52,426 nucleotides of DNA. It comes from Zavarzinia sp. (lineage in GTDB: Bacteria; Pseudomonadota; Alphaproteobacteria; Zavarziniales; Zavarziniaceae). Made by a program: the position numbers and the translations under genes. Shown here one piece after another: positions 1 to 52,426 of the stretch (positions are counted from its first letter, which is position 1; the number at the start of each line of letters is the position of its first letter). A model generated the notes under the pieces. The model had not been told where the DNA came from, ran no database searches, and saw only the letters and a list, made by a program, of their open reading frames with translations. The stretch spans positions 1 through 52,426 of the forward strand of contig JAOZVS010000121.1 in NCBI GenBank assembly GCA_025869435.1. The letters are read 5' to 3'.

Positions 1-1
1 T

Positions 2-520
2 GACTATGAGGTCGCGCGGCTGGTCACCGATGGCGACTTCGCCCGGCAGATCGCCGAGACCTTCGAGGGCGAGGCGCTCCGTCTCCGCTTTCATCTGGCG
101 CCGCCCCTGCTCGCCCGCCGCGATCCCGCGACCGGGCGGCCGCGCAAGATGACCTTCGGCCCCTGGATCATGCCGGCCTTTCGCCTGCTCGCCCGGCTGA
201 AGGGCCTGCGCGGGACCTGGGCGGACCCCTTCGGCCGGACCGCGGAGCGGCGCATGGAACGCCGCCTGATCACCGACTATCAGGCCAGGGTCGGCGACCT
301 GTTGCCGCAGCTTCGCGACGACAGCTATGGCACCATCGTCGCCATCGCCGCCCTGCCGGAGCGGGTTCGCGGTTTCGGCCCGGTGAAGGAGGCGGCGATC
401 GCCGCGGCCACGGCCGAAGGGGAGCGGCTTCAGGCCCGCCTGGCCGGGTCGGCGGCGCCCTTCCGCAAGGTCGGAAATGGCGCGGGGGCGGCTGAATACA
501 GACCTGTCGATCGGGTTTGA
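2..520 (+). CDS. Indolepyruvate ferredoxin oxidoreductase, C-terminal end (partial)
   Basis: This is the last 172 residues of a gene that begins before the window. The reading frame is open from base 2 to the TGA at 518-520. The text DYEVARLVTDGDFA, then FHLAPPLLARRDPATGRPRK, then GPWIMPAFRLLARLKGLRGT and RRMERRLITDYQ is the characteristic C-terminal domain of the long fused (about 1150 residue) indolepyruvate ferredoxin oxidoreductases of Proteobacteria. These cytoplasmic enzymes oxidatively decarboxylate aryl-pyruvates from aromatic amino acids to aryl-acetyl-CoA. The thiamine-diphosphate and Fe-S parts lie outside the window, so completeness cannot be judged. The GntR gene starts 50 bp downstream on the same strand and may be co-transcribed. 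Confidence 0.85.
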   Translation, partial: DYEVARLVTDGDFARQIAETFEGEALRLRFHLAPPLLARRDPATGRPRKMTFGPWIMPAFRLLARLKGLRGTWADPFGRTAERRMERRLITDYQARVGDLLPQLRDDSYGTIVAIAALPERVRGFGPVKEAAIAAATAEGERLQARLAGSAAPFRKVGNGAGAAEYRPVDRV

Positions 521-570
521 CACAGGGGGCGCCCCATGCCATCACCGGCTCGAACAAGGATCCGAAACGC

Positions 571-1323
571 ATGACCGCAGCGAAGAGTCCCGTGGCCCTC
601 GACTTCCCTCCCGGCCCCGCCCGTCGTGGGCGCGGCGCCCGATCCGGCGACAAGCAGGAAGGCACCGCCGTCACAAGGACCTATGACGCGCTGCGCGCCC
701 TGATCCTGAGCTATGAGATCAAGCCGAACGAGCGCCTGAACGAGGTCGAACTGGCGGCCCGGTTCAATGTCAGCCGCACGCCGCTGCGCGAGGCGCTGAA
801 CCGGCTGGTGGTCGAGAGACTGCTGCGCTTCGAGCCGTCGCTTGGCTTCTATCGGCCGAAAATCGACGTGCAGGAGATCGTGAACCTTTACGAATTCCGG
901 GTGATGCTCGAGACCGAAGGGGTGAAGCTGGCGGTCGAGCGCGCCACCGATGACGAGATCGCCGAAGTCACGCGCTTCTGGAAGGAAACCTTCGAGCGCC
1001 GCGCCAGCGTCACCCGGGTGGAGCGCATCACCAATGACGAGCAGTTCCACGAGCGTGTCGCCGCCCTCGGTCACAACGAGGAACTGGTGCATGCCCTGAA
1101 GACGGTCAACGCCCGCATCCACTTCATCCGCTGGGCCGCCCCGCAAGGCGGCGACGAGCACGAGGCGAGCTATCACCGCCATCTCGAACTCCTGACCGTG
1201 CTCGGCGAGCGTGACCAGACGCGCGCGATCGAGGTCCTGCGCGCTATCATCGTGATGCGCCAGGAAGAGATCGTCGCGATCCTCAAGGAAGGGGCGGCGA
1301 AGCTCTATCTCGCCAACGTCTGA
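571..1323 (+). CDS. GntR family transcriptional regulator (FadR subgroup, FCD domain)
   Basis: A 250-residue DNA-binding regulator. The winged helix-turn-helix covers about residues 34-95 (YDALRALILSYEIKPNERLN, then FNVSRTPLREALNRL, the standard GntR recognition helix). An all-helical FCD ligand-binding domain follows (FRVMLETEGVKLAVERA, later YHRHLELLTVLGERD with the His used for metal or acid binding in this class). I chose the ATG at 571, which has AAGGA about 10 bases upstream. A TTG at 517 would overlap the previous stop and add 18 residues of poor quality. The gene follows an aryl-pyruvate oxidoreductase gene and might regulate that pathway, but the ligand is unknown. Confidence 0.85.
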   Translation: MTAAKSPVALDFPPGPARRGRGARSGDKQEGTAVTRTYDALRALILSYEIKPNERLNEVELAARFNVSRTPLREALNRLVVERLLRFEPSLGFYRPKIDVQEIVNLYEFRVMLETEGVKLAVERATDDEIAEVTRFWKETFERRASVTRVERITNDEQFHERVAALGHNEELVHALKTVNARIHFIRWAAPQGGDEHEASYHRHLELLTVLGERDQTRAIEVLRAIIVMRQEEIVAILKEGAAKLYLANV

Positions 1324-1427
1324 CGGACGCGCGGGGGTCCGCGGGGGGGGGCACGATCGTCCTTTTCATCACCACCAGCAGGCTTGCCGCCAACCCCGGC
1401 TTCGGCTATTGTCCGGCCTCCCAACGC

Positions 1428-1504
<77 letters not shown>

Positions 1505-1554
1505 GGGAATTCTCTGGAAATCCTGGTGTTTTGACGGCATCGCGCGGGTCCTGT

Positions 1555-2373
1555 TCAGGCCCTGCACAGATAGCCGACGGTACGGATTCGCCTTTCGCGC
1601 AGATTGGCGATCTGGTTGCGGATCATGGCCGGGAAAGCATCGCCGAGCACGGCTTGCAGGGTCGCGGGCGGTGGTGCCGTCGATGTCCGGGTCGCCATGG
1701 CCTCGAACCATCCCAGGCTCTCGTTGCTCGAATCATGCCGGTGCAGGATCTCGAAGCCCGCTTGCGCGAGCAGGCTTTCCATCTCGTCCGGCGTCGCCAG
1801 ATGGCTGATCGAGGGCTCCCCCGCCCAGGGGACCGGGAAATGGACCGCGCCGCCTTCGCCTTGCAGGACGTCATAGACGGTGAATCGCCCGCCCGGTTTC
1901 AGGACGCGGCGCGCCTCCCCATACATGAGGGGCTTGGCCGCGATATTCATGCCGACGTGCAGGGTCATGGCGGCATCGAATTCGCCATCGCCGAAGGGCA
2001 GGGCGGTGGCATCGCCCGGACGGAAGGACACCCGTTCGCCAAGGCCGACCCAGCTGCTCAGCGTCGTCGCCGCCGCGCAATAGGCCGGCGAGAGATCGAC
2101 GCCGACGACGCGGCAGCCGCGGGTTTCCGCCAGGGTGCGGGCCGGCCCGCCGAGACCGCTGCCGATGTCGAGGACGAGATCGCCGGGCCCGGCTTCGAGC
2201 CAGCGGGCGATTTCCAGCGTGGCGGCCCGGCCCCGGACGTGAAACTCGTCGACCGCCGCCAGATCGGCGGTGGTCAGCCTCGAGAGATCGCGCCCGGCCC
2301 GGGTCAGTTGCGCCGCGATCGTCGCCGCGAGATCGCCTTCCGGCGTGTAATGCTCCGCTATCCTGTCCGTCAA
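1555..2373 (-). CDS. Class I SAM-dependent methyltransferase
   Basis: A 272-residue cytoplasmic methyltransferase of the UbiE/sarcosine-dimethylglycine type. Motif I is VLDIGSGLGGPAR, followed by the acidic loop VVGVDLS, then FRPGDATALPFGDGEFDAA (motifs II/III) and VLKPGGRFTVYDVLQ. The substrate is not recognisable; the GGPAR variant is common in glycine/sarcosine or small-molecule methyltransferases. The start is a TTG at 2373 because a perfect AGGAGG lies five bases upstream of it. The longer frame to 2454 has no such site. The gene is divergent from the nuclease gene and convergent with the tRNA. Confidence 0.8.
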   Translation of the reverse strand: MTDRIAEHYTPEGDLAATIAAQLTRAGRDLSRLTTADLAAVDEFHVRGRAATLEIARWLEAGPGDLVLDIGSGLGGPARTLAETRGCRVVGVDLSPAYCAAATTLSSWVGLGERVSFRPGDATALPFGDGEFDAAMTLHVGMNIAAKPLMYGEARRVLKPGGRFTVYDVLQGEGGAVHFPVPWAGEPSISHLATPDEMESLLAQAGFEILHRHDSSNESLGWFEAMATRTSTAPPPATLQAVLGDAFPAMIRNQIANLRERRIRTVGYLCRA

Positions 2374-2478
2374 TTCAGCCTCCTGTCGCGTCGATAGTCT
2401 GGCACCGGTCCGGTGTTGAGGAAACACAACCGGTACTGGCGTAAGACGACGCAAAAACTTCGAAAATCGACAATCGTC

Positions 2479-2496
2479 CGGTCATCCGGCCGTAAG
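2479..2496 (+). promoter_or_regulatory. Possible Pho-box-like repeat upstream of the nuclease gene
   Basis: CGGTCAT - CCGG - CCGTAAG: two 7-mers at 11-bp spacing that match the alphaproteobacterial PhoB half-site CTGTCAT at 6/7 and 4/7 positions. It lies about 80 bp upstream of the nuclease start in a 203-bp divergent intergenic region. One half-site is weak, so this is only a candidate. It gains some weight because better candidates precede tpsA and tpsB. Confidence 0.3.
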
Positions 2497-2576
2497 ACAG
2501 CGCGGCCAGCATCCGCCCCCGATCGCACGCCGGACGGCGCGCGTCCAGCCATGTGCTTTGACCGGGGGAATCCATC

Positions 2577-5500
2577 ATGTCGACCGTCTATCACGATCTT
2601 GGCGCGGGCGATTTCGTCCAGAACTGGAGCGATGCCGGGCAGATCACGACCAACGACGACTGGTCGGGCGTTCCCAGCATCATGGGCTATCTCGGCGATA
2701 TCGATGCCGGCTCGTCCACCGGGGTCGATCCGCGCACGCTGACGGGGGCCAGCCTGGGCGCGGTCGATGTCATCGCCAACCAGACCAATCCCAACACGCT
2801 GTCCAATGGCGGCGTGGCCGAATTCGCCGTCACCAATCCGTCGATCGCCCTCAACGGCTCGTCCACCGCCGATGCGCCGGGCATCGTGATCCATCTCGAT
2901 GCCAGCGAGCGTCAGGATGTGCGCGTGACCTTCAACGCCGTCGATCTCGACGGCTCGGCCGACAACGCGGCCCAGCCGGTCAACGTGCAGTATCGGATCG
3001 GCGAGACCGGGACCTGGACCAATGTCGAGGGCGGTTACAACGCCGATGTGACGACCGGCGGCGCCGCCGGCCAGACCACGGCTTTCGACCTGACCCTGCC
3101 CGAGGCGGTCAATGGCCAGGCCCAGCTCCAGCTGCGCATCTTCACCACCAATGCCGCCGGCAGCGACGAATGGATCGGCATCGACGACATCAATGTCTCG
3201 AGCGTCGCGCAAACCAGCACGGCCACGCGGGTCTCGATCTCCGACGCGGTGGTGACCGAAGGCGATGCCGGCGAGACGGTGATGCATTTCACGGTGACCC
3301 GCGGCGACAATGAAGGGGCCTTCACCGTCGACTTCGCGACGGCGGACGGCACGGCGACGGATGGCGCCGATTACACCGGCGCCACCGGCACGCTGAGTTT
3401 CGCCGCCGGCGGCGACCTGACCCAGGATGTCGCGATCACGATCAAGGGCGACGCCGACGTGGAGACCGACGAGGCCTTCACCGTCACCTTGCAGAATCTG
3501 GTCGATGGCACCGGCACGGCTGAACTCGGCGACGCGGTCGCGACCGGCACCATCACCAATGACGATGTCGACCTGACCCTGATCTCGGCGGTCCAGGGCG
3601 CGGGCGATACGAGTTCGATGGTCGGCCAGACCGTGACGGTCGAGGCCATCGTCGTCGGCGACTTCCAGAATGGCGACGGCGATGCCGCGCGCAACCTGAA
3701 TGGTTTCTTCCTCCAGGAAGAGGCGGGCGACTGGGATGCCGATGCCCTGACCTCGGAAGGTATCTTCGTGTTCCGGGGCGGCACCGATGTCCATGTCGGC
3801 GACCGGGTGCAGGTGACCGGCACGGTCGGGGAATATTTCGGCCAGACCCAGCTGACCGCGACCAGCATCACGGTGATCGAGGCCGGCGCCGTCGCCGATG
3901 TCGACACCATGGCGCAGACCGTTTCCCTGCCGGCGGCGGGCACGAGCCTCAGCCAGGACGGCGATGTCCAGCCCGATCTCGAAGCCTTCGAGAGCATGCT
4001 GGTCCGCTTCGAGGACACGCTGACGATCACCGAACAGTTCAACCTCGACCGTTTCAATGAAATCAAGCTGGTCGCGGGCGAGCGCCCGGCCCAGTTCACC
4101 CAGGACAACAGCCCCGATGCCGCCGGCTATCAGGCCCATCTGCAGGAGATCGGCGGGCGCACCATCACCTATGACGACGGGCTGAACGTCCAGAACGCGG
4201 CGATCGGCAATCTCGACGGTTTCGCGGGTTACGACACCGCCTCGGCGCCGCGCATGGGCGATACGGTGACCGGCCTGACCGGCGTTCTCGATTACCAGTG
4301 GGCGGGCAATTCGGGCAGCGGCGCGACCTGGCGCGTGCGCGCGGTCGAGGATGGCGACAACAGCTTCGCCTCGGCCGGCCCGCGCGAGGATGCGCCGGCC
4401 GATGTCGGCGGCACGATCACCGCCTGCAGCCTCAATGTCCTGAATTATTTCGCGACCCTCGACGACGGCACGATGACCGCCAATGGTCTCGAGCCGCGCG
4501 GCGCCAACAGCACGGCGGAATTCGAGCGACAGACCGACAAGCTGGTGACCGCCCTCGTCACCATCGACGCCGATCTGTTCAGCCTCGTCGAACTCGAGAA
4601 CAACTTCCTGCCGGGTTCTGCTGGCAATGCCCTCGAATATCTCTGCGGGCAGCTGAACGCGGCCCTCGGCGACGAGATCTATGCCTGGGTCGAGCCCGAC
4701 ATGCAGTTCGTCGGCGGCGACGCCATCGCGCCGGGCTTCCTCTACAAGACGAGCACCCTGGAGATTTCGGCGGGGACCTCGGTCGAGACGCTGAACGACG
4801 CCGATCTCCTCGACCTCGGTCGTGGTGATCTGCTCAGCCAGAGCACGATCGGCGCCCTGTTCGATGGCGAGAACACCAGTCGCAATTCGCTGGCGGTCAC
4901 CTTCACGGAAATCGCGACCGGCGGCGAATTCACCGCCGTCGCCAATCACCTGAAATCGAAGAGCGGCACCGGCACCGGCGCCGACGCCGACCAGCTGGAC
5001 GGCCAAGGCAACTGGCAGCAGCAGCGCGAACTGGCGGCCGAGGCCCTGGCGGCCTGGATCGCCGCCGATCCCACCGGCTCGGGCGATGGCGACGTGATGC
5101 TGCTGGGCGATTTCAACGCCTATTTCAAGGAAGACGCCATCGCCCTCCTCGAAGCCGCCGGTTTCGACAATCTGCAGGCGACGTTGACCGCCGATCCCTA
5201 TTCCTATGTCTTCGACGGCCAGTCCGGCTCGCTCGATTACATCTTCGCCAATGGCGGGCTGGCGGACCAGATCACCGGCATGACCGAATGGCACATCAAT
5301 TCCGATGAGGCGGATGCCCTCGACTATAATCTCGACTACGGGCGGGATCCGGCGATCGCCGATACGGACAGCCCGGTCCGCGTGTCCGACCATGACCCGC
5401 TGGTGATCGGCATCGATCTCGTCGAATACACCCTTCCGACGGCGGGGGATGACATCATCATCGCCAATGATGCCGCCGACACGATCGATGGCGGCGCCGG

Positions 5501-6431
5501 CCAGGACCATATCCGGGGCGGCGACGGCGACGATGCGATCTCGGGCGGCGCCGGCAACGACCGGCTCGAGGGCGAAGCGGGCGACGACCGCTTCGTCATC
5601 TCGTCCGAACATCCGAGCCAGGACGGTCGCGATACCTATGACGGCGGTGACGGCATCGACACGCTGGACTTCAGCGCCCTCGGCGCCGGCATTCGCATCA
5701 GCCTGAAGGCCGGCGCCGGCAGCTATGGCGTCGACAGTTTCAGCGGGATCGAGAATGTCGCCGGTGGTGACGGCGACGATACCCTGCGCGGCGACGACCT
5801 GGACAATGCGCTGACCGGCAATGGCGGTGCCGACAGCCTGATCGGCAGTGAAGGCGACGATCTCCTGGTCGCCGGGGCGGGCGATGACCGGCTCGACGGC
5901 GGCTATGGCGACGACAGGCTGGAGGGGGGTGACGGTAACGACCGGCTGGCAGGCCGGCATGGTGCCGATGGACTGGAGGGCGGCGCGGGCGACGACTGGC
6001 TGCTCGGGGCCCAGGGCGACGACCTGCTGGCGGGTGGCGTCGGCAATGACACGCTCGATGGCGGCTCGGGCGACGACCGGCTGACGGGCGGTGCCGGCGA
6101 CGATACGCTGATCGGCGGCCAGGGCGTGGATCTCTTCGTCTTCGATACCTTCGATGGCATCGACACGATCACGGGGTTCCAGGTTCGGGGCGGCACCCGC
6201 GACGCGCTGGTGCTGGACAAGGATCTGTTCACCGGCTTTGCCGGCGCCAGCGCGGCGGATCTCTTCGCCGAGGGCTTCCTGAAGGCGCAGGCGGTGGCCG
6301 GCGGCACGGAGCTTCAGGTCGATGTCGACGGCAATGGCGATGGTTTCACCACCTTCGCCGTCTTCGACGCCGCGCTGACCGACGCGGTGCTGGCCAGCCA
6401 GATCCGCTTCACCGACAGCCTTGTGGCCTGA
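2577..6431 (+). CDS. ExeM/NucH-type extracellular endonuclease with RTX repeats
   Basis: A 1284-residue secreted nuclease. There is no N-terminal signal peptide. The order is an N-terminal beta-rich region (1-205); a Calx-beta domain (about 212-330, FTVDFATADGTATDGADYTG); an OB-fold as in ExeM/YhcR nucleases (335-450); an endonuclease/exonuclease/phosphatase domain (about 610-950) with SLNVLNYF, SLVELEN, LLGDFNAY (about 843), LDYIFANGG and SDHDPLV (about 935) catalytic motifs; then at least ten GGxGxDxLxGG calcium-binding nonapeptides (955-1180) and a C-terminal type I secretion signal region. I infer export by a type I system, not present in this window. The family degrades extracellular DNA; in P. 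aeruginosa a comparable nuclease is induced when phosphate is scarce, which fits the neighbours. The start ATG follows GGGGGA. Confidence 0.9.
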   Translation: MSTVYHDLGAGDFVQNWSDAGQITTNDDWSGVPSIMGYLGDIDAGSSTGVDPRTLTGASLGAVDVIANQTNPNTLSNGGVAEFAVTNPSIALNGSSTADAPGIVIHLDASERQDVRVTFNAVDLDGSADNAAQPVNVQYRIGETGTWTNVEGGYNADVTTGGAAGQTTAFDLTLPEAVNGQAQLQLRIFTTNAAGSDEWIGIDDINVSSVAQTSTATRVSISDAVVTEGDAGETVMHFTVTRGDNEGAFTVDFATADGTATDGADYTGATGTLSFAAGGDLTQDVAITIKGDADVETDEAFTVTLQNLVDGTGTAELGDAVATGTITNDDVDLTLISAVQGAGDTSSMVGQTVTVEAIVVGDFQNGDGDAARNLNGFFLQEEAGDWDADALTSEGIFVFRGGTDVHVGDRVQVTGTVGEYFGQTQLTATSITVIEAGAVADVDTMAQTVSLPAAGTSLSQDGDVQPDLEAFESMLVRFEDTLTITEQFNLDRFNEIKLVAGERPAQFTQDNSPDAAGYQAHLQEIGGRTITYDDGLNVQNAAIGNLDGFAGYDTASAPRMGDTVTGLTGVLDYQWAGNSGSGATWRVRAVEDGDNSFASAGPREDAPADVGGTITACSLNVLNYFATLDDGTMTANGLEPRGANSTAEFERQTDKLVTALVTIDADLFSLVELENNFLPGSAGNALEYLCGQLNAALGDEIYAWVEPDMQFVGGDAIAPGFLYKTSTLEISAGTSVETLNDADLLDLGRGDLLSQSTIGALFDGENTSRNSLAVTFTEIATGGEFTAVANHLKSKSGTGTGADADQLDGQGNWQQQRELAAEALAAWIAADPTGSGDGDVMLLGDFNAYFKEDAIALLEAAGFDNLQATLTADPYSYVFDGQSGSLDYIFANGGLADQITGMTEWHINSDEADALDYNLDYGRDPAIADTDSPVRVSDHDPLVIGIDLVEYTLPTAGDDIIIANDAADTIDGGAGQDHIRGGDGDDAISGGAGNDRLEGEAGDDRFVISSEHPSQDGRDTYDGGDGIDTLDFSALGAGIRISLKAGAGSYGVDSFSGIENVAGGDGDDTLRGDDLDNALTGNGGADSLIGSEGDDLLVAGAGDDRLDGGYGDDRLEGGDGNDRLAGRHGADGLEGGAGDDWLLGAQGDDLLAGGVGNDTLDGGSGDDRLTGGAGDDTLIGGQGVDLFVFDTFDGIDTITGFQVRGGTRDALVLDKDLFTGFAGASAADLFAEGFLKAQAVAGGTELQVDVDGNGDGFTTFAVFDAALTDAVLASQIRFTDSLVA

Positions 6432-6436
6432 ACGTG

Positions 6437-6470
6437 GCGCGGCGGCCGCCCCGAAGGGCGGTCGCCGCGC
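6437..6470 (+). terminator. Strong hairpin after the nuclease gene
   Basis: A 15-bp stem (6437-6451 with 6456-6470, one G-T pair) closed by the tetraloop CGAA, starting six bases after the nuclease stop. No T-run follows, so it may act as an mRNA 3' stabiliser or a Rho-assisted terminator rather than a classic intrinsic one. Confidence 0.6.
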
Positions 6471-6478
6471 GTCGCGGA

Positions 6479-6507
6479 CTGCCATGAAACTGCCGCGCAA
6501 ATTTCAT
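6479..6507 (+). promoter_or_regulatory. Candidate Pho box (three half-sites) upstream of tpsA
   Basis: CTGCCAT - GAAA - CTGCCGC - GCAA - ATTTCAT: three 7-mers spaced exactly 11 bp, matching CTGTCAT at 6/7, 4/7 and 5/7. The array lies 62-90 bp upstream of the tpsA start, just after the nuclease hairpin. The spacing and position are those of PhoB sites. The assignment is inference from consensus only. Confidence 0.5.
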
Positions 6508-6568
6508 CGAAGCGCACCGGAATTCGCAGCATTGCCGTGCGTTATGTAGCCGTTCGGACCTGCGGGGG

Positions 6569-9500
6569 GTGTGGCGTCAGATGTTTGTTCGGGGGCGTGT
6601 CGCGGCATCGGCTGCTGGTGGTTTGCGCAATGCGGTTTGTTTCCGCCGGGCGGGGCTCCTCGCCGGGGCCAGTATCGTCGCCCTTCTGGTCGCCGGATCC
6701 GGCGCCGACGCGCGCAATATCCTGAGCGGTGGCCCCGCCTCTCCGGTGGCGCCGGTCGTCTCCGGTCAGGCGGCGGTAAACGCGGCGGCGCAGGAAGCCG
6801 CGCGGCGCGGCCGCGATTCCCTGTCGCGGACGACCCAGGCCCTGCAGGCCATGCGGGCCGCCCAATCGGCCGCGCGGGACGCGGCGGCGGCGATCCGCTC
6901 GACCGTGCCCAACGGCCTCGGGGTCGGCGGGCTGAAACCGGTCGCCAATCCGAATTCGACCACCGACGGCCTGACCGACTGGATCAACGCCGAAGCCCCC
7001 AAGCAGGTGGTCGAGGACGGGCGATACAACGTCACGATCAAGCAGACCGACGGCCGCGCCATCCTGTCGTGGGACACATTCAACATCGGCAGCGAAACGA
7101 CGCTGACCTTCGACCAGCAGGGCAACGCGGATTGGGTCGCGCTCAACCGCGTCGTCGGCCAGATCGATCCCGCGACCGGGCGGCGCGACGCGTCGAAAGC
7201 CCCGGCGCCCAGCCAGATCCTCGGCTCGATCAAGGCCGATGGCACGGTCCTGGTCATCAACCAGAACGGCATCCTGTTCTCAGGCACGGCGCAGGTCGAT
7301 ACCCACAGCCTGGTCGCCAGCACGCTGGAAATCGGCCGCGCCTATGACGTCGGCCGGGTCGATCCGCGCACCATCGCCGATCGCAACGCCGAATTCCTCG
7401 CCTCCGGCCTGCTCGGTTACAACGATACCAGCGTCCAGGACGGCGCCACCTTCTCGGCCCAGCGTATCGGCATCGACGGCACCACGCGGAACGAAGAGAA
7501 CATCGAAGGCAGCGTGATCGTCGAGGCGGGCGCTCGCCTGAAGGCCGGGGCCGATGGCCTGATCATGCTGACCGGCCCCAGGGTGGTGAACAACGGCCAT
7601 CTGACGGCGGCCGGCGGTCAGGTCGTGCTCCAGTCCGGGCGGGAGGTTCTGCTGCGCCGTTCGGAAGGGACGGCGGCCAGCCTCGATCCCAATATCCGCG
7701 GCGTGGTCGCGACCAGCGTGCGCAATCTGGGCGATCCGGACGATTACGTCCTCAACACCGAAACCGGCCTGATCGAGGCCGATCGCGGCAATATCACCCT
7801 GGGCGGCTTCAGCGCCGTGATCAACGAGGGTATGCTGTCCTCGACCACCAGCGTCTCGCGCAACGGCTCCATCGTGCTGTCCGCCGCCGACGTGAAGCTG
7901 GCGCCCGGCGCCATCCTGGCGATCGAGGCGGATGCCGGCACGGATGTGATCCCGCAGGATGCGGATTCCATCGCCGCCTTCAAATCGTCCAGCATCTTCA
8001 TCGGTAATCGCAATGGTTATGGCGGCACCGGCTTCGATCCGTCGGCCCGGATCGAGATCGGCCGCGATGCCCTGATCCATGCCCCCGGCGCCGATGTCTC
8101 GATCGGCGCGATTTCCGGCGCGACCGGGGCGGACGACCGCCAGGGCCAGGGCCAGTCCCGAGTCTTCATCGACACGGGCGCGACGATCGATGTCGCCGGT
8201 CTCAAGGATGTCCTCGTCCCGTTGTCGCGCAATGTGCTGGAAATCGGCCCCCTGAAGGGGAACGAACTGGCCAATTCGCCGCTGCTGCGCAACAGCTTCC
8301 TCAATGGCGAGACGGTCTATGTCGATCCCCGCCTGTCGGGCGTGCGCGACGATGGCGTCGCCTGGATCGGTTCGCCGCTGATCGATGCCGCCAGCTATTA
8401 CGCGCAGGTCGGCGTCGGCGTCGCGGAGCTGATGACCACGGGCGGTACCGTCACCCTGGGCGCCCAGGGTTTCGCCGGCACCGGCGACGGGGCGCTGGCG
8501 GGCGATGTCGCGGTGAAGGCGGGGGCGATCATCGATGTCTCCGGCGGCTGGCTGCGTTACGAGGGCGGCCGGGTGCAGACGACCCGTCTGGTTACCGCCG
8601 ATGGCACCATCGTCGATATCGGCGATGCCGATCCCGACACGATCTATGCCGGCATCTACAAGGGTTTCACCCTCGACCAGGGGCGCTGGGGCACGGGCGG
8701 CAGCTGGGTCTCGCCGCTGACCGCCGGGGGCCGCACGGTCGCGGAATTCACCGAGGGGCGCGACGCCGGGGCCCTCGTCGTCAAGGCATCGGCCATCGCC
8801 TTCGACGGCGACTTCCATGGCGAAGCCTTCGCCGGCAGCCGCCAGCGCCAGTCGGCCACCGTGGGCACCGCCGCCGGCACGCTGTTCGGCGATTCCCGTC
8901 ACCTGCAGGCCAGCGCCTCGCAATTGCCCAGCGGCGCCTTCCTCTATTTCCAGCTGCTGACCACGACGACCGGCGGCGCCGATGTCGCCATCGTCGCCGA
9001 CGCCGATGACGGCGATCTCGCGGCCGGCTTCGGCTATGGCCAGTCCGTCTCGGTCGGGGCGGACGGCAGCCTGATCCGGCGGACCCGCAGCCCGTCCTCC
9101 CTCCTGCCCGAGGCGCGGCGCGAGACCATGGAAATCTCCGACAGCCTGCTGTCGGACAGTGGCGCGGCACAGGTCTCGATCCATACCTCGGGCAGCATCA
9201 CGGTGGAGAGCGACGCCAGGGTCGATCTGATCGCCGGCGGCATCTTCGATGCCCTGGCCGGACGGACCCTGACGGTCGCGGGCGACATCACCGCGGCGGG
9301 CGGCCTCATCTCGCTCGAGACCTTCAATTCCCGGGGGCTCAGCGAGCATGTCTGGGGCGGCTCCGCCTTTGGCGACAAGGCTGTGGGCGATACGCTCGGC
9401 GATTACGACATTCTTGTCTCGGGCAATCTGTCGACCCGGGGCCGCTGGGTGAACGACCTCGGGCAATTCACGACCGGGGGCGAGGGCGGCGCCTGGCTCG

Positions 9501-12500
9501 ATGGTGGCTCGATCTCGCTCTATGCCGCACCCAATCTCGCCGCCGCCTTCGACCGGGATGGCCATCGCCTGACCCAGGCGGCCTATGCCGATCCCGAGGA
9601 TGCGAATGCGCCGCGCAAGGCGACCGATATCAGCGGCAGCATCATCGTCGATCGCAAGGCAACGCTCGATGTCACCGGCGGCGGCCGCGTCCGGCCGGAC
9701 GGCAGCCTCGATCTGTCCGCGACCGGCGGCGATATCGCCCTCGTCAGCGAGACGACCTATGCCCAGATCAGCACCACGACCTCGGGCCGCGCCGGTGGCC
9801 TGTCGGGCTTCCGGGGCGGCGGGCTGGCCTTTACCGACAGTTCGGGCAATGAAACCGCCTATGTGCCGCTGAACCCCGACCGCATCAACGCGAAGGTCGT
9901 GTTCGATCCCGCTTCCATCCTGGCGAATGGCTTCGCCGGCGGCGGCAGTTTCACCCTGACCGCGCCCGGCATCGCCTTCGGCGAGACGGCGGCGGCGGGG
10001 GTGACGGCCCTGTCCCTCGACTTCTTCACCACGGCGGGCTTCGGCGCCTATAATCTGACCTCCTACAAGACCGCGCTGCTCGCCAATGATTTCGCCGATG
10101 GTTACGGCGGCGCCAACGCGGTGCTGGCGACCCAGACCCTGAGCATCGGCGCGGGCGAGACGCTGAACCTCAGTCAGTCCTTGTTCCCGGCCTATCCGGA
10201 TGCGGGCCTCGCGTCCCGTCTCGCCGCGCTCGAGACCGGCGGCGACCTCTATCGCATCGTCAGCGCGGCCGTGCCGGACGAGGCTTACGACCGCAAGGCG
10301 GTGAACCTCACCCTCGGCGGCTTGCTCGAGCTTCATGTCGCCGAAGGCGGTCGCATCATCGGCGAGGCGGGCGCCCATCTGACCGTGCCCAAGCTGCTGA
10401 ACGAAGGCAGCATCGTGCTGCACGGCGGCCGCATCACCCAGTCCGAAGTGATGCCCCTGATCTATGGCGGCGATGGCCTCGCCCATGGCGTGCACGATCT
10501 GTCGGAGGCCTTCGCCTATAATGATGCGGGCAGGATCGAGGCCGGGGATCTCAATACCCTCGGCATCACGAACGAGGATGGCGCGCTGCTGACCAATGGC
10601 GAACTCGCCGGTAGCCATGCGCTCTATCTCCTTGGCCTGCTGGGCGAAGGCGAGGGGATACGCCTCGCCGAAGGCAGCGTGACCGATCTTTCCGGCACCA
10701 TCATCCTCGACCCGCGCGCCGCGCTCGACGGCGATCGCCGGATGATCCGCGACGGCCGCGTGATCGCCGGCGGCACGATCGAGGCACTGGCCTCCCATGC
10801 CCTGGCGGGCCTGCCCTTCCGGGCCAACCAGGATCTTCTGGGCGAGCTTGGCGTCGACAATGGCGTCCGTTACGGTCTCCTGCGCGCCGAGCGGTCGATC
10901 GCCGTCGATGGCGGCGCCCGTCTCGACCTGTCGGGCGTCTCCGGGCAGCTCGACCAGCGGACCGGCACGGGTAATATCCTGAGCGGGCGTGGTTACGCCC
11001 TGACCGAGGTCTGGAGCGAGGGCGGCACCCTGTCCGCCCCGGGCGGCCTGATCCTCGACCGCGCAGCCGAGATCGACGCGACGGGCGGCGATGCGAGGGC
11101 GCTGGGCGGCACGCTCGAAGTCTCCGACCTCGTCCTGACCGAACAGGCCTCGACGACCGCGACCGCCGACACCCTGTCCGCCGACCAGATCGAGGCGGCG
11201 GGTTTCGATACGCTGCGTGTTTTCGGCAGCGTCACGGGCAAGGGCGATGTTTCCCTGTCCCTGCGCCGGGCCTTCCTGCTGGAAAGCCGGGATTACGCCG
11301 TCGATCCGCGCTTCGACATCAGCGATGCCGCCGTGCGCGACCTTTATCTGCCGCGCATTTCCAGCCTTGGCGGCAAGCTGCTGGTCGAGGCCGGTTACGT
11401 CGGCTTCGGCTCCGGCCTGTTCGACACGGTCTCCGCGCCCGTCGAGGGCCGGGGTCTCGGCAGCGTCACCTTCCATGCGACGGCGATCGATGTCACCGGC
11501 GCCCTCGTCGTCGACGGCAGCGTCTCAAGCCTTCGCCTCGAAGCGGACGAGGATCTGCGCCTGATCGGCGCCCGGTCCTGGCAGGCCCTGTTGCCGACCA
11601 ACGAGACCATCCCGACGACCCTGCGCGGCCATATCGCCGCCGCGGGCAATCTCACCCTCGTCGCCGGCCGCATCTATCCGACGACGGGCACGGATTTCGC
11701 CATCACCTCCTCCGCGGCCAACGGCAAGATCAGCTTCGGCCGCAAGGGCGAGGTGAGTCAGGCGCCGCTTTCGGCCGGCGCCAGCCTGACCGTGCAGGCG
11801 GCGAACATCTCCCAGGGCGGCGCCCTTTTCGCGCCCTTCGGCACCATCACCCTCGGCAGTCACCAGCCCTATGTGACCGGCGGCACCGATGGCGAGCCGG
11901 AAAGCACCTTCGCCCCCGCGACCACCAGCGTCACCCTCGCGCCCGGGAGCATCACCTCGGTCAGCGCCGGCGGCCAGTCGATCCCCTATGGCACGACGAC
12001 CGACGGCACAGAATGGTATTTCGCGCCGACGGGCTCCGACCCACTGAGCGCGGCGCCCACGGGCACGCTGCATATCGCGGGCGACGCCATCGATCTCGCC
12101 GAGGGATCGAGCATCGATCTGTCGGGTGGCGGCGATGTCTTCGCCTATGAATTCGTGCCGGGCACCGGCGGCTCCCACGATGTCCTGTCGCGCCTGAACG
12201 CCGATGCCTCGACCGGCAATGCCGGGCTGCAATATCCCGACGGCCGCCAGGTCTATGCCATCGTCCCCGGCCTGTCGGAGGCGACGGTCGCGGCCTATGA
12301 TCCGATCTACGCGGCGGATTACGATCTCGCCTCGGGCTCGGGCGTCGGCAAGCGGGTCTGGCTCGATGCCGCGCCGGGCCTCGCCGCCGGCTGGTACACG
12401 CTGCTGCCCGCCCGCTATGCCCTGCTGCCCGGCGGCATGCGCGTGGTCGAGCGGACGGAGGCGACCTCGGTCGCGGCGGGCACGGGGCTGGCGACACCGG

Positions 12501-15500
12501 ATGGCACGCTGGCGGTTTCCGGCCGCTATGGCGATGCCCTCTCGGGCACGCAATCCTCGACGGTGCATCTGTTCGACGTCACGCCGCGCGAGACCGTGCT
12601 GAGCCAGTCGCGTTACACGATCACCGAAGGCAATGATTACTTCGCCGACGCGGCGACGCGCGATAACGCGACGGTGCCTCGCCGGGGCATCGATGCCGGT
12701 CGCCTCGTCCTCGATCCGACGGCGCGTCTGATCATCGAGGCGGCGGTGGATGCCCGGGCGGAAGCCGGCGGCCGCGCGGCCCAGATCGATATCGGCGGCA
12801 GCGATATTCTCGTCACCGCCGGCCCGGTCGATGGAGGCGCAAGCGACGGCATCGTCCGCCTGTCGGCCGACAGACTGTCCGCCTTCGGCGCCGGCAGCCT
12901 GCTGATCGGCGGTATCAGGACCGACCGGGCCGATGGCACGACGGCGGTCCAGGTCACCGCGAACAGCATCACCATCGCCAATGACGCGGCTCATCCCCTG
13001 TCGGCATCGGATGTCGTGCTGATCGCCGACGACGGCATATCGGTTCGCGATGGCGCCTCGATCCTGGCCGCCGGCAGCGGCGACGGCGGGACCGGCGCCT
13101 TCGTCGTCGGCGATGGCGAAGGCGGCGCCTTCCTGCGGGTCGCCAATGGCGGCGAGCGGCTGGTGACCCGGTTGCGGGGCGAAGGGACCGGCCCCCTGAC
13201 CGGCGCCATGGTTTCCGTCGGCGCGGCGTATCTGGCCGGCGATGCGGTCGCGATCGATTCCGCGGGCGATCTCGACATCGCCAGCCGGGCCGCCATCGCG
13301 GCGAAGGCGCTGGCGATCGGCGCCGGCACCGTGACCTTCAGCGATGCGGCGACGGGTATCGACGGCCTGGTGGTCACGCCCGCCCTGCTGGCGCGTTTCG
13401 CCGCCGCCGGGCAACTGACCATAAGGGCCGATCAGGGCATCGCCTTCGACGACGGCCATTACGATCTCGGCACGTTGCGGCTCGATGCGCCGGCCCTGAT
13501 CGCCCGCGAGGGCGGCCTCGTCACGCTGGGCTCCGACGCCCTGACCCTGTCGAACGAGACGGGCGCCACACTGTCCGCCTGCGCCGCCGATTGCGGCGAT
13601 GCCCGGCTTTCGATCGACACCGGCAGCCTGACCATCGGCAATGGCGCGATCCGCACCCTCGGCTTCGAGGATGGCGGGGTCGATATCGTCGCCGACACCG
13701 GCATTTTCGGTGGCGGCGATGGTCGCCTCGATGTCGGCGACGCCGATCTTTCCATCCAGACCAGTTACATCGGTGATGCCGCCAGCGGCGTGTCGGCCAT
13801 GACGCTGGCGTCCGGCGGCCGGGTCACGATCACGGGTGGCGGTACCGCCGCGCCCGCCGGCACCGCCGGCTCGTCCCTGACCGTGATCGGCAAGACCATA
13901 GAGGTTACGGGCGCGACCCTGCGGGCCACCGCGGGCACCCTGCGGCTCGAAGCCGAGGACGGCATCACGCTCGGCGCCGGCAGCGTCGTTGCCACCCCGG
14001 GTTACGACCAGACATTCGGCGATGCCACCGACCCGGTGAAACAGGCGGCCCCGGCGGGCAGTCTCAGCCTCGTGACGGCGGGCGGCGATATCGATCTTGG
14101 CGCGGGATCGCTGGTCTCGGTCGGCGGCGGGGCCGGGGCGGCGGGACGTCTCACCCTGTCGGCGGCGGCCGGCGCGGTCGATTTCGGCGGGACCCTGGAC
14201 GGCACGGGCCGGACCTCGGGCGGCAGCTTCAGCCTCGACAGCCTGGGCGGTTTCGATCTTGCCCTGCTGGCGGCCAATGTCGGCGCCCGGGGCTTCGACG
14301 GCGCCTTCGATATAAGGACCAGAACGGGCGACCTCAGCCTTCGCGCGGGCGAGACGCTGACCGCGTCCAGCGTCAGTCTGACGGCGGATGGCGGCCGGGT
14401 CGCGATCGCCGGCACGATCGATACCTCCGGCATCTCGGGCGGCGATGTCGGCCTGTTCGGCCGGGACGGTGTCGCGCTGGCCGATGGTGCGCGGATCGAT
14501 GCCTCGGCCGAAGGCTATGGCGCCGGGGACAGCCGCCAGGCCTCCGGTGGCGACGTGCTCTTGGCGACCCAGGGGGATGGCACCATCAGCATCGCGCGGG
14601 GCGCCGTCATCGATGTCTCCGCCGAGAATGGCGCGGATCGCGTGGTCGACATCACCCGCGACGGCACCACGTATGCCCAGGCGGTCGCGGGCGACCGGGG
14701 CGGCACCATCACCATCCGCAGCCCGCTGATCGAGGCGCCGGGCGCCGACACGGTGAAGGTCTCGCTCGCCGATGCGGATTCCCTGGTCGGGGCGCGCGAG
14801 ATCGTGCTCGAGGCTTACAAGCGCTGGGACCTCGGCGAGGTCGCGGCCAGCGGCGATTATGCCGGCGTCATCCTGGACGAGGCGACGAACACGATCACCC
14901 TCGACGTCAGCGAGGACCTCGACCCCGCCAAGGCGAATGGCACCCGAAATCCCCTGCGCCGGGTGAATTTCCTCGGCGACGAAGGGGAGGGAACCCTCGT
15001 CTCCTTCGTGCAGGATTTCGATATTTCGGCGGCCAATGGCGACCTGGGCGGACTGGTCGCCTCGGACAATTTCCATGCCCGGCCGGGTATCGAACTGGCT
15101 TTCGACGGCAATGTGACGCTGGCGTCCAGCTGGAACCTCGGCGCCGGCACGGTCGATGTCACCGGCGCCCTGGCGGCCGGGCTGATGACCCGGCTCGGCG
15201 GCGGGGTCAGCGCCGTCGTCCCCGGGGCGGAGGCCGAGATATTCGCCGGCTATACCAGCATGGTCTACCGCACCGGTGGCGGCGACGTGCGGGGCGAGGC
15301 GCCGGCGATCACCTTCCGGGCCGGCGGCGACCTGCGTCTCGACGGCAGCCTGACCGAAGGCTATTTCTCCTACAGCGCGCCGGTGCTCGTCACCAGCGAC
15401 GCGGGCGAGGGGGACGGCAGCGGCGAGCCCTATCAATTCGCCTTCCAGCGTTTCGGCGGGCTCGACAGTCTCGGCCTCTATTACTACGTCTATGGCTTCA

Positions 15501-18500
15501 ACGCGCTGGCCAGCGGCGCGCCCTATACGATTCTGGGCGGCGATGGCGGCGGCGGGGGCGGCGGCGCCACGATCTCGCTCGGTTACGATCCGGCGGCCAA
15601 TGGCGCGGACGCGAAAACCGGCGTCGACACGCTGTCCTACATGGTCGCCTTCCCCAGCCTGTGCGGCACGCTTGATTGCGGCGCGGCCGCCACGAGTTCC
15701 TACAGCCTCGTCGCCGGATCCCGTCTCGACAGCGCGGACCCTCGTGCGCTTCGGGGCGGTGCCACGGCCAGCATCACCTTCAATCCCTATCGCTCCTATG
15801 CCGGGATCGAGGCTTCGGCCGCGGCCGGGCCGGTCGAGATCGATCTTTATTTCGATGTCGGCAACAACGACCTCTTCCTCGGCAGCGCTTTCCCGGACGA
15901 GGAGTCGCATTTCGTCGCCGGCTCGGAGCTTGCCGAGGCGCTGGGCGCCGACACGGTGCTGGAAATCGATCTGTCGTGGGACACGGCGGATGACGCCTCG
16001 GGCATCCAGTCGCGCGATGCTTGGGCGGCCTTCCTCGACGCCCTCGACAATGGCACGGATCCCGAACTCGCGGCCCTGATCGAGCGTTACGGCGCGCCCG
16101 ACGTCTATGGCGACGGCTATCTTTCAGGGGCCGCCGCGGTCCTGCAATATTGGGTCGTCAACTACATGGCGGAAGCCGTGGCGGCCGATCTTCCCGCCTA
16201 TTTCACTGCCTTCGGCCTGCCGTCGCCCTTCGGCGGAGGCGGCGGCGGTGGTGGCGGTGAGGGCGGCATCGCCCCTGGGCTCGCGCGCAATGTCGTGCGG
16301 ACGGGCGGCGGCTCCATCCGCCTCGACGCGACCGGCGACATCGATCTCTACGACCGGACCCAGGCCCTGCCGACCTATGTCGGCGCCGATGGCGCGAGCT
16401 ACAGCCTCGGCGGCGCGGCGATCTACACGACCGGCCATGACGCGGAGGCGGCGGCGAGCGCCGGCCGTTACCTCACGGGTGGCGGCGACATTACCCTGCG
16501 TGCCCTCGGCAGCATTCGCGGCAGCCGGATCGAAGGCACGAAATCCGGCCAGTCCTGGCTGACGGGGGCGGTCGGCACCAACACCGATCTCGCGGTGGCG
16601 ACACCGGGGCTCGACGGTTTCACCGATGGCATCGCCACCCTGGGCGGTGGCACGCTGTCGGTTTTCGCCGGGGCGGATCTCGTCGACCTCAACCTCGTCG
16701 CGGGCGGCAGCGCCCGGACCGTGACCGGCGACGACGGCGTCAAGACCCTGGTCACCTTCGGCGGTGGCGATCTTCTCGCCCAGGCCGGAAATGACATTCT
16801 TGGCGGTCTGTTCGATATCTGGTCGGGCCGGGCCGTCATTGGCGCCGGCGGCGATATCGTGGCCGATGGCACCGTGGCGGCGCCCGATGCCGCCGGGCGC
16901 ATCCGCGCCATCGAGGACAGCCTCGGCCTTCGTCTGTTCGACGCCACGATCGAGGTTTCGGCGCCGGGCGACATCGCGCTGCAGGGCATTGCCTCGGTCG
17001 CGGCCGATGGCCCGGGCGCCAGCGGGACCTATCTGCTGGACGAAGTGAATGCCTATGGTTTCACGACCGAGCGGGCTTCGGTCGAACTGGTCGCCGGTGG
17101 CGATCTTCGCTTCGTCAACAGTGCGGACTTCACCCTGGTCAGCGATCTTCAGCCCAGCGCCAGCTTCAACGCGGTCTGGCCGGCCCGCGTTTCGGCGGTC
17201 AGTCTGCGGGGTGATATCGATGTCGCGGGCGAGGCCGGCGCGGTCCTGATGATGCCGGGCGCGACGGGTAATCTCGACCTGCTCGCCGGTGGTTCCATCC
17301 TCGGCGCCAGCATCGCCATGCTCGATGCCGATCCCGGCCTGCTGCCCGGTTATTTCAGCGAATTCGCCCTGCAGGGCGCGGTCCTCGGCCAGGGCTTGGC
17401 CTTCCGCTTCCCGGCGGTGTTCTCGAGCACGAGCGACAGCGAGCGCACCCGCCAGCACAATGGCGCCATCACCCACGCGGGCGACGAACGGCCGGTGCGC
17501 ATCGCCGCCGGTCTCGACATCGGCGGGACGGGCGGCGGCCTGATCCTGTCGGTCGCCGAACAGGCGCGTATCGCCGCCGGCCGCGACATCGTGAACATGA
17601 TGTTCTTCGGCCAGAATGTCGCCGTCTCGGATATCACCAGGATCACCGCCGGCCGCGACATCACCGCGACGACGCGACTGGTCGCCCCGGCCTCCGGCTT
17701 CGAGGGGCCGGAAACCATCCTGGCCGACCTGCGGCCGGCGGTTCTCGGCAATACATTCGTGATCGGCGGGCCGGGCAGTTTCGTGATCGAGGCCGGGCGC
17801 GACCTCGGCCCCTTCCTGAATTCGGCCGACATCACGGCGATCCGCAACATCGGCGATGCCAAGCTGGCCGCCGTGACCGAGACCTATGGCGGCGGCATCC
17901 TGTCGGTCGGCAACGAATGGAACCCCTATCTGGCGGAAACGGGCGCCGATGTCTCGGTCCTGTTCGGCGTCGCCGGCGGGGCGGATTTCGATGCCCTGCG
18001 CGACTATTACGTCGATCCGGCCAAGGTCGCGGCGCTGCCGGACGAACTCGTCACCGAGGGCGGGGTGCCGCTCCACGCGGCCAGCCTCGTCACCTGGATG
18101 AAGGCGCATCGGCCGGCCGATCTCCTCGCCGCCTATGGCCGCGTCGATGTGACGGCCGAGGAAGCCTATGCCGTCTTCGTCGCGCTTCCCGACCTCGACC
18201 AGCGGCCCTTCCTGACCGGGCTGTTCTTCGACGAGCTGGAAGCCTTCGCCAATCCCGAAAGCCCGTCCTTCGGCGAAAGCGCAAGGGGCTATGCCGCCAT
18301 CAGCCGCCTGTTCCCGGCCGATCGCGGTTACACCGCCAACGGCGAGGCGGAAGACGACTTCGCCTCGGTCCGCGACCTGCTGACCCTCAAGGGCTATGGC
18401 GCCGATCTCGCGGCGGGGCTCGACCGTCTCGCCGATGATGGGTACACGGTCACGGTGGGGACCGACGACTTCACCGCCCAACTGGTGGACGGCATCTATC

Positions 18501-19471
18501 GCAAGCTGGAGGATGGCGCGCTCGTCACCCTGAGCGCGGCCGAGCAGACGGCCTTCAATGCCCAGGTGCTCGATGCGCTGGCGACGGGCAAGGGCGCGGT
18601 CGATCACATCGTCGCCCGCCGGCAGACCGGCGACCTCGATCTGCGGCTGGCGACGCTGCAGACCGCCCGGGGCGGCGATATCGCCATCTTCGGGCCGGGC
18701 GGGCGGGTCATCGCCGGCTCGACCGTCCGCACCAGCGAACAGGCGGCGCGGCGGGCCTATGACGGCGGGCGGCTCTATGCCGGCAATGCCGACGGGGCCA
18801 ATTTCATCTCGCCCTTCGCCGCCGTGATCGAGGCGATCCCGACCGGGCTCGAAGGCGTGCTGACTCTGCGCGGCGGCGCGATCTCGAGCTTCACCGACGG
18901 CGATTTCCTGCTGAACCAGAGCCGTCTCTACACCCGGGCAGGCGGCGATATCACCCTGTGGTCGTCGAACGGCGATCTCAACGCCGGGCAGGGGCCGAAG
19001 ACCACGGCCAATGTCCCGCCCGTCGTCGTCAAGGTGAACCAGGATATTTTCGTCGAGGAAGACCGGGCCGGTTCGACCAGCGGCGCCGGTATCGCGGCCT
19101 ATCCGGCCGAAAGCGGCGAAGATCCCGATGTCTATCTGATCGCGCCGCGCGGCACGGTCGATGCGGGTGATGCCGGCGTGCGGGTCTCGGGCAGTCTCTT
19201 CGTCGCCGCCCAGGTGGTGGTGAACGCCGACAATTTCCAGGTCTCGGGAGCCTCCGTCGGTACGCCCGTGGCCGCTGTGGCCGATGTCGGCGGCCTCGCC
19301 GCGGCCTCGGCCGCCGCCACCGCCGCGACGGAATCGGCGACGGCGGCGGGGCCGGGCGGCGGCGGCAACGCGGTTTCGGACCAGCCGTCGATCATCACGG
19401 TCGAGGTGCTGGGTTATGGCGGCGGCGAGGCCTGTCCCAAGGGTGTCAGGCCGGACGGCCAATGTCTCTGA
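6569..19471 (+). CDS. Giant filamentous haemagglutinin-like TPS exoprotein (TpsA, PdtA-like)
   Basis: A 4300-residue exoprotein of the two-partner secretion pathway. A long signal region (hydrophobic stretch LLAGASIVALLVAGSGADA, about 30-50) precedes a helical pre-segment (about 70-115). The TPS/haemagglutination-activity domain covers about 130-300 (WINAEAPKQ, ILSWDTFNIG, WVALNRVVG, VLVINQNGILFSG; NQNGI replaces the usual NPNGI). The rest is a repetitive beta-helix of G/D/T/A-rich strands. Two mostly helical islands interrupt it, at about 3095-3220 (ending in polyglycine) and 3797-4013. The extreme C-terminus carries CPKGVRPDGQC, a Cys pair ten residues apart like the tether of Haemophilus HMW1. 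The start is GTG at 6569, or ATG at 6581 four codons later. The partner TpsB gene is 10 kb downstream. The size and neighbours resemble P. aeruginosa PdtA. Confidence 0.9.
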   Translation: MWRQMFVRGRVAASAAGGLRNAVCFRRAGLLAGASIVALLVAGSGADARNILSGGPASPVAPVVSGQAAVNAAAQEAARRGRDSLSRTTQALQAMRAAQSAARDAAAAIRSTVPNGLGVGGLKPVANPNSTTDGLTDWINAEAPKQVVEDGRYNVTIKQTDGRAILSWDTFNIGSETTLTFDQQGNADWVALNRVVGQIDPATGRRDASKAPAPSQILGSIKADGTVLVINQNGILFSGTAQVDTHSLVASTLEIGRAYDVGRVDPRTIADRNAEFLASGLLGYNDTSVQDGATFSAQRIGIDGTTRNEENIEGSVIVEAGARLKAGADGLIMLTGPRVVNNGHLTAAGGQVVLQSGREVLLRRSEGTAASLDPNIRGVVATSVRNLGDPDDYVLNTETGLIEADRGNITLGGFSAVINEGMLSSTTSVSRNGSIVLSAADVKLAPGAILAIEADAGTDVIPQDADSIAAFKSSSIFIGNRNGYGGTGFDPSARIEIGRDALIHAPGADVSIGAISGATGADDRQGQGQSRVFIDTGATIDVAGLKDVLVPLSRNVLEIGPLKGNELANSPLLRNSFLNGETVYVDPRLSGVRDDGVAWIGSPLIDAASYYAQVGVGVAELMTTGGTVTLGAQGFAGTGDGALAGDVAVKAGAIIDVSGGWLRYEGGRVQTTRLVTADGTIVDIGDADPDTIYAGIYKGFTLDQGRWGTGGSWVSPLTAGGRTVAEFTEGRDAGALVVKASAIAFDGDFHGEAFAGSRQRQSATVGTAAGTLFGDSRHLQASASQLPSGAFLYFQLLTTTTGGADVAIVADADDGDLAAGFGYGQSVSVGADGSLIRRTRSPSSLLPEARRETMEISDSLLSDSGAAQVSIHTSGSITVESDARVDLIAGGIFDALAGRTLTVAGDITAAGGLISLETFNSRGLSEHVWGGSAFGDKAVGDTLGDYDILVSGNLSTRGRWVNDLGQFTTGGEGGAWLDGGSISLYAAPNLAAAFDRDGHRLTQAAYADPEDANAPRKATDISGSIIVDRKATLDVTGGGRVRPDGSLDLSATGGDIALVSETTYAQISTTTSGRAGGLSGFRGGGLAFTDSSGNETAYVPLNPDRINAKVVFDPASILANGFAGGGSFTLTAPGIAFGETAAAGVTALSLDFFTTAGFGAYNLTSYKTALLANDFADGYGGANAVLATQTLSIGAGETLNLSQSLFPAYPDAGLASRLAALETGGDLYRIVSAAVPDEAYDRKAVNLTLGGLLELHVAEGGRIIGEAGAHLTVPKLLNEGSIVLHGGRITQSEVMPLIYGGDGLAHGVHDLSEAFAYNDAGRIEAGDLNTLGITNEDGALLTNGELAGSHALYLLGLLGEGEGIRLAEGSVTDLSGTIILDPRAALDGDRRMIRDGRVIAGGTIEALASHALAGLPFRANQDLLGELGVDNGVRYGLLRAERSIAVDGGARLDLSGVSGQLDQRTGTGNILSGRGYALTEVWSEGGTLSAPGGLILDRAAEIDATGGDARALGGTLEVSDLVLTEQASTTATADTLSADQIEAAGFDTLRVFGSVTGKGDVSLSLRRAFLLESRDYAVDPRFDISDAAVRDLYLPRISSLGGKLLVEAGYVGFGSGLFDTVSAPVEGRGLGSVTFHATAIDVTGALVVDGSVSSLRLEADEDLRLIGARSWQALLPTNETIPTTLRGHIAAAGNLTLVAGRIYPTTGTDFAITSSAANGKISFGRKGEVSQAPLSAGASLTVQAANISQGGALFAPFGTITLGSHQPYVTGGTDGEPESTFAPATTSVTLAPGSITSVSAGGQSIPYGTTTDGTEWYFAPTGSDPLSAAPTGTLHIAGDAIDLAEGSSIDLSGGGDVFAYEFVPGTGGSHDVLSRLNADASTGNAGLQYPDGRQVYAIVPGLSEATVAAYDPIYAADYDLASGSGVGKRVWLDAAPGLAAGWYTLLPARYALLPGGMRVVERTEATSVAAGTGLATPDGTLAVSGRYGDALSGTQSSTVHLFDVTPRETVLSQSRYTITEGNDYFADAATRDNATVPRRGIDAGRLVLDPTARLIIEAAVDARAEAGGRAAQIDIGGSDILVTAGPVDGGASDGIVRLSADRLSAFGAGSLLIGGIRTDRADGTTAVQVTANSITIANDAAHPLSASDVVLIADDGISVRDGASILAAGSGDGGTGAFVVGDGEGGAFLRVANGGERLVTRLRGEGTGPLTGAMVSVGAAYLAGDAVAIDSAGDLDIASRAAIAAKALAIGAGTVTFSDAATGIDGLVVTPALLARFAAAGQLTIRADQGIAFDDGHYDLGTLRLDAPALIAREGGLVTLGSDALTLSNETGATLSACAADCGDARLSIDTGSLTIGNGAIRTLGFEDGGVDIVADTGIFGGGDGRLDVGDADLSIQTSYIGDAASGVSAMTLASGGRVTITGGGTAAPAGTAGSSLTVIGKTIEVTGATLRATAGTLRLEAEDGITLGAGSVVATPGYDQTFGDATDPVKQAAPAGSLSLVTAGGDIDLGAGSLVSVGGGAGAAGRLTLSAAAGAVDFGGTLDGTGRTSGGSFSLDSLGGFDLALLAANVGARGFDGAFDIRTRTGDLSLRAGETLTASSVSLTADGGRVAIAGTIDTSGISGGDVGLFGRDGVALADGARIDASAEGYGAGDSRQASGGDVLLATQGDGTISIARGAVIDVSAENGADRVVDITRDGTTYAQAVAGDRGGTITIRSPLIEAPGADTVKVSLADADSLVGAREIVLEAYKRWDLGEVAASGDYAGVILDEATNTITLDVSEDLDPAKANGTRNPLRRVNFLGDEGEGTLVSFVQDFDISAANGDLGGLVASDNFHARPGIELAFDGNVTLASSWNLGAGTVDVTGALAAGLMTRLGGGVSAVVPGAEAEIFAGYTSMVYRTGGGDVRGEAPAITFRAGGDLRLDGSLTEGYFSYSAPVLVTSDAGEGDGSGEPYQFAFQRFGGLDSLGLYYYVYGFNALASGAPYTILGGDGGGGGGGATISLGYDPAANGADAKTGVDTLSYMVAFPSLCGTLDCGAAATSSYSLVAGSRLDSADPRALRGGATASITFNPYRSYAGIEASAAAGPVEIDLYFDVGNNDLFLGSAFPDEESHFVAGSELAEALGADTVLEIDLSWDTADDASGIQSRDAWAAFLDALDNGTDPELAALIERYGAPDVYGDGYLSGAAAVLQYWVVNYMAEAVAADLPAYFTAFGLPSPFGGGGGGGGGEGGIAPGLARNVVRTGGGSIRLDATGDIDLYDRTQALPTYVGADGASYSLGGAAIYTTGHDAEAAASAGRYLTGGGDITLRALGSIRGSRIEGTKSGQSWLTGAVGTNTDLAVATPGLDGFTDGIATLGGGTLSVFAGADLVDLNLVAGGSARTVTGDDGVKTLVTFGGGDLLAQAGNDILGGLFDIWSGRAVIGAGGDIVADGTVAAPDAAGRIRAIEDSLGLRLFDATIEVSAPGDIALQGIASVAADGPGASGTYLLDEVNAYGFTTERASVELVAGGDLRFVNSADFTLVSDLQPSASFNAVWPARVSAVSLRGDIDVAGEAGAVLMMPGATGNLDLLAGGSILGASIAMLDADPGLLPGYFSEFALQGAVLGQGLAFRFPAVFSSTSDSERTRQHNGAITHAGDERPVRIAAGLDIGGTGGGLILSVAEQARIAAGRDIVNMMFFGQNVAVSDITRITAGRDITATTRLVAPASGFEGPETILADLRPAVLGNTFVIGGPGSFVIEAGRDLGPFLNSADITAIRNIGDAKLAAVTETYGGGILSVGNEWNPYLAETGADVSVLFGVAGGADFDALRDYYVDPAKVAALPDELVTEGGVPLHAASLVTWMKAHRPADLLAAYGRVDVTAEEAYAVFVALPDLDQRPFLTGLFFDELEAFANPESPSFGESARGYAAISRLFPADRGYTANGEAEDDFASVRDLLTLKGYGADLAAGLDRLADDGYTVTVGTDDFTAQLVDGIYRKLEDGALVTLSAAEQTAFNAQVLDALATGKGAVDHIVARRQTGDLDLRLATLQTARGGDIAIFGPGGRVIAGSTVRTSEQAARRAYDGGRLYAGNADGANFISPFAAVIEAIPTGLEGVLTLRGGAISSFTDGDFLLNQSRLYTRAGGDITLWSSNGDLNAGQGPKTTANVPPVVVKVNQDIFVEEDRAGSTSGAGIAAYPAESGEDPDVYLIAPRGTVDAGDAGVRVSGSLFVAAQVVVNADNFQVSGASVGTPVAAVADVGGLAAASAAATAATESATAAGPGGGGNAVSDQPSIITVEVLGYGGGEACPKGVRPDGQCL

Positions 19472-20376
19472 CGGGGGCGGGATCCCCGTTCATCATGGGA
19501 TCGGCGCTGGCCTTCGCTGATCGGTCGGAAGCGGAGCCGGGGCTGCAGGCTCTTCTCGAGGGCCGGAAGGGCGCGGGCGGTACCGGGGACGGCGCCGGGA
19601 CGGGGGGCGGGAGCGTTCATCCCTTCGGGCTGGATGGCCTCGCCGGTTTCGTCGTCCGGATGGCCGAGGCGGTCGTCGTCGAATGCCAACCCCCGCATTA
19701 TGTGCTGCTGCTGCCCGTCGAGGGGACGGCGCGTGTCGGAACGATCAATGCCGGGCCGGAGCACGTCTTCATCCTCGTGCCCCGGAAAACCTGCCGCATC
19801 AGCCTCGGCGCGGGTTGCCTCGCGATCCTCTGTCTCGTTTCGGCCGAGGCCATGGCCAACCTGTCCCGGATGGCGCTGACATCGGGGCGGGAAGCCTTCC
19901 GGGCGGAAGGTATCCTGCAGTTGTCGCTGGACGAGGGGGCCCCGCGCCTGTTGCCGGGCCTCGCCATGCTGCTGCTGGCGGCGCTGGGCATCGACCGGGT
20001 TTCAGCTGAAGTTCCGTCGTCACCGCTGTCGCCATCGGTGCCGCGCCATGTGAAGCGGGCCGAGGATTACCTTGCCCGTCACATGCGGGAGCCCCTGACC
20101 ATGGTCGAGCTGGCGGAGCGGGTGGGGGCCAGCCCCCGGTCGCTGAACCGGGCTTTCCTGCGCTTTCGCGGCATGACGCCCTCGCGCTGTCTGCAGAACC
20201 TGCGGGTGGAGGCGGCGCACCGGCTGTTGTCGTCGGATGCCTGCGCGCTTGATCTGCGCGAGGTCGCGGCCGAGGTCGGCTTCGGGTCCTATGCCCCCTT
20301 CTGGCGCGCCTATGTCCGGCGCTTCGGCCAGCCGCCGTCGCTGGGGCGGCGAAGGGGCAAGGACACTGCCTCCTGA
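19462..20376 (+). CDS. AraC-type transcriptional regulator overlapping the tpsA stop
   Basis: 304 residues. The C-terminal 100 residues are a normal double helix-turn-helix AraC domain (RAEDYLARHMREPLTMVELA, GASPRSLNRAFLRF, then DLREVAAEVGFGSYAPFWRAY, RRFGQPPS). The N-terminal part (about 45-160) looks like a degenerate AraC cupin-type sensor (QPPHYVLLLPVEGTARV). The ATG lies inside the last four codons of tpsA (10-bp overlap), so it is translationally coupled to tpsA and probably expressed with it. A second ATG at 19495 is possible. It is the best local candidate for a regulator of the TPS/DING genes, but no target is proven. Confidence 0.8.
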   Translation: MSLTGAGSPFIMGSALAFADRSEAEPGLQALLEGRKGAGGTGDGAGTGGGSVHPFGLDGLAGFVVRMAEAVVVECQPPHYVLLLPVEGTARVGTINAGPEHVFILVPRKTCRISLGAGCLAILCLVSAEAMANLSRMALTSGREAFRAEGILQLSLDEGAPRLLPGLAMLLLAALGIDRVSAEVPSSPLSPSVPRHVKRAEDYLARHMREPLTMVELAERVGASPRSLNRAFLRFRGMTPSRCLQNLRVEAAHRLLSSDACALDLREVAAEVGFGSYAPFWRAYVRRFGQPPSLGRRRGKDTAS

Positions 20377-20383
20377 AAAGAAG

Positions 20384-20410
20384 AACGGCCCCGGTGTTTC
20401 CGGGGCCGTT
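20384..20410. terminator. Bidirectional hairpin between the AraC and DING genes
   Basis: A perfect 11-bp inverted repeat (AACGGCCCCGG, loop TGTTT, CCGGGGCCGTT) lies between two convergent genes, 8 bp after the AraC stop and 29 bp from the DING stop. The AA/TT ends give short T runs in both directions, as expected for a shared terminator. Confidence 0.85.
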
Positions 20411-20438
20411 CCCTGTCAGGCGTGAAGGCAGGGGGCGA

Positions 20439-21809
20439 TCAGGCGCCCTTGCCGACGCAACCGGTCGCGCCCTTGACCTTGATGGTCGCGCGCAGGAAGT
20501 TGTAGACCGAAGTGCGCATGGCCGACGGCAGCGGCGCGACGCCGTTGGTGGCGTGCAGGCCGGTGCTCGAGTTCACGACGCTGTTGGTGTAGTACCAGCG
20601 CAGGAAGCCGAGCGAGCTGGTGGTCGGCGAGACCAGGGCGTTCACCTTGGCGGTCGTCGTGTAGCAGCTGTACAGCAGGGTGTTGCTGGTGCCGATGATC
20701 GGATAGCCCGCGGTGGGGTTCTCGACCGAGCTGTTGATGTCGGTCGGGACCCAGTTCAGCGGGTTCTTCTGAGCGTCACCCGACGGCGTCGCGAAGCCGA
20801 TCGAGTTGAAGGCCTTGGTCGCGTTGGCGGCGGTCGGCTGCAGGAAGGTGGCCGAGGTGCCTTCCTGGATCGAGGCGGCGTTCAGCGTGCTGGTGACCAG
20901 ATATTCGGAACCGAGGTAGCCGATGGTGCCTTTGGTGCCCTCGAGCAGGGTGACGACACCGCTGTTGCCGGCGCCGAGGCGCCAGCCGCTGGTGCTGGGC
21001 AGGGTGGAGGTGCCCGAAGCGGTCTTGAACTTGTTGCGGGTCTGACCGGCGCAGATCGCCGCCATGTGGCGGGTGAACAGCGAGGTCGTACCCGAGCTGT
21101 CGGAGCGGCCGACGCGCAGCAGGCGGACGTGGCCGGTCACGTTGGGGATCTGGTCCCAGTAGGAATAGGAACCGTCGAAGACCTTGCAGAGATCGGCCTT
21201 GGTCAGTTCCAGCTTGCCGCTGGTCGTGTTGATGGTCACACCCTTCGGCACCTTGTAGGCGATGCCGACCGCGGCGATGATGTTCGGGACCTGGATCAGG
21301 CTGCCGTACTTCTCGAACGGATTGGCATACTGGCTGCCGGTCGGGGTGGCGCCGGGGGCGACGACGGTGACGCCCTGAACGGTGCCGCCGTTGTTGTAGG
21401 CGTCGACATCCGACTGCTTCAGGGCATTGTCCGACAGGCCGAATTCGACCGACGGGAAGGGCGTGCCCGGATAGGTGCCGAAGCGGCTCGGATCATGGCT
21501 GAAGAAGCCGGCAATGCCGAGGCCCGAGCCGGTCGCGGCGTAATGGAAGGCGTTGGACGCGACGACCGGGCTGGCGATGTTCGCCGGGCAGGGCTTTTCG
21601 GCCGTGTCGATCAGGTTGTTCGAGGAGTTGCGGATCAGATATTCCACGCCCGTGGCGGCGCCGCTGTAGCAGCCGTAGGCCTGGGTGATCACCGGCGCCG
21701 GCAGGGTGGCGCCGCCGCCGTGGATGTCGGTGGCGGAAGCAGCGCCGGCGAGGCTGGTGGTCGCCAGGAGGAAGGCGCCGCCGAAAAACTTGAGCTTGAG
21801 GGACTTCAT
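20439..21809 (-). CDS. DING-family secreted phosphate-binding / alkaline phosphatase-type protein
   Basis: 456 residues. A signal peptide (KSLKLKFFGG, then FLLATTSLAGAASA, cut near residue 26) leaves a mature start TDIHGGGATLP, the hallmark DINGGGATLP start with one change. Further family landmarks are LIQVPNIIAAVGIAYK, ELTKADLCKVFDGSYSYW, the phosphate-binding loop RSDSSGTTSLFTRHM, GYPIIGTSNTLLYSCY, PLPSAMRTSVYNFL and a Cys near the C-terminus (CVGKG). These align by eye with P. aeruginosa LapA, a DING protein exported by the Hxc type II system; related proteins bind phosphate like PstS. I infer export by the adjacent T2SS. The start ATG at 21809 was chosen because it begins the signal peptide; an in-frame upstream ATG at 21836 is less likely. 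The gene is divergent from gspE and convergent with the AraC gene. Confidence 0.85.
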   Translation of the reverse strand: MKSLKLKFFGGAFLLATTSLAGAASATDIHGGGATLPAPVITQAYGCYSGAATGVEYLIRNSSNNLIDTAEKPCPANIASPVVASNAFHYAATGSGLGIAGFFSHDPSRFGTYPGTPFPSVEFGLSDNALKQSDVDAYNNGGTVQGVTVVAPGATPTGSQYANPFEKYGSLIQVPNIIAAVGIAYKVPKGVTINTTSGKLELTKADLCKVFDGSYSYWDQIPNVTGHVRLLRVGRSDSSGTTSLFTRHMAAICAGQTRNKFKTASGTSTLPSTSGWRLGAGNSGVVTLLEGTKGTIGYLGSEYLVTSTLNAASIQEGTSATFLQPTAANATKAFNSIGFATPSGDAQKNPLNWVPTDINSSVENPTAGYPIIGTSNTLLYSCYTTTAKVNALVSPTTSSLGFLRWYYTNSVVNSSTGLHATNGVAPLPSAMRTSVYNFLRATIKVKGATGCVGKGA

Positions 21810-22319
21810 GTTGGGCCTCATGGGTTGAGATGGCATCGATTGTTCATCTCTTCAGTCGGCGACCGGAGCGATCGGCAAATCCCCAGAAACCCGTCTGGCG
21901 ATGGCGCGCAAATGTCGTGTGCCCCCCACGGAGATTTGCCGTTCGCTTCGAACGCGGGCCGAATTTAGTTTTCGGCGGCGCACAATCAATCCAAATCCCG
22001 GTTTTCCTGCGGCAACAAACAGCAAATTGGCCTGAATTGATATGTAGTCTTTTTTCGAAAACTCTCTTGATGTCTGCATGAATGCAATATTTCAGTTCCT
22101 GAATATTTGATGACATTTATATTCAATGATCGGGATTGGTTTGTTTCGATTTCATGACGGTATGGGGGTGCGGCGAATCCAGACCGGGCATTGTGAAATT
22201 TATTTGAAAGCGGGGAAAATGTTTGTGACCCTACGGCGGATTGCTTAAACCAGCCCCGTCCCCCGGTTCGGCCGCGGGCGACGGCGGTTCGCAGGCGTCG
22301 GCTACGCCAGGGGCTCAGT
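21810..22319. other. AT-rich divergent regulatory region between the DING gene and gspE
   Basis: 510 bp without a credible gene. The stretch about 21960-22250 is sharply AT-rich; the line 22081-22140 has only 18 G+C of 60. It must hold the promoters of both the DING gene (leftward) and the gsp operon (rightward). On the minus strand ATGTCAT (22110-22116) matches the Pho half-site CTGTCAT at 6/7, but its 11-bp neighbour is poor. On the plus strand TTGTGA (22191-22196) and GAAAAT (22215-22220) are spaced 18 bp and could be a promoter. No terminator or RNA is evident. Confidence 0.5.
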
Positions 22320-24029
22320 GTGTCCGAATTGATCGACAGTCATGGTGCCATCGACCGGGACGAGGCGGCCCCCGATCTCGGCGGACTGCTGCTCGATCGC
22401 GGCCTGCTGGCGCCCGAGACCCTGACCCGCGCCCGCCTCGTCCAGGCCGAGACGCGCGAGCCGCTGGACGCGGTGCTGACGCGCCTTGGCATGATGTCGG
22501 AAGAAAGCCTGGCGCAAGCCCTGGCCGGCGCCCTGTCGCTGCCGGTTGCCGGCCCGGCGAATTTCCCGCGGAGCCTGCCCGCCGCGGGGCGGATCGCGCC
22601 GCGTTTCCTGCGCCGGGTGCGCGCCCTGCCGCTGGCGCAGACCGAGGCGGGTCTTGATGTCGCCTTCGTCGATCCGCTCGATCCCTACGCCCGTCAGGCG
22701 CTCGAATTCACCCTGCGTTGTCCGGTACGCCCTTTCGTCGCCCGGGCGAGCGATGTCGAACAGGCGCTCGATCGCCTGTGCGGCGCGGCGCCGGGCGAAT
22801 CCGGCGGCGGTGCCGACGAGGCGGCGGATGATGCCGATATCGAGCGGATGCGCGATCTCGCCAGCGACGCGCCGGTGGTGCGGGTCGTCAACGCCGTGAT
22901 CATGCGCGCGGTCGAGGCGCGGGCGTCGGACATCCATCTCGAGCCGGGCGAGGACGGGCTGAAGCTGCGGATGCGCGTCGACGGCGCCCTGATCGAATGC
23001 GAGACCCTGCCGGCGGCGATGCGGAACAGTATCGTCTCGCGCATCAAGGTCATGGCCAATCTCGACATCGCCGAACGGCGCCTGCCCCAGGACGGGCGGT
23101 TGCGCCTCGCGGTGCGGGGTCAGGATATCGATTTCCGCGTCGCCACCTCGCCGGTCATTCACGGCGAGAGCGTCGTTTTGCGCATTCTCGACCGCTCCCA
23201 TCTCTCGCTCGATTTCGATGCCCTCGGCTTTGGCGAGGCGATGAAGGCGCAATGGCTGAAGATCCTGCGCCGGCCCCATGGCATCGTCCTCGTCACCGGG
23301 CCGACCGGCAGCGGCAAGACGACGACGCTCTATGCCTCGCTCGCCGCGCTCAACACGCCCGAGCGCAAGATCCTGACCATCGAGGATCCGATCGAATATC
23401 GCCTGCAGGGCATCAGCCAGACCCAGGTGCGCCACAAGATCGGTCTCGGCTTCGCCGAATCCCTGCGCTCCTTCCTGCGCCAGGACCCGGATGTGATGAT
23501 GGTCGGCGAAATCCGCGATCTCGAGACCGTGCAGGTCGCGATCCAGGCGGCGCTGACCGGCCACACCATCCTGTCGACCCTGCACACCAATGACGCGCCG
23601 AGCGCGGTCACCCGGCTTCTCGACATGGGGGCGGAACCCTATCTGATCGCCTCCACCCTGAATGCCGTGCTGGCCCAGCGGCTGGTGCGCCGCCTGTGCC
23701 CCCATTGCCGCGAGCCCTACCGGCCAACGGCGGAGGCGCTTGCCGCCCTTGGCCCCGGCGCCGTGCCGGCGGGCGAGATCCGGTTCCACCGCGAGGTCGG
23801 CTGCGAAGCCTGCGGCGGCAGCGGGTTCCGGGGCCGGCTGGCCATTCTCGAATTGCTGCCCATGAGCGAGGCGGTCTCCCGTCTCGTCCTCGGCCGGGCG
23901 GAAGCGCGGGAAATCGCCCGCGCCGCCATGGACGAGGGGATGCGCCCCATGCTGGCCGATGGTATCGACAAGGTGGTGGCCGGCGAGACCACCATCGAGG
24001 AAGTCCTGCGCGTGACGCGGGAGGGCTGA
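22320..24029 (+). CDS. gspE: Type II secretion ATPase GspE
   Basis: 569 residues, normal length. The N-terminal T2SSE_N domain (1-160) docks on GspL. The hexameric ATPase follows, with an Asp-rich box (RASDIHLEPGEDGLKLRMRV), Walker A GPTGSGKTTT (about 327-336), Walker B region DPDVMMVGEIRDLET and His box TGHTILSTLHTNDAP (about 413). A tetracysteine zinc site (CPHC then CEAC, about 460-505) is typical of GspE rather than PilB/PilT. It is cytoplasmic and powers pseudopilus assembly. The GTG start is in-frame at 22320; AGGGG lies upstream. First gene of a nine-gene overlapping operon. Confidence 0.95.
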   Translation: MSELIDSHGAIDRDEAAPDLGGLLLDRGLLAPETLTRARLVQAETREPLDAVLTRLGMMSEESLAQALAGALSLPVAGPANFPRSLPAAGRIAPRFLRRVRALPLAQTEAGLDVAFVDPLDPYARQALEFTLRCPVRPFVARASDVEQALDRLCGAAPGESGGGADEAADDADIERMRDLASDAPVVRVVNAVIMRAVEARASDIHLEPGEDGLKLRMRVDGALIECETLPAAMRNSIVSRIKVMANLDIAERRLPQDGRLRLAVRGQDIDFRVATSPVIHGESVVLRILDRSHLSLDFDALGFGEAMKAQWLKILRRPHGIVLVTGPTGSGKTTTLYASLAALNTPERKILTIEDPIEYRLQGISQTQVRHKIGLGFAESLRSFLRQDPDVMMVGEIRDLETVQVAIQAALTGHTILSTLHTNDAPSAVTRLLDMGAEPYLIASTLNAVLAQRLVRRLCPHCREPYRPTAEALAALGPGAVPAGEIRFHREVGCEACGGSGFRGRLAILELLPMSEAVSRLVLGRAEAREIARAAMDEGMRPMLADGIDKVVAGETTIEEVLRVTREG

Positions 24030-24033
24030 CGGC

Positions 24034-25242
24034 GTGAAGAGTTTCCGCTATCGCGCCGTCGTCATGCGCACCGGCGAAATCCGTCAGGGCACGGTCGAGG
24101 GCCGCGACCGCGAGGCCGCGATCGAGGCCTTGCGCGTCGCCGGCCTGATGGCGATCGAGGCGGTGGAGGGCCAGCCGGCCGCGGCGGCGCGGGCGCGCAT
24201 CGCCGGGGCCCAGCGCAAGGCGCTGCCCGATACCATCGGCCAGATCGCCGTGCTGCTCGACGCCGGCCTGCCGCTCGACCGGGCGCTGGCCATGGCGGCG
24301 GAAAATGCCCGGGACCCCGTCCGGGCCGCCGCCGTGCTGGCCCTCCGCGACCGGGTGAAGGGCGGCATTCCGCTGGCCCGGGCGATGGCCGAGGCGGGTG
24401 GCCTGTTCTCGCCCATGGCGATCGCCCTCGCCGAGGCCGGGGAGGCCAGCGGCCGTCTGGGCTCCACCCTGGCGCGGCTCGCCACCGCGCTGGAGCGGCA
24501 GGAGGCGCTGCGCCAGACCGTGCGCTCCGCCCTCGTCTATCCGGTCATGCTGATGGTGGTCGCCTTTGGCGTCATCCTGATCATGCTGCTGGTCGTCGTG
24601 CCCCAGTTCGAGACCCTGTTCGCCGATCTTGGCGGCAAGCTGCCGCCGATCACCGCGATCGTGGTCGGCATCAGCCGCTTCATCCGGGATTATGGTCTTC
24701 TGGCCCTGCTGGGCGGCATCGTGATCGCGGTCCTGGTCTGGCGCTGGCTGCGCCGGCCCGACATGCAGATGAAGCTCGACCGCCGGATCCTGAACGTGCC
24801 CCTGGTTGGCCGGCTGGTGGTCGAGGCGCAGACGGCGCGTTTCGCCCGCACCCTCGGCGCCCTCGTCGACAGCAATGTCGCCCTGCCGACCGCCCTCGGC
24901 ATCGCCGCCCGCACCCTCTCCAACCGCCACATGGCCGCATCGGTCGGGCGGGTCGCCTCGGGCCTGCACGAAGGCGCGGGGTTGGCCGGGCCGCTGGCGG
25001 CGACGGGCATCTTCCCGCGCCTCGCCATCGGCTTCCTGCGTACCGGCGAGGAAACGGCGCAATTGGGGCCGATGCTGCTGCGTCTCGCCGATATTCTCGA
25101 CCGCGAGGTCAATAATACGACCCAGCGGCTGATCACCCTGATGACGCCCTTGCTCACCGTCGTGCTCGGCATCGTCGTCGCCGGGGTGATCGCCGCCATC
25201 ATGTCCGCCATTCTCGGCGTCAACGATCTGGCCATGCAATGA
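24034..25242 (+). CDS. gspF: Type II secretion inner-membrane platform protein GspF
   Basis: 402 residues with two T2SSF domains (about 70-190 and 270-395) and three membrane spans (about 168-190, 218-240, 370-395). Recognisable text: IAVLLDAGLPLDRALAM, ALAEAGEASGRLGSTLARLA, and in the second copy RFARTLGALVDSNVALPTAL. The first residues FRYRAVVMRTGEIRQGTVEG are the usual GspF start. It starts with GTG four bases after the gspE stop and overlaps gspG by ATGA. Confidence 0.95.
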   Translation: MKSFRYRAVVMRTGEIRQGTVEGRDREAAIEALRVAGLMAIEAVEGQPAAAARARIAGAQRKALPDTIGQIAVLLDAGLPLDRALAMAAENARDPVRAAAVLALRDRVKGGIPLARAMAEAGGLFSPMAIALAEAGEASGRLGSTLARLATALERQEALRQTVRSALVYPVMLMVVAFGVILIMLLVVVPQFETLFADLGGKLPPITAIVVGISRFIRDYGLLALLGGIVIAVLVWRWLRRPDMQMKLDRRILNVPLVGRLVVEAQTARFARTLGALVDSNVALPTALGIAARTLSNRHMAASVGRVASGLHEGAGLAGPLAATGIFPRLAIGFLRTGEETAQLGPMLLRLADILDREVNNTTQRLITLMTPLLTVVLGIVVAGVIAAIMSAILGVNDLAMQ

Positions 25243-25682
25243 CAATGCTCTCCAAGACTTCCTCCCGCCGCCGGCACGGCCAGCGCGGCTTCACCCTGAT
25301 CGAACTTCTCGTCGTGCTGGCCATTCTCGGCCTGCTGGCGGCGGTGGTCGGGCCGCAGGTGCTGAAATATCTCGGCTCCTCGCGCACCCAGACGGCGCGG
25401 GTCCAGTTGCAGAATGTGACGGCCAGCCTCGAGCTCTATCGCCTCGATGTCGGCCGTTATCCGTCGCAGCAGGAAGGCCTCGCCGCCCTGATGGCGCCGC
25501 CCAAGACGGCGCCGGGCTGGAACGGCCCCTATCTTCGCCGGGCCGAGGCGCTGCGCGATCCCTGGGGCAATCCCTATCTCTACAAGATGCCGGGCGAGCA
25601 CGGCGAAGTGGATGTCTTCACCCTCGGCAACGACGGCGCCCCGGGCGGCACGGGCGAGGCGCAGGATGTCGGCAACTGGTGA
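25239..25682 (+). CDS. gspG: Type II secretion major pseudopilin GspG
   Basis: 147 residues. A short basic leader ends at the prepilin peptidase site QRG|FTLIELLVVLAILGLL with Glu5 present. The soluble domain has the GspG signature YPSQQEGLAALM, DPWGNPYLYKMPG and a C-terminal calcium-loop region (FTLGNDGAPGGTGEAQDVGN). It forms the shaft of the pseudopilus. The ATG overlaps the gspF stop (ATGA). Confidence 0.95.
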   Translation: MTMLSKTSSRRRHGQRGFTLIELLVVLAILGLLAAVVGPQVLKYLGSSRTQTARVQLQNVTASLELYRLDVGRYPSQQEGLAALMAPPKTAPGWNGPYLRRAEALRDPWGNPYLYKMPGEHGEVDVFTLGNDGAPGGTGEAQDVGNW

Positions 25683-26142
25683 GAGCCCGTTTGGCCCCCC
25701 CGGACGGGTCGACCCGGCGAATGTCCGAACAGGCTCCGAGCGCGGCGCGACCCTGATCGAGGTGATGGTGGCCCTGGCCATCCTCGCCCTCGTCGGCGCC
25801 ATGGCCTATCCCAACATGGACCGGGGCTTCGCCCAGATGCAGTTCCGCCGCGCGACCGAACAGCTTTCGGCCGACCTGCGCAGCGCGCGGGGCCTCGCCC
25901 TCACTTCCGGGCGGGCGGTGGCCGTGGCGCTGAACGGCGATGGCCAGGGCTATGATCCGGGAACGGGCGCGGTGCGCCGCGCGGTCGATGGCGTTCGCTT
26001 CTCCGGCAGTGCCCGCGTGGTCTTTTTCGCCGATGGCTCGACCACCGGCGGCATCATCGCCGTCGCCGGCACGAGGGGCAGCCGCCGGGCCGAGGTCATG
26101 GTCGATCCGGCGACCGGCGCCGTTGGCCTGCGGGGTCTCTAG
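25666..26142 (+). CDS. gspH: Type II secretion minor pseudopilin GspH
   Basis: 158 residues. After a 26-residue leader comes the cleavage site SERG|ATLIEVMVALAILALVG with Glu5 present, then the GspH core (MQFRRATEQLSADLRSARGLALTSGRAVAVALN). I chose the ATG at 25666, which has GAGG upstream and overlaps the gspG end by 17 bp. The leader is longer than average because no later start codon is available before the cleavage site. It is a pseudopilus tip component. Confidence 0.85.
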   Translation: MSATGESPFGPPGRVDPANVRTGSERGATLIEVMVALAILALVGAMAYPNMDRGFAQMQFRRATEQLSADLRSARGLALTSGRAVAVALNGDGQGYDPGTGAVRRAVDGVRFSGSARVVFFADGSTTGGIIAVAGTRGSRRAEVMVDPATGAVGLRGL

Positions 26143-26523
26143 ATGTCGGGGCGGGACGGGCAGCGCGGTTTCGGCATGGTCGAAGTGCTGGTCGCCCTCG
26201 GCGTGCTCGGTCTCGGGCTCGGGCTTCTGTTCGGCGTCGTCGGTGACAGCGCGCTGCGCAGCCGGATCGGCGGCGATCGTCAGGCGGCGCTGCTGGTCGC
26301 CCAGGCCCAGATGGCGGCGGCCGGCACGCTTTTCGCGCTCGACGGGCGGGAGGTCGGCGGCGTCTCCGGCCCGCTCGCCTATGCAGTGCGCAGCCGGCCT
26401 TACGGCGCGACGGCGGCCAGCAGCGCCGGCCAGCTGTGGCAGGTGACGGTCTCGGTCTGGCCCCGGGCGGGCGGGCCGGTGATCACGGAATTGAGGAGCC
26501 TGCGCCTTGCCCCCGCGCGTTGA
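26143..26523 (+). CDS. gspI: Type II secretion minor pseudopilin GspI
   Basis: 126 residues. The prepilin site is QRG|FGMVEVLVALGVLGLGL with Glu5 present. The rest is a short GspI-type domain (AALLVAQAQMAAAGTLF, then WQVTVSVWP). It starts immediately after the gspH stop. It is expected to nucleate the pseudopilus tip with GspJ and GspK. Confidence 0.85.
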   Translation: MSGRDGQRGFGMVEVLVALGVLGLGLGLLFGVVGDSALRSRIGGDRQAALLVAQAQMAAAGTLFALDGREVGGVSGPLAYAVRSRPYGATAASSAGQLWQVTVSVWPRAGGPVITELRSLRLAPAR

Positions 26524-27169
26524 GCCCCACGCCCAGCGCGGTGCCTCCCTGGTCGAGGCGATCGTGGCGCTGGCCTTGCTGGCGCTGTTCTCGCTGCTGC
26601 TGTTGCAGGGCCTCACCTCGGCGCGCAACCTGTGGCAGGGCGCTGCCGCCCGGGCATCGACCGCCGAGGCGATCGAGGGCGCCCAGTCGGTGCTGCGCGA
26701 GCGGATCGGCCACATGTATCTGAAGGCCCGCTATGACGCGCCGACCCCCTATCCCGATGTCGACGGCGGCCCCGGCCGGCTGGTCTTCACCGCGCCGCTG
26801 AGCCAGGCCGAAGGCTCGACCGGTCTTGCCCGCTATCAGCTGGCGGTCGAGGCGGGGGGCGATCTCGTGCTGCTGTCGCGCAGCGATCTGCTCGGCCGCG
26901 ACGGCGACCAGCTGTGGCGGCGGGATATCCTGCTGCGCGGCGTCGCCGGCCTCGACATCGCCTATTACGGCGAGACCGAGGAAGAGGCGGCGGCCTGGCA
27001 CGACAGCTGGCACAAGGAGCCCTTCATGCCGGCGCTGATCCGCCTGCGCGTGCGTTTTCCCGCCGGCGATTCCCGCTGGTGGCCCGATCTTCTGGTCCGG
27101 CCCCTGGTCGGCGTCGACGGCGATTGTGTACTCTATGACGAAGGCGCGCGATGCGCGGGGCGCGGCTGA
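26507..27169 (+). CDS. gspJ: Type II secretion minor pseudopilin GspJ
   Basis: 220 residues. The prepilin site is QRG|ASLVEAIVALALLALFS with Glu5 present, followed by the GspJ-type C-terminal domain ending in LIRLRVRFPAGDSRWWPDLLVRP. The start is TTG at 26507, chosen because GAGGAG sits eight bases upstream. The start overlaps gspI by 17 bp. Two Cys near the C-terminus could form a disulphide. Confidence 0.85.
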   Translation: MPPRVEPHAQRGASLVEAIVALALLALFSLLLLQGLTSARNLWQGAAARASTAEAIEGAQSVLRERIGHMYLKARYDAPTPYPDVDGGPGRLVFTAPLSQAEGSTGLARYQLAVEAGGDLVLLSRSDLLGRDGDQLWRRDILLRGVAGLDIAYYGETEEEAAAWHDSWHKEPFMPALIRLRVRFPAGDSRWWPDLLVRPLVGVDGDCVLYDEGARCAGRG

Positions 27170-28179
27170 TGGAACTGAAGGCCCTTCTCAATACCGACAT
27201 GACCACCCTTGGCCGGACCCTGAAGCGCGGCCTCGACTGGTGGGTCGGGGAATTGTCCGCCCTGGTGCCGGCCGGCTGGCGAGGCCGGTTGCTGCGTCCG
27301 CGCCTGTTCGTGGCGATCGAGGGCGGCGCGCCCGTGTTCTACCGGTCCGTGGCCGGGACCTGGCGTCCGGTCGGTCAGCCGGGCCGCGCCGCCGCCCGGG
27401 CCGCTCTCGTGGTGCCGCCGGAAGCGGTGCTGGTCGGCGACTTCGACTATCCGGTGCCGTCGCCGACCGAGCTTCGACGGATGCTCGCCCTCGATCTCGA
27501 CCGTTTGACGCCTTTCTCGGTGGAAGAGGCCGTGTTCGACGCCGAAACCGGCCCCGAGCCGGTGGCGAAGGGGGGGCTTCGCCGGATCAGCCTCGCGGTC
27601 ATGCGGCGCGAGGACCTGGCCCGCGATCTCGCCTTCCTCGCCGGCAAGGGCATCCATCCCGTCGCCGCCGGTCTCATGGGCGGGGACGGGGGCCTGCGCT
27701 TCGATTTCACCCGGGGTCTCGACAGCGGGGGCCGCAGCCGGGGCGGCCGGGTCGGGATGGCGCTTCGCGTCGGCCTGCCCGTGTTGCTGCTGGCCAATCT
27801 CGGCCTTCTCGTCCTTCGTGACGACTTCGCCCTGGCCACCCTGCGCGAGGCGGTCGATGGCCAGCGCCTGCAGGTCCAGCGGATCGAGCAGTTGCGCCGA
27901 CAGGTCGACCGCGAGGAAGCCCGCCGCCGCGATTTCCTCGCCCTCGCGCAGCGTCAGGCGCCGCTGCCCGTGCTCGACGCCATCACCCGGGCCTTGCCCG
28001 ACGATACTTACGCCACCCGCTTCGACTGGGACGGCAAGGCGCTGGTCCTCGTCGGCAAGGCGCCGGCGCCCGGGGCGGTGCCCGCCCTGGTCGAGGCGAC
28101 GGGTCTGTTCGAGACGGTCCGGCCGGAGAACGAAGGCCAGGGCTTCGGCCTGACCGCCACCGCGAAGGTGCGGCCATGA
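27151..28179 (+). CDS. gspL: Type II secretion GspL-like platform protein
   Basis: 342 residues. A short cytoplasmic actin-like/PilM-type part (FDYPVPSPTELRRMLALDLD, LTPFSVEEAVFD) is followed by one membrane span (about 205-222, VGLPVLLLANLGLLVL), a coiled coil (about 230-265) and a periplasmic PilN/GspL ferredoxin-like fold. Such short GspL forms link GspE to the membrane platform. ATG 27151 has AAGG upstream; ATG 27169, overlapping the gspJ stop as TGATG, is also possible. The assignment rests on topology and position between gspJ and gspM more than on strong motifs. Confidence 0.75.
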   Translation: MRGARLMELKALLNTDMTTLGRTLKRGLDWWVGELSALVPAGWRGRLLRPRLFVAIEGGAPVFYRSVAGTWRPVGQPGRAAARAALVVPPEAVLVGDFDYPVPSPTELRRMLALDLDRLTPFSVEEAVFDAETGPEPVAKGGLRRISLAVMRREDLARDLAFLAGKGIHPVAAGLMGGDGGLRFDFTRGLDSGGRSRGGRVGMALRVGLPVLLLANLGLLVLRDDFALATLREAVDGQRLQVQRIEQLRRQVDREEARRRDFLALAQRQAPLPVLDAITRALPDDTYATRFDWDGKALVLVGKAPAPGAVPALVEATGLFETVRPENEGQGFGLTATAKVRP

Positions 28180-28754
28180 GAGCCCTGAGCGCCCGCGAAA
28201 GCCGCCTGGTCGCCATCGGCCTGCTGGTCGCCGTCCTTCTCGGCATTCTCGGTCTCGTGGTGCAGCCCTTGGCGGAAGGCTTCCTGTCCCGGGCGGAGGA
28301 AAGGGCCGATCTCGAAGCGGAATACCAGCGGAACGCCCGCCTGCTCGATGGCGCCGCCGGGTGGCGGGCCGCCGCGGCGCGGCAGGCCGAAACCGCCCCC
28401 AGCTTCACCCTCGCGGCCGAAGACATGCCGGCCGCGACCGAAAACTTGCGCGGCCTTCTGGGCGAGGTCTTCACCGAAGCGGGCAGCCAGGTGCGCACGG
28501 TCAGCGAACAGGCGGCGCCGCGCCCCGGCTGGGCCGGCGCCGGCCTCGAAGCCGAGATGGCCCTGCCGCAGCTTCACGATGCGCTGTCGCGACTGGCGCG
28601 CGAGCATCCGCCGGTGATCGTCGACGGCATTTCGGTGACCACCCTTCGCAACGACGATATCGGCGCGGCCCCCCGGATTTCCGTGCGGATCGAGGTTTCG
28701 GCCCCGACCGCGCTTCGCCCGGCCGAAGGGGCGCCCGCCGCCGATGGCAACTGA
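28176..28754 (+). CDS. gspM: Type II secretion GspM-like protein
   Basis: 192 residues: a short cytoplasmic tip, one membrane span (LVAIGLLVAVLLGILGLVVQ), a coiled coil and a small periplasmic domain (LRGLLGEVFTEAGSQVRTVS, then MALPQLHDALSRLAREHPPV, then VDGISV). This is the GspM type b plan; GspM is the partner of GspL. It overlaps the gspL stop (ATGA) and the gspK start by 11 bp. Confidence 0.8.
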   Translation: MRALSARESRLVAIGLLVAVLLGILGLVVQPLAEGFLSRAEERADLEAEYQRNARLLDGAAGWRAAAARQAETAPSFTLAAEDMPAATENLRGLLGEVFTEAGSQVRTVSEQAAPRPGWAGAGLEAEMALPQLHDALSRLAREHPPVIVDGISVTTLRNDDIGAAPRISVRIEVSAPTALRPAEGAPAADGN

Positions 28755-29742
28755 GACGAAGATCGCGGCGCCGGGCCCCTCACCCCATCCCTCTCCCCGC
28801 AGGCGGGGCGAGGGGGCAGACCGAGGCGAGGCAGGCCCCCTCGCCCCCTTGGGGGAGAGGGATGGGGTAAGGGGCTTCACCCTGCCCCACGCCTCGCGGC
28901 AAACCCAGCGCGGTTTCGCCTTGCCGGCGGCGGTGCTCGGTGTCGCGATCTTCGCCTTGCTGGCCCTCGCCATCATCGACTGGGGCCGGGGCACGACGGC
29001 GCTGCTGCGGGCCGAGACCCTGCGCGTCCGGCTGGAAGCGGCGGCGGAAGCGGGCCTGAACCTCGCCATTCACGATCTCGCGATCGAGGATCGGACGCTG
29101 CGCTGGCCGGTGGGGGGCGGGCCGCGAAGGATCATGTTCGATGGCGTAACCCTCGACATCGCCATCGAGGACGAGCGGGGCAAGGTGCCGATCAATTCGG
29201 TCGACACGCCGGTGATCCGCGCCCTGCTCGCCCATGCCGGCGCCTCGGGCCTGCAGCTCGATGAACTGACCGATACGGTCGAGGACTGGATCGACGAGGA
29301 CGACACGCCCCGCCTGCACGGCGCCGAGAAGGATGCCTATGCCGGCACCGGCATCGTGCCGCGCAATGCCGGTTTCAGGACCATCGGCGAAATCGGCCTC
29401 GTCAAGGGCATGACGCCCCGGATGCTCGCCGTCGTCGCCCCCCTTGTCTCCCTGATCCCCCGGGCTGATGTCGGCATCGTCGACGGTCGGCGCGCCGGCC
29501 CCGATGTCCTCGCCATCATGTCGGGCCAGGGGGTGGACACATTCGCCGTCATCAACCGGCGTCGCGAGGAGGCCGGCCAGCAGGTCGCGATCGACATCGC
29601 CGACGACGAGCCGATCGCGCTTCAGATGGTCAGCATCCGGGTCACGGCCACCATGGCGGGCGGCATCCGTCTCGACCGCGTGACGACGGTCGAATTCACC
29701 GGCGATCCCCGACGTCCCTTCTGGATCCGCGCCGCCCGCTGA
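28744..29742 (+). CDS. gspK: Type II secretion tip pseudopilin GspK with repeat-derived leader
   Basis: 332 residues. The prepilin site RG|FALPAAVLGVAIFALLALA lies at residue 57-58 and lacks Glu5, as is usual for GspK. The large helical domain follows (KVPINSVDTPVIRALLAHAG, LTDTVEDWIDEDDTPRLHGA, FRTIGEIGLVKGMTPRML). GspK leaders are normally under about 15 residues; here 57 residues precede the site, and residues 11-44 are encoded by a palindromic repeat (28776-28874). An alternative start after the repeat is not obvious (a TTG inside its right arm is in a different position and lacks a site). So either the long leader is processed or the true start is unusual. Last gene of the gsp operon. 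Confidence 0.85.
   Translation: MATETKIAAPGPSPHPSPRRRGEGADRGEAGPLAPLGERDGVRGFTLPHASRQTQRGFALPAAVLGVAIFALLALAIIDWGRGTTALLRAETLRVRLEAAAEAGLNLAIHDLAIEDRTLRWPVGGGPRRIMFDGVTLDIAIEDERGKVPINSVDTPVIRALLAHAGASGLQLDELTDTVEDWIDEDDTPRLHGAEKDAYAGTGIVPRNAGFRTIGEIGLVKGMTPRMLAVVAPLVSLIPRADVGIVDGRRAGPDVLAIMSGQGVDTFAVINRRREEAGQQVAIDIADDEPIALQMVSIRVTATMAGGIRLDRVTTVEFTGDPRRPFWIRAAR
28776..28874. repeat. Palindromic repeat element inserted in the gspK leader
   Basis: Two 23-bp arms (28776-28798 and 28852-28874) are inverted repeats with one mismatch, of the CCCCTCACCCCATCCCTC / GAGGGATGGGGTAAGGGG type that is scattered between genes in many proteobacteria. An inner inverted repeat (GGGGCGAGGGGGC with GCCCCCTCGCCCC) extends the hairpin. 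The unit is 99 bp, a multiple of three, and it keeps the gspK frame open. It encodes a proline- and arginine-rich segment (PHPSPRRRGEG then PLAPLGERDGVRG). Confidence 0.85.
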
Positions 29743-29776
29743 ACCCTTCGGCGACTGTCGCCGTTTCATCGCAAAT

Positions 29777-29794
29777 GGGTCACCGGGCGGTCAC
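29777..29794 (+). promoter_or_regulatory. Candidate Pho box upstream of the tpsB operon
   Basis: GGGTCAC - CGGG - CGGTCAC: two near-identical 7-mers at exactly 11-bp spacing (4/7 and 5/7 to CTGTCAT). A further CTGTCGC (5/7) begins 22 bp upstream of the first, in the same phase. A possible -10 (GATATT, 29803-29808) follows nine bases after the array, the distance expected when PhoB replaces the -35 contact. It lies about 95 bp upstream of tpsB. Assignment is inference. Confidence 0.45.
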
Positions 29795-29886
29795 TGGCCG
29801 CTGATATTGCGATAGCGGGGGACGCGACGGGCCGCATGGGCGGCTGGTGGCGACCGATGCTTGCCGCGTTCGGGGTGTGGACCTAG

Positions 29887-31527
29887 ATGCTTGTTGTCGC
29901 TTACGGCTGTCGGTGGGGCGCGGGGATGCTGCGCGCGGTGGTCATCGCCGCGCCGTGCCTGCTCGGGGCCGCTGGCGCCGCGCGTGCCGAGGAAGCGTCC
30001 GCTCCGGCCGGGGACGAGCGCCGCATCGACATCTGGGAATACCGGATCGAAGGCACTCATGCCCTGGCGCAGACCGATGTCGAGCGCGCGGTCTATCCCT
30101 TCCTCGGTCCCCATCGCAGGATCGACGAAGTGGAGCGGGCGCGGGCCTCGCTCGAGAAAGCCTATGCCGATCGGGGTTACCAGACCGTCGCCGTGGAAAT
30201 CCCCGCGCAGGACGTGAAGGACGGCGTCGTCCTCCTCAAGGTCGTCGAAGGCGCGGTCGGGCGTCTGCGGGTGCGCGGCGCGCGATACTACTCCCTCGAC
30301 CAGATCAAGGCCGAGGCGCCGTCCCTGGCCGAGGGTTCGGTGCCCGATTTCACCGCGGTGACCCAGGACATCACCGGCCTGAACCAGCAGCCCGACCGGC
30401 GGGTGACGCCCTCGCTGCGGGCCGGCGTCGCGCCGGGCACGGTCGATGTCGACCTGATGGTCGAGGACCGTCTTCCCTTCCATGGCAGCCTGGAGCTGAA
30501 CAACGGCTATAGCGCCAATACCAAGCCGCTGCGGCTCAACGCCTCCCTGCGCTACGAGAATCTGTGGCAGCTCGGCCATTCGCTGACCCTCGGCTTTCAG
30601 GTCGCGCCCGAAGACAGGGATGACGGCGAGGTCTATTCCGCCTCCTATCTTGCCCGGTTTCCGCGTAACCCCGCCTTCAGCCTGCTTGTCTATGGCGTGA
30701 AGAACGAGTCCGACATCTCGACCCTGGGCGGCACCAATGTCGTTGGCCGGGGCGAGACCCTTGGTCTTCGTGGCCTGGTCACGCTGCCCGGTGGCGCCGA
30801 CGATTTCTTCCATCAGGCGTCGGTCGGCCTCGATTACAAGCATTTCGAGGAACTGGTCGGCCTTGGCGACGCGGTTGGCCAGTCCGCCCCCGTCACCTAT
30901 TTCCCGGTCACCGCCGATTACACCGGCACCTGGTCGGGTGAGGGCGAGCAGACCGATGCCGGCATCGGCCTCACCTTCAACCTGCGGGGTCTCGGCAGCG
31001 GCCAGTCGGATTTCCAGAACAAGCGCGCCGACAGCCGGGGCGATTTCGTCTATCTGCGCGGCCATGCCTCGCACACCCGCGAGCTGCCGGCCGAATTCCA
31101 GCTCTTCGCCCGCATCGAAGGCCAGGTCTCGGACCAGCCGCTGGTGTCGAGCGAGGAGATCAGCGCGGGGGGTCTCGATACCGTGCGCGGCTATCTCGAA
31201 TCCGAAAGCCTTGGCGATAACGGTGTGATCGGCCGGCTGGAATTGCGCGGTCCCAACCTCCAGGGCATCGCCGACACGGACTGGAGCGCGGGCACGGTGA
31301 ACGAATGGCGTTTTCATGTCTTCGCCGACGGTGCCTTGCTGGCCGTGCTGAAGCCCGGGGCCGAACAGGACGATGACTTCAGCCTCGCCAGTGTCGGCGT
31401 CGGCAGTCAGATCCGCCTTCTCGACTATCTGAACGGTGTCGTCGACCTCGGGGTGCCGCTGGTCGACCAGAGCAACACGCGCGCCGGCGATCCGCGGCTG
31501 CATTTCCGCGTCTGGGGCGAGTTCTGA
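29887..31527 (+). CDS. TpsB outer-membrane transporter (ShlB/FhaC/HecB family, PdtB-like)
   Basis: 546 residues. A signal peptide (MLRAVVIAAPCLLGAAGAARA from the second Met) precedes a POTRA region (about 45-200: YRIEGTHALAQTDVERAVYP, YADRGYQTVAVEIPAQ, VVEGAVGRLRVRGARYYSLD). A 16-strand barrel follows, with ELNNGYSANTKPLRLNAS and the conserved L6-loop motif VRGYLESESLGDNG (about 435). It folds in the outer membrane and exports the TpsA exoprotein; the only TpsA in the window is the 4300-residue protein. ATG 29887 or 29926 could be the start. First gene of a seven-gene operon; the next ATG is two bases after its stop. Confidence 0.9.
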   Translation: MLVVAYGCRWGAGMLRAVVIAAPCLLGAAGAARAEEASAPAGDERRIDIWEYRIEGTHALAQTDVERAVYPFLGPHRRIDEVERARASLEKAYADRGYQTVAVEIPAQDVKDGVVLLKVVEGAVGRLRVRGARYYSLDQIKAEAPSLAEGSVPDFTAVTQDITGLNQQPDRRVTPSLRAGVAPGTVDVDLMVEDRLPFHGSLELNNGYSANTKPLRLNASLRYENLWQLGHSLTLGFQVAPEDRDDGEVYSASYLARFPRNPAFSLLVYGVKNESDISTLGGTNVVGRGETLGLRGLVTLPGGADDFFHQASVGLDYKHFEELVGLGDAVGQSAPVTYFPVTADYTGTWSGEGEQTDAGIGLTFNLRGLGSGQSDFQNKRADSRGDFVYLRGHASHTRELPAEFQLFARIEGQVSDQPLVSSEEISAGGLDTVRGYLESESLGDNGVIGRLELRGPNLQGIADTDWSAGTVNEWRFHVFADGALLAVLKPGAEQDDDFSLASVGVGSQIRLLDYLNGVVDLGVPLVDQSNTRAGDPRLHFRVWGEF

Positions 31528-31529
31528 CC

Positions 31530-33509
31530 ATGGTTTCCGCAAAAGGGTTTGGGGCGATGCAACGCAAGGGGGCCGGGTTCGTCCTGGCGGTGATGCTGGG
31601 CCTGCTGGCCGGCCTGACGATGCTGCCGGGTTCCGCCAGGGCCTGGTGGAATGACGAATGGACGCTGCGCAAGCAGCTGACCATCGACACCGGCGCGACC
31701 GGGGCGGGCATCACCGATCCGGTGGGCACCAGTCCGGTGCTGATCCGCCTGCACAGCGGCAATTTCCAGTTCGAGCGCGCGAAGCAGGACGGCGCCGACA
31801 TCCGCTTCGTCGCCGAGGACGATACGACACCGCTGAAGTATCATGTCGAGAAGTTCGACAGCCTGATGGGCGAGGCCTTCGTCTGGGTCTCGGTGCCCGA
31901 CGTGAAGCCCGGCGCGCAGGCCAGGCTGTGGCTCTATTACGCCAATCCGAACGCGGCCGGCGCGGAAGAGGCCAAGGCGACTTTCGATCCCGATACGCTG
32001 CTGGTCTATCACTTCACGGAAAACGGCCTGCCGGTCCGGGACTACACGACCTGGAACAACACGGCGGAGACGGCGGGCGTGACCGCCGACGGCTCGATGA
32101 TCGGGCGCGGCCTTCGCCTCGACGGCCAGACCCCGGTGACCCTGCCGGCCTCCGCCTCCCTCGCCGTCGCCAATGGCGCTGCGCTCACCTGGTCGGCCTG
32201 GGTCAAGGCCGATGCCGATCAGCCCAAGGCCCTGATCTACAGCCGGCGCGACGGTGTCGCCGGCCTCGACATCGGCATGGACAATGGCGTGGCCTTCGTC
32301 GAGCTGCGCAACGGCTTCGGTCTGCAGCGGATGACTGCCCCCGCCGCCCTGGCCGCCGGCACCTGGCATCACATCGCGGTAACCGCCGATGGCACGCGGC
32401 TTCGTCTCTTCGTCGACGGTCTGCCGCAGGTGGAAATCGCGGGGGCGCTCGCGGCGATGAACACGCCCGCCCTTCTCGGCGCGGATGCCGCGCCCGCCCC
32501 GGCGCCGGTGATCGCGCCCGAGCCCGCGCCGGCAATCGACGGCGCGGCCGAAGCCGCCGCCCCGGTCGCGGAAATCGCGGCGCCGGCTCTTCCCGTCTAC
32601 ACGGGGTTCGCGGGCGAGATCGACGAGCTGCAGATTGCCAAAATCGCGCGGCCCGCGGGCTTCATCCGTCTGGCCGCCCTCGGCCAGGGCGGGGACAGCG
32701 CCAAGCTCCTGTCGCTCAGCATGGACGAGGAAACGACGACCTGGCTGACCGGTCATTTCGCGGTGATCGTGAAATCGGTCACCCTCGATGCCTGGGTGGT
32801 GATCGGCATTCTCGCGGTGATGGCGGTGATTTCCTGGGTCGTCGTCGCCGGCAAGATGTCCTACGTCGGCCGCCAGCAGAGGGCCAACAGCCGCTTCCTC
32901 GAAGCCTATGACCGGATCGCGGGCGACTTCTCCGTGCTCGAGGCCGGCAAGGCCGATGACGCCGGCACCATGGGCGGGCATCTGTCCAGGGCCGATCTGC
33001 GGCTGGTGCGGCATTCCGCGCTGTACCGGGTGTTCAACGCGGGCCTGCACGAAATCCACCGCCGCTTCGCCGGCGCGAAGCCGGGGGCGCGCTGGCTGAA
33101 GGCGGAATCGATCGCCGCCATCCGCGCCAGCCTCGACGCCACCCAGGTGCGCGAGCTTCAGAAGCTGAACCGCCAGATCGTGGTCCTGACCATCGCCATC
33201 TCGGGCGGGCCCTTCCTCGGCCTGCTCGGCACCGTGGTCGGCGTGATGATCACCTTCGCGGCGATCGCGGCTTCGGGCGACGTCAACGTGAACGCGATCG
33301 CGCCGGGCATCGCCGCCGCCCTGCTGGCCACCGTGGCCGGCCTCGCGGTCGCGATCCCCGCGCTCTTCGCCTATAATTACCTGAACTCGCGCATCAAGGA
33401 TGCGTCGGCGGACATTCAGGTCTTCGTCGACGAATTCATCACTCGCCTCGCCGAATTCTATGCCTGGTCGCCCGAGACGCGGGTCGACGACACGCTCGCG
33501 GCGGAGTGA
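31530..33509 (+). CDS. DUF2341-LamG-ExbB/TolQ fusion protein
   Basis: 659 residues. Signal peptide (GFVLAVMLGLLAGLTMLPGS), then a DUF2341 domain (about 38-150, WWNDEWTLRKQLTID, VLIRLHSGNFQF, LWLYYANPNA). A LamG/concanavalin-like domain (about 170-385, WSAWVKADADQP, GTWHHIAVTADGTRLRLFVD) is interrupted by an Ala/Pro-rich loop (about 315-360). A membrane span (about 412-435) leads to a MotA/TolQ/ExbB proton-channel domain (about 440-640, GGPFLGLLGTVVGVMITFA, IAPGIAAALLATVAGLAVAI). ExbB normally lacks large periplasmic domains; here sugar/protein-binding folds are joined to the proton channel. It overlaps exbD by four bases (GTGA). Confidence 0.88.
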   Translation: MVSAKGFGAMQRKGAGFVLAVMLGLLAGLTMLPGSARAWWNDEWTLRKQLTIDTGATGAGITDPVGTSPVLIRLHSGNFQFERAKQDGADIRFVAEDDTTPLKYHVEKFDSLMGEAFVWVSVPDVKPGAQARLWLYYANPNAAGAEEAKATFDPDTLLVYHFTENGLPVRDYTTWNNTAETAGVTADGSMIGRGLRLDGQTPVTLPASASLAVANGAALTWSAWVKADADQPKALIYSRRDGVAGLDIGMDNGVAFVELRNGFGLQRMTAPAALAAGTWHHIAVTADGTRLRLFVDGLPQVEIAGALAAMNTPALLGADAAPAPAPVIAPEPAPAIDGAAEAAAPVAEIAAPALPVYTGFAGEIDELQIAKIARPAGFIRLAALGQGGDSAKLLSLSMDEETTTWLTGHFAVIVKSVTLDAWVVIGILAVMAVISWVVVAGKMSYVGRQQRANSRFLEAYDRIAGDFSVLEAGKADDAGTMGGHLSRADLRLVRHSALYRVFNAGLHEIHRRFAGAKPGARWLKAESIAAIRASLDATQVRELQKLNRQIVVLTIAISGGPFLGLLGTVVGVMITFAAIAASGDVNVNAIAPGIAAALLATVAGLAVAIPALFAYNYLNSRIKDASADIQVFVDEFITRLAEFYAWSPETRVDDTLAAE

Positions 33510-33922
33510 CGGCGATGCAGGTCCAGGGCGACAACAAACCCTATGACGACATCAACATCACGCCGATGCTCGATCTCGCCTATGTGCTGCTGGTCATCTT
33601 CATCATCATGACGACGGCCAGCGTGCAGGGCATGAAGGTGAACCTGCCGCGTGCCAGCGCCCAGCCCAGCCTCGCGGAATCGAAGACCCAGGCGATCAGC
33701 TTGACCGCCGATGGCAAGATCTTCCTGAACACGACGCCGGTCGCCTCGCTCGACGACCTGAAGCAACGCCTGCTGTCGCAGAAGGCGCTGACCCCCGATT
33801 TCCCGGTGGTGATCAAGGGCGACGGCCTGTCGCAATATCAGGGCGTGATGGATGTCCTCGATCTTCTGGGCCAGGTCGGTGTCAGCCAGGTCGGCCTCGC
33901 CACCAAACCCCTGGTGAAGTGA
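33506..33922 (+). CDS. exbD: ExbD/TolR-type biopolymer transport protein
   Basis: 138 residues: short cytoplasmic start, one membrane span with the essential proton-carrying Asp (INITPMLDLAYVLLVIFIIM), and a periplasmic ExbD domain (VNLPRASAQ, then ISLTADGKIFLN, and VVIKGDGLSQYQGVMDVLDL). It forms the proton channel with the preceding ExbB fusion. GTG 33506 overlaps the previous stop; ATG 33515 is an alternative. Confidence 0.92.
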   Translation: MTAMQVQGDNKPYDDINITPMLDLAYVLLVIFIIMTTASVQGMKVNLPRASAQPSLAESKTQAISLTADGKIFLNTTPVASLDDLKQRLLSQKALTPDFPVVIKGDGLSQYQGVMDVLDLLGQVGVSQVGLATKPLVK

Positions 33923-33928
33923 CCCGAC

Positions 33929-34648
33929 ATGGCGCGCGACGACGAGGATGATGACGGGCAGGGTTTCCTGCGGCGCAATGCCCCGGGCATCGTCGCGGGT
34001 GTCGTCGCCGTCGCCCTGTTCGCCGTCGCGGCGGTGCTGGTCGGCGGCGACAGCCAGCCGACGCGCAAGGTGTCCGAGCCGCAGGTGGTGCAGATCCTGA
34101 CGCCCCCGTCTCCGCCGCCACCTCCGCCCCCGCCAGAGGAACCGCCCCCGCCCGAGGAACAGGTGGAGGAACAGCCCGAGATCGCCGAGCCCGAGATGAA
34201 GGAAGAGGCACCGAAGGAAGAGCCGGAAGAGGCGGAGCCGGAAGCGCCGGCCCCGGGACCGCTCGGCCTCGACCAGGAGGGCACCGGGCCGGGCGACAGT
34301 TTCGGTCTTTCGGGGCGGCCGGGGGGCGGCGGCCTGATTGGCGGCGGTGGCACGGGCGGCGGTGGAACCCGCTTCGGCTGGTATGCGGCCAAGGTCCAGA
34401 AAGAGATCGAGGCGGCGCTGCGCGACAATCGGAAAACGCGGAAGGCGACCATCGGCGGCCTGAAGGTCCAGATCTGGCTGGATGCCTCGGGCAGCGTCAC
34501 GCGCGTGCGCCTCGGGGCCTCCAGCGGCGATGCCGAGGTCGACCGTATCATCGAGAACGAGATCCTGCGGGGGCGGCATTTCGATCCGCCGCCGTCCGAC
34601 ATGCCACAACCCATCCACATGCGCATCAAGGCGCTGCGGCCGGGCTGA
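33929..34648 (+). CDS. TonB-family energy transducer
   Basis: 239 residues: a cytoplasmic acidic tip, one membrane span (about 20-40, GIVAGVVAVALFAVAAVLVG), a Pro/Glu-rich periplasmic spacer with eight consecutive prolines and many PE/EE pairs (about 55-115), a Gly-rich hinge, then a TonB C-terminal domain (about 150-236, KVQKEIEAALRDNRKTRKAT, VQIWLDASGSVTRVRLGASS). It should couple the ExbB-ExbD proton channel to an outer-membrane partner. Seven bases separate it from exbD. The partner is unknown; no TonB-dependent receptor lies in the window. Confidence 0.88.
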   Translation: MARDDEDDDGQGFLRRNAPGIVAGVVAVALFAVAAVLVGGDSQPTRKVSEPQVVQILTPPSPPPPPPPPEEPPPPEEQVEEQPEIAEPEMKEEAPKEEPEEAEPEAPAPGPLGLDQEGTGPGDSFGLSGRPGGGGLIGGGGTGGGGTRFGWYAAKVQKEIEAALRDNRKTRKATIGGLKVQIWLDASGSVTRVRLGASSGDAEVDRIIENEILRGRHFDPPPSDMPQPIHMRIKALRPG

Positions 34649-34670
34649 AGCCATCCGAAGTGGGGACCCC

Positions 34671-36419
34671 ATGTCCAAGAGTGAACGTAACGCCTTCCGT
34701 CTTGCCGCCCCGGCCCTTCTGGTCGCCGCCGGGCTGGTCGCCGCCTCGCCCGCGTGGGCGCAGGAGCCGGCGCCTTCGCCCAACGCGACGATCAATCTGA
34801 TCAATCTCATGGTCAAGCGCGGCCTGATCACCAGGGCCGACGCCGATGGCCTGATCAAGCAGGCCGAGGCGGAAGCGAGCGCCGCCGCCCCGGCCCCGGC
34901 GGCGGCGCCCGGCGGCACCACGGTCGCCGTGCCCAATCGCGACGGCACGGTGCGCGTCCAATATGTGCCCGAGATGGTGCGCAAGCAGATCCGCGACGAA
35001 GTGCGCACCGAAGTGATGGCTCAGGCCAAGCGCGAAGGCTGGGCGACGCCCAACGCCATCCCCGACTGGACCCAGCGCATCAAGATCACCGGCGACATCC
35101 GCCTGCGCTACGAGGGCGATTACCTCGGCGACAGCAACGCCAACACCGGCGAATTCCCCAATTTCAACGCGATCAACACCGGCAGCCCCTACGACGTTTC
35201 GACCGGGAACGCCAATCTGCCGCCGCAGCTCAATGTCGATCAGGACCGCGAGCGGGCGCGGCTGCGCGCGCGGCTCGGCGTCGCGGCGGATCTGGGCGAC
35301 GGCTTCTCGACCGGGCTTCGGGTCGCGACTGGCGACGGCTCCTCCCCCGTCAGCACCAACCAGAGCCTCGGGGGCAGCGGCGGCAATTTCAGCAAATACG
35401 CGATCTGGCTCGACCGGGCCTATATCCGTTACAAGGGCGATGTCGCCGATGGTCTCGGCCTCGTCGTCGACGGCGGGCGCTTCGACAATCCCTTCTTCGC
35501 GACCGATCTGATCTGGGACGACGATATCGGTTTCGACGGTCTCGCGCTGGCCGGCGCCTACGATCTGGGCGGCAGCGTGAAGCCCTTCGGCGTGCTCGGC
35601 GCCTTCCCGGTCTATAATACCGACTTCAACTTCGCCAGCACCGACGCGGCCAAGATGCAGAGCCACGACAAATGGCTGCTGGGCGGTCAGGCCGGCGTCG
35701 AATGGAAGATCACCGACGATTACAGGCTGAAGGCCGGCCTCGCCTATTATCACTTCGACAACATCAAGGGCGAACTGTCGAGCCTCTGCACGGTGCTGAA
35801 CGCGTCGGACGCCTGCGACAGCGACCTGACCCGGCCCGGCTTCGCGCAGAAGGGCAATACCTACATGGCCCTGCGCGCGATCGCCCCGACCGCGGCCAAC
35901 GGCAATGGCACCACCGACCAGTATCAGTATTTCGGCCTGGTCACCGGCTTCCGCGAACTCGCCCTGACCGCGCGGCTCGACCTGTCCCAGTTCAAGACCC
36001 TGCCCATCGCCCTCGACGGCGAATATGTGAAGAACCTCGCCTTCGACGAAAGCCGGGCGCGCGCCAACGCGGTGAACAATCGCGGCGACGACGCCACCGG
36101 CCAGCCCTTCGGCGAGTTCGAGGGCGGCGATACCGCCTATATGGCGCGGCTGACCCTCGGCACCGAACAGGTGCGCAAGCGCTGGGACTGGAACCTGCGC
36201 TTTGCCTATAAATACCTGGAATCGGACTCGGTGGTCGACGGCTTCACCGACAGCGATTTCGGCCTCGGCGGCACCAACCTCGAAGGTTACGTCTTCGGCG
36301 GTGCCTTTGGCGTCGCCGACAATGTCGCCCTCAGCCTCCGCTGGCAGAGCGCGGACAATATCGCCGGGCCGACTTATTCCGCCGATGTGCTGCAGGCCGA
36401 CGTGAGCGCGAGGTTCTGA
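34671..36419 (+). CDS. Putative outer-membrane porin
   Basis: 582 residues. Signal peptide to AWA|QEP (about 28). A helical N-terminal segment (INLINLMVKRGLITRADADG, then KQIRDEVRTEVMAQAKREG) precedes ITGDIRLRYEGDYLGD and a beta-barrel ending in aromatic ARF. Barrel strands show alternating patterns (GLVVDGGRFDNPFF, YRLKAGLAYYHFDNIKGE). This matches the family usually annotated 'putative porin' found beside TonB/TPS genes. It may be the outer-membrane partner of the TonB above, but it shows no plug domain. ATG 34671 was chosen because it begins the signal peptide. Confidence 0.8.
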   Translation: MSKSERNAFRLAAPALLVAAGLVAASPAWAQEPAPSPNATINLINLMVKRGLITRADADGLIKQAEAEASAAAPAPAAAPGGTTVAVPNRDGTVRVQYVPEMVRKQIRDEVRTEVMAQAKREGWATPNAIPDWTQRIKITGDIRLRYEGDYLGDSNANTGEFPNFNAINTGSPYDVSTGNANLPPQLNVDQDRERARLRARLGVAADLGDGFSTGLRVATGDGSSPVSTNQSLGGSGGNFSKYAIWLDRAYIRYKGDVADGLGLVVDGGRFDNPFFATDLIWDDDIGFDGLALAGAYDLGGSVKPFGVLGAFPVYNTDFNFASTDAAKMQSHDKWLLGGQAGVEWKITDDYRLKAGLAYYHFDNIKGELSSLCTVLNASDACDSDLTRPGFAQKGNTYMALRAIAPTAANGNGTTDQYQYFGLVTGFRELALTARLDLSQFKTLPIALDGEYVKNLAFDESRARANAVNNRGDDATGQPFGEFEGGDTAYMARLTLGTEQVRKRWDWNLRFAYKYLESDSVVDGFTDSDFGLGGTNLEGYVFGGAFGVADNVALSLRWQSADNIAGPTYSADVLQADVSARF

Positions 36420-36421
36420 CC

Positions 36422-37045
36422 ATGTGGCGTCCCTCCCTTCTCGCCCTCGCGATCCTGACGGCCACCGGCGGCCTCGCGCTCGCCGATCAGGATACGGAAA
36501 CGCGGCTGCGCGATGCGCTGCGGAGCGCGACCAGCCAGCTCCGCGCGCTCGAGGATGAACGCACGGCGTTGCAGGCGCGGATCGCCGTCGCCGAGAAGGA
36601 GCGGGATGCCCTGAAGGCGCAGGTGGCGGCCACCCGCGATCAGCTGGCCAGCGCCCGCAAGGACACCGCCGCGGAAGCGGGCAAGGTGGCGGAGCTTGAA
36701 ACAAGGGCCAGCGAACAGGCCACGGCGCTCGACAGGGTGCAGGGCGTGCTCGGCCAGTGCCGCAGCGCCACGGACAAGGCGGTCACGATCGGCAAGTCGC
36801 TGGAAGAGGAGGGCCGCCGCCTGTCGGCCGAGCTGGACGGCCAGCGGGGCCGAGCCGAATCCTGCGAGGCGAAGAATATCGAATTATACCGCGTCGGCAG
36901 CGAGATCCTCGATGCCTATGCCGGTGTCGGCCTTGGCGATGTGGTCGCGACGCGGGAGCCGTTCCTCGGGCTGAAGCGGGTGGAACTGGAAAACCTGGTG
37001 CAGGATTACCGGGACAAGCTGGCCGATGGCAAGGTGAAGCCGTGA
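36422..37045 (+). CDS. Periplasmic coiled-coil protein of unknown function
   Basis: 207 residues. A signal peptide (SLLALAILTATGGLALA) is followed by a long heptad-rich coiled coil (about 24-145) rich in A, E, R, K and Q, with two Cys (about 116 and 152), and a short C-terminal globular region (VGSEILDAYAGVGLGDVV, GLKRVELENLVQDYRDKL). No enzymatic motif. The C-terminal piece recalls a small family of TonB/TPS-linked proteins in Pseudomonas, by position only. It starts two bases after the porin stop and overlaps the PPIase start. Confidence 0.7.
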   Translation: MWRPSLLALAILTATGGLALADQDTETRLRDALRSATSQLRALEDERTALQARIAVAEKERDALKAQVAATRDQLASARKDTAAEAGKVAELETRASEQATALDRVQGVLGQCRSATDKAVTIGKSLEEEGRRLSAELDGQRGRAESCEAKNIELYRVGSEILDAYAGVGLGDVVATREPFLGLKRVELENLVQDYRDKLADGKVKP

Positions 37046-37941
37046 GTGGTCTGCGCCGCGTTCTCCTCGCCTTCTCGCTCGGCCTCGCGGTCGCGGGACC
37101 CGCGACGGCCGATGAAGTGATCGCCCGGGTCGGCACCGTCGACGTCACGGCGACGGAAGTCCGCGCCCTGCTCGATGGCCTGAGCGCGCAGCAGCGCGAG
37201 GCCCTGTCGAAGGACCCGGCCGCGCTCGGCCGCATGTTGCGGCAATTGCTCGCCGGGCGCCTGCTCCTCGCCGAGGCCGAGGCGCGGAAATGGGACCAGC
37301 GGCCCGAGGTCGCCGCCGCGATCGAGCGCGCCCGCCAGTCGGTGATCGCCGAAAGTTACCTGAAGACCAAGGCGGTGGCGCCGGCCGGTTATCCGTCCGA
37401 TGCCGATATCGCCTCGGCCTATGACGCCAATCGCACCAGTTTCCTGGTGCCGCGCCAATATCGCCTCGCCCAGATTTTCGTTGCGCTGCCGGCGGGGGCC
37501 GACAAGGCGGCGGAGGCCGCGGCGCAGAAGAAACTGGCGGCGGTACAGGCCGCGCTGAAACCGAAGAACGCCGATTTCCTTGGCCTAGCCCGGCAATTCT
37601 CGGACGAGGAGGGGGCGGGCGCCGATCCCGCCTTCGCCAGCGAGGCGACGATCCGGCCCGAAATCCGCGAGCGTGTCGCCGGCCTCGCCGAAGGCGGCGT
37701 GACCGAGGCCATCCGTCTCGACGATGGCTGGCACCTGGTGAAACTGGTCGAGACCAGGGCGGCCTATACCCGGCCGCTGGACGAGGTGCGCCCCCAGCTG
37801 GTCGAGGCCCTGCGACGCGAGAAGGCGCAGGCGGAAGCGCAAGCCTATATGGCCGGCCTGTTGCAGGCCAATCCGGCCGCGATCAACGAAATCGCCCTCT
37901 CCCGCCTGCTGGCGGACGGAGGGCAGCAGAAGACTCCCTAG
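37042..37941 (+). CDS. Periplasmic parvulin-type peptidyl-prolyl isomerase
   Basis: 299 residues. A signal peptide (LRRVLLAFSLGLAVAGPATA) is followed by a SurA/PpiD-like N-terminal helical domain (about 25-125) and one rotamase domain (about 130-240, RQYRLAQIFVALPAG, FLGLARQFSDEEG, LDDGWHLVKLVETR). It probably chaperones TpsA, TpsB or the porin in the periplasm. The GTG at 37042 overlaps the previous TGA by GTGA; the longer open frame upstream lies over the coiled-coil gene and is rejected. Last gene of the tpsB operon. A PpiC-type gene closes the P. aeruginosa pdtB cluster too (from memory). Confidence 0.88.
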   Translation: MSGLRRVLLAFSLGLAVAGPATADEVIARVGTVDVTATEVRALLDGLSAQQREALSKDPAALGRMLRQLLAGRLLLAEAEARKWDQRPEVAAAIERARQSVIAESYLKTKAVAPAGYPSDADIASAYDANRTSFLVPRQYRLAQIFVALPAGADKAAEAAAQKKLAAVQAALKPKNADFLGLARQFSDEEGAGADPAFASEATIRPEIRERVAGLAEGGVTEAIRLDDGWHLVKLVETRAAYTRPLDEVRPQLVEALRREKAQAEAQAYMAGLLQANPAAINEIALSRLLADGGQQKTP

Positions 37942-37946
37942 GAAGG

Positions 37947-38043
37947 CGTCATCCCGGCGAAGGCCGGGATCTTGCGACGTTGACGCGCGGGAACACTGGA
38001 TCGAAAGATCCCGGATCTTCGCTGCGCTTCGTCCGGGATGACG
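37947..38043. repeat. Intergenic palindromic repeat (CGTCATCCCGG type)
   Basis: The element begins CGTCATCCCGGCGAAGG and ends CGTCCGGGATGACG, so its two ends are inverted copies. Inner pieces GGCCGGGATC and GATCCCGG also pair. It fills the space between two convergent genes (PPIase and mvaB). Elements of this sort recur between genes in alphaproteobacteria and can end transcription from both sides. Only one copy lies in this window. Confidence 0.75.
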
Positions 38044-38076
38044 AGGCGTGGGCCAATTCGAACGGGTTCTTGCCGC

Positions 38077-38982
38077 TCAGCTCCGGCCGGCCAGCAGCGC
38101 CCGCGCGACTTTCGAGCCGCTGGGCCGGCCGAGGTGCCCGGCGATGAAATCGCCGGCCGCCACCAGCCTGTCGAGGTCGACGCCGCAGTCGAGCCCGAGG
38201 CCGTTCAGCAGATAGACGACATCCTCGGTCGCGACATTGCCGCTCGCGCCTTTGGCATAGGGGCAACCGCCGAGACCGCCGACCGAGGCATCGAATGTCG
38301 CCATGCCCAGTTGCAGCGAGGCGTGGATATTGGCGATCGCCATGCCGTAGGTGTCGTGGTAGTGGCCGGCCAGGCGGGACATCGGCACGAATTTGCCGAC
38401 CGCCTCGATCATCCGGGCGATGCTGGCCGGCGTGCCGACGCCGATCGTATCGCCGAGCGAGATTTCCCGGCAGCCCATGACCATCAGTTCCGCCGCGACC
38501 TGCGCCACCTGTTCCGGCGCGATCGCCCCCTCGTAGGGGCAGCCGACGACGCAGGAGACATAGCCGCGCACCGAAACCCCGGCCGTCGCCGCCGCATCCA
38601 TCACAGGGCGGAAACGCTCCAGGCTTTCGGCGATGGAACAGTTGATGTTGCGTTGAGAGAAACTCTCGGACGCCGCGGCGAAGACGGCGACTTCGGTCGC
38701 GCCCGCTGCGACGGCGGCCTCGAAGCCCTTCAGGTTGGGCGTCAGCACCGGATAGGTAACGCCCGGCCGGCGCGTGATGCCGGCCAGCACCGCCGCGTTG
38801 TCGGCCATCTGCGGCACCCATTTCGGCGAGACGAAGGCCGTCGCCTCGATCATGGTCAGGCCCGCCTCGGCCAGCTTCTCGATGAGGCCGATCTTCACCG
38901 CGGTCGGCACCACGCCGGGCTCGTTCTGGAGACCGTCGCGGGGGCCGACTTCGACCAGGGTAACCTTTTCCGGCAGTTTCAT
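38077..38982 (-). CDS. mvaB: Hydroxymethylglutaryl-CoA lyase
   Basis: 301 residues, the usual length. Text: [15 protein letters not shown] (metal-binding Asp, catalytic Arg), [45 protein letters not shown] (metal-binding His pair) and the signature [14 protein letters not shown] with the active-site Cys. It cleaves HMG-CoA to acetoacetate and acetyl-CoA, the last step of leucine degradation. It lies 7 bp after the carboxylase alpha-subunit gene and completes a three-gene operon. Confidence 0.95.
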
Positions 38983-38989
38983 TCCGTCC

Positions 38990-40963
38990 TCAGCCTTCCG
39001 CCTCGAAATGGACGAGGGCCGCGCCCTCCGTCACCTGATCGCCGACGGCGAAACAATAATCCCGCAGCGTGCCGGTGGCCGGCGCATTGATCGTATGTTC
39101 CATCTTCATCGCTTCCAGCACCAGCAGGGGCGTGCCTTTTTCCAGCTTCGTCCCCACTTCGGCCAGCAGGGCGACGATCTTGCCCGGCATGGGCGCGCTG
39201 AGGCCGCCGGCCTCGCCCTCGTCCTCGAATTCCTGATGCAGCGGATCGTGATGCGCCAGGATGTGATGGGCACCGTCCAGGAAGACATGGCGTGCCTCGC
39301 CAAGGGCCGCGACGCTGGCCCGCAGGCGCCGGCCGCCGAGGTCCAGCGTCATCGCGCCCCGGGCATCGCGGCTGGCGCTGGCGCGGCAGCCGTGACCGTC
39401 GACGGAGAGGTGCCAGCCCTTGCCCTCGGCGATGATCTCGACCCGGTGCAGGGTCTCGCCATCGAGGTAGTTCAGCCGGCGCGCGACGGGCAGGGTGGCG
39501 CGCCAGTTGTCGGCCTGCGCCCAGGGGTCGGGGCCGGCGGCGGCCGCCTCCCGGCACAGGTCGGCGAGGGCGGCGGCCAGCACGGCGTCGCGGGGTGCGG
39601 GCGCCGGCGGCGGGAACAGGACGGCGGCTTCCCGCTCGATCAGGCCGGTGTCGAGATCGGCCCGATCGAAGGACGGGCAGGCGATCAGCCGGCCGAGGAA
39701 GGCGACATTGGTGGTGACACCCGCGATCCGCACGGCCTTCAGGGCCGCTGCCATGCGGGCCAGGGCGGCGGGCCGGTCGCGGTCCCAGACGATCAGCTTC
39801 GCCACCATCGGATCGTAATGGGGCGTGATCTCGTCGCCTTCCTCCACCCCGCTGTCCAACCGGACATGGGCGCTTTCCGCCGGGGCGTCGAAATGGGCGA
39901 GGCGGCCGATGGAGGGCAGGAAGCCCCGCGTCGCATCCTCGGCGTAGATGCGGGCCTCGATGGCGTGGCCGTCGATCGCCAGCTGGTCCTGCGACAGGGG
40001 CAGGGGCTCGCCGGCGGCGACGCGGATCTGCCATTCGACGAGGTCCTGGCCGGTGATCATCTCGGTTACCGGATGTTCGACCTGCAGGCGGGTGTTCATC
40101 TCCATGAAGAAGAAACGCCCGTCGTTGCCGACGATGAATTCGACCGTGCCGGCGCCGACATAGCCGACGGCGCGGGCGGCGGCGACGGCGGCCTCGCCCA
40201 TGGCCTGGCGACGGGCCGGATCCATGCCGGGGGCCGGCGCTTCCTCCAGCACCTTCTGGTGCCGGCGCTGCACGGAACAGTCGCGCTCGAACAGATGGAC
40301 GCAGTTGCCGTGGGCATCGCCGAAGACCTGGATCTCGATATGGCGCGGCCGGGTCACATAGCGTTCCACCAGGACGAGGTCGGAGCCGAAGGAAGCGGCC
40401 GCCTCCCGCCGGCAGGAAGCGAGGGCGCTGGCGAAATCCTCCGCCCGCTCGACGAGGCGCATGCCCTTGCCGCCGCCGCCCGCCGCCGCCTTGATCAGCA
40501 CGGGATAGCCGATGCGCGCGGCCTCCCCGGCCAGGAAATCCGCGTCCTGTTCGGCGCCGTGGTAGCCGGGGGTGAGGGGAACGCCCGCGGTTTCCATCAG
40601 GGATTTGGCGGCGGATTTGCTGCCCATGGCGCGGATGGCCGACGGCGGCGGGCCGATGAAGGTGATGCCGGCGGCGGCGCAGGTCTCCGCGAAATCGGCG
40701 TTTTCCGACAGGAAGCCGTAACCGGGATGGATCGCCTGCGCCCCGGTCGCCTTGGCGGCGGCGAGGATATTGTCGGCGACGAGATAGGACTCGCGGGCCG
40801 CGGCCGGGCCGATCAGCGCCGCCTCGTCGGCGAGGCGGACATGGCGGGCGCCGGCGTCGGCTTGCGAATAGACGGCGACGGTGCGGAGGCCCATGCGGCG
40901 GGCGGTGCGGATGACGCGGCAGGCGATTTCGCCTCGATTGGCGATCAGGATGGTATCGAACAT
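38990..40963 (-). CDS. mccA: Methylcrotonyl-CoA carboxylase biotin-containing alpha subunit
   Basis: 657 residues. A biotin carboxylase part (1-445: [37 protein letters not shown]-grasp loop, [17 protein letters not shown]) is followed by a linker domain and a C-terminal biotinyl domain with LEAMKMEH (biotinylated Lys about 620). Size and neighbours (carboxyltransferase and HMG-CoA lyase) favour the methylcrotonyl enzyme over propionyl-CoA carboxylase. Cytoplasmic. It follows mccB by 16 bp. Confidence 0.92.
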
Positions 40964-40979
40964 CTGGAACTCCTCCCGA

Positions 40980-42587
40980 TCACATGCGGAAGACGCCGAA
41001 GCGCGTCGGAAGGATCGGCGCGTTCAGCGCCGCCGACAGCGACAGGCCCAGCATCCGCCTCGTCTGGGCGGGATCGAAGATGCCGTCGTCCCACAGGCGG
41101 GCGCTGGCGTAATAGGGGTGGCCCTGTTCCTCGTATTGGGCGCGGATCGGGGCCTTGAAGGTTTCCTCGTCCTCGGCGCTCCAGGTGCCGCCCTTGCCCT
41201 CGATGCCATCGCGGCGGACGGTCGCCAGCACGCTGGCCGCCTGCTCGCCGCCCATCACCGAAATCCGCGCGTTGGGCCACATGTAGAGGAAGCGGGGCGA
41301 ATAGGCCCGGCCGCACATGCCGTAATTGCCGGCGCCGTAAGAGCCGCCGACGACGAGGGTGAGCTTGGGCACGGCGGCGGTGGCGACGGCGGTCACCATC
41401 TTGGCGCCATGCTTGGCGATACCCTCGTTCTCGTATTTCCGGCCGACCATGAAGCCCGAGATATTCTGCAGGAACAGCAACGGAATGCCGCGCTGGGCGC
41501 AAAGCTCGATGAAATGGGCGCCCTTCTGCGCGGATTCGCCGAACAATATGCCGTTGTTGGCGATGATGCCGACGGGAATGCCCCAGAGATGGGCGAAGCC
41601 GGTCACGAGGGTGGTGCCGAAACGCGCCTTGAATTCATCGAGGCGGGAGCCGTCGACGATGCGAGCGATGATCTCGCGGATATCGTAGGGCCTCCGCGTG
41701 TCGCGCGGCACGATGCCGTAGATCTCTTCCGCCGGGTACAGGGGCTCTTCCGGGGTTTCCAGCTTCACCGTGGCGGGCCGGGTCCGGTTCAGGTTGGCGA
41801 CGATGCGCCGGGCGATGGCGAGGGCATGGGTGTCATTTTCCGCCAGATGATCGGCGACGCCCGAGATGCGGGCATGGACATCGCCGCCGCCCAGGTCCTC
41901 GGCCGTCACCACCTCGCCGGTCGCGGCCTTCACGAGGGGCGGGCCGCCCAGGAAGATGGTGCCCTGGTTGCGCACGATCACGCTTTCGTCCGCCATGGCG
42001 GGGACATAGGCGCCGCCCGCGGTGCAGGAGCCCATGACCACGGCGATCTGGGGGATGCCCATCGCCGACATCCGCGCCTGATTGTAGAAGATGCGGCCGA
42101 AGTGGTTCTTGTCGGGGAAGACCTCGTCCTGGTTCGGCAGGTTGGCACCGCCGGAATCGACCAGATAGACGCAGGGCAGGTGGTTTTCCTCGGCGATTTC
42201 CTGCGCCCGCAGGTGCTTCTTCACCGAGATCGGATAATAGGTCCCGCCCTTGATCGTCGCGTCGTTGCAGACGATGACGCATTCCGTGCCCGAAACCCGG
42301 CCGATGCCGGTGATGATTCCGGCCCCCGGACTGTCGCCGCCATAGAGCCCGTGGGCCGCCATCTGCGAGAATTCGAGGAAGGGCGCGCCCGGGTCGAGCA
42401 GGGCGGCCACCCGGTCGCGGGGCAGCAGCTTGCCGCGCGCCACATGTTTCTGGCGCGCCGCCGGGCCGCCCCCTTCCGCCGCGAGGGCGATCTTCTCGCG
42501 CAGGTCGGCGACGAGGCCGCGCATATGCTCGGCGTTGGCGCGGAAATCGTCGGCGCGGGGCGACAGCGCGGATTTGATGACGGACAT
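40980..42587 (-). CDS. mccB: Methylcrotonyl-CoA carboxylase carboxyltransferase (beta) subunit
   Basis: 535 residues. Carboxyltransferase signatures: [58 protein letters not shown] (typical of MCC rather than PCC), [16 protein letters not shown] and [20 protein letters not shown]. It transfers carboxyl from biotin to 3-methylcrotonyl-CoA. ATG 42587 was chosen because GAGGAAA lies just upstream. The first gene of the operon; isovaleryl-CoA dehydrogenase and methylglutaconyl-CoA hydratase are not in the window. Confidence 0.93.
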
Positions 42588-42706
42588 GAGTTTCCTCAGT
42601 TTGGGAGGCTTCCTCGGCGGCGGGCTTCGATGTTTTTGTGGCGCCGTTGGCCGCTGGCAGATTATAGGCTTTGCCGTGTCCTGTCCTGCCACGCAGGGGT
42701 CAAATC

Positions 42707-43735
42707 GTGCCAACGCCTGATAGCGCCCCGCGCGCGACGCCCGCCGCCTTCATCCGCGCCATCCTCGGCGCCTATGAGAGGCAAGGCCGCGATCCCGCGC
42801 TCGCCCTCGCCCGGGCGCAGATCGATCCCGCCAGCCTTGCCTTGCCGGGCGCCGGGGTGACGGCGGCGCAGCTGGAGCTGATGGCCGGCCGCGCCATGCG
42901 CGAGCTGGACGACGAGGCGCTGGGCTGGTTTTCCCGGCGCCTGCCCTGGGGCTCCTACGGCTTGCTGGCGCGGGGCTCGCTGACCGCGCCCGATCTTCAC
43001 ACCGCCATGCGCCGCTGGTTCCGCCACCACGGGCTGCTGACCGACGACGTGGCGTTGTCCATCGAGGTCGAGGGGGAGGTCGCCCGCGTCCGACTGCGCG
43101 AGAGCGGGCGGATCAACGGCGACGAGGATATGCGCGAATTCTGCCCTGTCACCTTGCTGCGCAATGCCATCGGCTATTCCTGCTGGCTGGCGGATTCCCG
43201 CATCGCCCTGACCGAGGCGTGGTTTCCCTTCCCCGAACCCGATCATGCCGGTGCCTATGGTCTGCTGTTCGGCTGTCCGGTGCGTTTTGGCGCGGGGGAT
43301 GCCGGCGTCGCCTTCGATGCCCGTTACCTCGCCCTGCCGGTGCGGCGCGACGAGGCGGCGATGCGCGAGATGCTGCGCAATGCCCTGCCGCTGATCGTGC
43401 TGCGCTACCGGCGCGACCGGCTGCTGCTGCGCCGGGCCCAGGCCCTGCTGGCGACGAAGCCCGACCTGCTCGCCAATGCCGAGGCGCTGGCGGGCGCGCT
43501 CAACCTGTCGGTCCGCAGCCTGCACCGCCAGTTGGCGCGGGAAGGCACCACCCTTCAGGCCCTGAAGGACGAGGCGCGCAAGGCCGAGGCGATCCGCCTC
43601 CTCGACCGCAGCCATCGGCCGGTGAAACAGATCGCCGCCCTGACCGGCTTCGCCAATGAAAAGAGCTTCGCCCGCGCTTTCCGGGGCTGGACCGGCGTGA
43701 CGCCCGCCGCCTGGCGGGCGGGAAATCGTTCGTGA
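42707..43735 (+). CDS. AraC-type regulator (Arabinose_bd domain) divergent from the mcc operon
   Basis: 342 residues. The N-terminal part (about 10-210) fits the large 'arabinose-binding' sensor found in OruR/ArgR-like AraC regulators ([39 protein letters not shown]). The C-terminal AraC HTH is at about 245-338 ([40 protein letters not shown]). The GTG at 42707 has AGGGG upstream; an in-frame TTG at 42671 would add 12 residues. Divergence from mccB by 119 bp suggests it controls leucine/isovalerate catabolism. The more common regulator for such operons is the MerR-type LiuR. Confidence 0.82.
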
Positions 43736-43767
43736 AAATTGAACAAATATTGAATTATTAGTCATTG

Positions 43768-43788
43768 GACCGAATGGTTGACCGAATG
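43768..43788 (+). repeat. Tandem 9-bp direct repeat upstream of the YeiH gene
   Basis: GACCGAATG - GTT - GACCGAATG, a perfect direct repeat with a 12-bp period, 37-57 bp upstream of the YeiH-type ATG, in an AT-richer 89-bp intergenic stretch. The geometry suits a regulator operator on one DNA face. The regulator is unknown; the LysR gene behind the transporter or the preceding AraC gene are candidates. Confidence 0.5.
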
Positions 43789-43793
43789 CCACT

Positions 43794-43822
43794 CTGAACT
43801 CCCGTCGGATCGTGGAGTTCAG
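43794..43822 (+). promoter_or_regulatory. Leader hairpin covering the ribosome-binding site
   Basis: A perfect 9-bp inverted repeat, CTGAACTCC (43794-43802) and GGAGTTCAG (43814-43822), with an 11-base loop. The GGAG of the right arm is the likely ribosome-binding site, eight bases before the ATG at 43825. If the stem forms in mRNA it would hide the site. It could also be a DNA operator. Confidence 0.5.
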
Positions 43823-43824
43823 CC

Positions 43825-44817
43825 ATGCGCATCATTTCCCTGCCGGCCAGCCTGTTGCCCGGGCTCGGACTGGCCGCCGCCGTCGCGGCCGGGGGCTTCC
43901 TGCTTCATCGTCTGCCGGGGCTTGGACTGTTCAGCCCGATGATCCTGGCGATCCTGCTCGGCATCCTGTGGCGCAATATGTTTGGCGTGCCGGCGCGGGC
44001 GGCGGCGGGCTTCCAGTTTTCCCTGCGCCGCCTGCTGCGTCTCGCGATCATTCTGCTCGGCCTGCAACTGACGGCGGGGCAGGTCGCCTCGGTCGGCATC
44101 GGCGGCATGGCGGTGATCGCGCTCAGCCTGGGGGGAACCTTCCTGTTCACCGTCGTGCTGGGCCGGGCGTTGGGGGTGGAGCGGGGGCTGGCGGCGCTGA
44201 TCGCGGCCGGCACCTCGATCTGCGGCGCCTCCGCCGTCGTCGCCGCCAACACGGCGATAAGGGCGAGGGACGAGGATGTCGCCTATGCCATCGCCTGCGT
44301 CACCGTCTTCGGCTCGATCGCCATGGTGCTCTACCCGCTGGCGGCGCCGCTGCTGGGGTTGGGGGCGGAAGGTTTCGGCCTCTGGGCCGGGGCTTCGATC
44401 CATGAAATCGCGCAGGTCGTCGCCGCTTCCTATCAGGAAGGCCAGGCGGCGGGGGATTTCGGCACGATCGCCAAGCTGGCCCGGGTCATGCTGCTGGCGC
44501 CCGTGGTCATCGGCCTCGGCTTCGCCGCCCGGGCCGGGCTGGAGGGCCAGACCGCCGCCCGCGCGCCCATGCCCTGGTTCGTGCTGGGGTTCATCGCCCT
44601 CGTCGCGGTGAACAGCCTGGTCGATGTGCCGCCGGTGGTGACCGCCGGGGCGGCCATGGCGACCCTGGTGCTGCTGACCACGGCGCTGGCGGCCATGGGG
44701 CTGGAGACGGATATCCGCCGCCTGCGGGCGCGGGGGCTGCGGCCGCTGATCCTCGGCGCGGCGGCCTTTCTTTTCATCGCCGGTTTCAGTCTGATGCTGG
44801 TCGAGACCATAGGCTGA
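43825..44817 (+). CDS. YeiH-type putative sulfate exporter family membrane protein
   Basis: 330 residues, about ten membrane spans. Family landmarks: [71 protein letters not shown] and [18 protein letters not shown] (signature of the UPF0324/PSE family). Proposed to export sulfate or sulfonate-derived sulfite; the real substrate is uncertain. The LysR gene follows by 11 bp, the common yeiH-yeiE arrangement. Confidence 0.88.
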
Positions 44818-44828
44818 AATCGGACCCC

Positions 44829-45701
44829 ATGACCCTTGAACAATTGCGCATCTTCATCGCCGTCGCCGAACGGGAGCATGTGACCCGGGCCGCCGCCGCC
44901 CTCGGCCTTACCCCCTCGGCGGTCAGCGCCGCGATCGCCGCGCTGGAGACGCGCCATGGTGTCGTCCTGTTCGACCGCATCGGCCGGGGCATCGCCCTGA
45001 CCGGCGCCGGGCGGGAATTCCTGACCGAGGCTCGCGCCGTCCTCGCCCGGGCCGAGGCGGCGGAAGCGGTGCTGACCGATCTGGCCGGGCTCCGCCGGGG
45101 CCGGCTCTGCCTCGCCGCCAGCCAGACCATCGGCAACTACTGGCTGCCGCCCCTGATGCATCGCTATCGCCTGGCCCATCCCGGCATCGAGCTTCGGCTG
45201 TTCATCGGCAATTCGCGCCAGGTCGCGGCGCAGGTGGCCGAGGGGGTGGTCGATCTCGGCTTCGTCGAGGCCGAAGTGACGGCGGACGAACTGGCGATCG
45301 AGACGGTGGCGACCGATGCCATGCTGCTGGTGGCCAGCCCCGCGCTGGCCGGCGCAGTGACTGATCTCGCGGCGCTGCCCTGGGTGTGCCGCGAGCCGGG
45401 CTCGGGCACGCGGGCGGCGATGGAGGCCCTCTTGATGGCGAGGGGGATCGGGGTCGGCGATCTGTCCCGTCTCGAGCTGCCCTCGAACGAAGCGGTGCGC
45501 GGAGCGGTCGAGGCGGGGGCGGGGCTGGCGGTATTGTCCCGCCTCGTCGTCGCCTCGGCGCTGGAGGCGGGCCGGCTGATGGTGATCGACGCCGCCCTGC
45601 CGCCGCGCGCCTTCCACGCCCTGCGTCACCGGGGGCGCCACCAGGGCCTGGCCGAGGCGGCCTTTCGCCGGCTTATCGCCGAGGCAGGATCAGCTGCATG
45701 A
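44829..45701 (+). CDS. LysR-type regulator (YeiE-like)
   Basis: 290 residues. HTH at the N-terminus (LEQLRIFIAVAEREHVTRAA, LTPSAVSAAIAALETRHGVV) and a LysR substrate-binding domain of the CysL/YeiE type (RRGRLCLAASQTIGNYWLPP, FIGNSRQVAAQVAEGVVDLG, SGTRAAMEALL). It probably controls the transporter just upstream. The 3' end overlaps the convergent GNAT gene by 29 bp. Confidence 0.9.
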   Translation: MTLEQLRIFIAVAEREHVTRAAAALGLTPSAVSAAIAALETRHGVVLFDRIGRGIALTGAGREFLTEARAVLARAEAAEAVLTDLAGLRRGRLCLAASQTIGNYWLPPLMHRYRLAHPGIELRLFIGNSRQVAAQVAEGVVDLGFVEAEVTADELAIETVATDAMLLVASPALAGAVTDLAALPWVCREPGSGTRAAMEALLMARGIGVGDLSRLELPSNEAVRGAVEAGAGLAVLSRLVVASALEAGRLMVIDAALPPRAFHALRHRGRHQGLAEAAFRRLIAEAGSAA

Positions 45702-46170
45702 ACTGAAGGTCGAGCCAGCGGCCGAATTTGCTCCCCACTTCCGGCATCAGCCCGGTGCGGATGAAGCCCAATTGTTCGTGCAGCCGGATCGACGGCTGAT
45801 TGCCCGCCTCGATCCCGGCGACGAGGACATGCTTGCCGAGGGCGGCCGCCCGGGGGATCAGGGCGGTGAGCAGTGCCCGGCCGACGCCCCGGCCCCGCGT
45901 GTTCGCCCGGACATAGACCGAATGTTCGACCGTGTGGCGATAGCCGTCGAACGCCCGCCAGTCGCCGAAGGAGGCATAGCCGAGGACGGCGCCGTCATCG
46001 ATGGCGACCAGCACCGGATAGCCCTGGGCCAGCCGGGCGCGCAGCCAGGCCCGGCGGTTGTCGAGATCGACCAGCGTCTCGTTCCAGATCGCCGTCGTGT
46101 TCTCGACCGCGTCGTTATAGATGGCGAGGATGCCGGGCAGATCGCCCTCGGCCGCGTCGCGGATTTCCAT
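45673..46170 (-). CDS. GNAT N-acetyltransferase (phosphinothricin acetyltransferase-like)
   Basis: 165 residues, typical length. Begins MEIRDAAEGDLPGILAIYND with ENTTAIWNETLVDLDNRRAW. The acetyl-CoA loop is RANTRGRGVGRALLTALI (R-x-x-G-x-G/A). C-terminal NQPSIRLHEQLGF and GRWLDLQFMQ place it in the PAT/YncA family, which acetylates phosphinothricin or methionine derivatives; the actual substrate is unproven. Confidence 0.88.
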   Translation of the reverse strand: MEIRDAAEGDLPGILAIYNDAVENTTAIWNETLVDLDNRRAWLRARLAQGYPVLVAIDDGAVLGYASFGDWRAFDGYRHTVEHSVYVRANTRGRGVGRALLTALIPRAAALGKHVLVAGIEAGNQPSIRLHEQLGFIRTGLMPEVGSKFGRWLDLQFMQLILPRR

Positions 46171-46233
46171 CGCTGCTCACCCCTGTTGGACAGACCGCAA
46201 GTCTTGCGCCCGTGGGCGTGCCTTCGTCCAGCG

Positions 46234-47871
46234 TCACCTGCGCGCATCCTCGATGATCATGGCGGCACCCTTTTCCGCGATCATCGCCGTCGGCGTGTTG
46301 GTGTTGCCCGAGGTGATGGTCGGCATGATCGAGGCATCGACGATGCGAAGCCCGGCGAGACCGTGAAAGCGCAGCCGCTCGTCGACGACCGCCATCGGAT
46401 CGTCCGCCCGGCCCATTTTCGCCGTGCCGACAGGATGGAAGATGGTGGTGCCGATATCGCCCGCGGCCTTGGCCAGCGCCGCGTCGTCGTCGCCCACCGA
46501 AGGCCCGGGCAGATATTCGCTGGGGCGATAGCGGGCGAGGCGGGGCTGCGCCATCAGGCGCCGCGTCACCCGGATCGCATCGGCAGCGACCCGGCGGTCG
46601 TCGTCCGTCGTCAGGTAGTGGGGCGCGATCACCGGGGCATCCTTCGGATCGCGGCTGCGCGGGGTGATGGTCCCGCGCGAGGTCGGGCGCAGGTTGCAGG
46701 CCGAAACCGTGATCGCCGGGAAGCGATGCAGCGGATCGCCGAATTTGTCGAGCGAGAGCGGCTGGATGTGGAATTCGATATTCGCCCGCTCCCGCGACGG
46801 ATCGGAGCGGGTGAACAGCCCGAGCTGGCTGGGCGCCATGGTCAGCGGCCCCCGCCGCCGCAGCAGATAGTCGAGCCCCATCAAGCCCCGCCCGACCAGC
46901 GAGTGATAGGTCTCGTTCAGGGTCTTCACCCCGTTGACGCGGTAGATCGCCCGTTGCTGCAAATGGTCCTGCAGGTTGCGGCCGACACCTTCGGCGCCCT
47001 GGACGACCTCGATCCCCAGGGGGCGCAGGATGTCCGCGGGGCCGATGCCCGACAGCTGCAGGATCTGCGGCGTGCCGACCGCCCCGGCCGACAGGATCAC
47101 CTCGCCCCTCGCCTTGGCGGTCACCGGCACGCTGTCCGCGCCCCGGAAGGTGACCCCGGTGGCCCGCCCGCCCTCGACCACCAGCCGCTCGACCTGAACC
47201 CCTGTGATCAGGCGCAGGTTCGGCCGGTTCAGCACCGGCTTCAGGAAACCCCGGGCCGAGGACCAGCGCCGGCCCTTCTTCTGGTTCACATGGAAATAGG
47301 ACACGCCCTCATTGTCGCCGGTGTTGAAATCGTCGATGCGGCGGACGCCCATCTCGATCGCGGCATCGCGCACCGCGTCCAGCACGTCCCAGGTCACCCG
47401 GGGCGCTTCGACGCGCCAGCCGCCGCCCGCGCCATGGGCCTCGCTTTCCCCCAGGAAATGATCCTCCAGCGCGCGGAAATGGGGCAGCACATCGTCGTAA
47501 GACCAGCCGGCGAGGCCGAGCTGGCGCCAATGGTCGTAATCCGCCGCCTGACCGCGCATCGAGATCATGGCATTGATGGCGGAACAGCCGCCGATCACCT
47601 TGCCCCTCGGATAGGCGAGGGCGCGGCCGTTCAAGCCCGCCTCCGCCTCGGTCCTGAACATCCAGTCGGCCCGGGGATTGCCGATGGCGAAGAGATAGCC
47701 GACCGGGATATGGAACCAGATCCAGTTGTCGCGCCCGCCGGCCTCGAGCAGCAGGACCCGCCGCCCCGGATCGGCCGACAGCCGGTTGGCCAGGATGCAG
47801 CCGGCGGTGCCGGCCCCCACCACGATATAATCGTATTCACCGTCGAGGACGGGGCTGGCGCTTCCGCTCAT
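46234..47871 (-). CDS. GMC-family oxidoreductase (choline/alcohol dehydrogenase-like)
   Basis: 545 residues, the usual length. N-terminal FAD site YIVVGAGTAGCILANRLSAD with LLLEAGG, GMC signatures YPRGKVIGGCSAINAM and ILSAGAVGTPQILQLSGIGP, and C-terminal HPVGTAKMG and ASIMPTITSGNTNTPTAMIA with the catalytic His and Asn. It oxidises an alcohol to an aldehyde with FAD; choline is only one option. The ATG at 47871 has AAGGAAA upstream. Divergent from a LysR gene that may regulate it. Confidence 0.92.
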   Translation of the reverse strand: MSGSASPVLDGEYDYIVVGAGTAGCILANRLSADPGRRVLLLEAGGRDNWIWFHIPVGYLFAIGNPRADWMFRTEAEAGLNGRALAYPRGKVIGGCSAINAMISMRGQAADYDHWRQLGLAGWSYDDVLPHFRALEDHFLGESEAHGAGGGWRVEAPRVTWDVLDAVRDAAIEMGVRRIDDFNTGDNEGVSYFHVNQKKGRRWSSARGFLKPVLNRPNLRLITGVQVERLVVEGGRATGVTFRGADSVPVTAKARGEVILSAGAVGTPQILQLSGIGPADILRPLGIEVVQGAEGVGRNLQDHLQQRAIYRVNGVKTLNETYHSLVGRGLMGLDYLLRRRGPLTMAPSQLGLFTRSDPSRERANIEFHIQPLSLDKFGDPLHRFPAITVSACNLRPTSRGTITPRSRDPKDAPVIAPHYLTTDDDRRVAADAIRVTRRLMAQPRLARYRPSEYLPGPSVGDDDAALAKAAGDIGTTIFHPVGTAKMGRADDPMAVVDERLRFHGLAGLRIVDASIMPTITSGNTNTPTAMIAEKGAAMIIEDARR

Positions 47872-47957
47872 GGGCCGTTTCCTTGTTTCCCTGCCCTCTG
47901 GAGTGCCATGGGCGATTTCCTGACTCAAGGCCGGCCGACTCAATTACCTTGTGCGAA

Positions 47958-47970
47958 ATTGCCGGGCAAT
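47958..47970. promoter_or_regulatory. Short palindrome before the LysR start
   Basis: ATTGCC - G - GGCAAT, a perfect 6-bp inverted repeat just before the LysR ATG at 47974 in the 102-bp divergent region. It could be an autoregulatory operator; by chance alone such a short palindrome is not rare. Confidence 0.35.
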
Positions 47971-47973
47971 GCG

Positions 47974-48867
47974 ATGGACTGGGACGATATCCGCATATTT
48001 CTGCAAGTGGCGCGCCATGGCCGCATGGGCGAGGCGGCGCGGGCGCTGAACATCGATCATTCGACCGTCAGCCGGCGGCTGGCCCGGCTGGAAGCCGAAC
48101 TCGGCACGCTTCTGTTCGAGCGGGCGGGCCGCCGCATCCGCCTGACCGCGCCGGGGGCCGAGCTTCTGGCGACGGCGGAGACGATCGAATCCCTGATGCT
48201 GCAGAAGGTGGAAAGCCTCGGCGCCGGGGCGCAGGATCTTTCGGGCCGGGTGCGCATCGGCGCGCCGGAAGGCCTCGGCGCCGCCTATATCGGCGGCCGG
48301 CTGGGCGCCATCGCTCTGGCTTACCCCAAGCTCGAACTCGAACTGGTCGCCCTGCCGCGCGCCTATTCCCTCGCCGCGCGGGAAGTCGATATCGCCATCA
48401 CCCTTGACCGGCCGACGCTGGGCCGGCAATCGGTGCGGAAACTCACCGATTACAGCCTCGAACTCTATGGCACCGCGGCCTATGTCGCCCGCATGGGCGC
48501 GCCGACGACGACCGCCGACCTCGCCCGCCATCTCGTCTGCGGCTATATCCCCGAGCTTCTGTTCACCGGCGAGCTCGACTATCTCCATTTCGACGGCCTC
48601 GACCTCGTGCCGCAACTCCGCTCGACCAGCGTCGTCGCCCAAGCCGACATGATCGAAAGCGGCGCCGCCCTCGGCATCCTGCCCGCCTTCATGGCCCGCC
48701 GCCGCCCCGCCCTCATGCACCTGCTGCCCGGCGCCATCGCGCTCCGCCGCAGCTACTGGATCTCGATCCACGAAGACCTCCGCCACCTCGCCCGCATCCG
48801 CATGGCCCTCGACGCCATCGTCGAAGCCGCGCGGGCCGACCGCGCGGTGTTCCTGCCGGAAGGGTAG
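47974..48867 (+). CDS. LysR-type transcriptional regulator
   Basis: 297 residues. HTH begins MDWDDIRIFLQVARHGRMGE, recognition helix LNIDHSTVSRRLARLEAELG, then VRIGAPEGLGAAYIGGRLGA and the binding domain (VDIAITLDRPTLGRQSVRKL, VVAQADMIESGAALGILPAF). The ATG at 47974 is the standard LysR start; the open frame upstream is a shadow of the GMC gene. Divergent from the GMC oxidoreductase, a likely target. Confidence 0.9.
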   Translation: MDWDDIRIFLQVARHGRMGEAARALNIDHSTVSRRLARLEAELGTLLFERAGRRIRLTAPGAELLATAETIESLMLQKVESLGAGAQDLSGRVRIGAPEGLGAAYIGGRLGAIALAYPKLELELVALPRAYSLAAREVDIAITLDRPTLGRQSVRKLTDYSLELYGTAAYVARMGAPTTTADLARHLVCGYIPELLFTGELDYLHFDGLDLVPQLRSTSVVAQADMIESGAALGILPAFMARRRPALMHLLPGAIALRRSYWISIHEDLRHLARIRMALDAIVEAARADRAVFLPEG

Positions 48868-49042
48868 GGGGCGGGGGCCCAAGTCAATTCTCGGTCGTCT
48901 ACTCCGCCTCGGAGGAACTCGCGGGGGCAGGTCGCTTCTAGAAATAGACGGTCTGCTTTCCGATCGTTTCGTCCGGAAGCCCAGATCGCTGACACAGGAC
49001 TCAACTTCTTAAAGGCTTTGATTTCAACCGTCCGTCGAAAAA

Positions 49043-50317
49043 TCAGGTAGAGGGTGACACCAAAGCAGCCTCAGCGATTAAGGCGTCCAGCAACTTCAGG
49101 AGCTTGGATGCGTCATACGGTCCCTCCCGTAGGGTCTCCGGGGACTGCTCGTAGAAATGACGTTGGTAGGAATCCTTGAACTCCAACGCCCCTTGCCATG
49201 CGTCGATGTCCTTCTTGTAGTTGCTCCAGAGAATTTGCGCAGGCGGGTAGGTAGGCAGGTTGAGGTCGAGATAGCACTCGATCGCTGCCGCACGCCCGTT
49301 GATGTCCGAGATGCTGGCGCCTTCGGGACCGCGCACCGAGAAATTTCGAAACTGGTCAAGGTTCGGCAGAAGCATTGAGCGCATGTTCGGTGGCAGTTTC
49401 AGGGCTTCGAGTTTTCGGTAGGCGTCTACGCCCTCGGCATCGTTGTCGAAAACGAAAAGCACTTTGTTGTGAATATCGATGCGGAGCAGACCTTCGGCAA
49501 ATTTGACGAGGTTGCCTGTACCCCAGAAATGGTGACGTTCATCGACATCGACAAAGTTGAAGAAGTCGGCGACATCTGGACGCAGGATATCGAGCCCACG
49601 CTTTATTATGCGAGCGTCGGACGCTCCCTCGGTAGCGATCAGGACTTTCTCTTTCCGCTTTGCACCCGGCTGGAAAGACTCGCGACTTTCCCAGCCTGCG
49701 TGGACGAGGGGGCCGAACTCCCACACGACATCGACAGCCAGATTGGCGGAATTGAGCGCGAAAACCTGTAGCATGGACTCCGCACTTAGGATCGCGAGCT
49801 TTGCGCCGAAGTAGCTTACCTCGGACCAGAACTGGTCCGAGTTGTCCATCCACGGGATGCGGTCGAAATCCTTGTCCGCCTTCAGGTGGCCTTTCGCATC
49901 CTCGTCGTCTTCTATGTAATCCGCTGTCAGACTGGAGATGGGATAGCGGCAGACGAGTACGCAATAATCATCAAAAGAGAGAAATGGAAATTTCGGCTCC
50001 GACGGATCTACGTAAGAGTTCACCTCGATCGCAGCCGCGACAATCGATTCGTATTCGGCGCGCGCGGTTTCGATAGTGGAGTTCAGCAGCGCGAGACGTG
50101 GCAAAACGCGGGCAAGAGGCCTAGCGAAAACGGCTTCATGATTGTGTAGATCAGTCTGTTCCTCCGGGTGCTCTTGATAATACTCGTAGTCAATGCTCTC
50201 CAATTTTCGACGTGACTCGTCGCCTTCCTGAAACAGGAAACCGAAATCCATGCCCATGTGATTTTTGGCGTAGGCTAGGGACACTCCGCCTAACTTAAGT
50301 TGAATTTCAGTCCCCAT
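49043..50317 (-). CDS. Toprim-domain protein, probable HEPN/Toprim-associated defence protein
   Basis: 424 residues. An N-terminal region (1-210, begins MGTEIQLKLGGVSLAYAKNH) resembles the domain usually found before Toprim in 'HEPN/Toprim-associated' proteins; I do not see a convincing R-x4-6-H nuclease motif in it. The Toprim fold follows: VLIATEGASDARIIKRGL (catalytic Glu about 225) and KVLFVFDNDAEGVDAYRKL (DxD about 290). Such proteins are found near phage-defence genes and are suspected nucleases; function is not established. Base composition is foreign: the line 49501-49560 has 28 G+C of 60, while neighbours are near two-thirds. The start follows GGGTG. It lies 79 bp after the PIN gene on the same strand. 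Confidence 0.7.
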   Translation of the reverse strand: MGTEIQLKLGGVSLAYAKNHMGMDFGFLFQEGDESRRKLESIDYEYYQEHPEEQTDLHNHEAVFARPLARVLPRLALLNSTIETARAEYESIVAAAIEVNSYVDPSEPKFPFLSFDDYCVLVCRYPISSLTADYIEDDEDAKGHLKADKDFDRIPWMDNSDQFWSEVSYFGAKLAILSAESMLQVFALNSANLAVDVVWEFGPLVHAGWESRESFQPGAKRKEKVLIATEGASDARIIKRGLDILRPDVADFFNFVDVDERHHFWGTGNLVKFAEGLLRIDIHNKVLFVFDNDAEGVDAYRKLEALKLPPNMRSMLLPNLDQFRNFSVRGPEGASISDINGRAAAIECYLDLNLPTYPPAQILWSNYKKDIDAWQGALEFKDSYQRHFYEQSPETLREGPYDASKLLKLLDALIAEAALVSPST

Positions 50318-50396
50318 GTTTCACCCCGGTTTCTCACCCGTAGTTTGCTGCCAAAGAGGCGCAATTGTCTTGATGTGCAATCGTCGGCTATTTTCC

Positions 50397-50978
50397 TCAC
50401 AAGACCGCCTTCCACGGCGCCAGCATCTTGGCGGTCTGGACGAGGCCCAGTTGTTCCATCCGCGTAAGCAGTGACTCGGCATCCATCGCCGGATTCTTGA
50501 AGCGCTCGCGCATGGTTCGCAGGGCGGCCAGCGCTTCGGCCTTGCCGAGGTCGATGCAATCGGCGAGGAAATCGTCGGCGGATATCGCCTCGATCTCATA
50601 GGCCGCGAGGGTTTCTTTCGGGAAATCCTTGAGGTTGTCGGTCACGATCACAGCCGCCTTGGTCATGATGGCGGCGGCAAGGATGTGTCGGTCGTCGGCA
50701 TCGGGCAGGGACAGGCTGTTCATCAGCCCGGGCGAGACATGGGCCGTCGCTTCAGGAAAGGCCTTTTCGATATTGCGGCGCTGACGGTCGCCCACGCCGT
50801 CCTTGTCGGGGTACAGGCGGTCGAAGACCCGGATGAATTCGACGGCGATGGTCTGGCGAGACCAGCGCGGCCGGAAGATGCCCACTTCGGCGAGGCTCAG
50901 GATCATGTTCCGGGTCAGGGCGCCGACCAGCACATTGGTGTCCAGCACCGCTGTGAAACGGTCGGCGCGGTCGCTCAA
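50397..50978 (-). CDS. PIN-domain ribonuclease toxin
   Basis: 193 residues. The PIN acidic residues can be seen: AVLDTNVLVGAL (first Asp, about 13), IAVEFIRVF (Glu), PDADDRHILAAAIM (Asp) and VTDNLKDFP (Asp). A C-terminal helical tail (about 145-193) is additional. A metal-dependent RNase, toxin of a type II pair with the gene just upstream, whose stop overlaps its start by four bases (ATGA). Confidence 0.85.
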   Translation of the reverse strand: MSDRADRFTAVLDTNVLVGALTRNMILSLAEVGIFRPRWSRQTIAVEFIRVFDRLYPDKDGVGDRQRRNIEKAFPEATAHVSPGLMNSLSLPDADDRHILAAAIMTKAAVIVTDNLKDFPKETLAAYEIEAISADDFLADCIDLGKAEALAALRTMRERFKNPAMDAESLLTRMEQLGLVQTAKMLAPWKAVL

Positions 50979-51439
50979 ATCATGCCTTCCCGCATGTCGA
51001 GGGCGGCCATGTCGGCGAGGGCATCGGCACGTTCCTGATCCCGGCGGTCCTTGTAGGCGAAGAGGTCCTTGGCCTCGATGCGCCGGTGCCGGCCGATCTT
51101 GGTGTGCGGGATATCGCCGGCTTCGAGCCGCTTGATCAGGAAGGGCCGCGAGACGTTGAGCAGGTCGGCCGCTTCCTGTGTCGTGAGCTGGGCGCTCACG
51201 GGGATCAGGCGAAAGCCGCGCCCGCTGGAGATCAGGCGGAGGACTTCGAGAAAGGTCTGGGCGATCGCCGGCGTCAACGTCACCGGGCGGGACTTGCCCT
51301 TCGCTTCGAGAATTTCGAGGGTGATGCCTTCTTCCTCATCGACGAGGCTCGCCATGATCTGTCGCAGGCCGTCCGCGTTGGCGATTTCGACCCGGCTCGG
51401 CAGTCGATGGGAAAAGGCATCCCTGGCCATTGCCGTCAT
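50975..51439 (-). CDS. Excisionase-like HTH antitoxin
   Basis: 154 residues. The C-terminal half is a MerR/excisionase-type helix-turn-helix (LTTQEAADLLNVSRPFLIKR, then GDIPHTKIGRHRRIEAKDL). The acidic tail (RRDQERADALADMAALD) likely binds the PIN toxin. ATG 51439 has AAGGAG six bases upstream. It probably also represses the operon at the palindrome at 51455-51473. Confidence 0.83.
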   Translation of the reverse strand: MTAMARDAFSHRLPSRVEIANADGLRQIMASLVDEEEGITLEILEAKGKSRPVTLTPAIAQTFLEVLRLISSGRGFRLIPVSAQLTTQEAADLLNVSRPFLIKRLEAGDIPHTKIGRHRRIEAKDLFAYKDRRDQERADALADMAALDMREGMI

Positions 51440-51454
51440 GCGCTTCTCCTTCAG

Positions 51455-51500
51455 ATGTGCATATGATGCACATTGTAGGGTGCACAGTTTCCATTCGCAA
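51455..51500 (-). promoter_or_regulatory. Toxin-antitoxin promoter with palindromic operator
   Basis: Read on the minus strand: -35 TTGCGA (51495-51500), a 17-bp spacer, -10 TACAAT (51472-51477), then a near-perfect operator of 8-bp arms, ATGTGCAT and ATGCACAT around ATG/CAT (51455-51473), overlapping the expected transcript start. A further TGTGCAC copy lies in the spacer. This fits repression by the antitoxin. Confidence 0.8.
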
Positions 51501-51567
51501 TATTCGAAACGTCAAAGATTTCCCTTGCGTCCGGGGCTGATGTAACCCCTTATCTGTCTTGCGATTA

Positions 51568-51691
51568 TTTCGACGTTTGGCGGCCTTGCGCTCCCGCATT
51601 TATGCGACGGCCCTATCCTTCCCGGCTTTGAAATCTGAACCGTCCTGCGAACCCGCGGGATGTTGCTATACGTATTGAAAGACTAAAAACT
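51568..51691 (+). promoter_or_regulatory. Leader/promoter region of the first cold-shock gene, with hairpin
   Basis: 124 bp shared with the region before the second csp (first 30 bp identical). It holds a hairpin at 51643-51660, TCCTGCG - AACC - CGCGGGA, and ends GAAAGACTAAAAACT before the ATG, with no strong Shine-Dalgarno. It is likely an mRNA leader controlling translation at low temperature; the promoter position within it is not certain. Confidence 0.6.
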
Positions 51692-51898
51692 ATGACCATC
51701 GGCACCGTGAAGTGGTTCAATGCCACCAAGGGCTTCGGCTTCATTCTCCCCGACAATGGGGCGCAGGACGTGTTCGTCCATATCTCGGCGGTCGAGCGTT
51801 CGACCCTGGGCAATCTGACCGAGGGCCAGAAGGTCAGCTTCGACCTCGAGCGCGGTCAGCAGGGCAAGGTCTCGGCGGTCAATCTCCAGGCTGCCTGA
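51692..51898 (+). CDS. Cold-shock protein, CspA family (copy 1)
   Basis: 68 residues, the normal single cold-shock domain. It begins [18 protein letters not shown] (RNP1 is KGFGFI), then [11 protein letters not shown] (RNP2 VFVHIS) and [20 protein letters not shown]. It binds single-stranded RNA and melts secondary structure. It is nearly identical to copy 2, which lies 498 bp downstream. A good terminator follows. Confidence 0.95.
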
Positions 51899-51916
51899 GC
51901 CCCCTACGGGACAGGA

Positions 51917-51949
51917 AAGCCCCGCGGCAGCGATGCCGCGGGGCTTTTT
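51917..51949 (+). terminator. Intrinsic terminator of csp copy 1
   Basis: A 12-bp perfect stem, AAGCCCCGCGGC (51917-51928) and GCCGCGGGGCTT (51935-51946), loop AGCGAT, then a T-run to 51949. It begins 18 bases after the csp stop. Confidence 0.93.
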
Positions 51950-52066
51950 CATGTCCGCGTGGCCAGGGCCCGGGCCGGCGCGGGACCTTATCGGGACAAT
52001 ATGCGGGGGATCTCGCGATTCTTCTTGCGGGACCGTCCCGGAAGACCTATGGTTCACCGGCTCACG

Positions 52067-52189
52067 TTTCGACGTTTGGCGGCCTTGCGCTCCCGCTACC
52101 CAGCGACGGCCCCGTCCATCCCGACATTGAAATATGACCTGTCCTGCAAACCTGCGGGATGAACACCCATTCTCGAAAGACTACAAATT
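52067..52189 (+). promoter_or_regulatory. Leader/promoter region of the second cold-shock gene, with hairpin
   Basis: The counterpart of 51568-51691, 499 bp downstream. It keeps the hairpin at 52142-52159 as TCCTGCA - AACC - TGCGGGA; the G-C pair at the base of the loop in copy 1 has become A-T, a compensatory change. It ends GAAAGACTACAAATT before the ATG. Confidence 0.6.
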
Positions 52190-52396
52190 ATGACCATCGG
52201 CACCGTGAAGTGGTTCAACGCCACCAAGGGCTTCGGCTTTATCGTCCCCGAAAACGGCGGGCAGGACGTGTTCGTCCATATCTCGGCGGTCGAGCGTTCG
52301 ACGCTCGGCAACCTCAATGAGGGCCAGCGCGTCAGCTTCGACCTCGAAAAGGGCAAGCAGGGCAAGGTCTCGGCGGTCAATCTCCAGGCCGCCTGA
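52190..52396 (+). CDS. Cold-shock protein, CspA family (copy 2)
   Basis: 68 residues, differing from copy 1 at few positions (for example IVPENGG for ILPDNGA and [15 protein letters not shown] for [15 protein letters not shown]). RNP1 KGFGFI and RNP2 VFVHIS are intact, so it looks functional. It has its own leader and a terminator beginning at the window edge. A recent tandem duplication best explains the pair. Confidence 0.95.
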
Positions 52397-52417
52397 GCGC
52401 TCCTCGCGCGACGGAAC

Positions 52418-52426
52418 AGCCCCGCG
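52418..52426 (+). terminator. Truncated start of a terminator after csp copy 2
   Basis: AGCCCCGCG at the window edge matches the left arm of the copy 1 terminator. The right arm lies outside the window. Confidence 0.4.

Follow-up and report, generated by a model that had tools for sequence, protein, structure and literature searches.

The window analysed here is a 52,426-nucleotide stretch of a Zavarzinia MAG (GenBank GCA_025869435.1, contig JAOZVS010000121.1; 3.5 Mb, 75.5% complete, 171 contigs), and the insertion described below is known from this one assembly. The window contains an operon in the order gspE-F-G-H-I-J-L-M-K, with gspK as its last gene (Table 1). The gspK ORF matches Pfam T2SSK_1st (E=1.9e-14) and NCBIfam T2SS_GspK (E=2e-19, which is under the curated cut-off of that model), and its domain, its gsp operon context and its class III prepilin site are together those of a GspK minor pseudopilin. 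The only ATG in gspK overlaps the gspM stop, and the palindromic element that follows it runs from within codon 11 to within codon 44. The motif QRG^FALPAAVLG places prepilin cleavage after residue 57, a leader length that presupposes ATG 28744 as the start. The initial annotation had placed a 99-bp palindrome in the gspK frame between the start and the prepilin site, and the sequence, the fold and the RG^F motif confirm this. Elsewhere in the window, positions 31530-33509 encode a channel protein of the ExbB/MotA type, whose N-terminus carries a DUF2341 and a laminin-G-like domain and which is followed by ExbD and TonB, and a tandem duplication with a period of 498-499 bp and 83-88% identity is found near the contig end (51568-52398).

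Table 1. Features at the gspM-gspK junction, and repeat copies forming the ends of other genes in Zavarzinia
Feature	Position	Strand	Remark
gspM, upstream gene	28176..28754	+	stop 28752-28754; element starts 22 nt past stop
gspK, minor pseudopilin	28744..29742	+	332 aa, read from ATG 28744
Extended GspK leader	28744..28914	+	57 codons, up to RG^F prepilin cleavage site
ACG, codon 5 of gspK	28756..28758	+	site of the Z. aquatilis gspK ATG start
Palindromic element (two GC-rich TM intrastrand triplex motifs, inverted)	28776..28874	+	99 bp
Left TM half	28777..28814	-	fits loosened pattern only
Right TM half	28838..28873	+	published TM pattern, one mismatch (GGGTAAGGG for GGGNGAGGG)
Alternative in-frame TTG	28849..28851	+	within element, 22-residue leader
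GGCTTCACCCTG at element 3' end	28873..28884	+	same as GFTL codons of gspG (25287-25298)
Alternative in-frame CTG	28882..28884	+	just past element, 11-residue leader
Element as C-terminal tail of methyltransferase	L155:1523-1621		
Element as C-terminal tail of TetR regulator	L202:1492-1581		
Element as C-terminal tail of GtrA-like protein	L185:1482-1570		

The arms of the element (28775-28814 and 28836-28875) are 40 nt each and 83% complementary, and they rank first among the inverted pairs listed for the window. Folded as RNA, the 99-nt element reaches -92.3 kcal/mol versus -55.1 +/- 4.3 kcal/mol for shuffled sequences (z -8.6), none of which folded as well. The TM motif, a G/C-rich intrastrand triplex, has the pattern CCCTCNCCC-N3-6-GGGNGAGGG-N3-GGGNGAGGG (Holder et al. 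2015, citing Hoyne et al. and Maher et al.; PMC4666352). With at most one mismatch allowed, this pattern is found in the right half of the element, whereas the first loop of the left half is 8 nt long instead of the published 3-6 nt and therefore requires a loosened pattern; shuffled sequence gave no matches to the TM pattern. A literature search with the G-rich arm led to the same publication, a search with the C-rich arm gave no match, and Rfam returned only chance matches under the gathering score (microRNA hairpins and an antizyme element). Judged by its sequence, the element consists of two inverted copies of the known TM/PIT repeat of Holder et al. (PMC4666352), with which it shares the motif order, the inverted pairs also seen in E. 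coli, the many copies and the proteobacterial host. It differs in the longer first loop of the left half and in its location, as every TM/PIT copy in E. coli MG1655 is described as intergenic (PMC4666352), whereas here one copy lies between the start of a gene and its mature part.

The 31 full elements compared mostly end in CCCCTCACC/GGTGAGGGG, and the GTG that is typical of the 3' end is GTA in the gspK copy. The 3' end of the gspK copy also yields a decoy-like RG^FTLP, created by GGCTTCACCCTG, 13 residues ahead of the real GspK cleavage site; the identity of this stretch to the GFTL codons of gspG may be due to chance.

Matches to CTCACCCNNNCCCTCTCCCC with no more than one mismatch numbered 15 in the genome itself and 21-51 in five other Zavarzinia, while the reversed control pattern gave 0 in the same genome and 0-1 over the Zavarzinia genomes. 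With 15 matches against none for the control, the repeat is not a product of chance. No such match was found in one genome of the family's other genus. Outside this genus too the exact pattern is present: 25 of 233 good genomes of Alphaproteobacteria, Zavarzinia included, contain it. Bearing on a possible kinship with the rhizobial RIME elements, copies with 82% identity are present on S. meliloti plasmids with no annotation beneath the match.

The genomic setting of the copies was assessed, with genes called by codon usage, in 80 stretches taken from the source genome and four relatives, plus further loci of the source genome. Forty of the 92 places were between convergent genes, 40 between codirectional and 3 between divergent genes, 6 overlapped a called gene and 3 were at contig ends. 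Eighty-three of the 89 classifiable places were thus outside called genes, counts which are approximate since they rest on fetched stretches and a home-made gene caller. The median distance of the copies was 29.5 nt to neighbouring stop codons and 75 nt to gene starts. The family is multi-copy, dispersed and mostly intergenic, in line with the intergenic-type repeat of the initial annotation, and the gspK copy departs from this if translation begins at ATG 28744; it was counted as intergenic because the codon-usage caller places the gspK start at 28933. Its distance from the gspM stop makes its address ordinary, and the oddity is that the next gene starts there. Four of the six frames are open in 23 of the 31 full elements. 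As this applies to most copies, an open frame is weak evidence, and reading in frame is no sign of adaptation.

Visual inspection of the 31 full copies showed no common flanking repeat that would indicate target-site duplication. REP/BIME elements of the GTAG and CGTC families (PMC3733652) are likewise short palindromes located mostly downstream of genes, with some within genes, but the gspK element ends without a GTAG/CGTC tag. Such tags are absent from most full copies, and no Y1 transposase (Y1_Tnp) domain was found in two copy-rich Zavarzinia genomes (Z. marina and G003). Membership in the RAYT-associated REPs was not supported by these observations, and mobilisation by a RAYT was rejected given the missing Y1_Tnp domain in the two genomes.

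In Z. aquatilis HR-AS, the closest relative, gspM is followed by TGAGATGCGTGCC and the site is empty, with a 12-residue GspK leader (MRAAGTPRRQRG). In four more relatives the repeat is absent and the leader has 10-11 residues, and the minimum leader length possible in each of 38 GspK relatives, which come from several phyla, is 3-26 residues (median 10). The short, repeat-free leaders of the relatives and the empty site in Z. aquatilis indicate that the insertion is derived in this lineage. The net difference in length to Z. aquatilis is +123 nt, made up of the 99-bp element and 24 nt of diverged or added flank. Two of the checks proposed with the initial annotation, a search for an empty site in close relatives and a count of copies in the genome, came out in favour of an inserted repeat.

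The mature part of GspK is without stops and 82% identical to that of Z. aquatilis, compared with 74-95% for the other gsp genes. At the sequence level gspK is intact, and its divergence is no greater than that of its operon neighbours. Apart from the gspE-K operon, another contig of the same genome (C32:6203-7981) encodes secretin (gspD-like) and prepilin peptidase domains close together, so that processing of GspK is possible.

The probable explanation is that a TM/PIT copy inserted past the gspM stop is read through from ATG 28744 and cleaved off with the leader, and that its effect is nearly neutral. The palindrome would have landed shortly after the gspM stop, its usual address, where gspK begins. 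Because the inserted DNA is stop-free and keeps the frame, gspK is most likely translated from ATG 28744 through the element. With an SD-like site (-7.6 kcal/mol) at 11 nt, this ATG is suited to translation coupled to that of gspM, and the result would be a leader of 57 residues instead of about 12. Prepilin peptidase would then cut at QRG^FALP, and as the extra peptide would be discarded, mature GspK would be unchanged and the insertion nearly neutral. That the insertion is tolerated within the leader, as first suggested, is supported by the intact gspK, the peptidase gene and the empty site of Z. aquatilis. Against this explanation, 57 residues exceeds every shortest possible leader in the 38 relatives, whereas the leaders from TTG 28849 and CTG 28882 are within the usual range, and the codon-usage caller does not recognise the leader as coding. 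Two other possible starts are missing, since gspK has ACG where the relative has its ATG, and the element has GTA in place of the usual GTG.

The two remaining in-frame codons are the basis of the main alternative, in which gspK starts at CTG 28882 or TTG 28849 and the element, untranslated or partly so, is a 5' leader RNA lending an SD-like sequence (TAAGGGG). We regard this as unlikely, yet as a reading to be taken seriously. The leader from the CTG matches those of relatives in length, and an SD-like GTAAGGGGC (-6.5 kcal/mol) lies 6 nt upstream of it; a copy in hemW (see below) also supplies in-frame GTG codons near the protein core. However, the SD-like sequence is mostly in the 3' arm of the -92 kcal/mol hairpin, CTG is a rare bacterial start, and CTG 28882 is about 127 nt beyond the gspM stop, far from coupling distance. 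TTG 28849 is wholly paired in the hairpin (probability of being unpaired 0.0) and has no good SD.

The initial annotation considered the palindrome domesticated and able to tune the amount of GspK. Under such domestication, the hairpin or the long leader would be kept for lowering or tuning GspK relative to the other pseudopilins, which agrees with the very stable RNA hairpin and with its position at an operon junction ahead of the gene for a tip subunit of which few copies are required. The claim goes beyond the evidence, as the insertion is known from one genome only and its arms are still almost symmetric like those of other copies; we consider it improbable. Slightly less credible still is an impaired gspK, whose translation would be lowered or lost altogether because of the inserted DNA and the missing former ATG, as a form of early gene decay. 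An ACG where the relative has its starting ATG, a GTA in place of GTG in the element and the strong hairpin in the 5' region would fit, but the coding sequence is intact and conserved like its neighbours, and one start codon remains.

Copies of the element seem to break the assembly, as suggested by the closest other copy in the genome (92% identity), which is located exactly at a contig end (C128:1-89). An assembly error with a mis-joined repeat, conceivable given this copy and the fragmentation into 171 contigs, is nevertheless very improbable, since usual reads are longer than a 99-bp repeat, the sequence on either side is that expected for gspM and gspK, and the gspK copy is not identical to any other found.

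A second in-frame copy occurs near the start of hemW (NCBIfam TIGR00539, over cut-off) in the same genome (C151) and in Z. aquatilis (C36), at loci L209:1491-2762 and L204:1493-2770. This copy begins directly after the stop of the preceding gene. Between the two genomes, the region differs by substitutions and one 6-nt deletion, and the frame stays open; the site lacks the element in Z. marina and in the relatives G002 and G006. The hemW case is only supportive because in-frame GTG codons at the end of the element could act as starts. In other Zavarzinia, three called genes terminate within or just beyond an element (Table 1). It is tempting, though speculative, to view TM repeats as repeatedly supplying Zavarzinia proteins with new ends. 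Stop-poor palindromes just after stops in tight operons would turn into leaders at the N-terminus (gspK, hemW) or tails at the C-terminus, and selection would maintain some of them as translated sequence that carries a regulatory hairpin.

Rickettsia RPEs are palindromic repeats of about 100-150 bp found in frame in genes whose products are likely functional (PMC2229807, PMC3733652). The gspK element appears comparable, being an in-frame palindromic repeat with an open frame in a conserved gene whose Z. aquatilis orthologue is empty. The resemblance to Rickettsia palindromes drawn in the initial annotation is one of kind, whereas in sequence the element belongs to TM/PIT, and no RPE model was among the NCBIfam matches at E<=1. 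Other differences are the lineage, the sequence as far as the NCBIfam models show, and the fact that RPEs are found in many genes, whereas the insert peptide of GspK would leave with the leader. In Yersinia, the YPAL/RU-2 fusion YPO1552 has a small mobile repeat as part of an N-terminal signal peptide (PMC2229807). There, the repeat encodes a hydrophobic part of the signal peptide in a putative new protein, whereas in gspK it forms an extension before the prepilin site of a conserved gene. This kind of event is already known from Rickettsia RPEs and Yersinia (PMC2229807, PMC3733652), and what is new is the TM family and the prepilin leader.

A previously unnamed palindrome is now tied to a described repeat family, and represents no new system but a tidy case in which the insertion of a repeat is tolerated. 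For annotators, start codons beside such repeats are unreliable. The gspK copy suggests that a repeat called strictly intergenic in E. coli can occupy the translated start of a conserved gene if the lengthened part is removed, and leaders that are cut off may offer repeats a harmless place to insert.
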